Below are positions 1 to 64,000 of a stretch of 64,000 nucleotides of DNA, one piece after another (position 1 is the stretch's first letter; each line of letters starts with the position of its first letter). The translations under genes and the position numbers were made by a program. The DNA is from Jiangella endophytica (GTDB taxonomy: Bacteria; Actinomycetota; Actinomycetes; Jiangellales; Jiangellaceae): assembly GCF_003427025.1 (NCBI RefSeq), contig NZ_QVAI01000023.1, positions 1 through 64,000 of the forward strand, given 5' to 3'. The notes beneath the pieces are model-generated. The model was not told the origin of the DNA and ran no database searches. It saw only the letters and a program-made list of their open reading frames with translations.

Positions 1-62
1 GCCGGCCGACTGCCGACACGCGTCAGGCCGATCGCGCGCCGCTGGGTGAGCCAGGCCTGCAT
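1..62 (-). CDS. Possible 5' end of a divergent gene, cut by the window edge
   Basis: An ATG at 62 (minus strand) opens a frame that stays open to the window edge, reading MQAWLTQRRAIGLTRVGSRP. An AGGAAA sequence stands four bases before the ATG and could be its ribosome binding site. The piece is too short to assign to a family. If it is a gene, it is divergent from the sulfur operon and the palindromic element at 67-89 lies directly before its start. It could equally be a chance open frame. Confidence 0.3.
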   Translation of the reverse strand, partial: MQAWLTQRRAIGLTRVGSRP

Positions 63-66
63 CCAA

Positions 67-208
67 TTTCCTACTAGTCCACTAGGAAAGCAATCCGCGA
101 TCCACATGGTGATATCGCCGCGCCGCGGCGGGGGTTCGGCGTGCGGTTTCGGGACGCCCGTCTCACGGATCGGACATTTCATTGTATCCCTATCAAGTAA
201 CTAGGAAT
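67..208. promoter_or_regulatory. Two copies of a CCTA-N9-TAGG element before the sulfur operon
   Basis: Copy 1 is at 67-89 (TTTCCTA, nine bases, TAGGAAA). Copy 2 is at 186-208 (ATCCCTA, nine bases, TAGGAAT). Arm geometry is identical, both share ACTAGGAA on the right side, and 14 of 23 positions agree. Copy 2 lies just before the leader peptide start at 217. A weak -35/-10 pair (TTGTAT 182-187, GAATAT 205-210, spacer 17) would place transcription start at or near that ATG, which would make the leader mRNA leaderless. Dimeric operators for a sulfur-responsive regulator are the natural reading. The regulator is not identified here. Confidence 0.5.
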
Positions 209-216
209 ATCGTCGC

Positions 217-306
217 ATGACTGCTGGCGACCTTCTGGTGCGGCGACTCGCCGTCGACCTGATGCGCAGTGCCAGCGCCCTGTGTCCGCTCTGCTCGCAC
301 TGCTGA
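217..306 (+). CDS. Cysteine-rich leader peptide (29 aa) of the sulfur operon
   Basis: This short frame begins at ATG 217 and stops at TGA 304-306. The peptide reads MTAGDLLVRRLAVDLMRSAS followed by ALCPLCSHC. The VDLMRSASALC core resembles the small leader peptides that actinobacteria carry upstream of sulfur-assimilation genes (often with an R-x-VDL-x-R-x-x-S-A-x-C pattern). In mycobacteria, cysteine-codon upstream ORFs are known to attenuate downstream genes according to cysteine supply. Three cysteine codons sit in the last seven codons, where ribosome stalling would matter most. The next gene starts at 422 and belongs to a sulfur-scavenging operon, which fits. No standard SD precedes the ATG and a leaderless start is possible. 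The function is inferred from composition and position. Confidence 0.7.
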   Translation: MTAGDLLVRRLAVDLMRSASALCPLCSHC

Positions 307-315
307 TCCTGCTGC

Positions 316-401
316 GTCGGCGATGGGTGCGCCGACCCCGATCCGCACGGTACCCGGGTGTTTCCCCTGTTCTGGCCGGTGGCCGCGCCATGCCGTGGCG
401 C
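316..401 (+). promoter_or_regulatory. Candidate attenuator hairpins between leader peptide and first gene
   Basis: Just after the leader stop codon there is a perfect 7-bp stem, GTCGGCG (316-322) with CGCCGAC (330-336), loop of seven. A second perfect 6-bp stem, GCGCCA (385-390) with TGGCGC (396-401), loop of five, ends eight bases before the AAGGAG ribosome binding site (410-415). Stalling on the cysteine codons could shift pairing in this 115-base spacer and so set transcription or translation of the operon. No U-run follows either stem, so translation-level control or Rho-dependent ending is as likely as a classical terminator. Confidence 0.4.
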
Positions 402-421
402 CTGCGACGAAGGAGCTGTAC

Positions 422-2086
422 GTGAACCCAACGACCCCCACGATCCGCCGGAGGCACAGACTCGCCGCCGCCGCGAGCACGATCCTGCTGCTGGCGGCCG
501 CCGCCTGCTCGGCCGGCGCCGCGAGCGACGACACCGAGGACGCCGCGGCCAGCGACGAACCGGTGCGCGGCGGCGAGCTGGTCTACCTCGACGCGGAGAT
601 CCCGATCTCCGCGCTCATCCAGGAACAGGGCACCTGGCAGGACCGGGCGCTGTTCTGGAACCTCACCGATCGGCTGGTCTACCGCAACGCCGAAACCGGG
701 GAGTTCGAGCCGTGGATCGCCGAGAGCTGGGAGGTCTCCGACGACGGCCTGCGCTACGACTTCGTGATCCGCGACGGCGTGACCTACAGCGACGGCACGC
801 CGGTCGACGCGCAGAGCGTCGCGCGGAACCTGACCCGTCAGGTGTACGGCGACGAGGCGAAGGGGCTGGCGAAGAACTACGCCTTCCCCGACGCGGCGGA
901 GATCACCGCCGACCCTGCGACGCGGACCGTCACCGTCGTGCTCACCCAGCCGTGGGCGCCGCTGCTCGGCGCGCTCACCGGCTGGGCGGCCGGGCTGCTC
1001 GCCGACTCCGTGCTCGAGCTGACCCGCGAGGAGCAGTCCGACTACACGAACCTGGTCGGCAGCGGCCCGTTCACGGTGGAGTCGGTGGAGTACGGCAAGG
1101 CGTACGTGCTGACTCGCCGCGACGGCTACGCCTGGGCGCCGCAGAGCTCGCCCAACCAGGGCGAGGCGCACCTCGACACCGTCACCATCACGCCGGTGCA
1201 GGAGGACTCCGTCCGCCTCGGCACGCTGCGGTCCGGGCAGGCGCACCTGCTGCGCTACGTGCAGCCGAGTGAGGAGCGGGCGCTGGCGGACGACGGCTAC
1301 ACCGTCGTCGCGCGCAGCGGGGTGGGCCTGGCCAACCAGTGGCCGCTGCGGCAGAACGCCTGGCCCGGCGACGACCCCGACGTCCGCAAGGCGCTCCAGC
1401 TGGCCGTCGACCGCGAACAGATCATCGAGGACCTCTACACCGAGAACTGGTCGGCCGCGACCAGCGTCGTCTCGCCCGGCACGCTGGGCTACACCGACCT
1501 GTCCGCGGAGATCGGTTACGACCCGCAGCGCGCCGCCACCCTGCTCGACGAGGCCGGCTTCAGCGAGCGCGACGCCGACGGGTACCGCGTCCGCGACGGG
1601 CGGCGGCTGAGCCTCAAGACCTACGTCGACGTCTTCGACAACACCGCCAAGGCGTTGTTCCAGCACATCCAGGCGCAGTTCAAGGACCTCGGCGTCGAAC
1701 TGGTCATCGACGAGACCGACTACAGCTCGTACGGCCAGACGGTCAACGCCGACCCCGAGGTGAACTTCACCCGCACGGGCTGGCCGCACCCGGACCCCGC
1801 GCACGGCCTGTGGAACGTCTTCTCGTCGGCGCGCGCCGACAGCCTGAAGCTGGAGGGCGCCGACCCGCAGCTCGACGCGCTGCTGGACGCCGGCCTGCAC
1901 GCGCCCAGCACCGATGCCGAGGCGGCCGCCCTCGCCGAGACCCAGCGGTACCTGCTGGAGAACGCGCTGACGATCCCGATCCTCAACGACACGCAGGTCT
2001 ACGTCGGCGCTCCCGACGTGCACGGGTTCACGCTGTCCGACGGCGGCCTGCCGGAGTACCAGCGCGCGTGGCTGGACGCCGGATGA
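422..2086 (+). CDS. ABC transporter substrate-binding lipoprotein, peptide/opine type (SBP_bac_5)
   Basis: Binds the substrate of an oligopeptide-type ABC importer on the outer face of the membrane. The 554-residue protein starts at GTG 422, six bases after AAGGAG, and opens with a basic stretch, a hydrophobic segment and the lipobox LAAAAC (Cys about 29). The family 5 signature is clear around residues 95-130 (WEVSDDGLRYDFVIRDGVTY then SDGTPVDAQSVARNL). It is the first gene after the cysteine leader peptide, and its TGA overlaps the next ATG (ATGA), so it is coupled to the permeases. Family 5 proteins bind peptides, nickel complexes, opines or, in sulfur operons, organosulfur compounds. The flanking monooxygenases favour an organosulfur ligand, which I infer. 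Confidence 0.93.
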   Translation: MNPTTPTIRRRHRLAAAASTILLLAAAACSAGAASDDTEDAAASDEPVRGGELVYLDAEIPISALIQEQGTWQDRALFWNLTDRLVYRNAETGEFEPWIAESWEVSDDGLRYDFVIRDGVTYSDGTPVDAQSVARNLTRQVYGDEAKGLAKNYAFPDAAEITADPATRTVTVVLTQPWAPLLGALTGWAAGLLADSVLELTREEQSDYTNLVGSGPFTVESVEYGKAYVLTRRDGYAWAPQSSPNQGEAHLDTVTITPVQEDSVRLGTLRSGQAHLLRYVQPSEERALADDGYTVVARSGVGLANQWPLRQNAWPGDDPDVRKALQLAVDREQIIEDLYTENWSAATSVVSPGTLGYTDLSAEIGYDPQRAATLLDEAGFSERDADGYRVRDGRRLSLKTYVDVFDNTAKALFQHIQAQFKDLGVELVIDETDYSSYGQTVNADPEVNFTRTGWPHPDPAHGLWNVFSSARADSLKLEGADPQLDALLDAGLHAPSTDAEAAALAETQRYLLENALTIPILNDTQVYVGAPDVHGFTLSDGGLPEYQRAWLDAG

Positions 2087-3063
2087 GCCGGCGCGCGTTC
2101 GTCGCGCGCCGGATCGCGCAGGCGGTGCTGGTGATCTGGCTGTCGTACACGCTGGTCTTCGCGGTGCTGTTCGTGCTGCCGGGCAACCCGATCCGCGACA
2201 AGATCACCAACCCGCTGAACCCGCTGCCCGAGTCGGTGGTCCGGCCGCTGATCGAGTACTACGACCTCGACCTCACGCTGGTCGAGCAGTACCTGGTCAC
2301 GCTCGGCCGGACCTTCACCGGCGACCTCGGCTACTCCCTGGTCAGCGGCATCCCGGTGACCGAGCTGCTGGCACAGGGGCTGTCCGAGACGCTGGCCCTC
2401 GCGGCGCTCGCACTGCTGTTCTCGGTGCTGCTGGCGCTCGGCATCGCGCTGACGGCGGTGTTCTTCCCCGTGGCCGCCGTGCGCAGCGTCGTGCGGGCGC
2501 TGCCGGCGGTGTTCCTGTCGACGCCGAGCTTCCTGGTGGGCTTCGTCCTGCTGGTGGTCTTCTCGTTCCAGCTCGGCTGGGTCTCGTCGATCCGCGACCA
2601 GGGCCTGGTGTCGTACGTGCTGCCGGCCCTGACGCTGGCGATCGCGGTCAACGCGCCGATCGCCCAGGTGCTGATCCAGGGGCTCAGCCGGGCCAGGGGC
2701 GAGCCGTTCGTCACCGTGCTCAAGGCCAAGGGGGTGCCGCCGGCCACCATCGCCGGACGGCACATCCTCAAGAACGGCTCGATCCCGGCGCTGACGCTCA
2801 CCGCGCTGACCGTCGGCGACCTGCTGGCCGGTGCGACGATCGTCGAGACGATCTTCAACCGGACCGGGATCGGGCTGATCACCGAGCAGGCGGTCCGCGA
2901 GCAGGACACCCCGGTCGTCATGGCCATCGTGGTGCTCGTGTCCACGCTGTTCGTGGTCATCAACCTGTTCACCGACCTCGTCTATCCGGTCATCGACCCG
3001 CGCATCTCCCTCCGCGCGGCCGCGGCGCCGCGACGGGTCCGCCGGCGGGTGGCGATCGGATGA
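2083..3063 (+). CDS. ABC transporter permease, DppB/OppB type
   Basis: First membrane subunit of the peptide-type importer, 326 residues. The N-terminus (RRIAQAVLVIWLSYTLVFAV) is the typical DppB first helix, followed by FVLPGNP and, after the periplasmic stretch, further transmembrane segments. Near the C-terminus come the coupling-loop residues (KAKGVPPATIAGRHILKNG) and the family ending around DLVYPVIDPRI. The start ATG overlaps the stop of the binding-protein gene by four bases, and its own end overlaps the next gene in the same way. It works as a heterodimer with the following gene product, driven by the double ATPase downstream. Confidence 0.95.
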   Translation: MSRRAFVARRIAQAVLVIWLSYTLVFAVLFVLPGNPIRDKITNPLNPLPESVVRPLIEYYDLDLTLVEQYLVTLGRTFTGDLGYSLVSGIPVTELLAQGLSETLALAALALLFSVLLALGIALTAVFFPVAAVRSVVRALPAVFLSTPSFLVGFVLLVVFSFQLGWVSSIRDQGLVSYVLPALTLAIAVNAPIAQVLIQGLSRARGEPFVTVLKAKGVPPATIAGRHILKNGSIPALTLTALTVGDLLAGATIVETIFNRTGIGLITEQAVREQDTPVVMAIVVLVSTLFVVINLFTDLVYPVIDPRISLRAAAAPRRVRRRVAIG

Positions 3064-3902
3064 CGACCGCCGACCTCGCCGTGCCCACCACCACCCGGTT
3101 CCGGCTGCGCCAGATCTCCGTCGTGGAGTGGCTGGCCCTCGTCGTCGTGGCGCTGCTGGTCGTCGCCGTCATCGCGCCGGGGCTGCTGACCTCGTACGAC
3201 CCGCTGGCGCCGGACCCGGCGGCGATCCTGCAGTCGCCGTCGGCGGCACACCCGTTCGGCACCGACTACCTGGGTCGCGACCTGCTGTCCCGGGTGGTGC
3301 ACGGAACCGTCCGGACGATGGTCGGCTCGGCCGTCGCCGTGGTCATCGGCCTCGGCCTGGGCACGGTGCTCGGACTGGTGGCGGCGTACTTCGGCGGACT
3401 CGTCGACGCCGTCATCTCACGGATCGTCGACGTGCTGCTGTCGATCCCCGGGCTGCTGCTGTCGATGGTCGTCGTGGTGGCGCTCGGGTTCGGCGCGCTC
3501 AACGCCGCGATCGCCGTCGGGGTGTCGTCCGTCGCCGTGTTCACCCGGCTGATGCGCTCGGAGACGCTCACCGTCACCGGGCTGCCGTTCGTCGAGGCCA
3601 GCCACCACCTCGGCGGCACCCGCCGCCAGGTGCTGATCAGGCACGTGTTCCCCAACTCCTACTCGGCGGTGTTGTCGCTCACCGCGCTGCAGTTCGGCTT
3701 GGCGATCCTCTGGATCTCCTCGCTGAGCTTCCTCGGCTACGGTGCGCCGCCGCCGGAGCCGGAGTGGGGGCTGCTGGTCGCCGAGGGCCGCGAGTACGTC
3801 GTCTCCTCGCCGTGGCTGGTCGTGATCCCCGGGCTGGCCATCACCGTGTCCGTCCTGTCGATCAGCCGGGTGAGCCAGTTCGTGAAGGAGAGGGTGCTGT
3901 GA
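3060..3902 (+). CDS. ABC transporter permease, DppC/OppC type
   Basis: Second membrane subunit of the importer, 280 residues. The DppC marks are present: a first membrane helix near the N-terminus (LALVVVALLVVAVIAPGLL), the motif HPFGTDYLGRDLLSRVVHG at about residues 64-82, and the EAA-like coupling loop FVEASHHLGGTRRQVLIRHV. It begins inside the stop of the DppB-type gene (ATGA). Its stop shares one base with the ATG of the ATPase gene (TGATG), so the importer genes form one tightly coupled unit. Confidence 0.95.
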   Translation: MTTADLAVPTTTRFRLRQISVVEWLALVVVALLVVAVIAPGLLTSYDPLAPDPAAILQSPSAAHPFGTDYLGRDLLSRVVHGTVRTMVGSAVAVVIGLGLGTVLGLVAAYFGGLVDAVISRIVDVLLSIPGLLLSMVVVVALGFGALNAAIAVGVSSVAVFTRLMRSETLTVTGLPFVEASHHLGGTRRQVLIRHVFPNSYSAVLSLTALQFGLAILWISSLSFLGYGAPPPEPEWGLLVAEGREYVVSSPWLVVIPGLAITVSVLSISRVSQFVKERVL

Positions 3903-5515
3903 TGACCGAGTCCCCGATCGTGGTCGAGGACCTGCGGATCGGCTACTTCCACGGCCGCGGCGGCGTCGCCGACGTCGTGCACGGCGTCTCGTTCGAGGTC
4001 CGCCGCGGCGAGACGACGTCGCTGGTCGGCCAGTCCGGGTCCGGCAAGAGCACCATCGCGCACGCCATCGGCGGGCTGCTGCCGGCCAACGGCGCCGTCA
4101 CCGGCGGCCGGATCCAGGTGCTCGGCCGCGACGTCACCGGGTTCACGTCGCGGCAGTGGCGCGGCCTCTACGGGTCGTCCGTCGGATTCGTCCCGCAGGA
4201 CCCGCTCAGCTCGCTGGACCCGCTCGTCCGGGTCGGCGACCAGATCGCGCAGAGCCTGCGGGTGCACCGGACGGTGCCGCGCGCGGCCGTCCGGGACCGC
4301 GTCGTCGAGCTGCTGGACCACGTCGGCATCCAGAAGCCGGCGGAGCGGGCCCGCTCCTACCCGCACCAGCTGTCCGGCGGCCAGCTGCAGCGCGTGCTGA
4401 TCGCGATCGCGGTGGCCGCCCGCCCGGCGATCCTCGTCGCCGACGAACCCACGTCGGCGCTGGACGTGACCGTCCAGAAGACGATCCTCGACCTGCTCGC
4501 CGAGCTCCAGCACGACCTCGGGCTGGCCGTCCTGTTCATCACCCACGACCTGGCGCTGGCGCGGGAGCGGGCCGACCGGCTGGTCGTGCTCAACCACGGG
4601 CTGGTGAAGGACCACGGCCCGACCCGGCAGGTGCTGGAGAACCCACGGGACCCGTACACGGTGACGCTGCTGTCGCACGCACCGGCGGAGGACCCGGACC
4701 GCTACGCCGGCCGCGTCGCGGACCACGGCGCGCCGGTCGTACTCGAGATCGACGCCGTCAGCAAGGAGTTCGGGCGCGGATCGGGCGCCGTCCGGGCCGT
4801 CGACGACGTGTCGCTTCGGCTCACCCGCGGCTCGATCCACGCCGTCGTGGGGGAGTCGGGGTCGGGCAAGACGACGCTCGCGCGCGTCGCCGCCGGGCTG
4901 ATCGGGTTCGACGCCGGCCGCGTGACGGTGGCCGGCCGCGAGCTCGACCCGCAGCCGGACGTCGTCAACCACCACGGCGGCGACCTGCAGCTGGTCTACC
5001 AGAATCCGCTCGCCGCGATGGACCCGCGCTACGACGTCGCGCGGATCGTCGAGGAGCCGCTGCGGCTGGCCGGCCTGCGCGACCGCGCCGAGCGGCGCCG
5101 CCGGGTCCGCGAGATCCTCGACCGCGTCGCACTGCCCGCGACGGTGCTGGACCGCAGGCCGCGCGAGGTCTCCGGCGGGCAGCGCCAGCGGGTCGCGATC
5201 GCCCGGGCGCTCGTGCTCGCCCCGAAGATCCTCGTCCTCGACGAGCCCACCTCCGCCCTGGACGTGACCGTCCAGGCCCAGATCATCGACCTGCTGGTCG
5301 AGCTGCAACGCGAACAGGAGCTGAGCTACGTGTTCATCTCGCACGACCTGAGCCTGGTCCGCCAGGTCTCCGACACGATCACGGTGCTGGAGGACGGTGT
5401 CGCGGTCGAGCACGGCGCCACCCGGACGGTGTTCGCCGCGCCCGCGCACCCCTACACCCGGCGGCTGCTCGACGCGATCCCCGGCCGCGTCGCGGAGCGG
5501 GCGGTGGTGGCATGA
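3902..5515 (+). CDS. ABC transporter ATP-binding protein, fused DppD-DppF double cassette
   Basis: Energises the importer. The 537-residue protein holds two complete nucleotide-binding domains in tandem. The first has Walker A GQSGSGKS at residues 43-50, signature LSGGQLQRV and Walker B ILVADEPTSALD. The second (from about residue 280) has Walker A GESGSGKTT, signature VSGGQRQRVAIARAL and Walker B ILVLDEPTSALD. Each half ends with the oligopeptide-cassette tail (NPRDPYTVTLLSHAP; APAHPYTRRLLDAIP), which fits the OppD/DppD and OppF/DppF families. Single-chain double cassettes are common in actinobacteria. All catalytic motifs are intact. Its stop overlaps the next gene's start by four bases. 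Confidence 0.95.
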   Translation: MTESPIVVEDLRIGYFHGRGGVADVVHGVSFEVRRGETTSLVGQSGSGKSTIAHAIGGLLPANGAVTGGRIQVLGRDVTGFTSRQWRGLYGSSVGFVPQDPLSSLDPLVRVGDQIAQSLRVHRTVPRAAVRDRVVELLDHVGIQKPAERARSYPHQLSGGQLQRVLIAIAVAARPAILVADEPTSALDVTVQKTILDLLAELQHDLGLAVLFITHDLALARERADRLVVLNHGLVKDHGPTRQVLENPRDPYTVTLLSHAPAEDPDRYAGRVADHGAPVVLEIDAVSKEFGRGSGAVRAVDDVSLRLTRGSIHAVVGESGSGKTTLARVAAGLIGFDAGRVTVAGRELDPQPDVVNHHGGDLQLVYQNPLAAMDPRYDVARIVEEPLRLAGLRDRAERRRRVREILDRVALPATVLDRRPREVSGGQRQRVAIARALVLAPKILVLDEPTSALDVTVQAQIIDLLVELQREQELSYVFISHDLSLVRQVSDTITVLEDGVAVEHGATRTVFAAPAHPYTRRLLDAIPGRVAERAVVA

Positions 5516-6900
5516 CCACCGAGCCGAAGCGGCTGATCCTCAACCTGTTCGAGATGAACTGCGTCAGCCACATCACGCACGGTCTGTGGCGGCTGCCCGG
5601 CAACAACCGCGAGCGGTTCAACGACATCGAGTACTGGCTGGAGCTGGCCCGGCTGCTGGAGGACGGCGGCTTCGACGCGGTCTTCCTCGCCGACGTCGTC
5701 GGCGCCTACGACACGTTCCGCGGCAACGCCGGCACCGCCGTCCGCGAGGGGCTGCAGATCCCGTCGAACGACCCGCTGCTGATCGTCCCGGCCATGGCGG
5801 CGGTCACCCGGCATCTCGGCTTCGGCATCACGTTCTCGACGACGTACGAGCCGCCGTTCTCGTTCGCCCGCCGCATGAGCACGCTGGACCACCTGACCAA
5901 GGGCCGGGTCGGCTGGAACATCGTCACGTCCTACCTGCCCAACGCCGCCCGCAACTTCGGCCTCGACGGCGAGATCGACCACGACCAGCGCTTCGAGATC
6001 GCCGAGGAGTACCTGGAGGTGCTCTACAAGCTGTGGGAGGGGTCGTGGGAGGAGGACGCGATCGTCGCCGACAAGGCGAACGGCGTCTACGCCGACCCGG
6101 CGAAGGTGCACGCCATCGACCACGAGGGCGAGCACTACAAGGTGGCCGGTCCGCACCTCGCGTCGCCGTCGCGGCAGCGCTCGCCGCTGCTCATCACGGC
6201 GACGGCGTCGCCGCGCGGCATCCGGTTCGCCGGCAAGCACGCCGAGGCGCTGTTCACCGGCGGCGGCACGCCCGAGGCCGTCCAGGACACCATCGCGCGG
6301 GTGCGTGCGGCCGCGGCCGACGCCGGACGTGAGCCCGGGGACGTGAAGTTCGTGGTCGGCGCCGGAGTCGTGGTCGCCGCGACGGAGGAGCAGGCGCGGG
6401 CGAAGCTGGCCCGCTACCAGCAGTACTCCAGCGTCGAGGGACGGCTGGCCCACGGCGGGTTCGGCTTCGACCCGACCGCCCACCCGCGCGACACCCTGGT
6501 GCGCGACGTCGCGGGCGAGAACGCGTTCGGGCGCCGGTCGCGCGGCCCGTTCAGCGGCGACCAGACCGTCGGCGAGCTGCTCGACGCGCTGGCCGACCTG
6601 TCGCGCGGCCCGTTCTTCGCCGTCGGCGGCCCCGGCCAGGTGGCCGACGCGATCGAGTCGTGGCTCGACGACGTCGGCATCGACGGGATCAACCTCACCC
6701 AGCACCACAGCTTCGACACCGCACGCGACTTCGTCGAGCACGTCGTGCCGGAACTGCGCCGGCGCGGGCGGCTGCGCCCGGCCTACCGCGACGGCGAGAC
6801 GCTGCGCGACCGCGTGCACGGGGCCGGCGACCGGCTGCCTGAGCGTCACCCCGCCGCGCGGTACCGCCGCGCGCCCGCACTCGCCGTGCCCACCGCCTGA
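5512..6900 (+). CDS. FMNH2-dependent monooxygenase, NtaA/SnaA/DszA family
   Basis: Bacterial-luciferase-fold monooxygenase of 462 residues, close to the usual 440-460 of the family. Recognisable parts are the N-terminus (RLILNLFEMNCVSHITHGLW), the flavin-site region (RRMSTLDHLTKGRVGWNIVT at about residues 120-139, then SYLPNAARNFGLD) and the conserved GEHYKVAGPHLASPSRQRSP region. Members cleave or oxygenate dibenzothiophene sulfone (DszA), nitrilotriacetate (NtaA) or S-substituted cysteines (SnaA/CmoJ/YxeK type). With two DszC-like genes and ssuD downstream, an organosulfur substrate is likely; the exact one cannot be read from sequence. It needs reduced FMN from a reductase not encoded in this operon. 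GTG/ATG-coupled with the ATPase gene upstream (ATGA). Confidence 0.88.
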   Translation: MTTEPKRLILNLFEMNCVSHITHGLWRLPGNNRERFNDIEYWLELARLLEDGGFDAVFLADVVGAYDTFRGNAGTAVREGLQIPSNDPLLIVPAMAAVTRHLGFGITFSTTYEPPFSFARRMSTLDHLTKGRVGWNIVTSYLPNAARNFGLDGEIDHDQRFEIAEEYLEVLYKLWEGSWEEDAIVADKANGVYADPAKVHAIDHEGEHYKVAGPHLASPSRQRSPLLITATASPRGIRFAGKHAEALFTGGGTPEAVQDTIARVRAAAADAGREPGDVKFVVGAGVVVAATEEQARAKLARYQQYSSVEGRLAHGGFGFDPTAHPRDTLVRDVAGENAFGRRSRGPFSGDQTVGELLDALADLSRGPFFAVGGPGQVADAIESWLDDVGIDGINLTQHHSFDTARDFVEHVVPELRRRGRLRPAYRDGETLRDRVHGAGDRLPERHPAARYRRAPALAVPTA

Positions 6901-6910
6901 GGAGGCCGTC

Positions 6911-8107
6911 ATGACGACCGCAGACCCGCTCGAGCGGTTCACCCCGATCCTCGAGCGCATCCGTGAGGGCGCGGCCGGGCGCGAGCGGGACCGCGTGCTG
7001 CCGCGTGACGAGGTCGGCGAGCTGGCCGCGGCCGGGTTCGGCGCGCTGCGCCTGCCGCCGGACGGGACCGGCCGGGGCATCGCCCTGACCACGTTCTTCG
7101 AGCTGCTCATCCGGCTGGGCGCGGCCGACTCGAACCTGCCGCAGATCTGGCGCAACCACATCGCGTTCGTCGAGGACCGCCTTCAACCCGGCGACGGCCG
7201 CAACGAGCACTGGCGCAAGGTGATCGCCGGGGGAGCGGTGATCGGCGGCGCCTGGTCCGAGCGCGGCACGGCGGCCGGTCAGTCGACCACGACGCTGACC
7301 GATAACGACGGCCGCTGGCGGCTCACCGGCACGAAGTACTACAGCACCGGCAGCCTGTTCGCCGACTGGATCAGCGTCACCGCGCCCAGCGGCGACGACC
7401 ACGTGGTCGCCCTCGTCGACGCCACCGCCCCCGGCGTCGAGGTGGTGGACGACTGGAGCGGCATCGGCCAGCGCACCACGGCCAGCGGCACCGCTCGGTT
7501 TACCGAGGTCACCGTCGACGAGGTCGGCATCTACCCGTTCCGCGACCGCGCGCCGTACCAGGAGGCCGTCTACCAGCTCGTGCACCTGGCGACGCTGGCC
7601 GGCACCGCTCGCGGCGCGCACCTCGACCTCGTCGACGCCGTCCGCCACCGCGGCCGCTCCTACAAGCACGGCCTCGCCGAGTCCGCCCGCGAGGACGCCC
7701 AGGTGCTCGCCGTCGTCGGACGGGTCGCGGCGGCCGCGTTCGCCGCGGAGGCCGCCGTGCTGCGGGCCGCGGCGCCGCTGGACGAGGTGGCCGATCTGGC
7801 GATCGCCGGCACCCACGACGCGGACGCGCTGGCGCCGCTGCTGCACGCCGCGACGGTCACCGTCTACGAGGCGCAGGTCGCCGTCACCGAGCTGGTGCTG
7901 CAGGCGACGACGCTGCTGTACGACGCGCTCAGCGCCTCGGCGCTGGACGCCGGGACGCTGCTGGACCGGCACTGGCGCAACGCCCGCACCGTCACGTCGC
8001 ACAACCCGCGCATCTACAAGGAGCGCCTGGTCGGGAACTGGCACGTCAACGCGGTGCCGCCGGGCCTCGGCTTCGACCGGGCCGAGAAGGAGGGCACCGC
8101 ATCGTGA
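6911..8107 (+). CDS. Acyl-CoA-dehydrogenase-like flavin monooxygenase, DszC/SfnB family
   Basis: The 398-residue product has the acyl-CoA dehydrogenase fold of the flavin-dependent DszC/SfnB group, which oxygenates sulfides or takes part in sulfone use rather than oxidising acyl-CoA. Supporting features are GTKYYSTGSLFADWISVTAP in the middle domain, the VVDDWSGIGQRTTASGTARF strand region and the C-terminal LDRHWRNARTVTSHNP motif typical of DszC-like proteins. The acyl-CoA dehydrogenase catalytic glutamate cannot be placed. A strong GGAGG sits six bases before ATG 6911. The gene overlaps its paralogue downstream by four bases (GTGA); the two may form a heteromer or act on successive steps. Confidence 0.87.
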   Translation: MTTADPLERFTPILERIREGAAGRERDRVLPRDEVGELAAAGFGALRLPPDGTGRGIALTTFFELLIRLGAADSNLPQIWRNHIAFVEDRLQPGDGRNEHWRKVIAGGAVIGGAWSERGTAAGQSTTTLTDNDGRWRLTGTKYYSTGSLFADWISVTAPSGDDHVVALVDATAPGVEVVDDWSGIGQRTTASGTARFTEVTVDEVGIYPFRDRAPYQEAVYQLVHLATLAGTARGAHLDLVDAVRHRGRSYKHGLAESAREDAQVLAVVGRVAAAAFAAEAAVLRAAAPLDEVADLAIAGTHDADALAPLLHAATVTVYEAQVAVTELVLQATTLLYDALSASALDAGTLLDRHWRNARTVTSHNPRIYKERLVGNWHVNAVPPGLGFDRAEKEGTAS

Positions 8108-9291
8108 CGGCGCGACCGCCCGTCCTGGACGCCGGTCGCGCCGTCCGGGTCGCCCGCGAGCAGGCCGTCCTGCTGGCGAAGGACGCCGCCGCCCGTGACA
8201 GCGAACGCCGCCTGCCCGGGCCCGAGGTGGCGGCGCTGGCCACCTGCGGTCTGCTGGGCATCACCGTCCCCGCGGCGCACGGCGGGCCCGCCCTGCCCGC
8301 CTCCGTCGTCGCCGAGGTGTTCCGGCTGCTCGCCACGGGCGACCCCAACGCCGCGCAGATCCCGCAGAGCCACTTCGTGTACGTCCGCGCCCTGCGCGAC
8401 CGGGCGACGCCGGAGCAGCAGCGGTTCTTCTTCGCGGAGGTGCTGGCCGGGCGGTGGTTCGGCAACGCCCAGGCCGAGCCCGGCACCCGGCACGCCCGCG
8501 ACCTGCGTACGACGTTGCGGCCCGACGGTGACGGCTGGCGACTCGACGGCGTGAAGGGGTACAGCACCGGAGCCCTGTTCGCCGACTGGATCCCCGTGCT
8601 GGCGCACCGGGGCGAAGGCGGGCCGCTCGCCGTCGCCTGGGTCCGCCGCGACGCCGCCGGCGTCGAGGTGGTGGACGACTGGGACGGCCTCGGGCAGCGG
8701 ACCACGGCCAGTGGCACCGTCCGGCTGACCGGCGTGCGGGTCGCCGCCGAGCACGTCACCGGTTACGCGGAGACGTTCGACGGCCCGCAGGTGCACGGCG
8801 CGTTCGCGCAGTTGCTGCACGCGGCCCTCGACACCGGCATCGCCCGGGCGGCGGTGACCGAGGCCGCCGAGTTCGTCCGCGGCACCAGCCGGCCCTACCC
8901 GGACGCCGGGGTCGACCGGCACGCCGAGGACCCGCTGGTGGCGCAGGCGTTCGGTGAGCTGGAGCTGGCCGTCCGGTCCGCCGAGGCGCTGCTGCAGGCC
9001 GCCGGTCGGGCCGTCGACGTCGCCGACCGCGACCTCGACGCCGACACGGCACGCGAGGCTGGCCTCGCCGTGGCCGCCGCACGGGTCGCGTCCACCCGGG
9101 CGTCGCTCGAGGCGGGGAGCCGGCTGTTCGAACTGGGCGGCACCCGGTCGGCACTGGCCGCGCTCAACCTCGACCGGCACTGGCGCAACGCCCGCACCCA
9201 CACGCTGCACGACCCGGCGGCCTGGAAGCTTCAGCACCTCGGCCGCTGGGTCGCCGACGGCGTCGAACCGCCGAACCACCCGCAGTTCTAG
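8104..9291 (+). CDS. Second acyl-CoA-dehydrogenase-like monooxygenase, SfnB/DszC family
   Basis: Paralogue of the preceding gene, 395 residues. It shares the core motifs GVKGYSTGALFADWIPVLAH, VVDDWDGLGQRTTASGTVRL and LDRHWRNARTHTLHDP. The N-terminal segment (LLGITVPAAHGGPALPASVV) and the middle motif (GNAQAEPGTRHARDL) are closest to SfnB, a protein of dimethyl-sulfone utilisation. The GTG start at 8104 overlaps the stop of the first copy, so I take it as translationally coupled. Two such genes side by side suggest either a two-step oxidation (sulfide to sulfoxide to sulfone) or two substrates. Confidence 0.86.
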   Translation: MTARPPVLDAGRAVRVAREQAVLLAKDAAARDSERRLPGPEVAALATCGLLGITVPAAHGGPALPASVVAEVFRLLATGDPNAAQIPQSHFVYVRALRDRATPEQQRFFFAEVLAGRWFGNAQAEPGTRHARDLRTTLRPDGDGWRLDGVKGYSTGALFADWIPVLAHRGEGGPLAVAWVRRDAAGVEVVDDWDGLGQRTTASGTVRLTGVRVAAEHVTGYAETFDGPQVHGAFAQLLHAALDTGIARAAVTEAAEFVRGTSRPYPDAGVDRHAEDPLVAQAFGELELAVRSAEALLQAAGRAVDVADRDLDADTAREAGLAVAAARVASTRASLEAGSRLFELGGTRSALAALNLDRHWRNARTHTLHDPAAWKLQHLGRWVADGVEPPNHPQF

Positions 9292-9307
9292 CCACGGAGA
9301 GTTGACG

Positions 9308-10528
9308 ATGACCCTGACGTTCCACTGGTTCCTGCCCACCAACGGCGACAGCCGCGACGTCGTCGGCGGTGGCCACGGCACCGCGACCGGCGTCGCGGGC
9401 GGCGACCGGCCGGCCAGCGTCGCCTACCTCGGGCAGATCGCGCGCGCCGCCGAGCAGCTCGGGTTCACCGGCGCGCTGACGCCGGCCGGCGCGTGGTGCG
9501 AGGACGCCTGGATCACCACGGCGCTGCTGGGCGGCGTCACCGAGAAGCTGCGGTTCCTCGTCGCGTTCCGGCCCGGCCTGATCTCGCCGACCCTCGCCGC
9601 CCAGATGGCGGCGACGTTCCAGAACCTGTCCGGCGGCCGGCTGCTGCTCAACGTCGTCACCGGCGGGGAGAGTCACGAGCAGCGCGCCTACGGGGACTTC
9701 CTCGACAAGGACGCCCGCTACGCGCGCACCGGTGAGTTCCTCGACATCGTCCGGCGGCTGTGGCGCGGCGAGACGGTCGACGCCGACGGCGAGCACCTCC
9801 AGGTCGAGGGCGCGGCGCTGACCCGCCTCCCCGACCCCGTCCCGCCCATCTACTTCGGCGGCTCGTCGCCCGCCGCCGGGCTCGTGGCCGCCCGCCACGC
9901 CGACGTCTACCTGACCTGGGGCGAGCCGCCGGACGCCGTCGCGGAGAAGATCGCGTGGATCCGCTCGCTCGCGAAGGCCGAGGGCCGCGAGCTGCGCTTC
10001 GGCATCCGGCTGCACGTCATCCCGCGCGACACCGCCGCCGAGGCGTGGGCCGAGGCCGACCGGCTGCTCGCCCGCATCGGCGACGACACGATCGCCGGCG
10101 TCCAGCAGGGGTTGCGCCGCAGCGAGTCCGAGGGCCAGCGGCGCATGCTCGAACTCAACCGGGGCACCCGCGACGACCTCGAGGTGGCGCCCAACCTGTG
10201 GGCCGGCGTCGGCCTGGTCCGCGGCGGCGCGGGGACGGCGCTGGTCGGCAGTCACACGGAGGTGGCGGACCGCATCGAGGAGTACCACCGCCTCGGCATC
10301 GACGAGTTCGTGCTGTCCGGCTACCCGCACCTGGAGACGGCGTACTGGTTCGCCGAGGGCGTCGGTCCGGTGCTCTCGCGCCGCGGCCTCTGGGACCTCG
10401 GCGCCACGCCGGCCGGCAGCGCCCGGGTCCCGTTCGCGGGGCCGGCGCCCGCTCAGCCCACGTCGACGACCGCCTTGACGAAGCCGGCGGGCTTGGAACG
10501 CAGCGCCTCGAACGCCTCGTCGGCCTGA
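9308..10528 (+). CDS. ssuD: Alkanesulfonate monooxygenase SsuD
   Basis: Two-component flavin monooxygenase that releases sulfite from alkanesulfonates with FMNH2 and oxygen. From memory the similarity to E. coli SsuD runs along the whole chain: FHWFLPTNGDSRDVVGGGHG at the start, Cys64 in WCEDAW, LYLTWGEPP-type segment (VYLTWGEPPDAV), FGIRLHVIPRD, the PNLWAGVGLVRGGAGTALVG loop and VLSGYPHLE. All are conserved, so the enzyme should be active. At 406 residues it is about 25 longer than E. coli SsuD. The extra tail (after about residue 378) reads across the end of the oppositely oriented gene at 10453. No SsuE-type FMN reductase gene lies in the operon. Last gene of the unit. Confidence 0.95.
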   Translation: MTLTFHWFLPTNGDSRDVVGGGHGTATGVAGGDRPASVAYLGQIARAAEQLGFTGALTPAGAWCEDAWITTALLGGVTEKLRFLVAFRPGLISPTLAAQMAATFQNLSGGRLLLNVVTGGESHEQRAYGDFLDKDARYARTGEFLDIVRRLWRGETVDADGEHLQVEGAALTRLPDPVPPIYFGGSSPAAGLVAARHADVYLTWGEPPDAVAEKIAWIRSLAKAEGRELRFGIRLHVIPRDTAAEAWAEADRLLARIGDDTIAGVQQGLRRSESEGQRRMLELNRGTRDDLEVAPNLWAGVGLVRGGAGTALVGSHTEVADRIEEYHRLGIDEFVLSGYPHLETAYWFAEGVGPVLSRRGLWDLGATPAGSARVPFAGPAPAQPTSTTALTKPAGLERSASNASSA

Positions 10529-11400
10529 TCGAGGCGGAACCGGTGGGTGACCAGCCGGCCCGGGTCGAGGCGGCCGGCGGCCACCAGTTCCAGCGCCGCC
10601 GCCGTGCTGGCGCGCAGCAGGGCGCGGTCGCGGACGTGCGCGTTGACGACGTCCAGGGCCTTCCAGTTCCAGGTGCGCAGGTCGACCGTGCGGGTGGCCT
10701 GGTGGTAGCCGAGGATGGACAGCGCGCCGTGCGGGCGGACCAGCCGTCCGGCGAGGTCGAGCCCGGCCTGGGTGCCTGACGCCTCGACCACGACGTCGAA
10801 CCCGTGGCGCGCCGGCGAGCCCTCGCCGGAGAAGGCGGCGGCGGGCAGGTCCGCGGGGTCGTGCGCGGCGGAGGCGCCGTTGGCGAGCGCCGCCTGCCGG
10901 GCGTCGTCGCGCGGGTCGACGGCGACGAGGCGCGCGACGCCGGAGGTGTGCAGGAGCTGCGTCATGACCAGGCCCATGAAGCCGAGCCCGACGACGGCGA
11001 CGTGCGCGCCCAGCGGGACCGGGGTGCGGCGCAGCCCTTCGGCGACGCAGCCGAGAGGCTCGGGCAGCGCGATCGCCGGGTCGACGCCCGCCGGGACGAC
11101 CACGACGTCGTCGACGTCGGCCAGGGCGTGCTCGGCGAACGACGCAGCGATGCGGCCGCCGATCAGCGTGCCGGGCACGATCGTCACGCCCGGACCGGCG
11201 GCGAGGACCTCGCCCACGGGCTCGTGCCCGAGGCGGCGTGGGCCGTCCGGTGCCGCGGCGGCCCAGGTCGGCAGGTCGCTCGCGCACACGCCATTGGCGA
11301 TGACACGCAGCAGCAGCTGGCCGGGACCGGGCTCGGGCAGGTCGACGGTGGCGAGCTCGCCGCGGCCGGGCGCGGTGAGCTGGTAGGCGCGGGTTCTCAT
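10453..11400 (-). CDS. MDR-superfamily alcohol/polyol dehydrogenase (zinc-type, short)
   Basis: NAD(P)-dependent dehydrogenase of 315 residues, shorter than the usual 340-370. The GroES-like half shows GVCASDLP and GHEPVGEVLAAGPGV; the Rossmann half shows VAVVGLGFMGLVMTQLL. The structural-zinc lobe with its four cysteines is absent, which accounts for the length. Catalytic-zinc ligands (Cys of GVCASD, His-Glu of GHE) appear kept. It ends the ROK/Gfo-Idh/CUT1 operon and its ATG overlaps the permease stop by four bases, so it probably oxidises the imported sugar, polyol or a product of the Gfo/Idh enzyme. Its 3' end overlaps the ssuD tail by 76 bp on the other strand. Confidence 0.88.
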   Translation of the reverse strand: MRTRAYQLTAPGRGELATVDLPEPGPGQLLLRVIANGVCASDLPTWAAAAPDGPRRLGHEPVGEVLAAGPGVTIVPGTLIGGRIAASFAEHALADVDDVVVVPAGVDPAIALPEPLGCVAEGLRRTPVPLGAHVAVVGLGFMGLVMTQLLHTSGVARLVAVDPRDDARQAALANGASAAHDPADLPAAAFSGEGSPARHGFDVVVEASGTQAGLDLAGRLVRPHGALSILGYHQATRTVDLRTWNWKALDVVNAHVRDRALLRASTAAALELVAAGRLDPGRLVTHRFRLDQADEAFEALRSKPAGFVKAVVDVG

Positions 11401-12218
11401 TTGGTGGCTCCAGCGGTGAGTCCGTTGACGAACTGCCGGTTGAACAGCAGGTAGATGATCACGACGGGCAGCGAGGCGATGGTCGTGCCGGCGGCCAGGA
11501 CGGCGGTGTCGGTCGTGAAGCGGCCCTGGAAGAACGTGAGCCCGATCGGCAGCGTCCGGACGTCGTCGGTCTGCAGGAAGAACAGCGGGACGACCAGCTC
11601 GTTCCACGAGGTCATGAACTGGAGGACGACGATAGCGCCGAGTGCGGGGACGGCCAGCGGGCGCACCACCGACCACATCAGCCGCAGGTCGCCCGCGCCG
11701 TCGATGCGGCCGGCCTCGATCAGCTCGCGGGGCAGCGCCCGCAGGTTGGCCCGGAGCAGGAAGATCGCGAACGGCAGTCCGAGCGCCGCCTCGATCAGGA
11801 TCGCGCCGGCCAGGGTGTTCACCAGCCCGAGCGACCGCAGCTGGTAGAAGAGCGGGATGACGATCGACCAGATCGGGATCATCAGGCCGAGCAGGAAGAG
11901 CAGGAACGTCGCGTCGGCCCAGCGCGGGTTCAGCACGGCCAGGGCGTAGGCGGCGGGGAACGCCAGCACGACCACCAGCGCCACCGTCCCGGCCGCGACG
12001 ATGGTGCTGTTCAGCAGGTAGTCGGAGAACCGGCCCGCGTTCCAGGCGGTGACGTAGTTCCCGAACCGCAGCGGCCACTCCAGCCCGAACGGGTCGGCGG
12101 CGGTCGCGGCCGACGTGCGCAGCGACTGCAGCCAGATCCAGACCAGCGGGACGACGGACACCAGGGTCATGACGACGAGCGCGGTGTGGGCGCTCATCCG
12201 TTGCAGGCTGTGGTTCAC
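11397..12218 (-). CDS. Sugar ABC transporter permease, CUT1 (MalG type)
   Basis: Membrane subunit of 273 residues with six predicted helices. The coupling motif ELIEAGRIDGAGDLRLMWSV (EAA loop, about residues 180-200) and the family C-terminus (IIYLLFNRQFVNGLTAGATK) identify a MalG-type subunit. The GTG start at 12218 overlaps the previous stop (GTGA); an in-frame ATG at 12197 is the alternative start. It pairs with the next gene upstream (12215-13147). No ATPase gene is present in the operon. Confidence 0.93.
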   Translation of the reverse strand: MNHSLQRMSAHTALVVMTLVSVVPLVWIWLQSLRTSAATAADPFGLEWPLRFGNYVTAWNAGRFSDYLLNSTIVAAGTVALVVVLAFPAAYALAVLNPRWADATFLLFLLGLMIPIWSIVIPLFYQLRSLGLVNTLAGAILIEAALGLPFAIFLLRANLRALPRELIEAGRIDGAGDLRLMWSVVRPLAVPALGAIVVLQFMTSWNELVVPLFFLQTDDVRTLPIGLTFFQGRFTTDTAVLAAGTTIASLPVVIIYLLFNRQFVNGLTAGATK

Positions 12219-13147
12219 GGGCGCTCCCGCTCGCGGAGGCGGAGGAAGATCACGGTGATGATCAGGATGATGACGGTGAGCACGACGGCGGCGGCCGCGG
12301 CGTAGCCCACCCGGTGGGTGACGAACGCCAGCGAGTAGATGTAGTACGCGACGACCTCGGTGGAGTGGCCCGGCCCGCCGTTGGTCATCACGTAGACCAG
12401 ATCGAAGGTCTTCAGCGTGTTGATGAACGAGACGACGAGCAGCAGCGTGATGTGGTTGCGCAGGCCCGGGACGGTGACGTGCCGGAACCGCTGCCGGGCG
12501 TTCGCGCCGTCCAGCGCCGCCGCCTCGTAGAGATGCGGGTCGATGTTCTGCAGCCCGCCGAGCAGGATGACCATCGCGAACCCGTAGTAGGTCCAGTTCG
12601 CGGTGGCGATGACGGCACCCATCGCGGTGCCCGACTCCGACAGCCAGCCGCGGGTCAGCGACTCCAGTCCGGCGTTCTCGAGCGTGACGTTCAGCAGCCC
12701 GGTGTCCGGCCGGTAGATCTGGTCCCACGCGATGCCGACGATGACCAGCGCCATCGTCGCCGGCACGAACAGCAGGGTGCGGTACAGCGTCCGCCCGCGG
12801 ATCCAGCTCGCCGACAGCACCGCCGCGAGCAGCAGCCCGAGGCCCTGTGCGAGCCAGCTGCCGGCCACCCAGACCAGGTTGTTGCCGAGCGAGCCGAAGA
12901 AGCGGTCGTCGCCGACGAGACGGCGGTAGTTGTCCAGGCCGGTCCACGTGGGCGAGGCGGTGAGGCCGTTCCAGTCGGTCAGGCTGAGCCAGACGGTCTG
13001 CCCGATCGGCCACAGCAGGAACGCCGTGTACAGGGCGAGCGCGGGGAGCACCAGCCAGTACGCGCGCAGCGACCCCCGGCGGCGGCCCGTGGGTGGCCGT
13101 GACGGCGCCTGGGTGCGGACCGCGACCGGAGCGGCGGTGCTGGTCAC
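12215..13147 (-). CDS. Sugar ABC transporter permease, CUT1 (MalF type)
   Basis: Partner permease of 310 residues. The N-terminal cytoplasmic stretch is followed by LRAYWLVLPALALYTAFLLW, the motif VWLSLTDWNGLTASPTWTGL, and the EAA loop HLYEAAALDGANARQRFRHV; the segment FDLVYVMTNGGPGHSTEVVA is standard for MalF-type subunits. The start is a GTG overlapping the stop of the binding-protein gene by four bases, so the three importer genes are coupled. Confidence 0.94.
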   Translation of the reverse strand: MTSTAAPVAVRTQAPSRPPTGRRRGSLRAYWLVLPALALYTAFLLWPIGQTVWLSLTDWNGLTASPTWTGLDNYRRLVGDDRFFGSLGNNLVWVAGSWLAQGLGLLLAAVLSASWIRGRTLYRTLLFVPATMALVIVGIAWDQIYRPDTGLLNVTLENAGLESLTRGWLSESGTAMGAVIATANWTYYGFAMVILLGGLQNIDPHLYEAAALDGANARQRFRHVTVPGLRNHITLLLVVSFINTLKTFDLVYVMTNGGPGHSTEVVAYYIYSLAFVTHRVGYAAAAAVVLTVIILIITVIFLRLRERERP

Positions 13148-14475
13148 GGCGTGCTGCTCCGGGACTCTGCGAGCGCGTCGTCGAGCGAGGCGGTGAACGC
13201 GGCCACGTCGAGGTCGCCGGCGAGGTAGGCCTGGCCGCCGCCGTTCCAGGCGTCGGTCACGAGCGGGCTGGAGCTGAACGCCGTCCAGCGCCCGATCCCA
13301 CCGCCGTCGTTCGCCGCCCCCACGACCTCGAGGTTCTGCCGCAGCAGCGCCGGGACGTCCGCTCCCGCGCCGTCGTAGCCGGTGGTCGGCAGCACACCGG
13401 CCTCCAGCCAGAGCCGCTCGGCCTCGTCGGAGAAGTGCACGAAGTCGATCCAGTCCGCCGCGATGTCGGCGACCGGAGAGGACGCCGAGATCGCCCAGGA
13501 CCCGCCCGCGCCGCCCGCAGCCTGCTGCCGCAGCGAGGTGTCGATCATCGGGAACGGCACGAAGCGCACGTCCGAGTCGTCGCCGAGGGTGGCGACGATG
13601 TCCGGAGTGACGCCGGTGCCCTCGACCAGCATGCCGGCTGTGCCGTTCATGAAGGCCTTCACCGAGTCGTCGAAGCTGACACCGTTGAAGTCGGGCGTGA
13701 CGAAGCCGCGGGCCACCCAGTCGCGGGCGACCTCGAAGGCGCCCTGGAGCCGCGGCGCCGAGTACACGCCGTCGCCGCCGAGCGACTCGACCGCGACGAC
13801 CTCGTCGACCGGCACGGATGCGTGCACGGCGGCCGCGACGAGGTGCGAGGACGGCCACTGGTCCTTGTTGCCGAACGCGATCGGGACCACGCCGGCCTGC
13901 CGCAGCGCCTCCGCCGCGACCAGGAAGGACTCGTAGTCGACCGGGGGCGGTGCGCCGTGCCGCGCGAACAGGGCCTCGTTGTAGAACAGGCCGATCGCCT
14001 CGCTGGAGCGCGGCACCGCGTAGAAGATGTCGTCGAAGGTGGCCCGGCCGACGACCGACTCCGGCAGCGCGTCGAGCCAGCCGTACTGCTCGGCGTACTC
14101 GGTCAGCGGGTGGACCAGGCCGTTCGTCGCCAGCACGCCGAGGGTGCTCTCGGACGCGTCGTAGTCGAACACGTCCGGCGCCGACCCCGACGCCAGCGTC
14201 GTCGGGAGGGTCTTCTGCAGGTCGTCGTAGCTGAGGTACTGGATGTCGACGGTCACCTCCGGGTGCTCGCGCTCCCAGGCGTCGCTGATCGTCTCCAGGA
14301 CCGGCTGCAGCGCCGGGGTGTCGCCGAACTGGCTGACGATCGTCAGGGTGGCCTCCTCTCCGAGGGCGAGGCTCTCGCCGTCGCCGTCGCTCTGGGCGCC
14401 GCCGACGCAGGCGGTCGCGGCCAGTGCGAGGAACGGCACCGTCCGGCGGAGCCGGCGTGCGGTGTCGGTGGGCAT
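13144..14475 (-). CDS. Sugar ABC transporter substrate-binding lipoprotein (SBP_bac_1)
   Basis: Extracellular sugar-binding protein of 443 residues for the CUT1 importer. The N-terminus carries Arg-rich residues, a hydrophobic segment and the lipobox LALAATAC. Family 1 features follow: TLTIVSQFG, WEREHPEVTVDIQYLSYDDL and FYNEALFARHGAPPPVDYES. The GGAGG ribosome site (complement of 14481-14485) lies five bases before ATG and overlaps the stop codon of the Gfo/Idh gene, linking the two. The ligand is not predictable from the sequence; dehydrogenases on both sides suggest a sugar, sugar acid or polyol such as an inositol. Confidence 0.93.
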   Translation of the reverse strand: MPTDTARRLRRTVPFLALAATACVGGAQSDGDGESLALGEEATLTIVSQFGDTPALQPVLETISDAWEREHPEVTVDIQYLSYDDLQKTLPTTLASGSAPDVFDYDASESTLGVLATNGLVHPLTEYAEQYGWLDALPESVVGRATFDDIFYAVPRSSEAIGLFYNEALFARHGAPPPVDYESFLVAAEALRQAGVVPIAFGNKDQWPSSHLVAAAVHASVPVDEVVAVESLGGDGVYSAPRLQGAFEVARDWVARGFVTPDFNGVSFDDSVKAFMNGTAGMLVEGTGVTPDIVATLGDDSDVRFVPFPMIDTSLRQQAAGGAGGSWAISASSPVADIAADWIDFVHFSDEAERLWLEAGVLPTTGYDGAGADVPALLRQNLEVVGAANDGGGIGRWTAFSSSPLVTDAWNGGGQAYLAGDLDVAAFTASLDDALAESRSSTP

Positions 14476-14484
14476 CGTTGCCTC

Positions 14485-15531
14485 CTAGGAAGTGAGCAGC
14501 GGCCGGGCGGCTTCGTCCACGAGTGCGACGTGCCGGGCGGCGTCGGCGAAGGTGGGGAGCGGGGCGACGGCCTCGCCGCCGGCGCCGCCGAGCAGCGGTC
14601 GATAGAACGCGTCGAAGAGGGCGACGACCCGGGCCTCGGCGTCGACGGGCGTGCGCCAGAACCGGCTCACGCGATGCGGGTCGGCGTGCCCGTCGAGGCG
14701 CAGCCGCCGCGCGTCGGCCGTACGGACCAGCTCGAGCGTCTCGCGGTCGCCGAGCTCCCAGGCGGCGGTGCCCTCGTCGCCGTCGATCTCGATCGTGATG
14801 GTGTTGAGGTGGCCCGGCGACACCTGCGACGCCGTCAACGCGATGACGCCGCCGCCGCCGAGCCGGGCCAGCGCGACGGCGACGTCGTCGGTGCCAGGCC
14901 GGAGGACGTCGTGGCGCGGCGTGTGGAAGTCGGCGCCGATGGACGTGATCGGCTGCCCGGTGAGCACCTCGACCAGGTCCAGCGCGTGGCTGCCGATGTC
15001 GGCCAGGACCCGCGACGAGCCGGACCGGGCGGGGTCGTTCCGCCAGGAGGCGGCGGCGCCGAGCTGCCAGTTCTGCAGGTAGCTCGCGCGGACGGAGTGG
15101 ATCGTCCCGAGCAGGCCGGAGCGCACCAGCCCAGCCAGCCGGACGGCCAGCGGCGAGTACCGGTAGTGGTAGCAGACCGTCGACGAGGTGGGTGCCGCCG
15201 CGGCCAGCACGGCCAGTTCCGCGGCGTCGGCGGCCGTGGTGGCGAGCGGCTTCTCGCACACGACGTGCAGGCCGGCGGCGAACGCCGCCCGGACCGCCGG
15301 GGCGTGCCGGTCGTTGGGCGTGCACACGTGCAGGGCGTCGACGATCCCGGCGTCGATGAGGGCGCGCTCCGACCCGAAGGCGGCGGGGACGCCGAGCCGG
15401 CCGGCGACCCGCTCGGCGGACTCGCGCGTGGAGCCGCTCACCGCGACCACCTCGACGCCGTCGAGCCGGCGCAGCGCGGCGACGTGAGCGGCCCCGACGC
15501 CCGCGGCGCCGGCGACGCCGACGCGGATCAC
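14485..15531 (-). CDS. Gfo/Idh/MocA family oxidoreductase
   Basis: NAD(P)-dependent sugar or inositol dehydrogenase of 348 residues. The N-terminal Rossmann motif is RVGVAGAAGVGAAHVAALRR, the family lysine is in VVCEKPLATT and the GHEV-like catalytic region is in RVLADIGSHALDLVEVLTGQ (His of DIGSHALD). Length and motif order are normal. The GTG start at 15531 overlaps the ROK gene's stop (GTGA). Within the operon it would convert an imported sugar or polyol, perhaps together with the MDR dehydrogenase at the distal end. Confidence 0.93.
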   Translation of the reverse strand: MIRVGVAGAAGVGAAHVAALRRLDGVEVVAVSGSTRESAERVAGRLGVPAAFGSERALIDAGIVDALHVCTPNDRHAPAVRAAFAAGLHVVCEKPLATTAADAAELAVLAAAAPTSSTVCYHYRYSPLAVRLAGLVRSGLLGTIHSVRASYLQNWQLGAAASWRNDPARSGSSRVLADIGSHALDLVEVLTGQPITSIGADFHTPRHDVLRPGTDDVAVALARLGGGGVIALTASQVSPGHLNTITIEIDGDEGTAAWELGDRETLELVRTADARRLRLDGHADPHRVSRFWRTPVDAEARVVALFDAFYRPLLGGAGGEAVAPLPTFADAARHVALVDEAARPLLTS

Positions 15532-16757
15532 TCGGCGCCCGTCCGGGTCGCGGCCGACGTGCCGAGCCGGGCGAGGGTGTCGCCCAGACCGGCCGCCGAC
15601 GTGAGCTCGTCGACCGCCATGGCGGCGGCACCCAGGATCGCGGCGTCGGCGCCCAGCGACGACGGCACGATGCGTAGGTCGCGCGTGGCCAGGGCCAGCG
15701 ACCTGCCGTAGATCGTCTCGCGGATGCGGGCCAGGAACGCGCCGCCGCCGCTCGCGACACCGCCGGTCACGACGACGACCGCGGGGTTGAAGAAGTCGAC
15801 GAGCACCGACAGGACGGTGCCGATGTCCTCGGCGGCCTCGTCGAGGATGCGCCGGCAGTCGTCGTCGCCGAGCTGCGCCAGCTCGGCCACCAGCTGCGCC
15901 GTCACCGGGCGCCCCGCGTTCGCCGCGGCGGCGAGCGCCGTGCTCTGGCCGCTGAGCGCGAGCAGCTCCGCCCGGGCGGCGATGTCGTCGCCGCCGGCCG
16001 TGGTGACCAGGCTGCCGGCGCAGCCCTGCGCGCCGCGGTGCAGCCGGCCGTTGGAGATCAGGCCGGCGCCGACCCAGGAGCCGATCTTCACGACCAGGGA
16101 GTCGGCGACGCCGGCGCCGGCCCCCCGGTGCTGCTCGGCCAGCGCCATCAGGTTGACCTCGTTGTCCGTCCACACCGGCACCCCGAAGCGGACCGACAGG
16201 CGGTCGCGGACCGGCTGGTCGTGCCAGTCGGGGTGCACCGGGGGATGGACGGTGCGCCCCGTGGCGAACTCGACCGGCCCGGCGATGCCGACCCCCACCC
16301 CGCAGAGCACGAGCGGGCCGGCCGCGGACTCCCGCGCGCCGGCCAGCTGCCGCTCGATCAGCGACTCCAGCGCGGTGAGCACCCGCTCGGGGCCCTCCTG
16401 CATCGACAGCGGCAGCTTCTCGTCGGCCAGGATGCGGCCGGGGAGCGTGACGACCGCGGCGCGCACGTGCGTCATCGCGATCTCCGCGGCGACCACCACG
16501 AGATCGGACCGGAACCGCACCCGTGTCGCGCGCCGGCCGCCCGTGCTGCCGAACTCGCCGGCCTCCTCCAGCAGTCCGGCGTCGACGAGGGCGCGGACGC
16601 GCTCGGAGACGACCGCCTTGCTCAGCCCCGTGACGGCGCCGATCTCGGTCCGGGACGCGCCGTCGGCCGCGGCCCGGATCACACCGGCCACGGCGGCGGC
16701 GCTGGCGACGGCGCCGCCGTCACCGCGCCACCCTCGTGCTGTCGAAGCCTCGTTCAT
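15528..16757 (-). CDS. ROK-family transcriptional regulator (first gene of the dehydrogenase/CUT1 operon)
   Basis: Repressor-type ROK protein of 409 residues. A winged HTH occupies about residues 35-80 (GASRTEIGAVTGLSKAVVSE). The ROK domain follows, but the ATP phosphate motif is degraded (AEIAMTHVRAAVV instead of D-x-G-G-T) and the CxCGxxGC zinc motif is missing (RGAQGCAGSLVTTAGG), so kinase activity is unlikely. Sugar-binding residues around WTDNEVN and GVGVGIAGPVE remain. The operon promoter overlaps a perfect inverted repeat at 16787-16807, the obvious autoregulatory operator. ATG 16757 is preceded by GAAGGTG. Confidence 0.9.
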   Translation of the reverse strand: MNEASTARGWRGDGGAVASAAAVAGVIRAAADGASRTEIGAVTGLSKAVVSERVRALVDAGLLEEAGEFGSTGGRRATRVRFRSDLVVVAAEIAMTHVRAAVVTLPGRILADEKLPLSMQEGPERVLTALESLIERQLAGARESAAGPLVLCGVGVGIAGPVEFATGRTVHPPVHPDWHDQPVRDRLSVRFGVPVWTDNEVNLMALAEQHRGAGAGVADSLVVKIGSWVGAGLISNGRLHRGAQGCAGSLVTTAGGDDIAARAELLALSGQSTALAAAANAGRPVTAQLVAELAQLGDDDCRRILDEAAEDIGTVLSVLVDFFNPAVVVVTGGVASGGGAFLARIRETIYGRSLALATRDLRIVPSSLGADAAILGAAAMAVDELTSAAGLGDTLARLGTSAATRTGAE

Positions 16758-16786
16758 CGCGCACCTTCGTCTGGCCGGAAGTGGAG

Positions 16787-16819
16787 TTCGATCGTAAAGC
16801 GATCGAAGTAGTTCCGCAA
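16787..16819 (-). promoter_or_regulatory. Promoter of the ROK operon with an overlapping perfect inverted repeat
   Basis: Reading the minus strand, TTGCGG (-35, 16814-16819) and TACGAT (-10, 16791-16796) are 17 bp apart. The arms TTCGATCG (16787-16794) and CGATCGAA (16800-16807) are perfect complements with a five-base spacer and cover the -10 element. Binding there would block RNA polymerase. The local ROK regulator is the first candidate; the divergent LacI protein is the second. Confidence 0.55.
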
Positions 16820-16883
16820 CCTACCAATGTCGGCGTGCCTGGGCCGGCCGGTGCGCTCGGTCTCCTCGGCGGGGGCACGGCGG

Positions 16884-17911
16884 TAGGCTCTGGCCATATG
16901 TCCAGGTCGTCGCGTGCGCCGTCCATCACGGACGTCGCGCGTCTCGCGGGTGTGTCGGTGCCGACCGTGTCGCGGGTCATCACGGGGTCGGTGCCGGTCA
17001 GTGCCGAGCGCACCGACCGCGTCCTGGCGGCCGTCCGCGAGCTCGGCTACCGGCCGAACGGCGCGGCCCGGGCGCTGGTGACCGGCCGGCAGTCGGTCAT
17101 CGCGGTGCTGGCGAGCAACACCACGCGCTACGGCTACGCCACGACGCTGCAGGGCATCGAGGAGGCGGCCCGGCTGGCCGGCTTCATCGTCATGATCACC
17201 GTCATCGAGACCGACGAGGCGGGAGCGGTGCGGGCGGCCGTCGACCTCGCGCTCAGTCATCCGGTCGCCGGTGTGGTGGTGCTGAAGTTCGACCCCGCCG
17301 GCGCGGCGGTGCTGCACCAGCTGCCCGACGGACTGCCGGTGGTCGCGGCCTCCGGAGGGCGCGGCGACGGCGTGCCGCACGCCGTCCTCGACGACACCGC
17401 CGGCGCGATGGCGGCCACCGAGTACCTGCTCGGGCTCGGCCACCGCACGGTGCACTACGTCGCGGTGCCGACCTCGGGTCGCCGGGCCGGCCGGGCGACG
17501 GGCTGGAAGCGGGCGCTGACCCGCGCCGGGGTCGACGTGCCGCCGGTGCTCGACGCCGGCTGGGATCCGGAACGCGCCTACGAGATCGGCCGCGACCTGG
17601 CCCGGCGCGACGACGTCACGGCCGTCCTGTGCGGCAACGACGAGCTCGCCATGGGCCTGATGCGCGGCCTGCACGAGGCCGGCCGCACGGTGCCCGGTGA
17701 CATCAGCGTGGTCGGCTTCGACGGCCACCCGATGGGCCGGTTCTGGACGCCGGCGCTGACGACGGTCGAGCAGGACTTCGCCGATCTCGGCCGGCGTTCG
17801 TTCGCCCTGCTCGGAGGGCTTCTCGGCACCGGCCACACGGCCAAGACGTCGTCGTCGGCGGCGCGGCTGGTGGTCCGCGAGAGCAGCGGCCCGCCACCCT
17901 CCGCCGGCTGA
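16884..17911 (+). CDS. LacI-family transcriptional regulator, apparently leaderless (start codon at 16898)
   Basis: The coding part begins at ATG 16898 and gives 337 residues; the few bases before it hold the likely -10 element TAGGCT (16884-16889), eight bases before the ATG, so the mRNA is probably leaderless. The LacI HTH is at residues 7-35 (SITDVARLAGVSVPTVSRVI), with hinge YRPNGAARALVTGR, then a periplasmic-binding-like sensor domain (DDTAGAMAATEYLLGLGHRT; VVGFDGHPMGRFWTPALTTV). It lies between the divergent ROK operon and the GH36 operon. LacI-type operators stand before the GH36 gene, so control of alpha-galactoside use is the best guess. Confidence 0.92.
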
Positions 17912-17943
17912 CCGGCCGCTCCTGCGGGTCCGTCCGGGGCCTC

Positions 17944-18003
17944 TTGACTCCCATTCTGAAAACGTTATCATCGGCGGAACGCTTCGACCTGTGAGCGTTA
18001 ACA
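17944..18003 (+). promoter_or_regulatory. Promoter and two LacI-type operators of the alpha-galactosidase operon
   Basis: TTGACT (17944-17949) and TATCAT (17966-17971) are 16 bp apart, a good sigma-70-type promoter. Operator 1, TGAAAACGTTATCA (17957-17970), has one mismatch in seven arm positions and overlaps the -10. Operator 2, TGTGAGCGTTAACA (17990-18003), keeps five of seven arm positions around the central CG. Both have the central CG of LacI-family sites. The LacI gene that ends at 17911 is the natural ligand-responsive repressor. Confidence 0.65.
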
Positions 18004-18019
18004 GCACCGAGGAAGGCCG

Positions 18020-20143
18020 ATGCCCATGACGTCGCAGCCCGCCCGCATCGAGTGGGGTCACGACGCCCTGACCGTGGTCCTGGCCGCCGACCCGGGCGGG
18101 CCGGTCCGGCTCACCCGGATCGAGGCGGCGCCGGCCGCCGCATCGGCCGCCGGACCGGCCGCGGACCCGGCCCAGCCGCTCGTCGAGCTGCTGATCGCGG
18201 GCGAGGGCGGCACGTGGTCGGGTCCTCGGCAGATCGAGAGCACGGTCGGCGCGCGGCTGCGCTACGCCGGGCATCGGGCGACGCGGGCGGACGGCTGGAC
18301 GCGGCTCGAGATCGACCAGGCCGACGACGCGGCCGGCCTGCTGGTGACCGCGGTGCTGCGGGCGCCGCTCGGCGTGCCCGCGTTCCAGGCGTGGACGACG
18401 GTGCGGGTCACCGGGTCCGAGCCGGTGACGTTGCACGCGGTCAGCTCGCTCGCCACCGGCGCGTTCCGGCCCGGCCCGGGCGGCGCCGACGGCATCGACG
18501 TCCTCTGGGCGGAGACCGACTGGCTGGCCGAGGGACGATGGCAGCGGCGGCCGCTGCGGGAGCGGCGACTGCCCGACGTCGACCTCGCCGCCCACGGCCA
18601 GCCCCCGCGCGGCGCGCTGGTGCTGGCCAGCCACGGATCGTGGTCGTCGGGGGAGTACCTGCCGGCCGGCGTGCTGGCCGACACCGCGAGCGGGCGGGCG
18701 TGGGCGTTCCAGCTCGAGCACAACGGCGCCTGGCGGTGGGAGGCCGGCGAGCGGCTCGACGGCGTCTACCTCGCCCTGCACGGGCCCGGCGACGCCGACC
18801 ACCAGTGGCGGCACACGCTGGAGCCCGGCCAGGAGTTCCGCAGCGTCCCGGCGGCGCTGGCCGTCGGCGACGGCGGGCTCGAGCCGGCCGTCGCGGCGCT
18901 CACGGAGTACCGGCGGGCGATCGTCCGGCCGCACCCGGACCGCGCGGCCCTGCCGGTCGTCTTCAACGACTACATGAACACGCTCGACGGCGACCCGACC
19001 ACCGAGCGGCTGCTCCCGCTCGTCGACGCGGCGGCCCGAGCCGGCGCGGAGTACTTCTGCATCGACGCCGGCTGGTACGACGAGGACGGAACCTGGTGGG
19101 ACAGCGTGGGCGCGTGGGAGCCGTCGGCGACCCGGTTCCCGAACGGCCTGGGCGAGGTGACCGCCCGCATCCGCGCCGCCGGGATGCGGCCGGGGCTGTG
19201 GCTGGAGCCCGAGGTCGTGGGCGTGCGAAGCCCGCTGGCGCAGAGCCTGCCGGCGGACGCGTTCTTCCAGCGCGACGGCCGCCGTCAGGCCGAGCACGGC
19301 CGGTACCACCTCGACCTGCGGCACCCGGCGGCGATCGCCCACCTCGACGCCACCGTCGACCGGCTGGTCGACGAGTTCGGCATCGGCTACTTCAAGCTCG
19401 ACTACAACATCAACCCCGGTGCCGGCACCGACGCCAAGGCCGACGCCCCCGGCGCCGGGCTGCTGGCGCACAACCGTGCCCACCTGCGCTGGCTGGAGGG
19501 CGTGCTGGACCGGCACCCGGACCTCGTGCTGGAGAACTGCGGGTCCGGTGGCATGCGGACGGACTACGCGCTGCTCGCCCGGCTCCAGTTGCAGTCGACC
19601 AGCGACCAGCAGAACCCGCTGCGCTACCCGCCGATCGCCGCGGCGGCGCCGATGGCGGTACTGCCCGAGCAGTCGGCCAGCTGGGCCTACCCACAGCCCG
19701 AGATGACCGACGAGGAGATCGCCTTCACCGTCACCACCGGGCTGCTCGGCCGGCTCTATCTCTCCGGGCACCTGAACCGGATGACCGCAGACCAGTTCGC
19801 GCTGGTCCGCGACGGCGTCGTCGCGCACCGCTCGATCCGGGCCGATCTCGCCCGGGCGGTCCCGTTCTGGCCGCTGGGTCTGCCGGGCTGGACCGACGGC
19901 TGGGTGGCCCTCGGGCTGCGGGCCGGCGGCGACAACCTCCTGGCCGTGTGGCGGCGGCCCGGCGCGGACGACGTCGCCGAGCTGCGGCTGCCGCACCTGC
20001 GTGGCGCCACCCCCGAGATCGACGTGCTCTACCCGCGGCGGCTGCCCGCCTGGGGGCAGGCGTGGGACGCCGCGGCCGGCCTGCTGCGCCTGGAGGGCGG
20101 GCCGGCCCCGTCCGCCCGCGTGTTCCGACTCCGCGACACCTGA
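18020..20143 (+). CDS. Alpha-galactosidase, glycoside hydrolase family 36
   Basis: Retaining exo-glycosidase of 707 residues, a normal GH36 length, without a signal peptide, so it should act on imported alpha-galactosides in the cytoplasm. The N-terminal beta-supersandwich is followed by the TIM barrel: FCIDAGWYDEDGTWWDSVG, PGLWLEPEVVG, the nucleophile Asp461 in YFKLDYN, LENCGSGGMRTDY and the acid/base Asp529 in QSTSDQQNPLRYP. All GH36 signature residues are present. GAGGAAGG lies seven bases before ATG 18020; ATG 18026 is the alternative start. First gene of the operon with the CUT1 importer. Some GH36-like enzymes act on alpha-N-acetylgalactosaminides or beta-L-arabinopyranosides, which I cannot exclude. 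Confidence 0.94.
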   Translation: MPMTSQPARIEWGHDALTVVLAADPGGPVRLTRIEAAPAAASAAGPAADPAQPLVELLIAGEGGTWSGPRQIESTVGARLRYAGHRATRADGWTRLEIDQADDAAGLLVTAVLRAPLGVPAFQAWTTVRVTGSEPVTLHAVSSLATGAFRPGPGGADGIDVLWAETDWLAEGRWQRRPLRERRLPDVDLAAHGQPPRGALVLASHGSWSSGEYLPAGVLADTASGRAWAFQLEHNGAWRWEAGERLDGVYLALHGPGDADHQWRHTLEPGQEFRSVPAALAVGDGGLEPAVAALTEYRRAIVRPHPDRAALPVVFNDYMNTLDGDPTTERLLPLVDAAARAGAEYFCIDAGWYDEDGTWWDSVGAWEPSATRFPNGLGEVTARIRAAGMRPGLWLEPEVVGVRSPLAQSLPADAFFQRDGRRQAEHGRYHLDLRHPAAIAHLDATVDRLVDEFGIGYFKLDYNINPGAGTDAKADAPGAGLLAHNRAHLRWLEGVLDRHPDLVLENCGSGGMRTDYALLARLQLQSTSDQQNPLRYPPIAAAAPMAVLPEQSASWAYPQPEMTDEEIAFTVTTGLLGRLYLSGHLNRMTADQFALVRDGVVAHRSIRADLARAVPFWPLGLPGWTDGWVALGLRAGGDNLLAVWRRPGADDVAELRLPHLRGATPEIDVLYPRRLPAWGQAWDAAAGLLRLEGGPAPSARVFRLRDT

Positions 20144-20174
20144 CCGATCCGTACCGAGGACGAGGAGAGGCTCG

Positions 20175-21512
20175 ATGAGGAGATCCCTGACGTTCGTGGC
20201 GGCATTGGCCGCCGTCACCCTGACCGCCACCGCCTGCAGCGACCCGGCGTCCGGCCCGTCCGGCGGCGAGAGCGGCGGCGACGGCGAGACCGCGGGCGGC
20301 GACGCCGCGTGGCCGGACCCGGCCACCGCCCTCGACGGCGTCGAGCTGACCATCTGGGCGGCGCAGAACAGCACCACCGTCCCGGAGCGGGTGGTGGCCG
20401 CGTTCGAGGAGGAGACCGGCGCGTCGGTCGAGGTCGTGACGATCCCGGACCCGTACGAGCAGGGCATCCAGACCCGCGTCGCCACCGGCGACCTGCCCGA
20501 CCTGGCCTTCTGGCAGCCGACGGCGTCGATGCTCACCGCCATCAACGCGCGGACGAACCTGCAGCCGCTCGACGGCGCGCCCTGGATCGAGGAGCTCCAG
20601 CCGGAGCTGCGGGACATGACCGGCATCCTCGACGACACCCGCTACGCGGCACTGATCACCAGCCCGGCCGTCGAGGGTGTCTACTACAACAAGCAGGTCT
20701 TCGCGGCGAACGCCGTCACCGCGCCGCCGGCCGACTTCGCCGGCATGGTCGACGTCGCCCGGCAGCTCGACGCCGCGGGCGTCACGCCGTTCTTCGAGAT
20801 GGGCGCCGACCGCTGGGCGACCCAGTGGTGGGTGCAGGTGCAGCTCGCCGACGCCGCGGCCGACGGGTTCTGGGACCGCGTCAACGCCGGCGAGGAGACG
20901 TTCGAGAGCCCGGTCGTCCTCGACGCCATCACCACCTACCAGGGACTGGTCGACGAGGGCCTGTTCAACGACGACCTCGTCACGGCCACCTTCGAGGACC
21001 AGGGCGACGCGCTGCTGGCCGGCGAGGCCGCGATGGTCGTGCAGGTCAACTCGTTCTTCGGCCAGCTCCAGGCCAAGGCCGACACCGCGACGCTGGACGA
21101 GACCATCGGGTTCTTCCCGATCTCGCCGTCGGGCAACGTCGGCACGTTCATCCCGGACCAGAGCAACGCGCTGGTCGCGTTCCGCACCGGCGACGCCGAG
21201 CGGGAGGCCGCGGCCCGGCAGCTGCTCGCGTACTGGATGGGTCCCGGTTACGAGGGCTTCGTCGAGGGCCAGCAGACCGTCTCGCTGAAGACCGACGTAC
21301 CCAGCCCGGACGGCGTCCCGCAGGCGCTGCTGGACGTGCACGCGTCGCTGGCCGACGCCGTCGGCTCCATGCAGGCGCTCGCCGTCGCCAACCCGGACCT
21401 GTACCTCAACCTCGCCGACATGCTGGCCGGGACGATGACGCCGGAACAGGTCGCGGCGGCCACCCAGGACCAGTTCGAGCAGCTGGCCCAGGCGGCCGGG
21501 CTCGGAGGATGA
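20175..21512 (+). CDS. Sugar ABC transporter substrate-binding lipoprotein of the alpha-galactoside operon
   Basis: CUT1 binding protein of 445 residues. The signal is MRRSLTFVAALAAVTLTATAC, with lipobox TATAC at Cys20, then a low-complexity Gly/Ser/Asp linker. The mature part begins GVELTIWAAQNSTTVPERVV and includes GVYYNKQVFAANAVTAPPAD. A GAGGAGAGG ribosome site precedes ATG 20175. Position after the GH36 gene and before both permeases suggests oligosaccharides such as melibiose or raffinose, or arabinogalactan fragments, as ligand; that is inference. Confidence 0.94.
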   Translation: MRRSLTFVAALAAVTLTATACSDPASGPSGGESGGDGETAGGDAAWPDPATALDGVELTIWAAQNSTTVPERVVAAFEEETGASVEVVTIPDPYEQGIQTRVATGDLPDLAFWQPTASMLTAINARTNLQPLDGAPWIEELQPELRDMTGILDDTRYAALITSPAVEGVYYNKQVFAANAVTAPPADFAGMVDVARQLDAAGVTPFFEMGADRWATQWWVQVQLADAAADGFWDRVNAGEETFESPVVLDAITTYQGLVDEGLFNDDLVTATFEDQGDALLAGEAAMVVQVNSFFGQLQAKADTATLDETIGFFPISPSGNVGTFIPDQSNALVAFRTGDAEREAAARQLLAYWMGPGYEGFVEGQQTVSLKTDVPSPDGVPQALLDVHASLADAVGSMQALAVANPDLYLNLADMLAGTMTPEQVAAATQDQFEQLAQAAGLGG

Positions 21513-21518
21513 CGGTCG

Positions 21519-22421
21519 ATGGCGCCCGCCCCCGCTCCCGCGGCTGACCGGCGGCGGGAGCGGACCACCCATCCGGGCTGGTTCCTGCTCCCCGCACTGG
21601 TCGTGCTGGCCGTCTTCTTCGTCGTCCCGACGGTCTTCAACTTCGTCTACGCGTTCACGGACTGGTCGAGCTTCAAGAGCGAGATCAACGCCGTCGGCTT
21701 CGACAACTTCACCCAGCTGGCCGGCAACGGCACGCTGTTCTCGTCGCTGCGGATCACGCTCGTCTACGCGGTGCTGGTGGCGATCTTCCAGAACGTGTTC
21801 GGGCTGGCGTTGTCGGTGCTGCTGGAGCGGGACACGGCGCTGAACCGGTTCGCGCGGGCGGCGTTCTTCGTTCCCGTGCTGATGTCGGCGCTGGCGGTCG
21901 GCTACATCTTCCAGGCGTTGCTGAAGCCGGACGGCGCGCTCAACGACGTGCTCGGGTTCTTCGCCGGCGGCGAGGTGTCGACGCCGTGGCTGGGCGACAC
22001 CACCTGGACGGTCGTCGTCGTCGCGCTGATCCACGCCTGGAAGTGGATGGGGCTGTCGATGCTCATCTACCTGGCCGGGCTGAAGACCATGCCGGAGGAC
22101 ATCCTCGAGGCCGCCCGCATGGACGGCGCGCCGGCGTGGAAGGCGTTCTGGACCATCCGCTTCCCGCTGCTCGCGCCGGCGGTGACGTTCAGCGTCGCCA
22201 CCGCGCTGCTCGGCTCGATGAACGGCTTCGACATCGTCCAGGCGACGACGGAGGGCGGCCCGGCACGGACCACCGAGATCCTCAACATCTTCATCTACCG
22301 CACGTTCGGCCAGGGCCTGTTCGCCCAGGCGACGACCATGAGCCTCGTGCTGTTCCTGATGGTCGCGCTGCTCGCGTTCCCGGTCATCAGGATGCTGCGC
22401 CGGCGGGAGGAGATCCTGTGA
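21519..22421 (+). CDS. Sugar ABC transporter permease, CUT1 (MalF type), alpha-galactoside operon
   Basis: Membrane subunit of 300 residues. First helix WFLLPALVVLAVFFVVPTVF, then VYAFTDWSSFKSEINAVGFD, the EAA loop DILEAARMDGAPAWKAFWTI and FDIVQATTEGGPARTTEILN. The ATG at 21509 that overlaps the previous stop is out of frame and yields only 12 codons; ATG 21519 with GGAGG at 21503-21508 is the real start. Ends in a GTGA overlap with the partner permease. Confidence 0.94.
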   Translation: MAPAPAPAADRRRERTTHPGWFLLPALVVLAVFFVVPTVFNFVYAFTDWSSFKSEINAVGFDNFTQLAGNGTLFSSLRITLVYAVLVAIFQNVFGLALSVLLERDTALNRFARAAFFVPVLMSALAVGYIFQALLKPDGALNDVLGFFAGGEVSTPWLGDTTWTVVVVALIHAWKWMGLSMLIYLAGLKTMPEDILEAARMDGAPAWKAFWTIRFPLLAPAVTFSVATALLGSMNGFDIVQATTEGGPARTTEILNIFIYRTFGQGLFAQATTMSLVLFLMVALLAFPVIRMLRRREEIL

Positions 22422-23275
22422 ACGGGGTGACTCTGCGCCGGCGGCCCCCGCGGGAGCGCTCGGCCTGGTCGCGGCTGCAGCCGGTGGTCACGGTGGTGCT
22501 GGTGGCGGTGCTCGTCGGCATCCCGATGTGGCTGGTGGTCATGACGGCCGGGAAGTCGCAGGGCGAGGCGCTCAGCCCGAATCTCACGCCGCCGGCGGAC
22601 TGGCAGCTCTGGGAGAACCTGAATGAGGTATGGGACCGCGGCCGGATCCCGTCGGCGTTCGCGGGGAGCCTGCTGGTCATGGTGCCGGCGGTGGCCGGCG
22701 TGCTGGTGCTCGGCTCGATGGCGGCCTGGGTGCTGGCCCGGCGCACCGGCCGCGGGTACGCCGTCCTGTACGCGGCGGCGATCAGCGGCATCGTGCTGCC
22801 GCCCGCGGTCGTGACGATCGTCCTGCTGCTGCGTCAGCTCGGCCTGGCCGGGACCGCCGCGGGCATGATCGGCGTCTACGCCGGCATCTACCTGTCGACG
22901 GTGATCTTCTTCGTCACCGGGTTCGTCCGCACCATCCCGCTGGAGCTGGAGGAGGCCGCCCGGGTGGACGGCGCCAAGCCGTTCGCCGTGTTCGTGCGGA
23001 TCATCCTGCCGCTGCTGCGGCCGGTGCTGGCGACGGCGACGATCCTCATCTGCCTCTACGTGTGGAACGACGTGTTCTACGCCTTCTTCGTGCTCGGCGG
23101 CCGGCTGGACACGTTGCCGCTCAACCTGTTCCAGGTGGCCAGCGCCGGGCTCTACCTCAACAACTGGCACCTGATCTTCATGTACGTGGTCCTGATGAGC
23201 CTGCCGCTGCTCATCGTGTTCGTCGTGGCCCAGCGCAAGATCATCTCCGGCATCACCAGCGGCGCAGTCAAGTAG
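22418..23275 (+). CDS. Sugar ABC transporter permease, CUT1 (MalG type), alpha-galactoside operon
   Basis: Partner permease of 285 residues starting at GTG 22418. Family marks are the EAA loop ELEEAARVDGAKPFAVFVRI and the C-terminal VVAQRKIISGITSGAVK. Six membrane segments are evident. Like the other sugar importers in the window, the operon contains no ATPase gene. Confidence 0.94.
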   Translation: MNGVTLRRRPPRERSAWSRLQPVVTVVLVAVLVGIPMWLVVMTAGKSQGEALSPNLTPPADWQLWENLNEVWDRGRIPSAFAGSLLVMVPAVAGVLVLGSMAAWVLARRTGRGYAVLYAAAISGIVLPPAVVTIVLLLRQLGLAGTAAGMIGVYAGIYLSTVIFFVTGFVRTIPLELEEAARVDGAKPFAVFVRIILPLLRPVLATATILICLYVWNDVFYAFFVLGGRLDTLPLNLFQVASAGLYLNNWHLIFMYVVLMSLPLLIVFVVAQRKIISGITSGAVK

Positions 23276-23313
23276 CTCCTCCACCCCATCGACGACGACG
23301 GAAAGAGGACACC

Positions 23314-26061
23314 ATGCGAACGTGGATCGCACCGATCGCCGCGCTGAGCGTCGTGGCCGGCGCGCTGGCCGCGAGCACGCTGCCGGCGCCACCGGCCCGT
23401 GCCGACGACGCCCAGCGGCTGGTCGTGGACCTGGACGAACGCACCGGCCCGTTCCTGGGCGCCGGCGGCGGCACCCTCTACGGGCTCAGCGACGACGGCG
23501 TGCCCAGCGACAACACCCTCGAGCCGCTGCGGCTGCACAGCATCGCGCAGAAGCCGCCGGCCGGCGCGCAGCACCCGAACGGCGACGCGCTCGTCGTCGC
23601 CGACCCGTTCTTCCGCAACGGCGGCGAGTACATCCAGATCTACGTGCAGGACATGTACGCGCAGTGGACCTACGAGAACCCCGGCGGCGTCGTCCCCTGC
23701 AACGACGTGTGCTTCGCGAGCTTCATGGAGAAGCTGGCCTGGGTGGTCGACCAGGTGACCGCCCGTCCCGACGCCGACCGGTTCGTCTACGTGCCGTTCA
23801 ACGAGCCCGACCACATCTGGTACAACCTCAGCACCGGCAACGCCGCGGCCTACCGCACCCGCATGGACGCGTTCCTGCGGCACTGGAAGCAGGCGGTGGA
23901 ATACATCCGCGAGAACCATCCCGGCGCTCGGGTCGCCGGCATGAACGACGCCACCTTCCGGCTGCGCAACTACACCGACTTCCTCACCTTCGCCCGCGAC
24001 AACGACGTCCTGCCCGACCTCACCACGTGGCACCAGCTGCCGTCGGACAGCCTGGACCCGAACAGCGGCAACCACTTCCGCCGGACGTACGCGGCCTACC
24101 GGCAGCTCGAGCGTCAGCTGGGCATCGACCCCATCCCGATCGACATCAACGAGTACGGCGGCAACCGCGACCTCACCGTCCCCGGCCAGCTGATCAAGTG
24201 GACCGCGATGTTCGAGGAGGCCAAGGTCGCCGCCGGTGGCAAGGCCTACTGGACCGCGGCCGGCGGCCAGGCCGGCGACGTCGTGCAGACGAACAAGCCG
24301 GGCGGCGGCTGGTGGTTCTACAAGATGTACGCCGACCTGCACGGCGGTGACACCGTCGCCGTCACGCGGCCCGACACCACCACCGTCGACGCGCTGGACG
24401 CCATCGCCGTCGTCGACGACGACCGCCGGCAGGCCCGCATCGTCACCGGCGGGACGGCCGAGCCGGTCGACGTGGTCGTCGAGGGTGCCGACGAGGAGCT
24501 GTTCGGCGACACCGTCCACGTCGAGGTGCGGGCCACCACCTGGAGCGGCCAGAACTCCGACGCGCCGCCGCCGCAGGTGCTGCACCGCGCCGACGTGACA
24601 CCGGCGGACGGGACGGTGACCGTGCCGCTGCGCGGGCTCGGCGTCCACGGCGACGGCGGCCCGAACGTCGACCGGATGACGGCCTACGAGATCGTGCTGT
24701 CGCCCGGCGGCAGCGGCAGCCGGGAGCCGGTCGAGCGGCCGTGGCGGGCGACCTACGAGGCCGAGAACGCCGCGATCACCGCGGGCACCGTCTACACCCA
24801 GGGCACGCTGCAGAACTGGAACGCGGCCGCGGCGTCGGGCAACCGCGACGTAGGCTCGCTCAACCAGGCCCAGAGCGCCGTCGCGTTCACCGTCGACGTG
24901 CCGGCCGCGGGCGACTACCGCCTCGGCATCATGTACGGCAACCAGACCGGGCAGCCGTCGCAGCAGGTGCTCACCGTCAACGGCGGCGCGCCGCGGTTCG
25001 TCGACTACGAGGCGACGATGAACTGGACCTGGCGGACCCGCGCCGACGTCGTCGTGTCGCTGGCGGCCGGGCAGAACGAGATCCGGCTGGCCGCGTCCGA
25101 CCCGACGCTGGGCCGGGCCGTCGGCGAGGCGACGCTGGACCGCATCGACCTCGAGCAGCTCGGCGGCGACGCCGGGGCGGAACCGGCCCGCACCTACGAG
25201 GCCGAGCTGGCACAGACCAGCGGCCCCGCCGGCTACGAGTACAGCCGCGGCGACCAGTCCGGCGCCGGCCACGTCGTGCTGAGGCGCGGCGCCGAGGCGC
25301 TGGTCACCGTCTACGCCCAGCGGGACGGCTACTACGACCTGGACGTCAGGCACAGCAGCCCGGGCCGCCCGGGCTCGGCGGTCGCGCGGATCGGGCTGGA
25401 CCGGCGCCCGGTCGACGGCGGGGTCCTGACGGCGGCGCCCGGCGGCGGGTTCTGGGACACCGACCGGCACCGGCTGTTCCTCTCCGCCGGCGTCAACCGC
25501 GTGACCGTGACACCGACCGGCCAGACCCCGGTGCGGCTCGACGCGGTCACCGTCACCCCCGCCGTCGACGGTGCGCGGCCGGTGACGGCGATCGAGGCGG
25601 AGGAGGCGACGCTCGCCGGGTCGGCCGAGATCCGGTCGCATCGCGCCGCGTCGGGCGGCTCCTTCGTGGGCGGCGTGGGCAACGGCCCGGCCAACTCGGT
25701 GACGCTGACCGTCGACGCCGCGCGGGCGGGGGAGCACCTGCTGGTCGTCCACTACGCCAACGACGAGCGCGACACCGGCCACCCGTACAACGCCGACATC
25801 ATCTCCCGCCCGATCGACGTGTCCGTCAACGGCGGCGAGCCGGCGCGGCACTGGCTCAAGAACACGTGGTCGTGGGGCAACTGGTGGGCCCGCGGCGTCC
25901 CGGTGACGCTGGCCGCCGGGCGCAACGAGATCACGCTCTCCAACGACCCGGCCCGCGGCGCGGCCGCGGCCGAGTGCCCGCAGCCGTGCCGGCCGGCGCT
26001 GGACAGCCCGTGGGCGCCCGACCTGGACCGGTTCGAGATCGCCCCGATCCGGGTCCCCTGA
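23314..26061 (+). CDS. Secreted clan GH-A-like glycosidase with three carbohydrate-binding modules
   Basis: Secreted protein of 915 residues. A signal peptide (residues 1-30, cleavage near PARADD) is followed by a TIM-barrel-like region of about 300 residues. In it FVYVPFNEPDHIWY (Glu164) fits the clan GH-A acid/base Asn-Glu-Pro, and IPIDINEYGGN (Glu280) fits the nucleophile strand; GH39- or GH5-like relatives are possible but I cannot name the family. Three CBM6/CBM35-like modules follow, each starting with an EAE motif: about 480-625 (TYEAENAAI), 630-755 (TYEAELAQT) and 765-915 (AIEAEEATL). A GGAAAGAGG site precedes the ATG. Outside-acting depolymerase or debranching enzyme feeding the operon's importer is the likely role. 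Confidence 0.75.
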   Translation: MRTWIAPIAALSVVAGALAASTLPAPPARADDAQRLVVDLDERTGPFLGAGGGTLYGLSDDGVPSDNTLEPLRLHSIAQKPPAGAQHPNGDALVVADPFFRNGGEYIQIYVQDMYAQWTYENPGGVVPCNDVCFASFMEKLAWVVDQVTARPDADRFVYVPFNEPDHIWYNLSTGNAAAYRTRMDAFLRHWKQAVEYIRENHPGARVAGMNDATFRLRNYTDFLTFARDNDVLPDLTTWHQLPSDSLDPNSGNHFRRTYAAYRQLERQLGIDPIPIDINEYGGNRDLTVPGQLIKWTAMFEEAKVAAGGKAYWTAAGGQAGDVVQTNKPGGGWWFYKMYADLHGGDTVAVTRPDTTTVDALDAIAVVDDDRRQARIVTGGTAEPVDVVVEGADEELFGDTVHVEVRATTWSGQNSDAPPPQVLHRADVTPADGTVTVPLRGLGVHGDGGPNVDRMTAYEIVLSPGGSGSREPVERPWRATYEAENAAITAGTVYTQGTLQNWNAAAASGNRDVGSLNQAQSAVAFTVDVPAAGDYRLGIMYGNQTGQPSQQVLTVNGGAPRFVDYEATMNWTWRTRADVVVSLAAGQNEIRLAASDPTLGRAVGEATLDRIDLEQLGGDAGAEPARTYEAELAQTSGPAGYEYSRGDQSGAGHVVLRRGAEALVTVYAQRDGYYDLDVRHSSPGRPGSAVARIGLDRRPVDGGVLTAAPGGGFWDTDRHRLFLSAGVNRVTVTPTGQTPVRLDAVTVTPAVDGARPVTAIEAEEATLAGSAEIRSHRAASGGSFVGGVGNGPANSVTLTVDAARAGEHLLVVHYANDERDTGHPYNADIISRPIDVSVNGGEPARHWLKNTWSWGNWWARGVPVTLAAGRNEITLSNDPARGAAAAECPQPCRPALDSPWAPDLDRFEIAPIRVP

Positions 26062-26066
26062 GGGCC

Positions 26067-26108
26067 GCCGTCCGTCCGGGCCGGATCGCGCCGGCCCGGA
26101 CGGACGGC
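26067..26108. terminator. Strong 18-bp hairpin between convergent genes
   Basis: Arms at 26067-26084 and 26091-26108 are perfect reverse complements of 18 bp (starting GCCGTCCGTCC) with a six-base loop ATCGCG. It begins five bases after the stop codon of the CBM protein and lies before the convergent end of the ROK gene at 26142. No T-run follows, as is usual in actinobacterial terminators, so it may end transcription from both sides. Confidence 0.75.
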
Positions 26109-26141
26109 CGCACCCGCTGTGGCCGGCGTCCGGCCAGATGG

Positions 26142-27326
26142 TTACCGCGCCCGGCCGGGCGCCGCGACCACCTGGTCGGCGTCCGCGAGCAGCCACTCCC
26201 AGCCCGCGTCGACGGCGTTGCCGACCGCGCCGCGCAGCACGGTGTCCTCGTGGAACGGTGAGAGCAGGCAGTCGACGTCGACGGCGCCGTGGGCGTCGAG
26301 CCGGTCCTGGAACGCCCTGATCAGGGCCGGTCCGGACCGGGCGATCGCGCCGGAGATCGTCACGGTCCGCAGGTCCAGGCTCAGGCAGATCGGGGCGACC
26401 GCGGCGGCGAGCGGGTCGACCCCGCGGCGCAGGGCGCCGGCGGAGGGTTCGTCGCCGGCCTCCGCCCGGGCGACGAGCTCCTCGGTCGAGACCCGCGGCA
26501 CGCCGCCGACCAGCGGGAGCCGGCTGGCGCGCACGACCTCCTCCAGCAGGCCGAGCTCGCCGGTGGCGGGATCGGGGACGACGAGCGCCCCGAGCTCGCC
26601 GGCCGCGCCGGACGGTCCGCGGTAGACCTGCCCGTCCACGACGACGCCGGCGCCGAGCCGCTGTCCCCACTGCAGCGAGAGGAACGTCCGCGGCATGCCG
26701 GACACGGCGCACATCGCCCGGGCCGCCAGGTTCGCGTCGTTCTCGACGGTGACCGCGCCACCGATGTGCGGCCCGAGCGCGGACCCGATGCGCGTGCCGT
26801 CCCAGTCGCCCAGGCCGGGCCGCAGCGTGATCCGTCCCGACGGCTGCTCCACGATGCCCGGGCTGGCCATGGTGCCGGCGACGACGGCGCCCGGTGCGAG
26901 TCCGGCCTCGGCCAGGCACTCGCGGAGCATCTCGCCGAGCAGTGCCAACAGGGTGTCGCCCAGCGGGTGCGAGTGCCGTCGCTCCTGCCGCGCGCGGATC
27001 GTGGCGTCGAGACTCGCGATCTCGACGACCGCCCGGTGCCGTCCGGCGTCGGCGCCGAAGACCGCGGCGGCGTCCTGCGCGAGGCCGTAGCGGACCGCGG
27101 GCCGGCCCGCGGCCGCGGTGGGCTCGTAGCGCTGCAGCCGGCCGCGTTCCTCCAGCCCAGCGACGATCTGCGCCACCGTCGGGCGGGTCAGCGACGTCAT
27201 CCTCGCCAGCTCGGTGAGCTGGACCGGTCCACCGACGCCGCGCAGGGTCGTCAGTACCAGCCGGGTGTTGATCAGCCGGAGCCGGGCGGTGCCGCGGGCT
27301 TGATTCTGCGAGGTTGTACGGACCAC
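26142..27326 (-). CDS. ROK-family transcriptional regulator
   Basis: ROK repressor-type protein of 394 residues starting at GTG 27326. The winged HTH is at about residues 15-70 (VQLTELARMTSLTRPTVAQI). The ROK domain keeps VENDANLAARA, PGIVEQPSGRI and GQRLGAGVVVDGQVYRGPSG, but the phosphate motif is replaced (FGADAGRHRAVVEI) and the zinc cysteines are missing (GAAGELGALVVPDPA), so it senses sugar rather than phosphorylating it. It is divergent from a secreted protein gene, and an imperfect 21-bp repeat lies between them, so it probably represses that gene and itself. Confidence 0.88.
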   Translation of the reverse strand: MVRTTSQNQARGTARLRLINTRLVLTTLRGVGGPVQLTELARMTSLTRPTVAQIVAGLEERGRLQRYEPTAAAGRPAVRYGLAQDAAAVFGADAGRHRAVVEIASLDATIRARQERRHSHPLGDTLLALLGEMLRECLAEAGLAPGAVVAGTMASPGIVEQPSGRITLRPGLGDWDGTRIGSALGPHIGGAVTVENDANLAARAMCAVSGMPRTFLSLQWGQRLGAGVVVDGQVYRGPSGAAGELGALVVPDPATGELGLLEEVVRASRLPLVGGVPRVSTEELVARAEAGDEPSAGALRRGVDPLAAAVAPICLSLDLRTVTISGAIARSGPALIRAFQDRLDAHGAVDVDCLLSPFHEDTVLRGAVGNAVDAGWEWLLADADQVVAAPGRAR

Positions 27327-27345
27327 GGGTCGAGCATAGACGGGC

Positions 27346-27366
27346 TTAAGAAAGGACCTTGCATAA
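27346..27366. promoter_or_regulatory. Candidate ROK operator in the divergent intergenic region
   Basis: The arms TTAAGAAAGG (27346-27355) and CCTTGCATAA (27357-27366) pair at 8 of 10 positions around a single central A. The AT-rich ends flank an AAGG-A-CCTT core, which recalls ROK operators of actinobacteria that pair AGGAAA-type half sites. It sits 20 bases before the ROK start and 70 bases before the secreted gene. Confidence 0.45.
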
Positions 27367-27435
27367 TTCGCCCGAACCCTGATAGATCTCTCCGCACCCG
27401 CCCGGCGAGGTGGCCCCTGAATCGGAGGCGTTCGT

Positions 27436-29775
27436 ATGTTGCGGCTCGGTCAGCACGATGCGAGACAACCCCGGCGGACGCCACGCGGCGGCCCGGCCCT
27501 CCTCCGCCTGACGGGCGCGGCGGTGGGGCTGGCGCTGGTCCTCGGGCACGTGGGCACCGCCCCGGCGGCGCAGGCCGACGGCCCGGGCGAGACGACGTCG
27601 TCCTGGGCGCTGGACGGCGACGCCCGCGACTCCGTCGGCGACCGCCACGGCGAGGCGCTCGCGGGTGTCACGTTCGCCGGCGGCAGCGCGCGGTTCGCCG
27701 GCCGCGACGACTCCGAGATCCGGCTGCCGTACGACCGCCGCCTGGAACCGGGCGAGGACCGCTGGCGGCTGGAGCTGACCGACGTCGTGCCCGGCCCGTT
27801 GACGGGCACGCACCAGGCCATCGCGACCAGCCGGTCGACCACCAACCAGGGCTGGGCGTTCTACATCATGCCGGGCGGCGAGTTCCGGTTCTGGTCCCGC
27901 GTCGTCGGCCAGAGCGCCTGGGCCCAGTTCGCCACCGGCGTGGTCGCGCAGCCCGGGACGAGCTACGACGTCACGGTCACGTGGGAGCCCGGGACGGTGA
28001 CCGTCGAGATCGACGGCGGGGCCGGCCGCGACGTGACGTCGGCGATGGCGATGCCGGTCATCAACACCGGGAACAACCCCATCCGGCTGGGCAACGGCGG
28101 CGACCGCGGCAGCGAGTTCTTCTACCGGGGCTCCCTCGGCGGCGTCGCGCTCTCCGCCACGCCGCGAGCCGAACAGTGGGCCCGGTGCGAGGCGGCGGCG
28201 ACGACCGACCTGGCGGTCACGCCGCCCGACCCGGCGATCCTGGACCGCCCGATCCCGCAGGACGAGATCACCCGGCTCACGCTGGCCGCGGCGCGCAACG
28301 CCAGCCGCTACGTCACCACGACCTACTGGAACGAGCGCTTCGCCGGCGAGCAGGGGGAGCGGATCAACCTCGCGCAGCGCATCGGCAACACCGAGGACGC
28401 GCTGCGCGGTCCCGCGATGGCGTCGGTGAGCACCGCGATCCTGCTCGCGACCGGCGCCTACGACCCCGCCGACACCGGCGTCAGCGAGGCCGAGGCGCGC
28501 GAGCGGGTGGTGCGGCTGGCCAGTTCCGCCGCCGCGGAGCACCGCGCGAACGACCCGGGCGGCTGGGGGACGGAGTCGCGGCTGTGGCAGGCGTCGCTGT
28601 GGGCGTACTACAACGGCCTCGCCGCCTGGCTGCTCTGGGACGACTTCAGCCCCGCGCAGCGGGCGTGCGTGACGACCATGGTGGCCGCCGAGGCCGACGC
28701 GATGCCCGACCCCGAGTACTACCGCGATGCCGCCGGCACGATCGTCCGGCCCGGCAACACCCAGGCCGAGGAGAACGCGTGGCGCAGCTCGCTGTCGGGG
28801 CTGGCGGCCATCATGATGCCCGGCGCGGCCGGCAGCACCCGGTGGCGCGACGACGCGCTCGCGCTGTCCCTGGCCGCCTGGGCGACACCCCAGGACGTCA
28901 CGGCGACCGAGGTCGTGAACGGGCGCCGGCTGGACCAGCTGCTGGACGGCTCGAACGTCGAGGCCGACGGCACGGTCGAGAACCACAACCTGATGCACCC
29001 GATCTACATGCTCGCGTTCGACCAGAACGTCAACAACGCGCTCGCGCAGCAGCTCACCGGCCAGCTGCCGGCGGCCGCGTTCCTCCGCAACGTCGACCTC
29101 ACCTACGAGGCGCTGGTCGACCTGGACTTCCCGGCCCCGCCGTGGCTCCCGCCGGGCGGCACCATCTACGTGCCGGGCGAGCCGGCGATCTACTACCCCG
29201 ACGGCAACGACTGGGGCACGACGTTCCCGCTCTACTTCGCCCAGGCCGACGTCATCGCCGACAGCTACGGCATCGGCGGCGACCGCGGCGCGCCGCCGAG
29301 CGAGTGGGCGGCACTGCACCTGCAGGCCGCCGTCGACCTGCAGAACCGCTTCCCCGACGGCCACACCTATCTCGACACCACGGAGAGCAACTACCGGCTG
29401 CGGGAGGAGCGCACGGCGCAGATCGCGGCGCACACCTTCCTCACCCGCTTCCTGAACGCGGGGGAGCCGGTCTGCCTCACCGACCGGCCGTACACGACGA
29501 CCACGACCAGCGCGCTGCAGGGCGAGATGGAGCTCGCCTGGCAGGCCATCGAGAGCGACGCGGCGCGGGAGCTGCCGCCGGCGGTCCGCGACGGCCTCCG
29601 CGCCGATCTGGAGCGGGTCGCCGCGGCGTCGAACCGCGGCCAGGAACGGGCCGCGATCCGGCTCCTGCAGCGGCGTCTGGACCGGACGACGGTCGAGTCC
29701 CCGGTCGTCGACCGGTTCCGCGCGGCCGTGCACTCGGCGGCGACCTGCGTCCTGGAGCTGCCGGGCCCGGGCTGA
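27436..29775 (+). CDS. Secreted LamG-domain protein with a large alpha-helical domain, function unknown
   Basis: Secreted protein of 779 residues. A long signal region (1-47, hydrophobic GAAVGLALVLGHVGTAP) ends at AQADG. Residues about 55-245 look like a concanavalin/LamG sandwich (SWALDGDARDSVGDRHGEAL; IRLGNGGDRGSEFFYRGSLG). From about 265 onward the chain is helical, with aromatic-rich segments (RLWQASLWAYYNGLAAWLLW; DGTVENHNLMHPIYMLAFDQ; IYYPDGNDWGTTFPLYFAQA). This resembles the alpha/alpha-toroid of polysaccharide lyases and some hydrolases, and the ENHN motif could be catalytic, but I do not recognise a family. GGAGG lies before ATG 27436. A polysaccharide-degrading enzyme under the divergent ROK regulator is the inference. 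Confidence 0.7.
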   Translation: MLRLGQHDARQPRRTPRGGPALLRLTGAAVGLALVLGHVGTAPAAQADGPGETTSSWALDGDARDSVGDRHGEALAGVTFAGGSARFAGRDDSEIRLPYDRRLEPGEDRWRLELTDVVPGPLTGTHQAIATSRSTTNQGWAFYIMPGGEFRFWSRVVGQSAWAQFATGVVAQPGTSYDVTVTWEPGTVTVEIDGGAGRDVTSAMAMPVINTGNNPIRLGNGGDRGSEFFYRGSLGGVALSATPRAEQWARCEAAATTDLAVTPPDPAILDRPIPQDEITRLTLAAARNASRYVTTTYWNERFAGEQGERINLAQRIGNTEDALRGPAMASVSTAILLATGAYDPADTGVSEAEARERVVRLASSAAAEHRANDPGGWGTESRLWQASLWAYYNGLAAWLLWDDFSPAQRACVTTMVAAEADAMPDPEYYRDAAGTIVRPGNTQAEENAWRSSLSGLAAIMMPGAAGSTRWRDDALALSLAAWATPQDVTATEVVNGRRLDQLLDGSNVEADGTVENHNLMHPIYMLAFDQNVNNALAQQLTGQLPAAAFLRNVDLTYEALVDLDFPAPPWLPPGGTIYVPGEPAIYYPDGNDWGTTFPLYFAQADVIADSYGIGGDRGAPPSEWAALHLQAAVDLQNRFPDGHTYLDTTESNYRLREERTAQIAAHTFLTRFLNAGEPVCLTDRPYTTTTTSALQGEMELAWQAIESDAARELPPAVRDGLRADLERVAAASNRGQERAAIRLLQRRLDRTTVESPVVDRFRAAVHSAATCVLELPGPG

Positions 29776-29793
29776 CGACGCGAGGGGGCGGGG

Positions 29794-32375
29794 TCAGGCC
29801 GGCTCGAGACGCACCACCAGCGGCTCGGACGACGACGTCAGGTCCGACGCGGCCGCGGCCGACGCGACGACGGCGCCGCCGGGCGAGGTGAGCTCGCAGC
29901 GCCTGACGGCCGCGGCACCGTGGAGGACGTCGAGCACGACGAGTCCGCCGGACCGCGACACCCGCCCCCACGCGGCGCCCAGCGTGATCGGCCAGCTCGC
30001 GCCGTCGTCGGGGAGGCGCAGCCGGAGGGTGCCGTCGACGGCGTTCCAGCGGGCGCCGGTGAGCGCCGTCAGGACGGACCAGCCGGCCATCGCCCGGACG
30101 TAGTGGTCGCCGCACTCGATCTCGTTGTACGGGTTGCGGCGCCGCCCGTCGTACCGGCCCCAGACGCCGCGGAGGACGGCCCAGCCCTCGTCCTCCAGGC
30201 CCTCGGCCAGGCAGGCCGCCGCGACCTGGTACTCCGAGCCGGTCCACACCTCGTCGCAGTAGCGGGTCGGCACCTCGGGACGCCCGCCGCTCGGCCAGGT
30301 GCACATGAGCAGGCCGGTGTCGTCGCCGTCGGCGAACACGCGGTACGGGTGCTCGAACCCGTCGAACCCGCGCCGCAGGTTGTGCCGGACGACCGACCGG
30401 AGCGCGGCGACGACGTTCTCGCGCGGCAGGACGTGGCCGAGGTCGAGCTGGTGCGCCCACCACTGCCCGATCAGCTGGTCGGCGAGGCAGCCCGTCTCCC
30501 ACTGGAACGTCGGGTCGTCACCGGGCTCGAGCACCTGCTGGTAGTACTCGCCGTTCCACATCAGCTCGTCGTAGGCGGCCGAGCCGCGGTCGAACAGCTC
30601 GCGGTGCTCGCGTGCGTACTCCGGCTCGTCCATCAACAGCGCGAGCTCCTCCAGTGCCCGCAGCGCGGCCAGCCACAGCGAGCCGATGAACGGGTTGACG
30701 CCGCACAGGTCGATGTCGTGGGTGCTGGGCTGGATGCCGCGCAGCACGCCCGACGACGACGGATCCCAGCGGCCGCGGACGTGCTCGACGAGCCGGCGCA
30801 CGCGCGGCCAGTACCGCCGCAACCAGTCGAGGTCGCCCGACGCGCGCACCTCGCGGTAGGTCTTGAGGACGGCCCCGAGCATGCCGTCCAGCGCCGGCTC
30901 GTCCGGCCCGCCGATCCGGACGTCCCACAGCTGCGGCAGGTACGTGGGGACGATGACGCGATGCGGGACGGAGCCGTCCGGCGCCTGCATGACGTCGAAC
31001 TCGGTCTCGCGCATGGACCGCTCCAGCCCGGGGAACAGCGCCGCGACGGCCTGCGCGTACGTCCATACGTGGGTGCAGTTCAGCGGGCACGACCCGCCGA
31101 CGTCGCCGGCGTGCCCGAGCGTCGAAGCGCCGTTCACGCCCTCGAAGCCGAAGAACCGGCCGTCGGCCCCGCGGAAGCAGGACGGGCTGCGCAGGAACGC
31201 CGCCTGCGCCGCGAGGTGCTCGACGGCGTCCGCGGGCAGGGAACTGCCGGCCAGCACGGACGTCCAGGCCGAGGTGCGCTCGACCAGCTCGTCCCACCGC
31301 GACTCCACCGTGCGCGCCACGTCGACGGCGTCGGCGTGGGCGAGCGCGTAGTGGTTGCCGAGCCAGAACCGGGTCGGACCCCACTCGGGCCGCGCCGGGC
31401 CGAACTGGGTGAAGTCGACGTACCTGTGGGGGAAGTGCCACGCGAGCTGGACGCGGATCCGCGTGCTCGCGCCCGGCTCCAGGTGGAAGGGCGCGGCGAC
31501 GCCGCCGTTCCAGGTCGCGCCGGGCGGGCTGGCGCCGAGACCGCCGTCCGGGGCGCCGGGGTGGTGGTCCGGCCGCGACGGCGTCATGCCTGGCCGCGCG
31601 GGGCGGCTCAGGTCGCGCCGCGCAGGAACGCGAGGAACTCCTCCGGCCGCCGCCACTGCGGCAGGACCGCCGCGCCAGGGTCGTCGACGGCGAGCACCAG
31701 CTGCCCGGCGCCGGCGTGCTCGGGGGCGAGCGTGTGGTTCTCCATGACGACCCGGGTCCAGCCGGTGCCGCGGGCGACGCGGTTCGTGTTGCCGCCGTAT
31801 CCGGCGCCCTGGACGCCGTCGATCGGCGACACCCCGTCGTGCCCGACGGCGTTCTGCAGGGCGGCGCCGAGCTGCCCGTGCACCGGGTACCGGCCGGTGT
31901 TGCGCAGCGTGATCGTCAGCATGACCACCGGCAGCGACGACGCGTCCTCGTCCATCGGCACCAACGGGTTGAGCGCCTCGAGGGTCACGTCCAGCGGCAC
32001 CGCGTCGTCGGCCAGGGTGACCCGTGCCGACGGGTAGGTCGCGCTGAACCGCGCCGACCCGAACCCGTACCGCGACGCCAGCCGCGCCTGCCAGCCGGGG
32101 ATCGCGTCGTCGGTGACCAGCGGCGTCGGCGCATGCGGGCCCGGGACCGGCCGCGCCTGCAGGACGCGCAGCTCGTCCAGCGGCGGCTCCCACTGGGTGG
32201 CCCGGATCGCCAGGAACGAGCCGGGCAGGTCGCCGCGGTGGTTGCCGACATTGTGCAGCTGCCACTGCCGCAGCCCGCCGTCGGCGCCGAGTGCCACCGT
32301 GCCGGTGCCGATGCCACCCAGCGGCATCGCGACGTGCCGTCCGTCGGAGTGGGCGATCGTGCGGGGTTCCGGCAT
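29794..32375 (-). pseudogene. GH116-type glucosidase/glucosylceramidase-like gene, split by a frameshift
   Basis: Two frames together make one GH116-like protein. The N-terminal part (31608-32375, 255 residues, begins MPEPRTIAHSDGRHVAMPLG, GGIGTGTVALGADG) is the beta-sandwich domain and stops in LAFLRGAT. The C-terminal part (597 residues from ATG 31587, stop at 29794) is the (alpha/alpha)6 catalytic domain with FFGFEGVNGASTLGHAGDVG, CPLNCTHVWTYAQAVAALFP and DIDLCGVNPFIGSLWLAALR. The sandwich-to-barrel junction (NGGVAAPFHLEPGASTRIRV) lies in the second frame, so a -1 shift is needed in the GC run near 31611-31620. A sequencing error, real inactivation or two-chain expression are all possible; no good ribosome site precedes ATG 31587. 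Last gene of a CUT1 operon. Confidence 0.8.
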
Positions 32376-32396
32376 CGCGGTCCTTCCGTTCTCAGG

Positions 32397-33101
32397 TCAG
32401 GGAGTGGTGCGGTGCCGCGACGGCGTGACGCCGAGCCCGCCGAGCGCCGTCCACGCGGCGCTGACCAGCACGACCGCGACGACGCCCGGCACGACGAGGA
32501 GCAGCACCTGCAGCCGCAGCGCCAGCCAGCCCAGCAGCGCCGCGGCCACCCACCCGCCCAGCACCGGCACCGGCCGGCGGGCGGCGGCGAGCAGCGCCAC
32601 GACCCAGACGTTGCGCCACGGCGCGCGGGGCCGGTCGAGGACCAATGCGACGGCGGCGGGCGCCAGCGCGACGGCGTGCGCGGCGACGACGGAGCCCGCG
32701 AGCGCCGGCGCCAGCGCCGCCGCCGACCCCGTCCGCCCGTACACCTCGAACGCCGCCAGCGTCAGCGCGACGGCGGCCGTGGCCGTCCAGACCACCGCGA
32801 CGGCCCGCGCCCACCCCGGCGTCCGCAGGTCGCGGGCCCGCAGGTCGCCGTCGAGCACCAGCCGCTGCGCGACGATCGCCAGCGCGACGAGGGCCGGGGC
32901 TCCGGCGAACCCGGCGACCGGCACCGTGACCAGGAGGTGCCCGCCGCTCAGCCAGCCGGCCGCCACGACGACGGCGAGCACGGGCACCGACCCGGCCAGC
33001 ACCCACGGCGCCCGTGGCCACAGTGCCCGGGCGCCGCGACGCAGCCAGTCCTCCTCGGCGGCGGGCGGCACGGACGGGAGAGCGAAGGTCCGCATCGTCA
33101 C
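32397..33101 (-). CDS. Five-helix membrane protein, DUF624/YesL-like
   Basis: Hydrophobic protein of 234 residues from GTG 33101, which overlaps the permease stop (GTGA); ATG 33095 is the alternative start, two codons later. About five membrane segments can be seen (PWVLAGSVPVLAVVVAAGWL; LVTVPVAGFAGAPALVALAI; AVAVVWTATAAVALTLAAFE; and two more at the C-terminus). Size, topology and place inside a CUT1 sugar operon fit the DUF624/YesL family, which commonly accompanies such importers. Role in transport or sensing is not established. The similarity is weak. Confidence 0.7.
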   Translation of the reverse strand: MTMRTFALPSVPPAAEEDWLRRGARALWPRAPWVLAGSVPVLAVVVAAGWLSGGHLLVTVPVAGFAGAPALVALAIVAQRLVLDGDLRARDLRTPGWARAVAVVWTATAAVALTLAAFEVYGRTGSAAALAPALAGSVVAAHAVALAPAAVALVLDRPRAPWRNVWVVALLAAARRPVPVLGGWVAAALLGWLALRLQVLLLVVPGVVAVVLVSAAWTALGGLGVTPSRHRTTP

Positions 33102-33982
33102 CCCCGCAGCCCTGCGGTCGCCACCGACGCGACGAAGTTGCGCTGGAAGGCGAGGAACAGGACGAGGACCGGCGCCACCACCATGGCGATCGCGGCGAAC
33201 ACGACCGCGGCCGGAGCGCCGCCCTGCCCGCTCTGCAGCGTGACCAGCCCGAGCGGCAGCGTCATCTTCTCCGGGCTGGAGATGAAGATCAGCGGGCCGA
33301 AGTAGTTGTTCCACGACGCCTGGAAGCCGAGGATCGCCAGCGCCGACAGCGCCGGCCCGGACAGCGGGACGAGCATCCGGAACAGGATCCACAGGTGGCC
33401 GGCGCCGTCGATGCGGGCCGCCTCGTCCAGCTCGCGCGGGATCGAGTTGAAGTACTGCCGCAGGAAGAAGATCGCGAACACGTTGATCAGCGCCGGCAGC
33501 CACAGCGACGTCAGGGTGTCCACCAGGTTGAGGTTCCGCATCAGCACGAACACCGGGATGATCGTGAGCTGAGCGGGCACCATCAGCGCGCTCAGCATGA
33601 CCACCAGGATCTGGTTCCGCCCGGTGAACGACAGCCGCGAGAACGCGTACGCGGCCAGCACCGCCACCAGCAGCGACCCGCTGACACTGATGACGGCCAC
33701 GATCACGCTGTTCAACGCCATCCGCCCGAACGGCATCAGCTCGAGCACCCGCGAGTAGTTCTCCGTCGAGAACGGTGTCGGCAGCCACTTCGGCGGCAGC
33801 GTGAACGCCTCGCCCGGCTCGGTGGCGCTGGCGGCGAACAGCCAGGCCAGTGGCGCCGCCATGAGCAGGCCGACGACCAGCACCAGGACGTCGAAGGCGA
33901 TCGCACCGGGCTTTCGCCGCCGTCGTCGGCGGTCGCGGGGCCGGAGCAGGTCGTTCGCGTCCACGTCGACGCGCAGGCTCAT
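33098..33982 (-). CDS. Sugar ABC transporter permease, CUT1 (MalG type), GH116 operon
   Basis: Membrane subunit of 294 residues with a basic cytoplasmic N-terminus (RPRDRRRRRRKPG) before the first helix. The EAA loop is ELDEAARIDGAGHLWILFRM and the C-terminal helix ends AFQRNFVASVATAGLRG. The ATG overlaps the partner permease's stop by four bases. Confidence 0.94.
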   Translation of the reverse strand: MSLRVDVDANDLLRPRDRRRRRRKPGAIAFDVLVLVVGLLMAAPLAWLFAASATEPGEAFTLPPKWLPTPFSTENYSRVLELMPFGRMALNSVIVAVISVSGSLLVAVLAAYAFSRLSFTGRNQILVVMLSALMVPAQLTIIPVFVLMRNLNLVDTLTSLWLPALINVFAIFFLRQYFNSIPRELDEAARIDGAGHLWILFRMLVPLSGPALSALAILGFQASWNNYFGPLIFISSPEKMTLPLGLVTLQSGQGGAPAAVVFAAIAMVVAPVLVLFLAFQRNFVASVATAGLRG

Positions 33983-34914
33983 CGCTCGTACACCCACTTC
34001 CGTGCGAGCAGGAACTGCAGGCCGGTGACCGCCATGATCACGATGAAGACGAGGATCGCGATGGCCGACGCGTAGCCGATCTGGAAGGCCTGGAACCCGG
34101 TCTGGTACAGGTACATGACGATCGTCATCGTGGCGTCGTCCGGCCCGCCCTTGGTGATGATCTGGATCGGGTCGAAGATCTGGAACGCCCCGATGAACGT
34201 GATGATCACCGCGAAGAACAGCACCGGCGACATCATCGGGATGGTCACGTGGAAGAAGACCTGCCGCCGGTTGGCGCCGTCGGTGCGGGCCGCCTCGACC
34301 AGCTCCGACGGCACCGTCTGCAGCCCCGCGAGCATGATCACGAAGGTGAACCCGATCGTGTACCAGAAGTCGATCCCGATGATCGCCGGGAGCGACCACG
34401 ACGGGTCGACGAACCAGTTCGGCGCGTCGATGCCGATCTTGTCGAGGTAGTACGCCACCAGCCCGAACGTGGGGTCGAGAACGTACTTCCAGAGCAGCGC
34501 GACCGCCGCCCACGACAGCAGGTACGGGAAGAACACCGCGCTGCGGGTGAAGTACGAGACGAACCGGTTCATCGGCCGGTTCACCGCGAGCGCCAGCAGC
34601 AGCGCGCCGAACACGTGCGTCACCACCGAGGCCAGCGCGAACAGGAACGTGTTCAGCATGGCCTTCGGCAGCAGCGGGTCGGAGAACAGCCGCCGGAAGT
34701 TCTCCAGCCCGACGTACTCGCGCGGCGTCAGCAGGTCCCACGAGTGCACGCTCAGGAAGATCGCGAACGCGAACGGCCCGGCGATGAAGACGAGGAACAG
34801 CACCAGCGCCGGGCTGAGGAAGGCCAGCCCCGCCAGGGTCTGCCGGCGCCGGGCCCGCCGGCGCGGGGGAGCGCCGGCGTCGACCAGGACGGGCGGCGCG
34901 AGACCGGCCGTCAT
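33979..34914 (-). CDS. Sugar ABC transporter permease, CUT1 (MalF type), GH116 operon
   Basis: Partner permease of 311 residues. It shows LAGLAFLSPALVLFLVFIAG, SVHSWDLLTPREYVGLENFR, the EAA loop ELVEAARTDGANRRQVFFHV and FDPIQIITKGGPDDATMTIV. ATG 34914 overlaps the stop of the binding-protein gene by four bases. Confidence 0.94.
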   Translation of the reverse strand: MTAGLAPPVLVDAGAPPRRRARRRQTLAGLAFLSPALVLFLVFIAGPFAFAIFLSVHSWDLLTPREYVGLENFRRLFSDPLLPKAMLNTFLFALASVVTHVFGALLLALAVNRPMNRFVSYFTRSAVFFPYLLSWAAVALLWKYVLDPTFGLVAYYLDKIGIDAPNWFVDPSWSLPAIIGIDFWYTIGFTFVIMLAGLQTVPSELVEAARTDGANRRQVFFHVTIPMMSPVLFFAVIITFIGAFQIFDPIQIITKGGPDDATMTIVMYLYQTGFQAFQIGYASAIAILVFIVIMAVTGLQFLLARKWVYER

Positions 34915-36254
34915 AGCAGTCCGGCCAGTTCCTCGTTCGCCTGCGCCAGTGCCGTCTCGGGCGACTCGTTGCCGCTGAGCGCCTTGTCCCAGGCGTTGAT
35001 CATCGCCGTCTGCACCTCGGCGCCGCGGTCCGGCGACGGCACCGGCGTGGCGTAGGAGATGGCCTCCGAGAGCGCGGTCGTCCCCTCGGGCGCGTCGTCG
35101 GTGAACGCGGGGCTGTTCGCGACGGACAGCCGGGCCGGGACGATGGTGCCGCCGATCGAGGCGTAGAACTCGCTCGCCTCCTTGGACATCATGAACTTGA
35201 TGAAGGTCCAGGCGGCGTCCTTCTTCTCCGACGCCTTGGTGATCGGCCAGGCGTCCCAGCCGACCGGCGAGCCGGGCCCGGTCTTCTGCGGCATCGGGAC
35301 GATGGCCATCTTGTCGACCAACTCCAGCCGGCGCATGTCGATGACCGGCCAGCGCCCACCCGCGATCGCTGCCAGCGTGCCCTTCGTCAGGGCCTCGCCG
35401 GCGTCGAAGGCGCCGCCGGGCTCGGGCGCGTAGCCGTTGGCGATGAGATCGCGGCAGAACTGCAGCGACTCGATCGACTGGGCGGTGTCGAAGGTCGGGG
35501 TGGCCCAGTCCTCGTCGAGCGGCGAGCCGCCGTTGGTCAGCATCCACGGCATGATCGCCGTGAACGGGTCGGAGCCGATCGGCAGGATGTAGACGCCGGC
35601 GGCCTTCAGCTTGTCGGCCGCCGTGAGGAAGTCGTCCCACGTCCAGCCCGGTGCGGGCGGCGTGGCACCGGCCGCCGCCCAGGTCTCGGTGTTGTACCAG
35701 AAGCAGACGGTGTTGTAGCCGCCCGGGATGTAGTACGTCTGCCCGTCGTGCGAGGCGTACTTCGTGTTCCACTCGACGAGGTTCGGGTCGATGTCGGCGA
35801 AGTAGTCGTCGACGACGTCCTGGTCGCGTTCCATGTAGGGCTCGAGCGGTTCGAGCAGGTCCTTCGACGCGAAGATCCGCTGCCCCTCGGTGGCGATCTG
35901 GATGATGTCGGGCACCTGGCCGCCGGCGATCCGGGTCGCCACGGTGTTGGAGAAGTCGCCCCAGGTGTCCGCGGCGATGCCCTGGGCCTTCAGCTTGATG
36001 TCCGGCTCGACCTTGTTGAACTCGGCGAACAGCTTGTTGAACGCCTCCTGCTGGTTGGCGTCGCCGCGGTACACGAACGTCAGCGTGTCGCCGCCACCAC
36101 CGCCTCCGCCACCCCCGCCGGTGGTCGAGCCGGGGCTCTCGCAGCCGGCCGCCGCGCCGAGCACCGGGACGGTCGCCGCCGCGCCCATGAGCTGTAGCAG
36201 CCGCCGGCGCGACAGGGACGTGCCGCTGGTGGGGTGGTCTGGGGTGAAGCGCAT
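34911..36254 (-). CDS. Sugar ABC transporter substrate-binding lipoprotein, probably Tat-exported
   Basis: CUT1 binding protein of 447 residues. The N-terminus carries SRRRLLQLMGAAATVPVLGA then AAGC: a twin-arginine motif plus a lipobox, so Tat export followed by lipidation is likely. A run of ten glycines after TTG forms an unusually pure linker to the mature domain, which begins DTLTFVYRGDANQQEAFNKL. Family 1 features such as VCFWYNTETWAAAGATPPAP follow. A full AAGGAGGA ribosome site (complement of 36259-36266) precedes ATG 36254. First gene of the GH116 operon, so a beta-glucoside or glycolipid-derived sugar may be the ligand. Confidence 0.94.
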   Translation of the reverse strand: MRFTPDHPTSGTSLSRRRLLQLMGAAATVPVLGAAAGCESPGSTTGGGGGGGGGGDTLTFVYRGDANQQEAFNKLFAEFNKVEPDIKLKAQGIAADTWGDFSNTVATRIAGGQVPDIIQIATEGQRIFASKDLLEPLEPYMERDQDVVDDYFADIDPNLVEWNTKYASHDGQTYYIPGGYNTVCFWYNTETWAAAGATPPAPGWTWDDFLTAADKLKAAGVYILPIGSDPFTAIMPWMLTNGGSPLDEDWATPTFDTAQSIESLQFCRDLIANGYAPEPGGAFDAGEALTKGTLAAIAGGRWPVIDMRRLELVDKMAIVPMPQKTGPGSPVGWDAWPITKASEKKDAAWTFIKFMMSKEASEFYASIGGTIVPARLSVANSPAFTDDAPEGTTALSEAISYATPVPSPDRGAEVQTAMINAWDKALSGNESPETALAQANEELAGLL

Positions 36255-36644
36255 CGGATCCTCCTTGATCGACGATGGCGAGGGTGTGGGACCGGGCGGG
36301 CCTCCGGTGTTCGGGTCACCGGTCCGGCGCGGCGCGCCGACGTGCCGGCGATCGCCGGCGACGCAGGCTGCGGCGACTCGGCCTGGTGCCCGGCACCGCC
36401 ATCGAAACCTCCGGATCGACACGTCGGAAATCGATTTCCGCGGAACGATATAGTCGAACACGACCGCCGTCAATAGCCGACACGCGGTCGCCGGGCTCAT
36501 CGGGAGGCGCCATTCCGGTGGTGACGAGGGGCGATGCCCTCCCGGCGCGTCGTCGGCGCGCCCGGCGTGGCGGCCTGGCTCCGGCATCGCGGCGGGCGCG
36601 TCGAGGCAATCGATTTCTACTCCGGACGCCCGCACGCGCTGGCG
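36255..36644. other. Long intergenic region with the GH116-operon promoter
   Basis: About 390 bases without a convincing gene. It contains the promoter and operator described at 36425-36473 and a second, weaker copy of the operator at 36605-36618 (GGCAATCGATTTCT, 12 of 14 positions as in the palindrome). The 170-base stretch between the promoter and the SBP start would be 5' untranslated leader; I see no riboswitch-like conserved core in it. Confidence 0.5.
36425..36473 (-). promoter_or_regulatory. Promoter and perfect LacI-type operator of the GH116/CUT1 operon
   Basis: On the minus strand TTGACG (36468-36473) and TATCGT (36445-36450) are 17 bp apart. Immediately downstream, over the expected start point, lies a perfect 16-bp palindrome CGGAAATCGATTTCCG (36425-36440) with the central CG of LacI-family sites. 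No LacI gene adjoins this operon, so the repressor is one of the two LacI proteins in the window or one encoded elsewhere. Confidence 0.65.
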
Positions 36645-37109
36645 ATGTCGGGAGCGGCGTCGGATCATGGTCGAGTGGACCCCGACAGCGATGCCGATTC
36701 CGCCGGGCTGGAGAAGCTCGGCCGGTCCGACTGCTACGCGCTGCTCGCGAGCGTGCCGATCGGGCGCATCGTGTTCACCGAGGGTGCACTGCCGGCCGTC
36801 CAGCCGGTGAACTTCGTTCTCGACGGCGACGATGTGATCATCCGTACGAGCATGGGGTCGAAGCTCGCGGCCGCCACCCGGTCCGCCGTCGTCGCGTTCG
36901 AGGCGGACCAGTACGACGAGGACGCCCTGACCGGCTGGTCGGTGGTGCTGGTCGGGCGCGCCGACGCGGTCGTCGACGAGGCGGAACGGCAGCGGCTCGC
37001 GACCCTCGGGCTGACGCCGTGGGCGCCGGGCATCCGGCCGCACTACATCCGCATCCGGCCCGAGATCGTCCGCGGCCGGCGGATCCCGCCCCGGCGCGTG
37101 GCGGGCTGA
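36645..37109 (+). CDS. Pyridoxamine 5'-phosphate oxidase-fold protein
   Basis: Small split-barrel flavoprotein of 154 residues. The core LASVPIGRIVFTEGALPAVQ, PVNFVLDGDDVIIRTSMGSK and AVVAFEADQYDEDALTGWSV is typical of the PNPOx-like family common in actinobacteria, members of which bind FMN or F420. The substrate is unknown. The start is uncertain: ATG 36645 and GTG 36675 are both in frame and neither has a strong ribosome site. It stands alone between the GH116-operon promoter and the convergent HTH regulator. Confidence 0.85.
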   Translation: MSGAASDHGRVDPDSDADSAGLEKLGRSDCYALLASVPIGRIVFTEGALPAVQPVNFVLDGDDVIIRTSMGSKLAAATRSAVVAFEADQYDEDALTGWSVVLVGRADAVVDEAERQRLATLGLTPWAPGIRPHYIRIRPEIVRGRRIPPRRVAG

Positions 37110-37169
37110 TCGGGCCGACCGGCTCATCGACGGGTGCGGGATCTGTGCTGCTCTGGCTACCCGGATCCC

Positions 37170-37877
37170 TCACCCATGCGCGGCCGTGCCGTCGGCGCGC
37201 AGCTCCACGCAGCACTCGTCGGGGCGCGGTGCCAGGACCGCCCGGAGGCGGCTCGCCTCCAGCCCGCTCAGCAGGCCGCTGAGGAAGGCGTGGTTGATGC
37301 CGCAGACCAGCTCGGTGGAGCGGGCGGCGAGCGGGTGGAACGGGCAGTTGCGCAGTCGCACGCAGGTCGGCGACTCGCGCGCCGGCTCGAAGCCGTAGTC
37401 GGCCAGCAGGCCCTCGGTCAGCGTCAGTGCCCGCTCGGCCCCGAGCCGGCCCGGTGTCGTGCGGGCCCGCTCCGCCGCGCCGGCGTCGGTGCCGTGCTGG
37501 CGTGCCACACGGACCGAGGCCTCGCGCGCGTTCTCGCCGTCGTGCTCGGTGAGCGCCGCGTCGATGAGGACCTCGGCGAGCATGGCGTGCTGCCGTTGCG
37601 GGATGGCGACCTGGATGTCGTCCTGTGCGGGCTCGTACACCTTGGGTGTGCGCCCGACCTTGCGGATGCCGCCGACGGGCTCGAAGCGCGCCCGCAGCAG
37701 GCCTGCGTCGACCAGCTTGTCGAGGTGGAACGCGGCGAGCTTGCGCGAGATGCCGGCCGAGGCGGCCGCCTCGTCGCGGGTGACCGGCCGCCGGGCCTGC
37801 CGGATGAAGGCGTACATCCGGCGGCGCAGCGGCTCGTCCAGCGCGGCGACGGCGCTGATCGCGGCCTCTCGCGTCAC
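37170..37877 (-). CDS. HTH regulator with cysteine cluster, SufR/ArsR-like
   Basis: Winged-HTH protein of 235 residues from GTG 37877. The N-terminal DNA-binding domain is about residues 15-75 (RPVTRDEAAASAGISRKLAA; FHLDKLVDAGLLRARFEPVG). The C-terminal half holds conserved-looking cysteines: TCVRLRNCPFH, then ELVCGINHA 13 residues on, and DECCVEL near the end. This arrangement (Cys-x13-Cys plus flanking Cys) resembles SufR-type iron-sulfur or metal-binding repressors; cofactor and signal are not shown. It is divergent from folE with a repeat between them. Confidence 0.82.
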   Translation of the reverse strand: MTREAAISAVAALDEPLRRRMYAFIRQARRPVTRDEAAASAGISRKLAAFHLDKLVDAGLLRARFEPVGGIRKVGRTPKVYEPAQDDIQVAIPQRQHAMLAEVLIDAALTEHDGENAREASVRVARQHGTDAGAAERARTTPGRLGAERALTLTEGLLADYGFEPARESPTCVRLRNCPFHPLAARSTELVCGINHAFLSGLLSGLEASRLRAVLAPRPDECCVELRADGTAAHG

Positions 37878-37942
37878 ACGGACACGATAACGCGTACCGC
37901 GATGAGTTCAATCCGCATCGCTTGACCACGATGGGTAATAAG

Positions 37943-37958
37943 ACCAATACTTGTTGGT
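37943..37958. promoter_or_regulatory. Inverted repeat between the cysteine-rich regulator and folE
   Basis: ACCAA (37943-37947) and TTGGT (37954-37958) are perfect complements with a six-base spacer, in an unusually AT-rich stretch (37930-37968) of this GC-rich window. It lies about 65 bases before the regulator's start and some 80 before folE. A candidate operator for the divergent regulator. A TTGACC at 37922-37927 may be a -35 element, but I see no convincing -10. Confidence 0.35.
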
Positions 37959-37986
37959 GAAATAGTTCCTGCCGCGGAGGCCGACG

Positions 37987-38037
37987 ATGATCATGAGCAT
38001 CGAACACGCGAAGCGGCCCGACGGCGTCCGGCGGTGA
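37987..38037 (+). CDS. 16-codon upstream ORF coupled to folE
   Basis: ATG 37987, with an excellent GCGGAGG six bases upstream, opens a frame reading MIMSIEHAKRPDGVRR and stopping at TGA 38035-38037. The stop overlaps a GTG (38034) that is in frame with folE and lies two bases before the folE ATG at 38040. folE has no other good ribosome site, so it is probably translated by reinitiation after this peptide. The peptide has no recognisable family. A frameshift joining the two frames is a less likely alternative. Confidence 0.5.
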   Translation: MIMSIEHAKRPDGVRR

Positions 38038-38039
38038 CG

Positions 38040-38639
38040 ATGGACGCCTCGAGTCACCTGCGGGTGGTCCACGAGCCCGAGGACGGTGTCGACCTCGACG
38101 CCGCCGAGCGGGCCGCCGCCGACTTCATGCGCGCCCTCGGCGTCCACTCCGACGCCGAGGGGACGCGGCGCACGCCGGCGCGGATGGCCCGCGCCTACGC
38201 CGAGCTGTTCAGCCCGCGCCCGTTCGACCTCACCACGTTCCCCAACGACGAGGGCTACGACGAGCTCGTGCTGGCGCGTGACATCCCGGTCCGCTCCGTC
38301 TGCGAGCACCACCTGCTGCCGTTCGTCGGCGTCGCGCACGTGGGCTACCTGCCTGGCGAACGCATCCTGGGACTGTCGAAGCTGGCCCGCATCGTCGAGC
38401 ACTTCGCCCGCCGGCCCCAGGTGCAGGAACGCCTGACCAAACAGGTCGCCGACTGGCTCGCCGGGCGGCTGGACCCCAAGGGCGTCGGCGTCGTCATCGA
38501 GGCCGAGCACAGCTGCATGGTGCTGCGCGGCGTCCAGGCCATCGGCTCGACCACCGTCACGTCGACCCTGCTCGGCACCCTGCGCGACGACGGCCGCTCC
38601 CGGCAGGAGTTCTTCGCGCTCTCCGGAGTCCAGGGCTGA
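38040..38639 (+). CDS. folE: GTP cyclohydrolase I (FolE)
   Basis: Converts GTP to 7,8-dihydroneopterin triphosphate, the first step to folate and other pterins. The 199-residue protein has the zinc-site motif RSVCEHHLLPF (Cys88, His91), the second zinc Cys159 in EAEHSCMVLRGV, and the conserved LSKLARIVEHFARRPQVQER and LTKQVADWL segments, so it is a complete type I enzyme. ATG 38040 is chosen; GTG 38034, overlapping the upstream ORF's stop, is the alternative. It is not beside other folate genes. Its partner is a divergent cysteine-rich HTH regulator, which suggests a conditionally expressed, possibly second, folE. Confidence 0.93.
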   Translation: MDASSHLRVVHEPEDGVDLDAAERAAADFMRALGVHSDAEGTRRTPARMARAYAELFSPRPFDLTTFPNDEGYDELVLARDIPVRSVCEHHLLPFVGVAHVGYLPGERILGLSKLARIVEHFARRPQVQERLTKQVADWLAGRLDPKGVGVVIEAEHSCMVLRGVQAIGSTTVTSTLLGTLRDDGRSRQEFFALSGVQG

Positions 38640-38676
38640 GGCACACTGACGACGGGCGGGCCGCGGGAGAGCGGCG

Positions 38677-39675
38677 TCAGCTCGCGAGGTAGACCAGCAG
38701 CGGACCGGCGATGATCAGGGCGATCATCGTGCCGTGGAGGAGCTTGTGGTCGGCCAGCAGCGCCACGAACTCCCGCAGGAACGCGTTGGGGACGTAGTAC
38801 CGGGCGGTCCTGGCGCCGGTGACCTGTGCCGGCAGCCGGAGCTGACGGGACTGGATGGCGGCGCGCAGCGCGTGGTAGCTGCTGGTGACCACGAGCAGCC
38901 GGCCGCCGGCGCCGCGCTCGGCGAGCAGCCGCTGGCTGAGGACGAGGTTCTCGCGGGTCGACCGCGACCGGTCCTCCTCGACCACCAGCTCGCCGGGGAT
39001 GCCCTGCTCGCGCAGGTAGCCGCCCATCGCCTCCGCCTCGGCGAGCGGCTCGTCGGGCCCCTGGCCGCCGGACGCGACGATGAGCGGGGTGTGTCCGGCG
39101 GCCACCTCGCGGTGGTAGAGCTGGACGGCCTTGTCGAGGCGGCTGGCCAGCAGGGGCGGGACGGTGCCGCGGTGGACGCTCGAGCCGAGGACGACGATCG
39201 CGGCGTGCCCGGGCCGCGGCGTGAACCGGGAGTACACCAGTGCGTAGAGCGTCACCAGGGTGAAGACGAACCCGATGTAGCCGGCCACGCCGAGCAGCGA
39301 CAGCAGCAGCGCCGGCAGCACGCCGGGCTCCTGCGAGCGGGCGACGATCAGAAAGCCTGCCGGCACCACCACGACGACGGCGACGATGGCGAGGCCGGCC
39401 AGCAGCGACATCGCGTTGCCGAGCCGGAACCGCTCGCGGCGCAGCACGCCGACGCCGTTGACGATCAGCAGCACCGCCAGCCCGACCACGAGCAGTGGCG
39501 ACGCCACGATGACGACGACCAGTGCCTCCGGCGCGAGCTCGCCGAGCAGTCCGAGCAGCACCAGCCCCGCGCCGAGCAGCAGCAGGAGTCCGTTGCTCAG
39601 CCGTCGTGGCTCGCGGTGGAAGCGCCAGGCGAAGACGGCGAGCAGGGCGCCGCCGAGAACGAGCTGCGACGTCAT
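38677..39675 (-). CDS. Membrane protein with YdcF/DUF218 domain
   Basis: 332 residues. The N-terminal half has five or so membrane segments (SNGLLLLLGAGLVLLGLLGE; LVVVIVASPLLVVGLAVLLI; LLAGLAIVAVVVVVPAGFLI). The C-terminal half is the YdcF/DUF218 domain: AIVVLGSSVHRGTVPPLLAS, IVASGGQGPDEPLAEAEAMG, EDRSRSTRENLVLSQ and VVTSSYHALRA. Family members such as SanA and ElyC act in envelope integrity, but the biochemical role is unclear. A last hydrophobic segment closes the protein. Single gene, ATG 39675. Confidence 0.9.
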   Translation of the reverse strand: MTSQLVLGGALLAVFAWRFHREPRRLSNGLLLLLGAGLVLLGLLGELAPEALVVVIVASPLLVVGLAVLLIVNGVGVLRRERFRLGNAMSLLAGLAIVAVVVVVPAGFLIVARSQEPGVLPALLLSLLGVAGYIGFVFTLVTLYALVYSRFTPRPGHAAIVVLGSSVHRGTVPPLLASRLDKAVQLYHREVAAGHTPLIVASGGQGPDEPLAEAEAMGGYLREQGIPGELVVEEDRSRSTRENLVLSQRLLAERGAGGRLLVVTSSYHALRAAIQSRQLRLPAQVTGARTARYYVPNAFLREFVALLADHKLLHGTMIALIIAGPLLVYLAS

Positions 39676-39774
39676 GCGCGCACAGTAACCGGGCCGCCGA
39701 GGTCGCCGCGGGAGCTTCGGCCAGACCGGGAAACTCGCTTGCGCGCCCGGCGGACGCCCAGCATCGTGAGCGGG

Positions 39775-40335
39775 ATGAGCGATGCGCCCGAACGGTGGAC
39801 CCAGGCGACCGTCTATGCGGACATGTGGGTCGACCCTGCCGACGACCCCCGCAACTCCGAGGGCACCAGTCCCGACGGCGAACTGGCCACGCTGCAGGAG
39901 TACATCAAGGACTACCGGCTGACGCTGCGGATGAAGTGCGAGGGCCTCGACCCCGAGCAGCTGGCCCGCCGGTCGGTGCCGCCGTCGACGATGTCGCTGC
40001 TGGGCCTGGTGCGGCACCTGGCCGAGGTCGAGCGCGACTGGCGCAACTGGGTCCGTCCCGACGACCCCGCGCCGAAGCTCTACGGGCCGCGCGACTCCGA
40101 CTTCGACGGCGCCGTCGGCGAGCAGTCCGTCGTCGACGGCGCGTTCGCCGATCTCGCCCGCGAGCAGGCGGCCACCGACGCGGTGGTGGCCGCGTATCCC
40201 GACCTCGGCACCCGGGTGGGCCACGACGGCCTCGCCATCCGCGAACTGCTGGTCCACCGGGTCGAGGAGTACGCCCGCCACTGCGGCCACGCCGACCTGC
40301 TGCGCGAGTGCATCGACGGCCGGGTGGGTCAGTAG
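39775..40335 (+). CDS. DinB/DUF664 family protein
   Basis: Four-helix-bundle protein of 186 residues of the DinB/DUF664 type. Candidate metal-binding histidines stand in VRHLAEVERDWRNW, LLVHRVEEYARHCGHADLLR. Related proteins are mycothiol- or bacillithiol-dependent transferases or have unknown roles. ATG 39775 is chosen; a GTG three codons earlier (39766) is in frame. No operon partner. Confidence 0.88.
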   Translation: MSDAPERWTQATVYADMWVDPADDPRNSEGTSPDGELATLQEYIKDYRLTLRMKCEGLDPEQLARRSVPPSTMSLLGLVRHLAEVERDWRNWVRPDDPAPKLYGPRDSDFDGAVGEQSVVDGAFADLAREQAATDAVVAAYPDLGTRVGHDGLAIRELLVHRVEEYARHCGHADLLRECIDGRVGQ

Positions 40336-40390
40336 CCGCCGTCACCGGGTGAGCTCCGGTCGTCGGCGGGCCGCCGGCGACGTGAGGGCG

Positions 40391-40693
40391 TCAGCGGCTC
40401 GCGCAGCCGACGCACACCCGCGTCCACGGCCGCAGTTCGAGGCGCTCGACCGGGATCGCCGCGCCGCAGCGTGCGCACGCGCCGAAGGCACCGCGGGCGA
40501 GCCGGTTCTGTGCGGCCTCGACGTCGCTGAGGATGCGGGCGACGCTCGCGCGGTGCGCGGCGGCGGGGGAGTCGCCGACGGCCTCGGCGAGGTCGTCGAG
40601 CTGGCGGCGGCGGCCGGTCGCGGCCTCGTCGAGCGCGGCCTCGATGCGGGCCCGGGCGTCGTCGTCGATGGCGGGGTAGGTGGGTGTGGTCAT
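40391..40693 (-). CDS. DksA/TraR-type C4 zinc-finger protein
   Basis: Small protein of 100 residues with a coiled-coil-like N-terminal half and a C-terminal C4 zinc finger: CARCG (Cys73, Cys76) and CVGC (Cys94, Cys97). This is the DksA/TraR fold; actinobacterial members of this size are mostly uncharacterised, and some relatives bind RNA polymerase. The acidic loop-tip residues needed for classical DksA action are not evident. ATG 40693, preceded by GGAG. Confidence 0.9.
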   Translation of the reverse strand: MTTPTYPAIDDDARARIEAALDEAATGRRRQLDDLAEAVGDSPAAAHRASVARILSDVEAAQNRLARGAFGACARCGAAIPVERLELRPWTRVCVGCASR

Positions 40694-40771
40694 GCTGCTG
40701 CTCCTGGGGCGTGCCGATGAGCGCGCGGGCGCGCTGGGATCACGCGCGGACGGCGCGTGGTGATGGCGGGG

Positions 40772-40936
40772 TCAGGAGCAGCGGGGCGGCGCGCGGTCGA
40801 CGCTGCGACGCAGGACGTCGAGGCCGCGGATGCCGCGGGCGTTCTGGGCCAGCTGGAGTGCCAGCAGCGCCGGCCCGGCGAGGACGTGGGCGGGCTCGGA
40901 CGTCGCCGTCTGTGCCGCAGCCCACCCCGAGATCAT
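40772..40936 (-). CDS. Possible small protein (54 aa), hypothetical
   Basis: Reads MISGWAAAQTATSEPAHVLA then GPALLALQLAQNARGIRGLD and ends VDRAPPRCS. The reading frame has plausible actinobacterial codon use and alanine/leucine-rich helices, but no strong ribosome site and no recognised family. It occupies the 286-base gap between the DksA-like gene and the response regulator. Could be a chance frame. Confidence 0.25.
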   Translation of the reverse strand: MISGWAAAQTATSEPAHVLAGPALLALQLAQNARGIRGLDVLRRSVDRAPPRCS

Positions 40937-40979
40937 GGCCGCACCATAGCAACGAAACCCGCGGGGACCAACGCGCCTG

Positions 40980-41669
40980 TCAGGGGACGCTGACCAGCCC
41001 GGTCTCGTAGGCGGTGACGACGAGCTGGGCGCGGTCGCGCGCGCCGAGCTTGAAGAACAGCCGGGAGACGTGCGTCTTGGCGGTGAGCGGCGAGAGCACG
41101 AGCCGCTCGGCGATCTCGTGGTTGGACAGGCCGCGCCCGACCAGCGCCAGGATCTCGCGCTCGCGCGGGGTGAGGTCGGCCAGCCGGTCGTCGGGTGGCG
41201 GCGGCGCCGGCGCCTCGGCCACGCCCGGCGCGGCGGACGCGACGTAGGCCTCGATCAGCCGCTTGGTGACCCGGGGCGCCAGCAGCGCCTGGCCGTCGTG
41301 CACCAGCCGGACCGCCTCGACCAGCGCCTCCGGTTCGACGTCCTTGAGCAGGAACCCCGCGGCGCCGGCGCGCAGGGCGCCGAACACGTACTCGTCCAGC
41401 TCGAACGTCGTCAGCACGATCACCTTGACCACCGGCAGCCTGGCGTCGGCGGTGATGCGCCTGGTGGCCTCGAGCCCGTCGACGTGGGGCATGCGGACGT
41501 CCATCAGCACGACGTCGGGGACCGTCTCGACGGCCAGCCGGACCGCCTCGCCGCCGTCGACGGCCTCGCCGACGACCTCGATGCCGGGCTCGGAGTTCAG
41601 CAGGGCCCGGAACCCGGCGCGCACCAGCGTCTGGTCGTCGACCAGCAGCACGCGGATGGGGGCGGTCAC
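40980..41669 (-). CDS. Response regulator, NarL/FixJ family
   Basis: Transcription factor of 229 residues. Receiver domain IRVLLVDDQTLVRAGFRALL with phospho-acceptor Asp in DVVLMDVRMP and the switch lysine in GFLLKDVEPE; then an Ala/Pro linker and the LuxR HTH (LTPREREILALVGRGLSNHE; IAERLVLSPLTAKTHVSRLF). Its GTG start overlaps the histidine kinase stop by four bases. It should control the MMPL exporter operon or envelope-stress genes. Confidence 0.95.
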   Translation of the reverse strand: MTAPIRVLLVDDQTLVRAGFRALLNSEPGIEVVGEAVDGGEAVRLAVETVPDVVLMDVRMPHVDGLEATRRITADARLPVVKVIVLTTFELDEYVFGALRAGAAGFLLKDVEPEALVEAVRLVHDGQALLAPRVTKRLIEAYVASAAPGVAEAPAPPPPDDRLADLTPREREILALVGRGLSNHEIAERLVLSPLTAKTHVSRLFFKLGARDRAQLVVTAYETGLVSVP

Positions 41670-42913
41670 GGCACGCCCACCGGCAGCGACGCCGCCACCC
41701 GCCAGCCGCCGCCGTCGCGCGGGCCGGCCTCGAACGACCCGCCGACCGCGGCGGCCCGCTCGCGCATGCCGCGCAGGCCGTTGCCGGAGCCCGCGCGGCC
41801 GTCCGGCGCCGGTCCGCTGCCGCGGTCGTTCTCGACCTCGATGACGATCCTGTCGTCGCGGTGGGCGACCCGCACACGTGCGGTGGTGGGCCCGGCGTGG
41901 CGCAGCACGTTGGTCAGTGCCTCCTGGACGATCCGGTAGCCGGTGGCGTCGATGGCGGCCGGCAGCGCGCCGACCGCGGGGTCGACGTCGACGTCGAGCT
42001 CCACGCCGGCCGAGCCGAGGCCCTCGCGCAGTTCCTCGATGCCGGCCATGCCCTGCGTGGGCCGGACCGGCGCCGCCGTGACGGCCTCGACGCCCTCCTC
42101 GCGGAGCAGGCCGAGGACGGAGCGCAGGTCGTCCAGCGACGCGCCGCTGACCCGTTTGATCTCGCGCAGCGTGGACCGGGCCTGGTCGGGGTCGCGGTCC
42201 AGCAGGTGCGCGCCGACGCCGGCCTGCACGTTGATGGCCACCATCGCGTGCGCGACGACGTCGTGGACGTCGCGGGCGATGCGCAGCCGCTCCTCGCCCA
42301 CCCGGCGCAGCGCCTCCTCCTCGCGGGTCCGCTCGGCCGACTCGGCGCGGTCGACCAGCGCGGCGGTGTAGGCGCGGCGGTCGTGGGCGGCGACGCCGAG
42401 CGCGAGCGGGATCGCGACGAACGCGAGGTTCTTCGCGGTGTCCCAGGTGAGGTACCCGTGCGGGCTGTACACCTGCAGGATCAGCACGACCAGCGGCAGC
42501 GCGAGCGCGCCGGCCACGAGGGCGGCCCGTCGCCCGCGGTCCTCGGCGAGCGCGTAGGCGCAGATCATCGCCGGGCCGGCGATGGTGACGTAGATGCCGG
42601 CGCCTGACATGACGGCGAGCAACAGCAGCATCGCCAGGGTGAGCGCCGCCACCGGAGCCTTGCGGCGCAGCAGCACCGGCGCCGCGGCCAGCACGACGGC
42701 GCCGACGGAGACGACGGTGACGTCGGCATCCGGCGTCCGGGCGACGTCGATGATCATGAGCGCCACGCACAGCGCGAACCCGGCCGCGTCGAGGACGCGG
42801 TCGCGGACGGAGCCGGCGGGCAGCAGGGTCACGACGTTCACGGTAGTGACGAGACGCCCGGCTCGTCGTCCTCCCAGGGGAGTACGTCGAGCCGGGCGTT
42901 CGTACGCCGTCAC
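41666..42913 (-). CDS. Sensor histidine kinase, NarL-partner type (HisKA_3)
   Basis: 415 residues from GTG 42913, which overlaps the MMPL stop (GTGA). Four to six membrane helices in residues about 40-175 form an intramembrane-type sensor with hardly any extracellular loop. The dimerisation motif RIARDVHDVVAHAMVAINVQ places the phosphorylated His at 217; the HATPase domain has YRIVQEALTNVLRHAG and SGNGLRGMRERAAAVGGSFE. The start is uncertain; later GTG codons before LLPAGSVRD are possible. Membrane-embedded sensing and coupling with an MMPL exporter suggest a response to membrane-active compounds. Confidence 0.93.
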   Translation of the reverse strand: MTAYERPARRTPLGGRRAGRLVTTVNVVTLLPAGSVRDRVLDAAGFALCVALMIIDVARTPDADVTVVSVGAVVLAAAPVLLRRKAPVAALTLAMLLLLAVMSGAGIYVTIAGPAMICAYALAEDRGRRAALVAGALALPLVVLILQVYSPHGYLTWDTAKNLAFVAIPLALGVAAHDRRAYTAALVDRAESAERTREEEALRRVGEERLRIARDVHDVVAHAMVAINVQAGVGAHLLDRDPDQARSTLREIKRVSGASLDDLRSVLGLLREEGVEAVTAAPVRPTQGMAGIEELREGLGSAGVELDVDVDPAVGALPAAIDATGYRIVQEALTNVLRHAGPTTARVRVAHRDDRIVIEVENDRGSGPAPDGRAGSGNGLRGMRERAAAVGGSFEAGPRDGGGWRVAASLPVGVP

Positions 42914-45027
42914 GGGCGGGCGGGCTCACCCTCGGAGACACCGACCCGGTCGTGCACCCGGCGCAGCCACATCGGCGCCCACCAGTTCCACTTGCCCATC
43001 AGGCCCATCAACGCCGGGACCAGCAGCGAGCGAACGACGAACGCGTCGACCAGGACGCCGATGGCGGTCGCGATGCCGATCTGCTGGATGAAGGAGATCT
43101 CGCTGGTGCTGAAGGCCCCGATGGCGACGGCCAGCAGCAGCGCCGCGGCGGTGACGACGGCACCGGTGCGTCCGAGTCCGACGGCGACCGCTTCGCGCTC
43201 GGAGAGGCCCTCCTCGCGGGCCTCCTTGATCCGGCCGAGCAGGAACACGCCGTAGTCGGTGGAGAGGGCGAACACGAGCGCGGCGGCGATGAGGAAGTTC
43301 GTCGGCTCGATACCGCCGTTGGGCGTGTAGCCGAGCAGGTCGGCGAAGCGTCCGTCCTGGTAGATCCAGGTGATCGCGCCGAGCGCCACGCCCACGGTGA
43401 GTGCGTTCATCACGATCGCCTTCACCGGCAGCACGACCGACCCCGTCATCAGCCAGAGCACCAGCATCGTGAGCAGCACCAGCAGCGTGACGGCCAGCGG
43501 GAGGCTGCCGGCGATCGCGGCCTGCTGGTCGATGAAGTCGGCGGCCGGCCCGGTGACCAGCGCGTCGACACCGCTCCGCTCGGCCAGATCGCGGACCTCG
43601 GTGACGACGGCGCGGGCGTCCTCGCCGGCCGGGTCGCCGGTGACCTCGAGGTCGACCTGCCAGGTGCCGCCGCCGAGGTCGACGGGCTCGGCGGGCGTGA
43701 CGACGCCGGGCAGCGACGACGCCTGGCGGGCCAGCTCGGCGGGGCTGTCGCCGTCGACGGCGATGGTCACCGGCGTGGTGCCGGTGCCGCCGTACTCGCT
43801 CGCGATGGTGTCCGACACGACCCGGGCGCTCTGGCCGGGCGGGACGATCGTCTCGTCGACCGGCGTCCAAGCGGTGCGCAGCGCGGGGGCGGCGAGCACG
43901 ACCATCACGGCGGCGGTCACGACGGCGATCAGGCCGGGCCGGCGCATGACGGCGTGCGAGACGCGGTACCAGCGGCCCTCGGCCGCGTCGCCCTTCCGGC
44001 GGCGGGCCAGCTTGGCGCCCCACAACCCGAAGACCATCGGGCTGATCACCAGCGTCGCGACCGCCGCCACGACCGCGACGACGGCGCCGGACAGGCCCAT
44101 CGAGCGCAGGAAGCCCATTGGGAACACCAGCAGCGTCGCCAGCGCGACGGCGACCGTCGCCGCGGAGAACACCACCGTGCGTCCCGCCGTCCGCATCGTC
44201 GTGACCAGGGCGCCGAGCGTCGGTCCCTGCCGGTCCAGCTCCTCGCGGTAGCGGGTGAGCAGGAACAGCGTGTAGTCGATCGCCAGGCCCAGCCCCAGCC
44301 CGATGATCAGGTTCAGCGCGAAGACGCTGACGCCGTAGACCTGGTTGATCCCGGTCAGCGCCAGGAAGGTGCCGAGCACCGTGGTCACGCCGACCACGAG
44401 CGGCAGGACGGCGGCCCGGCCGCCGAACACCAGCAGCGACAGCAGCACCAGCACCGGGAACGCGAAGATCTCCGCGCGGGCGAGGTCCTGTCCGATCTGC
44501 TCGCCGAGCTGAAGGCCGACGACCGCGCCGCCACCGACCGTCACACCGTCCTCGCCGGCGAACGCGTCGACGGCCTCCCGGGCCGTGGCCTCGTCGTCGG
44601 CCGACGCCGCCAGCGTCGCGACCACCAGCGCCGACGACCCGTCCGGCGCCGCGCCCGCGACATCGGCCGAGGCGACGCCGTCGATGCCGGCCAGCGTCGA
44701 GACCGCCGCCTGCACATCGGCGTCGCCGGTGCCGGGCGGCGTGTCGACCAGCAGCACGACGCCCGGCGACGGCTGCAGCCCGGTGGCGGCCTCGATCCGC
44801 TCGACCGCGCGCACCGAGTCGGCGTCGGACGGCGTGAACCCGCCCTCGGAGTCCAGCGCCCCGGCGACCGGACCGCCGACCGCGCCCGCGACGACGACGA
44901 ACAGGAACAGGGCCACCAGCGCGCGGCGCGGGTGGTCATGCAGCGCCCGGAGGAGCCGCCGCAGCGGCCCGGCGTCCGGGACGCCGGGCGGGGGAAGGGA
45001 GGTGCCGGTCGGCTGGGTGAGATTCAT
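42910..45027 (-). CDS. MMPL-family RND transporter
   Basis: Proton-driven exporter of 705 residues with the two repeated halves of the MMPL family: first helix VALFLFVVVAGAVGGPVAGA, an extracytoplasmic domain, then five helices, repeated once. Key segments are GLGLGLAIDYTLFLLTRYRE in the first half and ALVFALSTDYGVFLLGRIKE in the second, which carry the Asp-Tyr pairs of proton relay. Such proteins export lipids, glycolipids or drugs. ATG 45027 with a G-rich ribosome region. The stop overlaps the kinase gene, so exporter, sensor and regulator are co-expressed. Confidence 0.93.
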   Translation of the reverse strand: MNLTQPTGTSLPPPGVPDAGPLRRLLRALHDHPRRALVALFLFVVVAGAVGGPVAGALDSEGGFTPSDADSVRAVERIEAATGLQPSPGVVLLVDTPPGTGDADVQAAVSTLAGIDGVASADVAGAAPDGSSALVVATLAASADDEATAREAVDAFAGEDGVTVGGGAVVGLQLGEQIGQDLARAEIFAFPVLVLLSLLVFGGRAAVLPLVVGVTTVLGTFLALTGINQVYGVSVFALNLIIGLGLGLAIDYTLFLLTRYREELDRQGPTLGALVTTMRTAGRTVVFSAATVAVALATLLVFPMGFLRSMGLSGAVVAVVAAVATLVISPMVFGLWGAKLARRRKGDAAEGRWYRVSHAVMRRPGLIAVVTAAVMVVLAAPALRTAWTPVDETIVPPGQSARVVSDTIASEYGGTGTTPVTIAVDGDSPAELARQASSLPGVVTPAEPVDLGGGTWQVDLEVTGDPAGEDARAVVTEVRDLAERSGVDALVTGPAADFIDQQAAIAGSLPLAVTLLVLLTMLVLWLMTGSVVLPVKAIVMNALTVGVALGAITWIYQDGRFADLLGYTPNGGIEPTNFLIAAALVFALSTDYGVFLLGRIKEAREEGLSEREAVAVGLGRTGAVVTAAALLLAVAIGAFSTSEISFIQQIGIATAIGVLVDAFVVRSLLVPALMGLMGKWNWWAPMWLRRVHDRVGVSEGEPARP

Positions 45028-45114
45028 GCCCCCGACCCTCGCCGGGACGGGTGCCCGCCCGCGTCCGGCCGGGGAAGTAACCGCGCTGCCCGCGCGACCC
45101 GGACTACTCCCGTG

Positions 45115-45124
45115 GGTGTACACC
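45115..45124. promoter_or_regulatory. Small palindrome upstream of the MMPL operon
   Basis: GGTGTACACC is a perfect 10-bp palindrome about 90 bases before the MMPL start codon, within the 287-base gap 45028-45314. It could be an operator for the operon. I see no clear promoter or other gene in this gap. Confidence 0.25.
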
Positions 45125-45314
45125 GCCCGGGTCACCGCCGGCTGCCTTCATCAATAGCGAGGGACGCGTTCCCGACGCCGATTCGGGCGCGGACCGCGAT
45201 TCCGGCTATCGAGGTCAGATGCCGTCGCCCACCCCCACCGTCAACGACCCGAGCGAGCCATGCCCGCTCCACAAGCAGGCTGCCGCCCCACCACCGACAA
45301 TCGGACTCACTCGG

Positions 45315-45803
45315 CTACGGGCGGACCCAGCCGTCGTCGCCGGTGTGGCCGCCGTAGGTGGCGATCTTGTACTCGGTGGCGGCGAGGGAGAGGGTCAGCT
45401 CGCGGAGCTGGCGGCGGATGATGTCACGGTGCTCGAGCAGCATGTCGAGCCGCTCGGGCACCGTGTCGTCGCCGGCCTCGACCAGCTCCACGTAGTGCTG
45501 GAGGTCGCGGATGGCCATGCCGGACAGCCGCATTCGGGTGAGGAAGACCAGCCGGCGCACCGCGGCGGGGCTGTAGCGGCGGTAGCCGCTGGCGTCGCGG
45601 CCGACGTCGACCAGGCCGGCCCGCTCGTAGTACCGCAGCGTGTGCGGCGAGACGTCGAGCAGGTCGGCGACCTCGGCGATCGTCATCGGCGCCTCGACGT
45701 CGCCGCCGGTGCCGGCCAGCCGGTGGATGACCTCGACCGGCTCCGGTCCGTCGAGGTCGGACAGCGCCGCCAGCGCCCGGCCCATGAGGTCCTGGACGGC
45801 CAT
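45315..45803 (-). CDS. MerR-family transcriptional regulator
   Basis: 162 residues. A 35-residue extension precedes the MerR HTH (MTIAEVADLLDVSPHTLRYY; ERAGLVDVGRDASGYRRYSP), followed by the wing, the dimerisation helix (ELVEAGDDTVPERLDMLLEH) and a short C-terminus without cysteine ligands, so a small organic signal is likelier than a metal. Its ATG shares one base with the SDR gene's stop (TGATG), so the pair is coupled. The 19-bp-spaced promoter before the SDR gene is its probable target. Confidence 0.92.
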   Translation of the reverse strand: MAVQDLMGRALAALSDLDGPEPVEVIHRLAGTGGDVEAPMTIAEVADLLDVSPHTLRYYERAGLVDVGRDASGYRRYSPAAVRRLVFLTRMRLSGMAIRDLQHYVELVEAGDDTVPERLDMLLEHRDIIRRQLRELTLSLAATEYKIATYGGHTGDDGWVRP

Positions 45804-46690
45804 CAGGCCGACCCCGCCGAGGTGGGGATCGGCCGCGACGACGGCGGCGCCTCGGGGAAGTCGGCGGCGCGGGCGGCGGCGGCCCAGCGCCGCACGGCGT
45901 CGAGGCCGGCCGTGTAGGAGCCGCTGATGCGCTCGACCGCCTCGGCGCCCAGCGGCAGTCGCAGCGGCGGCGTCTCGTCGCCGTGCACCAGGCCGACGAT
46001 CAGGTCGGCGGCCCGCACAGGGTCGCCCTCCTGGATGCCGTCGGCGCTGGTCAGGTCGGCGCGCACCGCCGCGAGCACGTCGCGGTAGACCGGGTCGGCG
46101 TCGGCCAACGCCAGCACGTCGGCGCCGTTGAACCCGGTGCGGAACCGGCTCGGCTCGACGAGCATGACGCGGACGCCGAACGGCGCGACCTCGCCGGCCA
46201 GCGCCTCGGACCAGCCTTCGAGGGCGAACTTGCCGGCCGAGTAGGCGCCGACGCCGGGGTAGGACATGCGCCCGCCCTGGCTGCTCATCTGCACGATGGT
46301 TCCGGCGCCCTGCTCGCGCATGACGGGCAGGACGGCGCGCACGAGTGCCGCCGGGACGAAGAAGTGCAGGTCCATCGCCTCGCGCAGGTCCGTCTCGGAG
46401 ACCTCCTCGGCCGCGCCCACGATCCCCCGCCCGGCGTTGTTGACCAGCGCGTCGACCCGTCCGAAGCGTTCGGCCGCCGCTCGCACGAGCGGCCGCGCCA
46501 GGTCGGTGTCGCGGGCGTCGAACTGCCAGGTCGCGAGGGTGCCGGGGTACCGCTCGGTCAGGTCGGCCAGGGCTTCGGGGCGACGCACCGCCGCCATGAC
46601 GGCGTCGCCGTTCTGCAGCGCCCGCTCCGCGATCGCGCGGCCGAAACCGCGCGACGCACCGGTGATGATCCACGTGAAGGTGTCGTTCAT
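45803..46690 (-). CDS. Short-chain dehydrogenase/reductase (SDR)
   Basis: NAD(P)-dependent oxidoreductase of 295 residues. Cofactor motif TGASRGFGRAIAE (residues 10-22), NNAGRGIVGA, catalytic Ser136/137 in VQMSSQGG and YSAGK with Tyr150 and Lys154. Complete active site; the substrate is unknown. First gene of a two-gene unit with the MerR regulator and controlled by the MerR-type promoter upstream. Confidence 0.93.
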   Translation of the reverse strand: MNDTFTWIITGASRGFGRAIAERALQNGDAVMAAVRRPEALADLTERYPGTLATWQFDARDTDLARPLVRAAAERFGRVDALVNNAGRGIVGAAEEVSETDLREAMDLHFFVPAALVRAVLPVMREQGAGTIVQMSSQGGRMSYPGVGAYSAGKFALEGWSEALAGEVAPFGVRVMLVEPSRFRTGFNGADVLALADADPVYRDVLAAVRADLTSADGIQEGDPVRAADLIVGLVHGDETPPLRLPLGAEAVERISGSYTAGLDAVRRWAAAARAADFPEAPPSSRPIPTSAGSA

Positions 46691-46697
46691 GCACACG

Positions 46698-46728
46698 ACG
46701 CTAGGGCTGTGAGCGCGCTCGAAGGCAA
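46698..46728 (-). promoter_or_regulatory. MerR-type promoter with 19-bp spacer before the SDR gene
   Basis: On the minus strand TTGCCT (-35, 46723-46728) and TAGCGT (-10, 46698-46703) are separated by 19 bp, the over-long spacer that MerR activators correct by twisting DNA. The spacer holds the perfect palindrome GAGCGCGCTC (46711-46720). It lies eight bases before the SDR ATG. Confidence 0.7.
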
Positions 46729-46731
46729 CCG

Positions 46732-48198
46732 TCACCCGGACGGCGGCACGGTGAACCAGTGGTGATCGGGGATCTTCGGGTCGTACGCGCCACGCGGGAG
46801 AGTGTCCTGCAGCCGCAGCGTCCACTGCAGCAGCAGCCAGGTCAGCTCCTCCCGGACGCGGGCGTGCTCGGGGTCGGCGAACAGGTCGACGACCTCCAGC
46901 GGGTCGGCGCGCAGGTCGTACAGCTCGCCCTGGCCGGTGCTGTGCGCGACGAGCTTGTGGTCGCCGCGGCGGACCATGCGCGACGCGCCGCTCTGGGTGA
47001 CGGTGTTGAGCTCGTCGAACGTGGGCCCGTCGTAGGAGTAGTGCAGCGGCGGCCGCTCGTCCGGCCCGTAGGTCGTCCCGCCGTAGCCGCGCTCGGCGTA
47101 GATCGACGAGAAGACGTCCGCCGGCGCCGGCTCGCCGCGCAGCAGCGGCTCCAGGCTGCGCCCCTGCACGCCGTCGGGGATCGCGGCACCCACGAGCTCG
47201 CAGACGGTCGGCAGGACGTCGACCAGCGAGACCAGCTCGTCGCGGACCTGGCCGGGCCGCACGCCGTCGCCGTGGAAGACCATCGGGATGCGGACGAGGA
47301 CCTCCGGCAGGCCGGCGCCCTTGCGCTGCAGGCCGTACTCGCCGACGTAGTCGCCGTGGTCGCTGAGCAGCACCACCAGCAGCGGTCCGTCGAGCACCGA
47401 CCGGGCGTGCTCGACCAGCCGCCGGATCTGGTCGTCGATCATCCTCAGCATGCCGCAGTAGTTCGCCCGGTAGCGCCGCCAGTGCTCGTCGTAGTCCGGA
47501 CGCTTCTCCTGGATCAGCCGCTGCAGCCAGAGCCAGTGACCGCCCTTCGCGCGAGCCGCCTCAGGACCGTGCTCGCGGGCCGGCACGTCGTCCTCGGCGA
47601 ACAGGCTGAAGTACGGCTCCGGCACCTGGTAGGGGTTGTGCGGCTCGGGCAGCGACACCCACAGGAACTGCGGCTGGTGGCCCGCGGCGTCCAGCGCCTC
47701 GACGGCGCGGTCGACGATGCGGTGCGGCAGCTGGCACTCCAGCGGGAACGGCGTCGGCTCCATCGCGACGCCGTGGTCGAGCTCCTCCAGCCAGGCGTCG
47801 AACGCGCGCTCCTGGTCGGTCTCGGCCGGACCGGCCGTGTGATAGTACGGCCCGGCCCAGAAGTCGAAGTCGCCGGGGCCGCGGTGCATGTGCGGCTTGC
47901 CGGAGAAACTCAGCCGGTACCCTGCCGAGCGCAGCACGTCGAGCAGGTCCTCGGCGTAGTAGGCGTGCTCGGCGTTGCTGTTCTGCGTCACCTTGTGGCT
48001 GGACGGGAACCGGCCGGTGAGCAGGCTGGTCCGGGCCGGGACGCAGGCCGGGGACGTGGTGTAGGCGTCCGGGAAGCGCAGGCCGCCGGCGGCCAGTCCG
48101 TCGGCGAACGGCATGGTGTCCAGGCCGAACCCGGACCCGGCGGTGAACCCCGCGCGGTGCTGGTCGGTCATCACCAGCAGGACGTGCGGACGGGTCAC
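46732..48198 (-). CDS. Sulfatase (formylglycine-dependent, S1 family)
   Basis: Hydrolyses a sulfate ester. 488 residues from GTG 48198. Metal-site motif LLVMTDQHR at the N-terminus, the modification motif TSPACVPARTSLLTGR with Cys52 as formylglycine precursor (C-x-P-x-R), HMHRGPGDF, LLSDHGDYVGEYG for metal binding and GDHKLVAHS near the C-terminus. No signal peptide is visible, so it should act in the cytoplasm on imported material. Last gene of the GH2/CUT1 operon; the start overlaps the GH2 stop by four bases. A sulfated oligosaccharide is the implied substrate. It needs a formylglycine-generating enzyme from elsewhere. Confidence 0.94.
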   Translation of the reverse strand: MTRPHVLLVMTDQHRAGFTAGSGFGLDTMPFADGLAAGGLRFPDAYTTSPACVPARTSLLTGRFPSSHKVTQNSNAEHAYYAEDLLDVLRSAGYRLSFSGKPHMHRGPGDFDFWAGPYYHTAGPAETDQERAFDAWLEELDHGVAMEPTPFPLECQLPHRIVDRAVEALDAAGHQPQFLWVSLPEPHNPYQVPEPYFSLFAEDDVPAREHGPEAARAKGGHWLWLQRLIQEKRPDYDEHWRRYRANYCGMLRMIDDQIRRLVEHARSVLDGPLLVVLLSDHGDYVGEYGLQRKGAGLPEVLVRIPMVFHGDGVRPGQVRDELVSLVDVLPTVCELVGAAIPDGVQGRSLEPLLRGEPAPADVFSSIYAERGYGGTTYGPDERPPLHYSYDGPTFDELNTVTQSGASRMVRRGDHKLVAHSTGQGELYDLRADPLEVVDLFADPEHARVREELTWLLLQWTLRLQDTLPRGAYDPKIPDHHWFTVPPSG

Positions 48199-49988
48199 GG
48201 CCGGTCTCCCCGGACGATCGCGGCGATGTCCTCGGCCGGGAGCTTCGGCTTGCGGTTCTCGTCGCAGAGGCCGTTGATCTCCTGGCGGGTGTCGGTCAGC
48301 TGGGTGTAGCAGAACCCCGACAGGTGCGGCGAGTCGCGGACGGCACTGACGACCGCCTCGAACCGGCGGCGGAAGTCGTCCTCGTCCTCGGCGCCCGAGT
48401 AGCCCCAGGCGTCGTCGACGGTCGGGCCGGTGGCGTAGGAGATGCCGCCGAACTCGGTGACCATCACGGGGCGGGGTTCGCCATCGGACGGGCCGAGCAG
48501 CATGCGGTGCCCGGTCGGGCCGATGCCGGCGAGCAGGTCGCGCAGCCGCTCCGGGTCGCCGTACCGCTCGCGCAGCACCTCTCCGGACGCCTCGTAGTCG
48601 TGGAACGTCCACAGGTCGGAGTCGGTGTGCTCCCAGCCGTCGTTGGACAGCACCGGCCGGGTCGGGTCCAGCGCGCGGGTCAGGCGGGCCAGGCCGCTGG
48701 CGTAGGCCTGCTGGGCGGGGTCGTGCGCGATCTGGTGCACGCCCCACGACTCGTTCAACGGCACCCAGGTGACGACGCACGGGTGCGACCGGTCGCGGCG
48801 CACGACGTCGACCCACTCCTGCGCGAGCCGGCGCACCGCCGTCGCGTTGAACTCGTAGGCGGCGCCGGTCTCGCCCCAGATCATCAGGCCGAGGCGGTCG
48901 CACCAGTACAGGAAGCGCGGGTCCTCGACCTTCTGGTGGATGCGGGCGGCGTTGAAGCCCAGCGAGCGGATCAGCTCCACCTCGGCCCGCAGCGCCTCGT
49001 CGTCCGGCGCCGTGTAGTGCGACGACGGCCAGTACCCCTGCTCGAGCACCGACCGCAGCACCACCGGCCGGTCGTTGAGCAGGAACCGGCCGTGTGCCAG
49101 CCCGACGGAGCGCAACCCCAGGTAGGACGCGACGGTGTCGTCGCCCACGCGCACCGCGGCGTCGACCAGGTTCGGCCGCTCCGGCGACCAGAGCAGCTCC
49201 CGCAGACCCTGTCCGCTGCGCAGCGCCGGGACGGTGATGACGGCGTCGACGCGACCGGCGTCGGTGGTCACCCGGTGCCGGGCGAGCTCCCGGCCGCCGA
49301 GGGTCAGCTCGACCTCCACCTCGACCGGACCCTCGGGCCGGCGGCTCAGCTCCAGCTCCAGCCGCACGGTGCCGGCGGCGAGGTCCGTGCTCCACGCCAG
49401 CTCGCCGACGTGCAGCCGCGGGACCGCCTCCAGCCAGACGGTGCGCCAGATGCCGGTGCTGCGGTGGTACCAGATCGCGTGCGGTTCCGGCAGCCAGTCC
49501 TGCTTGCCGCGCGGGACGGTGAGGTCGTGCGGGTCGTCCTGTGCCCGCACCACGACGACGTGGGTGTCGCCGTCGTCGAGCGCGTGCGTCACCGGGACGG
49601 TGAACGGCGTCTGGCCGCCCTCGTGCCGGCCGACGTGGACGCCGTCGAACCACACGTCCGCGGTGTGGTCGACGGCGCCGAAGTGCAGCAGCAGCACGTC
49701 ACCCTGCCGCCCGAGACCGGCGGCGGCCAGGTCGCCGGCCGTCACCTCGATGCGGTACCAGACCACCGGGTGGTAGGCGGTCTCACCGATGCCCGACGCG
49801 GGCGACTCCGGCGCGAACGGGAGCCGGATCCGCCGCGTGAACGCCTCCGGCCGCTCGTACCAGCGCTCGTCGAGCCCCTGGTCGTGGTCGTCGTAGGCGA
49901 ACCCGCACTCGCGGTCCAGTGTCTGGACGGCTGCGCGGACGAGCTGGGGACGGGGGTGGGTGCCGTCCTGCGTGCTGGCGTGGATCAT
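48195..49988 (-). CDS. Glycoside hydrolase family 2, intracellular
   Basis: 597 residues, no signal peptide. Sugar-binding sandwich about 40-190 (WYERPEAFTRRIRLPF; VDHTADVWFDGVHVGRHEGG), immunoglobulin-like domain 190-290, then the TIM barrel with acid/base Glu413 in WVPLNESWG and nucleophile Glu512 in MVTEFGG. GH2 covers beta-galactosidases, beta-glucuronidases, beta-mannosidases and others; the sequence gives no firm choice. AGGAAGG lies four bases before ATG 49988; ATG 50006 and GTG 50012, the latter overlapping the permease stop, are alternatives. It would cleave the imported glycan with the sulfatase. Confidence 0.93.
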   Translation of the reverse strand: MIHASTQDGTHPRPQLVRAAVQTLDRECGFAYDDHDQGLDERWYERPEAFTRRIRLPFAPESPASGIGETAYHPVVWYRIEVTAGDLAAAGLGRQGDVLLLHFGAVDHTADVWFDGVHVGRHEGGQTPFTVPVTHALDDGDTHVVVVRAQDDPHDLTVPRGKQDWLPEPHAIWYHRSTGIWRTVWLEAVPRLHVGELAWSTDLAAGTVRLELELSRRPEGPVEVEVELTLGGRELARHRVTTDAGRVDAVITVPALRSGQGLRELLWSPERPNLVDAAVRVGDDTVASYLGLRSVGLAHGRFLLNDRPVVLRSVLEQGYWPSSHYTAPDDEALRAEVELIRSLGFNAARIHQKVEDPRFLYWCDRLGLMIWGETGAAYEFNATAVRRLAQEWVDVVRRDRSHPCVVTWVPLNESWGVHQIAHDPAQQAYASGLARLTRALDPTRPVLSNDGWEHTDSDLWTFHDYEASGEVLRERYGDPERLRDLLAGIGPTGHRMLLGPSDGEPRPVMVTEFGGISYATGPTVDDAWGYSGAEDEDDFRRRFEAVVSAVRDSPHLSGFCYTQLTDTRQEINGLCDENRKPKLPAEDIAAIVRGDRP

Positions 49989-50008
49989 GAGTCCTTCCTG
50001 GGACATCG

Positions 50009-50854
50009 TCACTTGATGCCGGTCGTGGCGATGCCACGGACGAGGTAGCGCTGGCCGAGCAGGAACACCACGAAGACGGGGAGCAGCGACACCACCGACA
50101 TCGCGAACATCGAGCCCCACGAGGAGCTCGACGCGGAGTCGACGAACGATCGCAGCGCCACCGGCACGGTGTAGACGCTCGGGTCGGTCAGGTAGATCAG
50201 CTGGCTGAAGAAGTCGTTCCAGGTCCAGATGAAGGTGAAGATCGCGGTCGTGGCGAGGGCCGGCGTCATCAGCGGCAGGATGATGCGCAGGAAGATCCGC
50301 GCGTGCCCGGCGCCGTCGATGCGCGCCGCCTCGTCCAGGTCGCGCGGCAGCCCGCGGATGAACTGCACCATCAGGAAGACGAAGAACGCATCGGTGGCCA
50401 GCAGCTTCGGCAGCACCAGCGGCACGAACGTGTTCGTCAGCTCGAGCTGGCTGAACACGATGTACTGCGGCACGATGATCACGTGGATCGGCAGCATGAT
50501 CGTCAGCAGCATGATGGCGAAGAACAGCCGCCGGCGCCGGAACTCCAGCCGCGCGAACGCGTACGCGGCCATCGAGCACGACACCAGGTTGCCGACGATG
50601 CAGCCCACCGCCACCAGCAGCGAGTTGAGCACGTAGCGGCTGAACGGCTGGCCCAAGGCGTCCCAGCCGTCCTGGTAGTTGCTGAGGTCGACGTCGGTGA
50701 GCAACAGGCCGGCTCGGCTGAAGATCTGCTCGTCCGGTCGCAGTGAGCTCACGACCATCCACAGCAGCGGATAGAGCATGACCACGGCGATCGCGATCAG
50801 CAGGACGTGTTTGCCGGCGCGGACGGCGACCCGGCGGGTGGAGCGCTCAGTCAT
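50009..50854 (-). CDS. Sugar ABC transporter permease, CUT1 (MalG type), GH2/sulfatase operon
   Basis: 281 residues. First helix VLLIAIAVVMLYPLLWMVVS, EAA loop DLDEAARIDGAGHARIFLRI and the C-terminal GQRYLVRGIATTGIK identify it. Its ATG (50854) lies inside the last codons of the partner permease, an overlap of eight bases. Confidence 0.94.
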   Translation of the reverse strand: MTERSTRRVAVRAGKHVLLIAIAVVMLYPLLWMVVSSLRPDEQIFSRAGLLLTDVDLSNYQDGWDALGQPFSRYVLNSLLVAVGCIVGNLVSCSMAAYAFARLEFRRRRLFFAIMLLTIMLPIHVIIVPQYIVFSQLELTNTFVPLVLPKLLATDAFFVFLMVQFIRGLPRDLDEAARIDGAGHARIFLRIILPLMTPALATTAIFTFIWTWNDFFSQLIYLTDPSVYTVPVALRSFVDSASSSSWGSMFAMSVVSLLPVFVVFLLGQRYLVRGIATTGIK

Positions 50855-51788
50855 CGTAGAAGACCCAGTACTTGGAGACGGCGAAGTTGATCGCGGTGAA
50901 CACGGCGACGAGGGCGAGCAGCAGCCAGGCCATCGCGGCGGCGTAGCCCATGTCGAAGTTCTTGAAGCCCTGCTGGTACAGGTACAGCGAGTAGAACATG
51001 GTCGAGTCCGACGGCCCGCCGTCGCCGCCGGAGATGACGAACGCGTCGGTGAACGCCTGGAACGCGCCGATGACCTGCAGCACGAGGTTGAAGAAGATGA
51101 TCGGGGTCAGCAGCGGCAGCGTGATGGAGCGGAACCGCCGCAGCCGCGAGGCGCCGTCGACGGAGGCGGCCTCGTAGTACATGTCCGGGATCTGCCGCAG
51201 CCCGGCCAGGAAGATGATCATCGGCGCGCCGAACGTCCAGACGTTCAGCGTCATGATCGTGCCGAGGGCCGTCGACGGGTCGGAGATCCATCCCCGGCCC
51301 TCGATGCCGGCGAAGCCGAGCACCTGGTTGACCAGCCCGTCGTGGCCGAACATCTGCCGCCACAGCACCGCGATCGCCACCGAGCCGCCGAGCAGCGACG
51401 GCAGGTAGAACGCCGACCGGTACAGCGCGAGGCCGCGCATGCCCTGGTTGAGCAGCACGGCGAGGCCCAGCGACAGCGCCAGCTGCAACGGGACCGAGAC
51501 GATGACGTAGCGGAACGTCACCCAGAGCGCGTTCTGCAGCCGCGGGTCGTCGAACAAGCGCTGGTAGTTGTCCAGACCGATCCAGCCGGGCGCCTGCAGC
51601 AGGTTGTAGTCGGTGAACGACAGCCACAGCGACGCCACCATCGGCACGATGGTGACGGCCAGCAGGCCGGCGATCCACGGCGCGAGGAACACCCAGGACG
51701 CCCGCTCGTCCGCCTTCCCGCGGGCCGTCACCGGCCCGCGGGAGGTGGACTCGCGGCGCAGCCGGGACAGCTCGCCGAGTGCGGACAT
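50847..51788 (-). CDS. Sugar ABC transporter permease, CUT1 (MalF type), GH2/sulfatase operon
   Basis: 313 residues. It shows WVFLAPWIAGLLAVTIVPMV, LSFTDYNLLQAPGWIGLDNY, the EAA loop MYYEAASVDGASRLRRFRSI and TDAFVISGGDGGPSDSTMFY. The ATG shares one base with the binding-protein stop (TGATG). No ATPase gene in the operon. Confidence 0.94.
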   Translation of the reverse strand: MSALGELSRLRRESTSRGPVTARGKADERASWVFLAPWIAGLLAVTIVPMVASLWLSFTDYNLLQAPGWIGLDNYQRLFDDPRLQNALWVTFRYVIVSVPLQLALSLGLAVLLNQGMRGLALYRSAFYLPSLLGGSVAIAVLWRQMFGHDGLVNQVLGFAGIEGRGWISDPSTALGTIMTLNVWTFGAPMIIFLAGLRQIPDMYYEAASVDGASRLRRFRSITLPLLTPIIFFNLVLQVIGAFQAFTDAFVISGGDGGPSDSTMFYSLYLYQQGFKNFDMGYAAAMAWLLLALVAVFTAINFAVSKYWVFYDD

Positions 51789-53095
51789 CAGAACCCTTCG
51801 AGCACGCGGTCGGCCTCGGCGAAGAACTGCTCCGACGCGGCGCCGATGTCGGTGGCGCCGAACGCGATGTCCTCGGACAGCTTCGTGAACAGCGCCAGCA
51901 GCTCGCCGTAGCCGCGCGGCCACGGGCCCGGCGGCGGGCCGACGCGGTCGTCGCCGAGCGACTCGACGTAGGCGATGGCCTTGCCCTCGGGCGTCGCGGG
52001 GTCGGCGGCGAGCACGTCGCGGGCCTCCTGCGACGGCGGCACGCCGAGGGTCAGCCCGATGGCCTCGACCGCCTGCGGGTCGTTGACCAGGTAGTCGATC
52101 AGCTCGGCCGCCTCGTCGGGGTGCTCCGATGTCGACGAGACCGACCAGAAGTCCAGCGCCTTGAGGAACTGGCCCGGGTCGCCGCCATCGGTCACCGGCA
52201 TGGGCTGCAGCTCGAGCGTGTGCTCGTTGAGCGCCTGGAAGAAGGAGATCTGCTGGACGAAGACGTAGGTCGCCGGCGCGAGACCCTGGGTGAGCACCGA
52301 CGTCTCGAAGGTGTCGGACTCCGCGGTGATGTCCGGCGGCGGCGCGCCGGACTCGTCGCGCATCGACTGCCAGTACGTCCACCAGTCCTCGAGCACCGAC
52401 TGGTCGAAGGCGAGCCCCGTGCCGTCGTCGGAGAACAGTTCCGAGCCGTGCTGGCGGACCCACACCTCGAACGCCTGCAGCTGCCCGCCCATGTCCGAGG
52501 AGCCGTAGAAGCCGGGGTTGGCCTGGCCGATGCCCTTGGCCCAGTCGGCGTACTGCTCCCATGTCCAGTCCGGCGCCGGCGCCTCGGCGCCGAGAGTCGC
52601 GAGCAGTTCGGGGTCGGTCAGCAGCGCGTGCGAGATGACGCTCTGCGGCACGCCGAAGTACTCGTCGTTCAGGACGCCGCTGTCCTGGACGTCCGTGTCG
52701 AGGCCGTCGGTCACGATGGTCTCGCCCACGTACTCGTCCAGGGCCTGCAGCGCGCCGCGTCCGGCGTAGTCGGCGAAGTAGCTCATCGACATGCGGGTGA
52801 CGTCGGGGCCGGAGCGGCCCGCGGTCTCGGTGGCCAGCCGGTCGAAGTAGTCGGCGAAGGCCGCGCGGCTCACCTCGATGGTGACGCCGGGGTTGTCCTG
52901 CTCGTACCGGTCGAGCGTCTCCTCGAGCGCCGCGTGCAGCGGGTCGCCGCCGTACCAGCCGACCCGCAGCGTGATCGAGCCGTCGTCACCTTCCGCGCTG
53001 TCGCCGCCGCCGCAGGCGGCGAGCACCAGGGTCGTCGCCGCGGCCGCGGCCGCGAGGGCCGTCCATCGCCTGGGCCGGAGCTGAGGTGTGGACAC
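51788..53095 (-). CDS. Sugar ABC transporter substrate-binding lipoprotein, GH2/sulfatase operon
   Basis: CUT1 binding protein of 435 residues. Signal RRWTALAAAAAATTLVLAAC, then an acidic linker and a family 1 domain (SITLRVGWYGGDPLHAALEE; DWTWEQYADWAKGIGQANPG). Three starts compete at the 5' end: GTG 53104, which overlaps the GH2 stop, ATG 53101, and GTG 53095. AGGAG is eight bases before GTG 53095 but only two before the ATG, so I chose 53095. The ligand is presumably the sulfated oligosaccharide processed by the enzymes of this operon. Confidence 0.92.
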   Translation of the reverse strand: MSTPQLRPRRWTALAAAAAATTLVLAACGGGDSAEGDDGSITLRVGWYGGDPLHAALEETLDRYEQDNPGVTIEVSRAAFADYFDRLATETAGRSGPDVTRMSMSYFADYAGRGALQALDEYVGETIVTDGLDTDVQDSGVLNDEYFGVPQSVISHALLTDPELLATLGAEAPAPDWTWEQYADWAKGIGQANPGFYGSSDMGGQLQAFEVWVRQHGSELFSDDGTGLAFDQSVLEDWWTYWQSMRDESGAPPPDITAESDTFETSVLTQGLAPATYVFVQQISFFQALNEHTLELQPMPVTDGGDPGQFLKALDFWSVSSTSEHPDEAAELIDYLVNDPQAVEAIGLTLGVPPSQEARDVLAADPATPEGKAIAYVESLGDDRVGPPPGPWPRGYGELLALFTKLSEDIAFGATDIGAASEQFFAEADRVLEGF

Positions 53096-53100
53096 GTGCA

Positions 53101-56100
53101 TCACTCCTGAATCTCGTCATTGACATCGGGGGATGAACCGGGGTTGCTGCGGCCTTCGAACCGGGTGACCTCCTGGGTCCCCGCGTTCGCGCGCAGGCCG
53201 GTGGCGTAGCGCCAGCCGTCCAGCGCGCCCGGCCGGGTGAAGTCGACGCGGCCCTGGGTGGTGGCGGTCGTGACCTGCGCCCAGCCCAGTCCGCGGTCGA
53301 CCCAGACGCCGATCGCGTTGCCGTCGAGGACGAACGCCCAGCGGTCGCCCGGATCGAGCGGCGCGGAGCCGCAGCAGGCGTTGGTGAGCTGCCCGTCGAT
53401 CCGGAGGTCGACGCCGTGCTGGCCCCGGATCCCGGTCCAGGCCACGACGTAGTTGCGTTCGTCCTTCACCAGGCCGACGAACTGGGAGTCCGGGACCTGG
53501 CCGTTGTCCGCGAACCGGCCGTGCTCGACGATGACGACCGCGCGAGAGCTCGCCGGCCCGGACTCGTGCGCGACCAGCCCGTGGTACGCGCCCGGCCCGG
53601 TGGCCCGCAGCCGCCCGCCGCCGAAGCTCAGCTGCGGCGCCGCCTCGGTCGCCGACGGCCGGTAGACCGTGTAGGCGGCGCCGGAGTCGGTGTCGAAGGT
53701 GTCGTCGACGCCGACCTCGGGGTAGGCCTCGGGATCGAACCCGACCGTCGAGTTGGCGACGGCCTGGATGGCGTGGCCGTCCCAGCTCGCGGTGGCGGTG
53801 AAGGCGGCGGTCTGCCCGGTCGTGACCGGCGTCGCCGAGCGCACGGCGAAGGCGACGTGCCGGGCCTCGCCGGGTGCGAGCGCGGCGACGCGGACCGGCT
53901 CGTCGCGGGTCGCGGTCCAGCCGTCCGGCGCCGCCAGCCCGACCACGACGTTGCGCGCCGTCGTGGCGGTGTCGTTGACGACCGAGACGACGACCGTCCC
54001 GGTGCCGCTGGCGAGCGAGATCGCGGCCGGCGCCTGGTAGACCGAGAGCCGGTCGTCGACGGCCCGCGGCTGCGGCCGCTCGTCCTCGACGGTGACCCGG
54101 CCGGCCAGCAGCGCCGGCGGGATGCCGTGCCGGCCCGAGCGCGCGCCGAACAGCGACAGGCCGCCGCCGTCGGAGGCGAACCGCAGCGTGACGGTCTCGG
54201 CGCCGCGCCACTGCCGGGCGTCGACCGGCACGGCGACGCGGTAGCCCGAGCGGTTGCCGAAGTCGCCGGGGATCGAGCCGCGGGACCGGCCGGCCAGAGC
54301 GGTCGGCCCGTTGGGGTCGTCGGGCAGCCGGACCGGGGGCAGCGCCTCGCCGTTCACCGACACGGTGAGCGTGGCCGGGTAGCGGCGGGCGCTGGTGACG
54401 TGGTTCGGGTCGTATCTCCCGGGCGCCTGGGCGGCCGCGACCTCCGCGACCAGCGTCGCCTCACGGACCGCCCCGGTGCGGACCTCGTCCGGCACCGCGA
54501 CCTCGTACTCGAAATACCCGCGGCCGTAGCCGGTGACCCAGTCGGCGCCGCCGGTGGTCTGCGCGAGCGCACCGCCGGTCCAGTCCTGCGCGGCGACGTC
54601 GCCGGGGGAGAAGCCGGGCTCGCCGCCGGGCCCGGGCGTGTCGAACGTCAGGTAGTTCTCGGCGACGGTCTCGCCGCCGGCCTCCAGCCAGACCCACAGG
54701 TAGCCGTTGCGCAGCTCGTCGGGCGCGGTGACGGACACGGTGCCGGCCTCGACCGAGGTGTAGCGCGTCGGGGCGATCGCCCGCGACCCGCCGCCCGCGT
54801 CGGCGACCCAGCGACCCGCGTCGTCGTAGCCGCCGACCCGCCAGTGCAGCTGCGCGCCGGACAGGTCGGCGTCGCTGAAGTGGCTGATCTTGACGGGGAC
54901 GCTGATCGTCTCGCCCCGCTCGACGGTACGGGCGCCGAGCCCCATCAGCGAGATCGCGTCGTCGCCCTGGAGCAGCTCGATGGTCCGGGGCCGGCCGAGG
55001 TGGTCGACGAACTCCGGCGCGTTCGGCTGCCGGTCGAAGCGGAACGGGCTGTGGATCTCCTGCTCCGTCTCGGCCAGCTGCACGCCGACGTAGCCGTTCA
55101 GCTTGGGGTAGGCGCGGAACAGGCTGACGACGTGCGGGAACTGGCCCCACCGGATGGAGAACTCGGAGTTCAGCCAGGGCTGGCCGTCCTGGGCTCCGGC
55201 GTTGAAGTTCCACGTCGAGCCGGGTTGCACCTGCGGCGCGAACCGGTCGAGCAGGCTCTTCCAGTCCGCGTAGGTGTCGAGGTAGTAGTGGAAGTCGTTG
55301 AGGTCGGTGTCGCCGAGGTGGCCGTTGTTGCAGCAGGCGGAGTTGTCGACCACCAGCCGCGACGCGTCGAGGTCGCGGGTGAGCTGGACCATCCGGCGCA
55401 CGTACGGGAACGCCTGCTCGGGGATCGGGTCCTGGAACGGCCGCTCGTTGATGCCCCACGACTCGTTGAAGACGTTCCAGATGACGATCGACGGGTGGTT
55501 GTGGTCGCGCTCCAGCGCGTTGCGCAGCAACTCCTCGAACAGCGGCTCCGCCTCGGGGTCGCCGAGGGAGTGCCAACCGGCGTTGGGCAGGTCGTACCAG
55601 ACCATCAGGCCGAGCTTGTCGGCCCAGTGGTAGTAGGCCGGCTCGTTCACCTTGAGGTGATGGCGGACCACGTTGAAACCGAGGTCCTTCGCGTTCTGCA
55701 GGTCGAGCAGGATGGAGCCGCGGCCGGGGTCGTCCTCGGTGCCGGTGGCGAGGTCCGGGCCGGCCGTCACGCCCGTGTAGGTGTAGATGCCCCACGGGTT
55801 GTAGCCCTGGTCGAGCACGCCGCGCACGTAGATCGGCCGGTTGTTGAGGTGGATGTACTGGTACTGGCCGTCGCGGCCGGGCGCCCACTGGCGGTCGACG
55901 GTGCGCAGGCCGAAGCTGGTCCGGACGCCGTCGGCGTCGCCCAGCCTGAAGTCCGCGGTGTAGAGCGCGGGGTCGTCGGGCTCCCACAGGTGCGGGTTCT
56001 CGACCGGGAGGCGGGCGCTGCCGCGGCCGTCGGTCAGCGGGACCTCGACGGTGCCGACGCTGCTGCCGTCCGGCCCGGTGACGGTGACGGTTGCGGACGT

Positions 56101-57198
56101 GCCGCCGGTGGCCTCGACGTCGATGCGCGCGGCGGCGGCCGACGGGGTGCGGGCGTCGCCCTCCCAGGTCAGCTCCGGGGTGACCTGCGTCCGGGTCAGC
56201 CGGGCGCCGGCGTACGGCTCGATCCACACCGACTGCCAGATGCCGCCGATGTCGCTGAACCAGCCGGTGTTCTCGCCGTCGGGCTCGCCGGTCTGCTTGC
56301 CCTGCGGGTACGGGGAGTCCGGTGTCGTCGGGGGCGCGACCACCCGGATCGTCAGGGTGTGCGTCGAGCCCGGTGCCAGCGCGCCGAGGTCGGCGCCGAT
56401 CTCGGTGTAGCCGTCGCCGGAGTAGGGCAGGACCGGCGCGCCGTCGAGCCAGACCGCGGCGCCCCAGTCGGCGGCGCCGATGCGCAGCCGCACGCTCCGC
56501 CCGGCGAAGTCCTCGGGGACGGTGAACGAGCGCTGGTACCAGACGGTGCCGCGGTAGCGGGAGAACGCGCTGCGGAACACTTCGGAGGTGGCCAGGTCCT
56601 CCTCGCCCCACGCGGCCAGCGACTGGTAGCCGAACGGCACCCGGATCGCCTGGTCGAACTCGTGGCCGGGGTCGAACCAGCGCTCGGTCTCGCCGACGTC
56701 GCCGGGGTCGAAGCCGAACGACCAGGTGCCGTTCAGTGACTGCCAGACGTCGCCGGTGAACGGCCGGCGGTCGGCGTCGGGCCGCGGGTACTCGGCCCGC
56801 GCCGGCTCGGTGTCGCGGGCCAGCTCGAGGGTGACCGAGCGGCCCGTCGTGGCCGACGCGAACGCGTACCCCTCGCGGGCGGCGATGACCAGCGCGCTGC
56901 TCTCGGGCACGCCGGTCAGGACGAACGTGCCGTTCGCCGCGGTCGTGGCGAACACGTCGCTGCCCGAGGCGTGCACGCCGGCGCCCTCGATCGGGGCTCG
57001 GGTCTCGGCGTCGACCACGCGGCCGCGGACGTCGAGGGCGGCGGCTGAGGCGGAGGCGCCGGCCGCGGTCTGGGTCGCGGGCCGGCTCGCGGCCCGGGAC
57101 GGCCCGGCGCCGGCCGGGACGGTCGTGGCGAGCAGGGCGCAGACGGCGAGGAGCGCGAGGGCGAACGTCGGGCGCTTCGTTGCGACGCGAGTCGGCAT
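53101..57198 (-). CDS. Large secreted multidomain glycoside hydrolase family 2 enzyme
   Basis: 1365 residues. Signal peptide 1-40 (FALALLAVCALLATTVPAGA); carboxypeptidase-regulatory-like domain about 55-128 (DVRGRVVDAETRAPIEGAGV); GH2 sandwich about 150-330; GH2 immunoglobulin-like domain; TIM barrel about 445-760 with acid/base Glu579 in WNVFNESWG and candidate nucleophile Glu679 in WLNSEFSIRWG. Then further sandwich domains, an NEW3-like domain near 1090-1190 (ARNVVVGLAAPDGWTATRDE) and a LamG-like end (FVGLVKDERNYVVAWTGIRG). Export and size suggest it trims the polymer outside before uptake. ATG 57198 has no strong ribosome site; ATG 57216 is possible. First gene of the operon, facing the LacI gene. 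Confidence 0.92.
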   Translation of the reverse strand: MPTRVATKRPTFALALLAVCALLATTVPAGAGPSRAASRPATQTAAGASASAAALDVRGRVVDAETRAPIEGAGVHASGSDVFATTAANGTFVLTGVPESSALVIAAREGYAFASATTGRSVTLELARDTEPARAEYPRPDADRRPFTGDVWQSLNGTWSFGFDPGDVGETERWFDPGHEFDQAIRVPFGYQSLAAWGEEDLATSEVFRSAFSRYRGTVWYQRSFTVPEDFAGRSVRLRIGAADWGAAVWLDGAPVLPYSGDGYTEIGADLGALAPGSTHTLTIRVVAPPTTPDSPYPQGKQTGEPDGENTGWFSDIGGIWQSVWIEPYAGARLTRTQVTPELTWEGDARTPSAAAARIDVEATGGTSATVTVTGPDGSSVGTVEVPLTDGRGSARLPVENPHLWEPDDPALYTADFRLGDADGVRTSFGLRTVDRQWAPGRDGQYQYIHLNNRPIYVRGVLDQGYNPWGIYTYTGVTAGPDLATGTEDDPGRGSILLDLQNAKDLGFNVVRHHLKVNEPAYYHWADKLGLMVWYDLPNAGWHSLGDPEAEPLFEELLRNALERDHNHPSIVIWNVFNESWGINERPFQDPIPEQAFPYVRRMVQLTRDLDASRLVVDNSACCNNGHLGDTDLNDFHYYLDTYADWKSLLDRFAPQVQPGSTWNFNAGAQDGQPWLNSEFSIRWGQFPHVVSLFRAYPKLNGYVGVQLAETEQEIHSPFRFDRQPNAPEFVDHLGRPRTIELLQGDDAISLMGLGARTVERGETISVPVKISHFSDADLSGAQLHWRVGGYDDAGRWVADAGGGSRAIAPTRYTSVEAGTVSVTAPDELRNGYLWVWLEAGGETVAENYLTFDTPGPGGEPGFSPGDVAAQDWTGGALAQTTGGADWVTGYGRGYFEYEVAVPDEVRTGAVREATLVAEVAAAQAPGRYDPNHVTSARRYPATLTVSVNGEALPPVRLPDDPNGPTALAGRSRGSIPGDFGNRSGYRVAVPVDARQWRGAETVTLRFASDGGGLSLFGARSGRHGIPPALLAGRVTVEDERPQPRAVDDRLSVYQAPAAISLASGTGTVVVSVVNDTATTARNVVVGLAAPDGWTATRDEPVRVAALAPGEARHVAFAVRSATPVTTGQTAAFTATASWDGHAIQAVANSTVGFDPEAYPEVGVDDTFDTDSGAAYTVYRPSATEAAPQLSFGGGRLRATGPGAYHGLVAHESGPASSRAVVIVEHGRFADNGQVPDSQFVGLVKDERNYVVAWTGIRGQHGVDLRIDGQLTNACCGSAPLDPGDRWAFVLDGNAIGVWVDRGLGWAQVTTATTQGRVDFTRPGALDGWRYATGLRANAGTQEVTRFEGRSNPGSSPDVNDEIQE

Positions 57199-57242
57199 GA
57201 GCGGCACAGTAGCCATGCCGGCGCTCGGGACGCAACCCATCG

Positions 57243-57334
57243 ATTTGACGTTGTACATTGTGACCGACAGTGGATCACTGCAGTACAGAGCGGTTTTGAT
57301 GCAGGGTTCCGTTAACTGGAGTGCAACGTTAAAC
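57243..57334. promoter_or_regulatory. Paired LacI-type operators between the GH2 operon and the LacI gene
   Basis: ATTTGACGTTGTAC (57243-57256) and, on the other strand, GTTTAACGTTGCAC (57321-57334) agree at 11 of 14 positions around a shared ACGTT core. They lie about 78 bp apart in the 178-bp divergent region. Two sites for a dimeric LacI repressor controlling both the GH2 operon and its own gene is the simplest reading. I cannot fix a clear -10/-35 pair. Confidence 0.55.
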
Positions 57335-57376
57335 TGAGTCGCTCCAGGAGGCGGCGCACTCTGAGAGGATGTCTTC

Positions 57377-58399
57377 GTGCTTGATCCATCGACACAGCGA
57401 CCGGCCGTCGGCATCCGCGACGTCGCGGCGTTGGCGCGGGTGTCGCCGACCACGGTGTCGAACGTGCTGTCCGGCAACCGGCGGGTCAGCGCGGCCACCC
57501 GCGAGCGGGTGCACTGGGCCATCGACCAGCTCGGCTACCGGCCCAACCTGTCCGCGCGCAACCTGCGGGTGCGCCGCGCCGGACTGATCGCCGTCGCCGT
57601 CCCCGAGATCGGCGTGCCCTACTTCGCCGAGCTGATCGGCCACGTCGTGCAGGCGGCCCGCGAGCGCGACTACACCGTCCTGATCGACCAGACCGAGGGC
57701 CGGCTTGAGGCCGAGCAGTTCGTGCTCAGCGGCATGAACCCGGGCATGGTCGACGGCATCCTGTTCAGCCCGCTGGGCATCGAACGGCCCGAGTACGAGA
57801 ACCGCCGCGACACCACGCCGCTGGTGCTGCTCGGCGAGCGCATCTCCGGCAGCGGCGTCGACCACGTCGCCATCGACAACGTGGCCGCCGCGGCCGACGC
57901 CACCGGCTACCTCATCGAGCGCGGCGGCCGGCGCATCGCCGCCATCGGCCACCAGGAGCGGCGCGGCGGCGGTACCGCGCCGCAGCGCACCGAGGGCTAC
58001 CGGCAGGCGCTGGAGGCCGCCGGCCTGCCCTACGATCCGTCGCTCGTCCTGGCCACGTCCAAGTACCACCGCCGCGACGGCGCGCTCGCGATGACCGAGC
58101 TGCTCGACCGCGGCGCCCAGCCCGACGCCGTGTTCTGCTACTCCGACCTCGTCGCGCTCGGCGCCATCCACGCGCTGCGCGAGCGCGGCCTGCGGGTGCC
58201 CGAGGACGTCGCGATCATCGGCATCGACGACATCGACGAGGGCCGCTACAGCACCCCCACCCTGACCACCATCGAACCCGACAAGGTCGCCATCGCCCGC
58301 ACGTCGCTCGAGCTGCTCTTCGACCGCATCGCCGACGGCTCCCGCGAGCCGCGCCAGGTGGTCGTCCCGCACACCCTCACCGTCCGGCGCAGCGCCTGA
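57377..58399 (+). CDS. LacI-family transcriptional regulator of the GH2/sulfatase locus
   Basis: 340 residues from GTG 57377, with AGAGGA seven bases before. HTH at about residues 12-37 (GIRDVAALARVSPTTVSNVL), hinge YRPNLSARNLR, then the sugar-sensing domain (GLIAVAVPEIGVPYFAELIG; DAVFCYSDLVALGAIHALRE; VAIIGIDDIDEGRYSTPTLT). Divergent from the large GH2 gene with twin operators between them. Followed 15 bases later by a ROK gene. Confidence 0.94.
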   Translation: MLDPSTQRPAVGIRDVAALARVSPTTVSNVLSGNRRVSAATRERVHWAIDQLGYRPNLSARNLRVRRAGLIAVAVPEIGVPYFAELIGHVVQAARERDYTVLIDQTEGRLEAEQFVLSGMNPGMVDGILFSPLGIERPEYENRRDTTPLVLLGERISGSGVDHVAIDNVAAAADATGYLIERGGRRIAAIGHQERRGGGTAPQRTEGYRQALEAAGLPYDPSLVLATSKYHRRDGALAMTELLDRGAQPDAVFCYSDLVALGAIHALRERGLRVPEDVAIIGIDDIDEGRYSTPTLTTIEPDKVAIARTSLELLFDRIADGSREPRQVVVPHTLTVRRSA

Positions 58400-58414
58400 C
58401 CGCATACTGAGGCG

Positions 58415-59566
58415 ATGTCCGCGGTCGCCGACCCGCCGGGCGACACGGGCGCGGCCCGGGTCGCCGCGCTGGTGCGCGAGCTGGGTGTCACCACGCGGAC
58501 CGAGCTGGTCGAGCGGTCCGGCCTGACCCGCAGGGTGGTCGACCAGCGGGTGGGGCGGCTGGCCGAGCTGGGGCTGGTGATCGAGGACGGGCTGGCCGAG
58601 TCGCGGGGCGGGCGAGCGCCGCGCGCGCTGCGGTTCGACGCCTCGGCGGGCCTGGTCGGCGTGGTCGAGGTCGGTGGCTCGGCCGTGCGCGCCGGCCTGG
58701 CCGATCTGGCCGGGACGCTGCTGGCGCACCGGACCCTGCCGATCGACCTGCCCGCGGGACCCGAGGCCGCGCTCGACGTGGCCGCCGCCGCGGTCGCGGC
58801 GCTGGCGGCCGGGCACGGCGGGGCGGGCCTGTGGGCGATCGGCGTCGGCATGGGCGGGCCGGTCGACGCGGCGCGGGGGAGGACGTCGGCGATCCCGCTG
58901 CTGCCGCGGTGGGCCGGCATCGACGTGCGCGGGCCGCTCACCGGCCGGTTCGACGTGCCGGTGTACGTCGACAACGAGGTCAACGCGATCGCGCTGGGTG
59001 AGATCGCGGCCGGCGCCGCCGTGGGCGACACCGACCTGCTGTACGTCAACCTCGACCACGGCATCGGCGCGGGCGTGGTGATCGACGGTCGGCTGTGCCG
59101 GGGCGCCGCGGGAGCGGCCGGCGAGCTGGCCCACGTCCGGGTCGTCGACGCCGACCCGCCGCCGTGCTGGTGCGGCGGCGCCGGCTGCCTCGTCCAGGTC
59201 GCCGGGGGAGCGGTCCTGGACGGCGCCGATGTCGACGCCGTCCTGCGGGCGGCCGAGCTGACCGGCCGGGCGCTGGCCAACGTCGTCGCGATCACCAACC
59301 CTGCGCACGTCGTGGTCGGCGGGCCGACCGCCCGGCGCGACCACGTCGTCGAGACGATCGAGGCGACGCTGCGGCGCTACGCCATGCCGGCCGCCGTGCG
59401 CGACCTGCGGTTCTCGCCGGCCGCGCTGCCCGGCACCGGCGGCCTGGTCGGCGCCGGCGTGCTGGCGCTGGCGAACCTGTTCTCGGTGCCGGTCCTGGGT
59501 CAGTGGGTCGACGACGGCTCGCCACGCGGCGCGGCCGGCCGGATCCACCGTCAGCCGCTCGCCTGA
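58415..59566 (+). CDS. ROK-family protein (regulator or sugar kinase-like)
   Basis: 383 residues. A winged HTH at about 15-65 (VTTRTELVERSGLTRRVVDQ) makes it a regulator. The ROK domain keeps IGVGMGGPVDAARGRT, VDNEVNAIALGE, DHGIGAGVVIDGRL and the zinc motif CWCGGAGCLVQVA, while the phosphate loop is altered (VGVVEVGGSAVRAGLADL), so kinase activity is doubtful. It probably forms an operon with the LacI gene and gives the locus a second sugar sensor. Confidence 0.9.
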   Translation: MSAVADPPGDTGAARVAALVRELGVTTRTELVERSGLTRRVVDQRVGRLAELGLVIEDGLAESRGGRAPRALRFDASAGLVGVVEVGGSAVRAGLADLAGTLLAHRTLPIDLPAGPEAALDVAAAAVAALAAGHGGAGLWAIGVGMGGPVDAARGRTSAIPLLPRWAGIDVRGPLTGRFDVPVYVDNEVNAIALGEIAAGAAVGDTDLLYVNLDHGIGAGVVIDGRLCRGAAGAAGELAHVRVVDADPPPCWCGGAGCLVQVAGGAVLDGADVDAVLRAAELTGRALANVVAITNPAHVVVGGPTARRDHVVETIEATLRRYAMPAAVRDLRFSPAALPGTGGLVGAGVLALANLFSVPVLGQWVDDGSPRGAAGRIHRQPLA

Positions 59567-59591
59567 CCACCGCGGCCCAGCCGTCGATGTC

Positions 59592-59647
59592 CCGTGATCA
59601 TCGACCGGTGGCGACGCCAGGACGTCGCCACCGGTCGATGATCACGG
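59592..59647. repeat. 25-bp perfect inverted repeat (hairpin) between genes
   Basis: Arms 59592-59616 and 59623-59647 are perfect reverse complements of 25 bp (beginning CCGTGATCATCGACC) with a six-base loop CCAGGA. It lies 25 bases after the ROK stop codon. It can work as a terminator, but its length and perfection are more typical of a mobile or repeated palindromic element. A partial copy of the arm (GTCGATG) stands just before it at 59583. Confidence 0.7.
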
Positions 59648-59690
59648 CGGTGGCCCGGCGGCCCGGTCTGATCACCTTCTGGGCCACTTA

Positions 59691-59720
59691 TTGACCGGAG
59701 GGACAAAAGTCCCGTACTTT
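59691..59720 (+). promoter_or_regulatory. Candidate promoter with an operator in its spacer
   Basis: TTGACC (59691-59696) and TACTTT (59715-59720) are 18 bp apart. The spacer holds a perfect inverted repeat GGGAC-AAAA-GTCCC (59700-59713), well placed to block polymerase. Downstream gene starts at 59778. No regulator gene adjoins. Confidence 0.45.
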
Positions 59721-59777
59721 CCACGCACATCGGCGAAACATGTCCGCAACGTAGCGAAAGACATGATGGGAGAGCCC

Positions 59778-62700
59778 ATGCACCGATCGATGCGAGCCGC
59801 GGTGATCGCCCTGGTCGCCGTTCTGATCAGCACGACGGCGGGTCCGGCGCTGGCGCACCATCCCGACGATCCGGTCCCGGAGCCGGAGGACCGGTTCCAG
59901 AAGGTCCTGCTCGAGGAGAACGGGCTCACTCAGCCGATGCGGCTGGCCGTAGCCGGCGACGGGCGCGTGGTGTACATCGAGCGCGATGGCCGGGTCAAGG
60001 TGTGGGACCCGGACGAGTCCGCCACCGTCGTCGCCGGCACGGTCCCGGTGCGGGTCACCGGCGAGGCCGGGCTGATCGGCCTGGCGCTGGCGCCGGACTT
60101 CGACCGGACCGGTCACCTGTACCTGCACTTCTCGCGCCCGGACTGGCAGCAGAGCTTCGTCACCCGGGTCTCCCGGTTCACCCTCTCCGGCGACAACGTC
60201 CTCGACCTCGCCAGCGAGGCGGTGGTCATCGACATCCAGCACCCGGCTGGCGTCGGGGGCGGGCACAGCGCCGGCGATCTGCTCGCGACCGAGGACGGTT
60301 ACCTGTTCATCTCCACCGGCGACAACACCAACTGCTGCGCCTCGCGCGGCTTCCCCGGCACCGACGAGCGGCCCGGCCAGGCCGACGGCGACGCCCAGCG
60401 CACGTCGGCCAACACGAACGACCTCAACGGCAAGGTGCTGCGGATCATCCCGCTGCCGGACGGGGGCTACGCGAACCCCCAGGACAACCTGTTCCCCGAG
60501 TCGCGGGACCCCGGCGGGAAGACCCGGCCGGAGATCTACGCGATGGGCTTCCGCAACCCGTTCACGCTGGGTGACTGGGATCCGGAGACCCAGCGGCTCT
60601 GGGTCGCCGACTACGGCCCGGACGCCGTCCTCGCCGACCCCGAGCGGGGACCCGCCGGCCACGTCAACCTGTTCCTCTTCACCGCGCCCGGCAACGCCGG
60701 CTGGCCGTACTGCACGATGGACGAGGTCGCGTACAACGACTGGGACTACGTGGCCGACCGGCCCGGCCCGTGGTTCGACTGCGACGCGCCGGTCAACGAC
60801 TCGCCGAACAACACCGGCCTGACGAACCTGCCGCCGGTCACCGGGTCGACGATCCACTACACCTACGAGCCGCAGGAGTACTTCCCGGCGCTCTACGGCG
60901 GCGGCGCGATGGCCGGCCCGCGCTACGACTACGACCCGGACAACCCGTCGCGGACCAAGTTCCCGGAGTGGTTCGACGGCCGCCACTTCCTCTACGACTG
61001 GACCACCGACTGGATCCAGACGACGCACTTCTCGCACGACGAGGTCCCGGTGCCGGAAGGGCTGACCGAGTTCCTGCCCGACGGTGACTTCCGCAAGCCG
61101 ATGGACATGGAGTTCGGCCCGGACGGCTCCCTGTACCTGCTGGAGTACGGCAACGGCTGGGGCGCCAGCAACGACGACGCCGGCATCTACCGGATCGACT
61201 ACGTCGAGGGCAACCGCACACCGACCGCCCAGGCCGCCACCGACACCGACGCCGGGCCGCTGCCGCTGACGGTCGAGTTCGACGCCTCCGGGTCCAGCGA
61301 CGTCGACGGCGACGAACTGACCTACGCGTGGGACGTCGACGGCGACGGCACGACCGACGCGACCGGCGTCACGGCGGCGCACACCTACACCGAGGCCGGC
61401 GCGTACGCCGCCCGGCTCACCGTCACCGACACCGGCGGCGCCGCGTCGGTGAGCACGGTCGAGATCGTCGCGGGCAACAGCCGGCCCACGGTCGTGATCG
61501 AGGCGCCGGCCGACGGCGGCTTCGCCGAGTTCGGCGAGGACCTGCCGTTCCGGGTCACCGTGACCGATCCGGAGGACGGCGAGATCGACTGCACGCAGGT
61601 GCGGGTGCGCTACCAGCTCGGCCACAACCAGCACGGTCACCCGATGGGCGAGGCGACGCCGGACGAGAACTGCGAAGGCGTGCTGGTGCCCGGCCGCGAC
61701 GCCGCGCACGGGCCCGGAGCGTACGTCTTCCACATCCTGGAGGCGACCTACACCGATGGCGGCGCGGACGCGGCGCCGGCGCTCACGGCGTCCGACGACA
61801 TCGTCCTGCACCCGCGCCGGTACGAGGCCCGCACCTATCCGTCCGGCGAGGGCGTCGGGCTGTACTACGGGCAGCTGTTCATGCCCGGCCGCGGCAACTG
61901 GTTCTCCTTCCCGGACGTCGACGTCGCCGGCATCGATCACCTGACCATGGAGTTCGCGACACGTGAGGCGGGCGCGAGCGTGACGGTGCGCTCCGGCGCG
62001 CCGGACGGCCCGGTGATCGCCGAGTTCGCCGACATCCCGGACACCGGGTCGGTGTCGCTGCACGAGCGGGTGTACCGGACGTTCTCCGCGCCGGTCGCCG
62101 ATCCGGGACTCGGCCCGCAGGACGTGTACGTGGTCGGCGACTGGCCGGCCGGCAGCCAGCCGGAGCTGTTCGTCCGGGCCTTCCAGTTCCAGACGGTGCC
62201 CGAGGTGTCGGGCGTGCTCGCCCCGGCCGCGCCGGACGGCGAGAACGGCTGGTACGTGACGCCCCCGACGCTGACGACCGCGGCCTCGGGCGGGGCCGGT
62301 GGCGCGCCGCCGCTCTGGGACCGGCAGTACTCGCTGGACGGTGAGACGTGGACGGTCGCGAACGAGCCGGTGCCGGTGACGGCGGACGGCGACCACGCCG
62401 TGCGCGTGCGGGCGATCGACGTCGCCGGGGTGACCTCGCCGGTCGCCACGGTCCCGGTGCGCCTGGACGCGACCGCGCCGGTGGCCGCGGTCGAAGGGGT
62501 CGGTGCCGGCGCCACGCTGACCCGGCGCGATGCCGCCGAGGCCACCGTCACCGCGACCGACGCGACGTCCGGCGTGGCCGCGGTGAGCGTGACGCTCGAC
62601 GGTGCGCCCGCCGCGGCGCCGGTCGCCACCTGGCGGCTCCCGGCCGGCCCGCACACCGTGGGCGCCGACGCCGTCGACGTCGCCGGGAACGGCGGGTCCG

Positions 62701-62978
62701 CGGCGGTGCCGTTCACCGTGACCACGTCCACAGCCGACCTCGCCTGGCTGGTCGACCGGCTGCACGACGACGGTGAGCTGGACCGGCGGGCGTGGGCCCG
62801 GCTGGCTCAGCGGATCGACGTCGTGCGCCGGCACGAGCAGGCCGGCCGCACGAAGGAGGCGGCGCGCGCGCTCCAGGCGGTCGCCGAGCTGGCCGCCGAT
62901 CCGGGGCTGGTGCCGGACGAGTCCCTCCGCGGACTCATCGCCGGGGATGTCGAGGTGATCCGGGCGGGCCTGTCCTGA
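59778..62978 (+). CDS. Secreted glucose/sorbosone dehydrogenase-like protein with PKD, binding and FIMAH domains
   Basis: 1066 residues. Signal peptide 1-28 (RAAVIALVAVLISTTAGPAL). The beta-propeller of the glucose/sorbosone dehydrogenase (PQQ-type) family fills about 35-475 (GLIGLALAPDFDRTGHLYLH; GYLFISTGDNTNC; PEIYAMGFRNPFTLGDWDPE; MEFGPDGSLYLLEYGNGWG). A PKD domain follows (about 480-565, VEFDASGSSDVDGDELTYAW), then sandwich domains, one CBM6-like, an Ig-like domain (about 870-970) and a C-terminal FIMAH-type helical domain (LVDRLHDDGELDRRAWARLA). GGGAG four bases upstream selects ATG 59778. It would oxidise sugars outside the cell, if PQQ is available. Confidence 0.88.
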   Translation: MHRSMRAAVIALVAVLISTTAGPALAHHPDDPVPEPEDRFQKVLLEENGLTQPMRLAVAGDGRVVYIERDGRVKVWDPDESATVVAGTVPVRVTGEAGLIGLALAPDFDRTGHLYLHFSRPDWQQSFVTRVSRFTLSGDNVLDLASEAVVIDIQHPAGVGGGHSAGDLLATEDGYLFISTGDNTNCCASRGFPGTDERPGQADGDAQRTSANTNDLNGKVLRIIPLPDGGYANPQDNLFPESRDPGGKTRPEIYAMGFRNPFTLGDWDPETQRLWVADYGPDAVLADPERGPAGHVNLFLFTAPGNAGWPYCTMDEVAYNDWDYVADRPGPWFDCDAPVNDSPNNTGLTNLPPVTGSTIHYTYEPQEYFPALYGGGAMAGPRYDYDPDNPSRTKFPEWFDGRHFLYDWTTDWIQTTHFSHDEVPVPEGLTEFLPDGDFRKPMDMEFGPDGSLYLLEYGNGWGASNDDAGIYRIDYVEGNRTPTAQAATDTDAGPLPLTVEFDASGSSDVDGDELTYAWDVDGDGTTDATGVTAAHTYTEAGAYAARLTVTDTGGAASVSTVEIVAGNSRPTVVIEAPADGGFAEFGEDLPFRVTVTDPEDGEIDCTQVRVRYQLGHNQHGHPMGEATPDENCEGVLVPGRDAAHGPGAYVFHILEATYTDGGADAAPALTASDDIVLHPRRYEARTYPSGEGVGLYYGQLFMPGRGNWFSFPDVDVAGIDHLTMEFATREAGASVTVRSGAPDGPVIAEFADIPDTGSVSLHERVYRTFSAPVADPGLGPQDVYVVGDWPAGSQPELFVRAFQFQTVPEVSGVLAPAAPDGENGWYVTPPTLTTAASGGAGGAPPLWDRQYSLDGETWTVANEPVPVTADGDHAVRVRAIDVAGVTSPVATVPVRLDATAPVAAVEGVGAGATLTRRDAAEATVTATDATSGVAAVSVTLDGAPAAAPVATWRLPAGPHTVGADAVDVAGNGGSAAVPFTVTTSTADLAWLVDRLHDDGELDRRAWARLAQRIDVVRRHEQAGRTKEAARALQAVAELAADPGLVPDESLRGLIAGDVEVIRAGLS

Positions 62979-62990
62979 GCCGCCGAACGC

Positions 62991-63022
62991 ATGCGGGGCG
63001 CCGGCCGTCCGGCGCCCCGCAT
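62991..63022. terminator. 14-bp hairpin terminator between convergent genes
   Basis: Arms 62991-63004 (ATGCGGGGCGCCGG) and 63009-63022 are perfect reverse complements with a four-base loop CCGT. The hairpin starts 12 bases after the sorbosone-dehydrogenase-like stop and eight bases before the end of the convergent UspA gene, so it can serve both. Confidence 0.75.
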
Positions 63023-63029
63023 CGGTGGC

Positions 63030-63878
63030 TCACCCGTGGACGATGGCGACCGGCCGGGCGGCCTGGTGCAGGACGGCCCGGCTGGTCGAGCCGAGCAGCA
63101 TGCTGCGCACGTCGCCGCGGCCGCGCGAGCCGACGACGACCAGTGCGGCGTCGGCGGCGGCCTCGACGATGACGTCGGCGGCGTCGCCGGGCTCGACGAC
63201 GGTCGTGACCTCGACGGTCGCGCCGGTGGTGGCGCGGGCCCGGCCGAGCGCCGCCTCGACCAGCTCCTCGGTCTCGCCGCGCTCCGGCGCGGCGGTGGGG
63301 CCGCGCATCCGGAACGCGCCGGCCACGACGACGCGAGCGGACCGCACGCCGGCCTCCGTCAGGGCGAACCGCAGCGCCGCGTCGCCGTGCGCCGAGCCGT
63401 CGACGCCGACCACGATCGAACCGTCGCCGGTGCCCTCGTGCGGCGGGACCACGACCGCCGGGCAGCCGGCGTGCGCCGCGACGCGGCTGCTCACCGAACC
63501 CAGCACCAGCGAGCCGATCGCGCCGAGCCCGCGGGTGCCGGCGACGACCAGACCGGCGTCCTTGGCGACGTCCAGCAGCGCCTGCGCCGGTGGCCGCAGG
63601 ACGAGGAAGGTGTCGACGTCGAGGTCCGGCGCGGTCTCCTTCGCCCGCTGCCGCGCGGCGTCGAGCACTTGCGTCGCGTAGGCGCGCAGCTCGTCCGACG
63701 GCGGCAGGACGGCGGCGCCACCGAAGGGGACCGCAGCCATCGGCATCCACAGCCCGTAGACGGCGTACAACGGCGCGCCGCGCAGCCGCGCCTCGGCCGT
63801 CGCCCAGTCCAGGGCGAAACCGCTGTCGGGGGAGCCGTCGACGCCGACGACGATGGGCAGACTCTGCTCGTTTGTCAT
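63030..63878 (-). CDS. Universal stress protein, tandem UspA domains
   Basis: 282 residues with two Usp domains. The first begins PIVVGVDGSPDSGFALDWAT and ends GTRGLGAIGSLVLGSVSSRV; the second begins SIVVGVDGSAHGDAALRFAL and ends GSRGRGDVRSMLLGSTSRAV. Both keep the G-x2-G-x9-G-S/T ATP-binding motif, so nucleotide binding is expected. A cytoplasmic stress-response protein, single gene, ATG 63878. Confidence 0.94.
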   Translation of the reverse strand: MTNEQSLPIVVGVDGSPDSGFALDWATAEARLRGAPLYAVYGLWMPMAAVPFGGAAVLPPSDELRAYATQVLDAARQRAKETAPDLDVDTFLVLRPPAQALLDVAKDAGLVVAGTRGLGAIGSLVLGSVSSRVAAHAGCPAVVVPPHEGTGDGSIVVGVDGSAHGDAALRFALTEAGVRSARVVVAGAFRMRGPTAAPERGETEELVEAALGRARATTGATVEVTTVVEPGDAADVIVEAAADAALVVVGSRGRGDVRSMLLGSTSRAVLHQAARPVAIVHG

Positions 63879-63960
63879 GACGTCAGCGTCGCTCCGGGGC
63901 CGCCGGCCCGGGTAGAGGCCGACGGCCGGGAGGCCCCGGGACCTTCGTCCCGGCCGGCGG

Positions 63961-64000
63961 TCACAGGCCGCCGAACAGCGCCACCTTCAGTGCGCCGGTG
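63961..64000 (-). CDS. C-terminal end of a gene running past the window edge
   Basis: A minus-strand frame open at the window edge reads TGALKVALFGGL and stops at TGA (63961-63963), 82 bases upstream of the UspA gene. The hydrophobic glycine-rich end suggests a membrane protein, but 12 residues do not allow assignment. Confidence 0.4.
   Translation of the reverse strand, partial: TGALKVALFGGL

Follow-up and report, generated by a model that had tools for sequence, protein, structure and literature searches.

The polycysteine leaderless short ORFs of M. smegmatis, reportedly the subject of Canestrari et al. in 2020, are among the described systems closest to the leader peptide considered here. 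According to a citing sentence in PMC13236596, they act by translation attenuation. Leaders with runs of cysteine codons also precede the cys operons of Mycobacterium and P. acnes and the cbs gene of B. longum, and the sections of PMC1262725 that deal with these leaders propose Rho-dependent control, a prediction that its authors call rather weak. In Rhodobacterales, the cysteine-codon uORF uORFC-8-2 lies before cysS; the part of PMC8632094 devoted to it describes a predominance of UGC and a model whose end is a U-run, as is typical of intrinsic terminators, whereas UGU is the conserved codon and no terminator is found in the case described below. For S. lividans, a survey gives eight leader peptides, none of which the cited sections of PMC8079986 assign to cysteine.

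The leader analysed here comes from Jiangella endophytica (assembly GCF_003427025.1, contig NZ_QVAI01000023.1; genome G000), and the window, that is the whole stretch of DNA under analysis, comprises positions 1 to 64,000 of the forward strand. As the preliminary description had noted, a 29-codon ORF stands 5' of an organosulfur operon with two perfect hairpins in the spacer, and three of its last seven sense codons encode cysteine. The ORF runs from ATG to TGA, and its cysteine codons are one TGT and two TGC (Table 1). Cysteine is rare in the window, with 72 of 13,300 codons in the script-picked genes. The peptide matches NF042934.1 ("putative leader peptide", class cis_reg_atten) with 30.5 bits against a cut-off of 27 (28.9 bits in the genome search). 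The match spans residues 5-23 and ends at the conserved cysteine, and the leader differs from the family by a C-terminal extension, CPLCSHC, that adds two more cysteines. The leader does not reach the Ms5788A model NF042933.1 (16.3 bits, cut-off 45). With Ms5788A and the M. smegmatis leaders it shares cysteine codons near the stop and sulfur genes downstream, and probably a leaderless start, whereas its cysteine codons are spaced rather than tandem and long complementarity to the Shine-Dalgarno (SD) sequence is missing. The leaders treated in the cited sections of PMC1262725 are also actinobacterial and lack a visible terminator, but they precede another operon, and nothing in the base composition of the window locus corresponds to the polypyrimidine motifs that those sections propose as Rho sites. 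No Rfam family reaches its gathering score across the 64,000-base window. The leader is an unremarkable representative of a known kind, sensibly placed, and it very probably gauges cysteine, as do many others in actinobacteria.

In profile scans, the genes 3' of the leader encode, in order, a substrate-binding protein (SBP), two permeases, a double ATPase, an NtaA/DmoA-family enzyme, two SfnB/DszC-like proteins and an SsuD-like protein. The first of them opens with GTG at 422, preceded by AAGGAG at 410-415, and the stop codon of the leader occupies 304-306. The label DszA/DszC-like, under which the operon had first been described, proved loose, as the enzymes score as NtaA/DmoA, SfnB-like, SfnB and near-SsuD. 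The two operon proteins compared with the DszC model NF043015 reach 91.8 and 177 bits against a cut-off of 850, therefore organosulfur scavenging is a better name for the operon than dsz.

Table 1. Features of the leader locus and the operon, in window coordinates
Feature	Position	Strand	Basis or remark
Decayed divergent leader, same family, MQAWLTQRRAIGLTRVGSRP...	1..62	-	Lacks Cys as far as it is present; truncated at position 1, where the contig ends
Perfect palindrome TTTCCTA-N9-TAGGAAA, operator-like, between the divergent leaders	67..89	.	Sequence scans
Proposed promoter, TTGTAT (182-187), 17 nt, GAATAT (205-210)	182..210	+	By eye
Second operator-like palindrome TCCCTA-N9-TAGGAA, overlapping the proposed promoter	187..207	.	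Pattern scans
Leader peptide ORF MTAGDLLVRRLAVDLMRSASALCPLCSHC	217..306	+	NF042934.1 above cut-off; kept in G004
Conserved Cys codon TGT, proposed sensing codon	283..285	+	TGT in 134/134 and 27/27 leaders
Two more Cys codons, both TGC (292-294, 301-303)	292..303	+	Last is Arg in G004
Hairpin 1, 7 bp (316-322/330-336)	316..336	+	Unchanged in G004
Hairpin 2, 6 bp (385-390/396-401)	385..401	+	In G004, loop changed, arms unchanged
Shine-Dalgarno AAGGAG of the first operon gene	410..415	+	Sequence reading
ABC transporter substrate-binding protein, SBP_bac_5	422..2086	+	Best NCBIfam match TIGR04028, below its cut-off
ABC permease	2083..3063	+	BPD_transp_1, E 1.3e-23
ABC permease	3060..3902	+	Profile scan
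Double ABC ATPase	3902..5515	+	Profile scan
NtaA/DmoA-family FMN monooxygenase	5512..6900	+	TIGR03860, 484.5 bits, cut-off 279.7
SfnB/DszC-like acyl-CoA-dehydrogenase-fold protein	6911..8107	+	Below NCBIfam cut-offs
SfnB-family sulfur acquisition oxidoreductase	8104..9291	+	TIGR04022, 484.1 bits, cut-off 430.9
Alkanesulfonate-monooxygenase-like, SsuD-like	9308..10528	+	Somewhat under cut-off

The family is widespread in the class. At an E value of 1e-4, NF042934.1 detects members in 42 of 59 genomes sampled from the class (the present one included), with 0 to 10 leaders per genome, and in none of 14 control genomes; at 1e-3 all 12 genomes of the same genus have matches. When the threshold is relaxed to an E value of 10, matches appear in 10 of the 14 controls, none of them above the cut-off. 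The set examined for codon use comprised 137 places, namely 113 rows at E 1e-4 from the class, 21 further rows from the same genus (one same-genus row, G004:C4:3228132-3228182, was left out) and three weaker rows from the own genome, which were chosen by their peptide sequence while other weak own-genome rows were left out. After collapsing relatives above 80% identity, 115 leaders remained.

At the last profile position, which holds the conserved cysteine, the codon is TGT in all 134 leaders counted, from 50 genomes. The three remaining places comprise two without a cysteine at this column and one partial match, whose cysteine, by eye, is also TGT. A second set yielded TGT in 27 of 27 leaders from eight further genomes of the genus of G076 (the 27 of 54 non-G076 rows that have loci); this genus had already given four genomes to the first set, therefore it is not an independent lineage. 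The coding background of the same loci has TGT in 40 of 404 cysteine codons, and that of the window alone in 8 of 72. Similarly, TGT accounts for 20 of the 104 other cysteine codons in the same leaders (9 of 66 before the sensor, 11 of 38 after it) and for 9 of 61 at -7 and -2, the main cysteine columns ahead of the sensor (Fisher 2e-38). The search model is a protein profile and therefore should not favour a codon. The codons flanking the sensor TGT, as well as the next base, vary across the family, thus the invariance of TGT is read as selection on decoding. The stop codon follows UGU after 0-4 codons in 114 of 134 leaders, and six codons lie between them at the window locus. As an observation apart, the ORF of L158 (G076:C1:1355838-1355891, minus strand) ends in RVCSAI with TGA exactly at the position of the sensor TGT, and the match table has two further rows, G101:C87:14285 and G103:C6:389665, that also cover profile positions 1-18 only.

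UGU is read by G-U wobble of tRNA-Cys(GCA). Of the two cysteine codons, the gauge uses the rarer one without exception in the relatives compared; we infer that UGU is the sensing codon and that its invariance reflects decoding by wobble. A wider claim has in our view about an even chance of being right: the family would have one sensor codon, necessarily UGU, and this rare, wobble-read codon would make each leader a single-codon gauge of Cys-tRNA whatever its other cysteine codons or its output, so that 11 gauges in this genome would link sulfur genes with no protein regulator in common, in the present case on top of a palindromic operator. The UGU regularity of the family is the new point here, while the use of the leader before sulfur operons is an already known pattern. 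A UGU rule for the NF042934 family was not found in the literature searched, although it may have been mentioned earlier, for instance in the key M. smegmatis paper. The rule turns a loose family definition (a cysteine near the end) into a sharp prediction, namely that a swap to UGC should weaken or shift the response. As UGU and UGC specify the same amino acid, such a swap allows codon-specific sensing of starvation to be tested directly in a two-codon box.

Orthologues of the locus are few. An SBP orthologue at E 1e-60 is present in only one, G004, of the 11 other genomes of the genus, and a one-genome-per-species scan of 84,980 species, which reaches close relatives only, returned one locus, in Paractinoplanes rishiriensis (73%), where by reading there is no leader and the SBP start follows directly after a similar promoter. 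The orthologue evidence is therefore thin, with the SBP orthologue in 2 of 12 same-genus genomes (own included) and the leader missing in P. rishiriensis. Six base changes separate the leader from its counterpart in G004, five of them synonymous and one, which turns the third cysteine into arginine, non-synonymous, a pattern of constraint at the protein level. The conservation of the cysteine codons, to which the preliminary description had tied its idea of sensing, is thus partial: two of three are kept in G004, whereas the third is arginine there and P. rishiriensis, by reading, has no leader. The spacer differs from that of G004 at 10 of 112 sites; among four-fold sites in the SBP gene, the count is 59 of 303 (P = 0.011).

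The two hairpins are only marginally unusual, since dinucleotide shuffles of the spacer contain on average 0.26 such hairpins (P = 0.027 for two or more) and the whole region folds no better than shuffles (z +0.89 for 217-445, +2.30 for 304-445). The comparison set for the stems consists of one 93% relative and one orthologue without a leader. In G004, none of the 26 arm positions is changed against 10 of the 86 other spacer positions, which is not significant (Fisher P = 0.11). A stem within the leader, 266-272/297-303, was discarded as a candidate, as both changes in G004 (270 and 301) break pairs in our reading of the alignment. No terminator-like site, that is no intrinsic terminator with a U-tract, occurs in positions 1-800. 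Of the cysteine-sensing attenuation proposed at the outset, one part is supported: a leader with cysteine codons, from a family known in actinobacteria, precedes an organosulfur operon. That the hairpins form its switch is not supported, as there is no U-tract terminator and no consistent change at the SD, and the internal stem loses two pairs in the relative.

How a held ribosome might act on the operon was approached through modelled accessibility, complementarity and spacer composition. In a thermodynamic model, the accessibility of the SD stays at 0.42-0.54 at every ribosome position, which would speak against an SD switch. The modelled accessibility of the start codon ranges over 0.20-0.45 and climbs from 0.23 to 0.32-0.45 when the ribosome stalls at cysteine codon one or two; it is 0.45 for the second-cysteine stall at the window locus, whereas in G004 it falls from 0.10 to 0.04. 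Across the family, the 30 nt that follow TGT contain a stretch exactly complementary to the SD region of the same leader that is at least 7 nt long in 12 of 107 leaders (5.3 expected, P 0.005) and at least 8 nt long in 7 of 107 (1.6 expected, P 0.0009). These P values are uncorrected, because this was the third form of the test and, of eight windows tried, the 0-30 one was the richest in 7-nt matches. With the threshold lowered to 6 nt there is no excess in the family (17 against 16.9 expected). Neither fixed anti-SD motifs near TGT (46 of 115, against 41.5 in shuffles) nor the energy of a duplex formed by the leader end with the SD (as good in 494 of 5000 permutations) is significant. The exact complementarity in part of the family fits translation attenuation as reported for M. 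smegmatis; at the window locus its longest stretch is 5 nt, which places it outside the subset with at least 7 nt.

The spacers of the family are also skewed in composition. C minus G averages +0.142 in 107 spacers of at least 50 nt, 96% of which lie above zero. The controls, 26 other upstream regions taken from the window only, average 0.000 (P 4e-8, for the last 100 nt). These C-rich, G-poor spacers are compatible with the Rho proposal in the cited sections of PMC1262725, with the window locus as an outlier: its own value of 0.0 falls at the 2nd percentile of the family, and the best rut-like stretch found by script, from 401 onwards, covers the SD and the beginning of the first gene. A frameshift fusion of leader and first gene was considered and rejected; the frame is open back to TGT in 32 of 112 cases, split 17/15 between the two shifted frames, and in G004 leader and gene share one frame, which the stop codon of the leader closes. 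The sensing half of the system is well supported by sequence, and for the output step at the window locus, which we infer, we lean towards translation with Rho close behind.

Upstream of the leader, the control region carries the relic of a second leader and two palindromes. Region 10-111 matches the divergent leader pair on contig C89 of the same genome (72%, E 1.6e-6), which is the intact form of the arrangement with two leaders back to back over one palindrome. In G004 the divergent copy is frameshifted by reading, and the gene beyond it encodes a flavin reductase. The proposed promoter of the forward leader, which was picked by eye and at which a consensus sigma-70 scan finds no site, ends 6 nt before the ATG and would make the leader mRNA leaderless. 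The pattern TTCCTA-N9-TAGGAA has 10 sites in the genome at one mismatch or fewer, compared to 2 for the reversed pattern, and at two mismatches or fewer it is not enriched genome-wide (26 against 27 for the control). Five sites lie at leaders, two in the window (68-88 and 187-207) and three beside other leaders (C7:8679, C34:287025, C89:243461). Four of the other five (C19:9283, C19:60918, C25:1733, C25:2292, C25:12204) are beside scavenging-type or transporter genes: of the three on C25, two are flanked by an acyl-CoA-dehydrogenase-like and an SBP_bac_5 gene and the third is next to a luciferase-like gene, and one on C19 is next to FAD oxidoreductase and permease genes, while C19:60918 is upstream of no scanned gene.

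We consider it likely that the ORF is a cis-acting, cysteine-responsive leader of the cis_reg_atten family, in which a stall at UGU keeps the organosulfur operon on and translation is the favoured output. The ribosome would probably start at the 5' AUG of a leaderless mRNA and read 22 codons up to the one conserved cysteine codon, UGU, behind which this locus has two extra UGC codons. As Cys-tRNA declines, UGU would be the codon to starve first, and a ribosome held there would keep the operon on, so that the genes for organosulfur uptake and desulfonation are expressed when cysteine is short. With ample cysteine, it would read six more codons and terminate, and expression would be damped. As the first choice for the output, RNA structure around the SD may control translation of the first gene, as reported for the cysteine leaders of M. 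smegmatis, even though the modelled SD accessibility barely moves, the third cysteine is not conserved and the complementarity here is limited to 5 nt. The same sensing could act instead through Rho-dependent premature termination, as in the tna operon of E. coli: a ribosome held at UGU would shield the RNA by the stop codon, and a departed one would expose it to Rho. Such an output, possible though on balance doubtful, gains from the C excess of the family spacers, from the 114 of 134 leaders with UGU 0-4 codons before the stop and from the earlier proposal for mycobacterial, P. acnes and B. longum leaders in the cited part of PMC1262725; it loses from a window spacer without C excess, a rut-like stretch that begins at 401, the six codons between UGU and stop, and C-excess controls taken from the window alone. 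Classical transcription attenuation, with the two hairpins as terminator and antiterminator, is very improbable: the hairpins are perfect (P 0.027) and their arms unchanged in G004, but positions 1-800 hold no terminator-like site, the folding energy is weaker than that of shuffles, and the potentially competing stem 266-272/297-303 loses two pairs in G004.

It might also be asked whether the leader matters to the operon, or whether decoding explains its codon. The leader could be a passenger or decaying element and the operon be controlled by a repressor at the TTCCTA-N9-TAGGAA palindromes, two of which lie in the control region, one over the proposed promoter. The excess of genome sites (10 against 2), the similar palindrome at the P. 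rishiriensis orthologue without a leader, by reading, and the decay that the divergent leader of the window has already undergone all point that way. However, the forward leader is intact, its changes are mostly synonymous, TGT is kept and the spacer is conserved beyond four-fold sites, the enrichment vanishes at two mismatches, and both controls can coexist, which together make the passenger reading quite unlikely. An overlapping RNA or protein-binding element, rather than decoding, could hold TGT invariant, and the invariance is indeed stronger than decoding speed alone would seem to need; with flanking codons and the base after TGT free to vary, and no invariant partner of TGT seen by eye in part of the 115 spacers, we regard such an element as unlikely. 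Besides the codon, the company of sulfur genes is a further point in favour of the cysteine-responsive leader.

The own genome has 11 places read as leaders, six above the cut-off and five weaker. Of the genes that follow the other ten, five encode a sulfite/nitrite reductase, a cysteine dioxygenase, an NMT1-type binding protein and two SBP_bac_5 proteins. The remaining five, whose names do not mark them as sulfur genes, encode a DUF4395 protein, an SDF symporter, a Cons_hypoth698 protein (which we take to be YeiH-like), a wHTH protein and a zinc carboxypeptidase. In the family as a whole, a script based on GC3 bias plus SD found downstream genes for 112 of the 115 non-redundant leaders, although it misplaces some starts, for instance at G000:C1:157615, where the nearer ORF encodes a DUF4395 protein. 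Among the 25 of 37 Pfam families shown for these 112 genes (the window's own included) are Rhodanese (22), NIR_SIR (15), Bac_luciferase (9), DUF4395 (9), SDF (7), SBP_bac_5 (6, the window's own among them), Trans_reg_C (5), NMT1 (5), CDO (4), PAPS_reduct (4) and PALP (4), and 4 of the 112 match cysteine synthase models. The use before a DszA/DszC-like operon, which had been taken to extend the set, is thus not new: monooxygenase and SBP genes are already among the downstream genes of the family (Bac_luciferase 9/112, SBP_bac_5 6/112), and it is part of the pattern. These neighbours suggest that organosulfur scavenging here shares a cysteine-gauged set with the genes for sulfite reductase, rhodanese and cysteine synthase elsewhere in the class.

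Two further leaders of this genome deserve mention. L047 (G000:C2:280757-280810, minus strand; 22.2 bits, below the cut-off) has TGT and stands before the cysteine dioxygenase gene; with CDO genes downstream of leaders, induction by cysteine shortage would be odd for an enzyme that degrades cysteine. In the divergent pair on C89 (L043), one leader precedes a small wHTH (Trans_reg_C) protein, which is a candidate regulator of the sulfur set.
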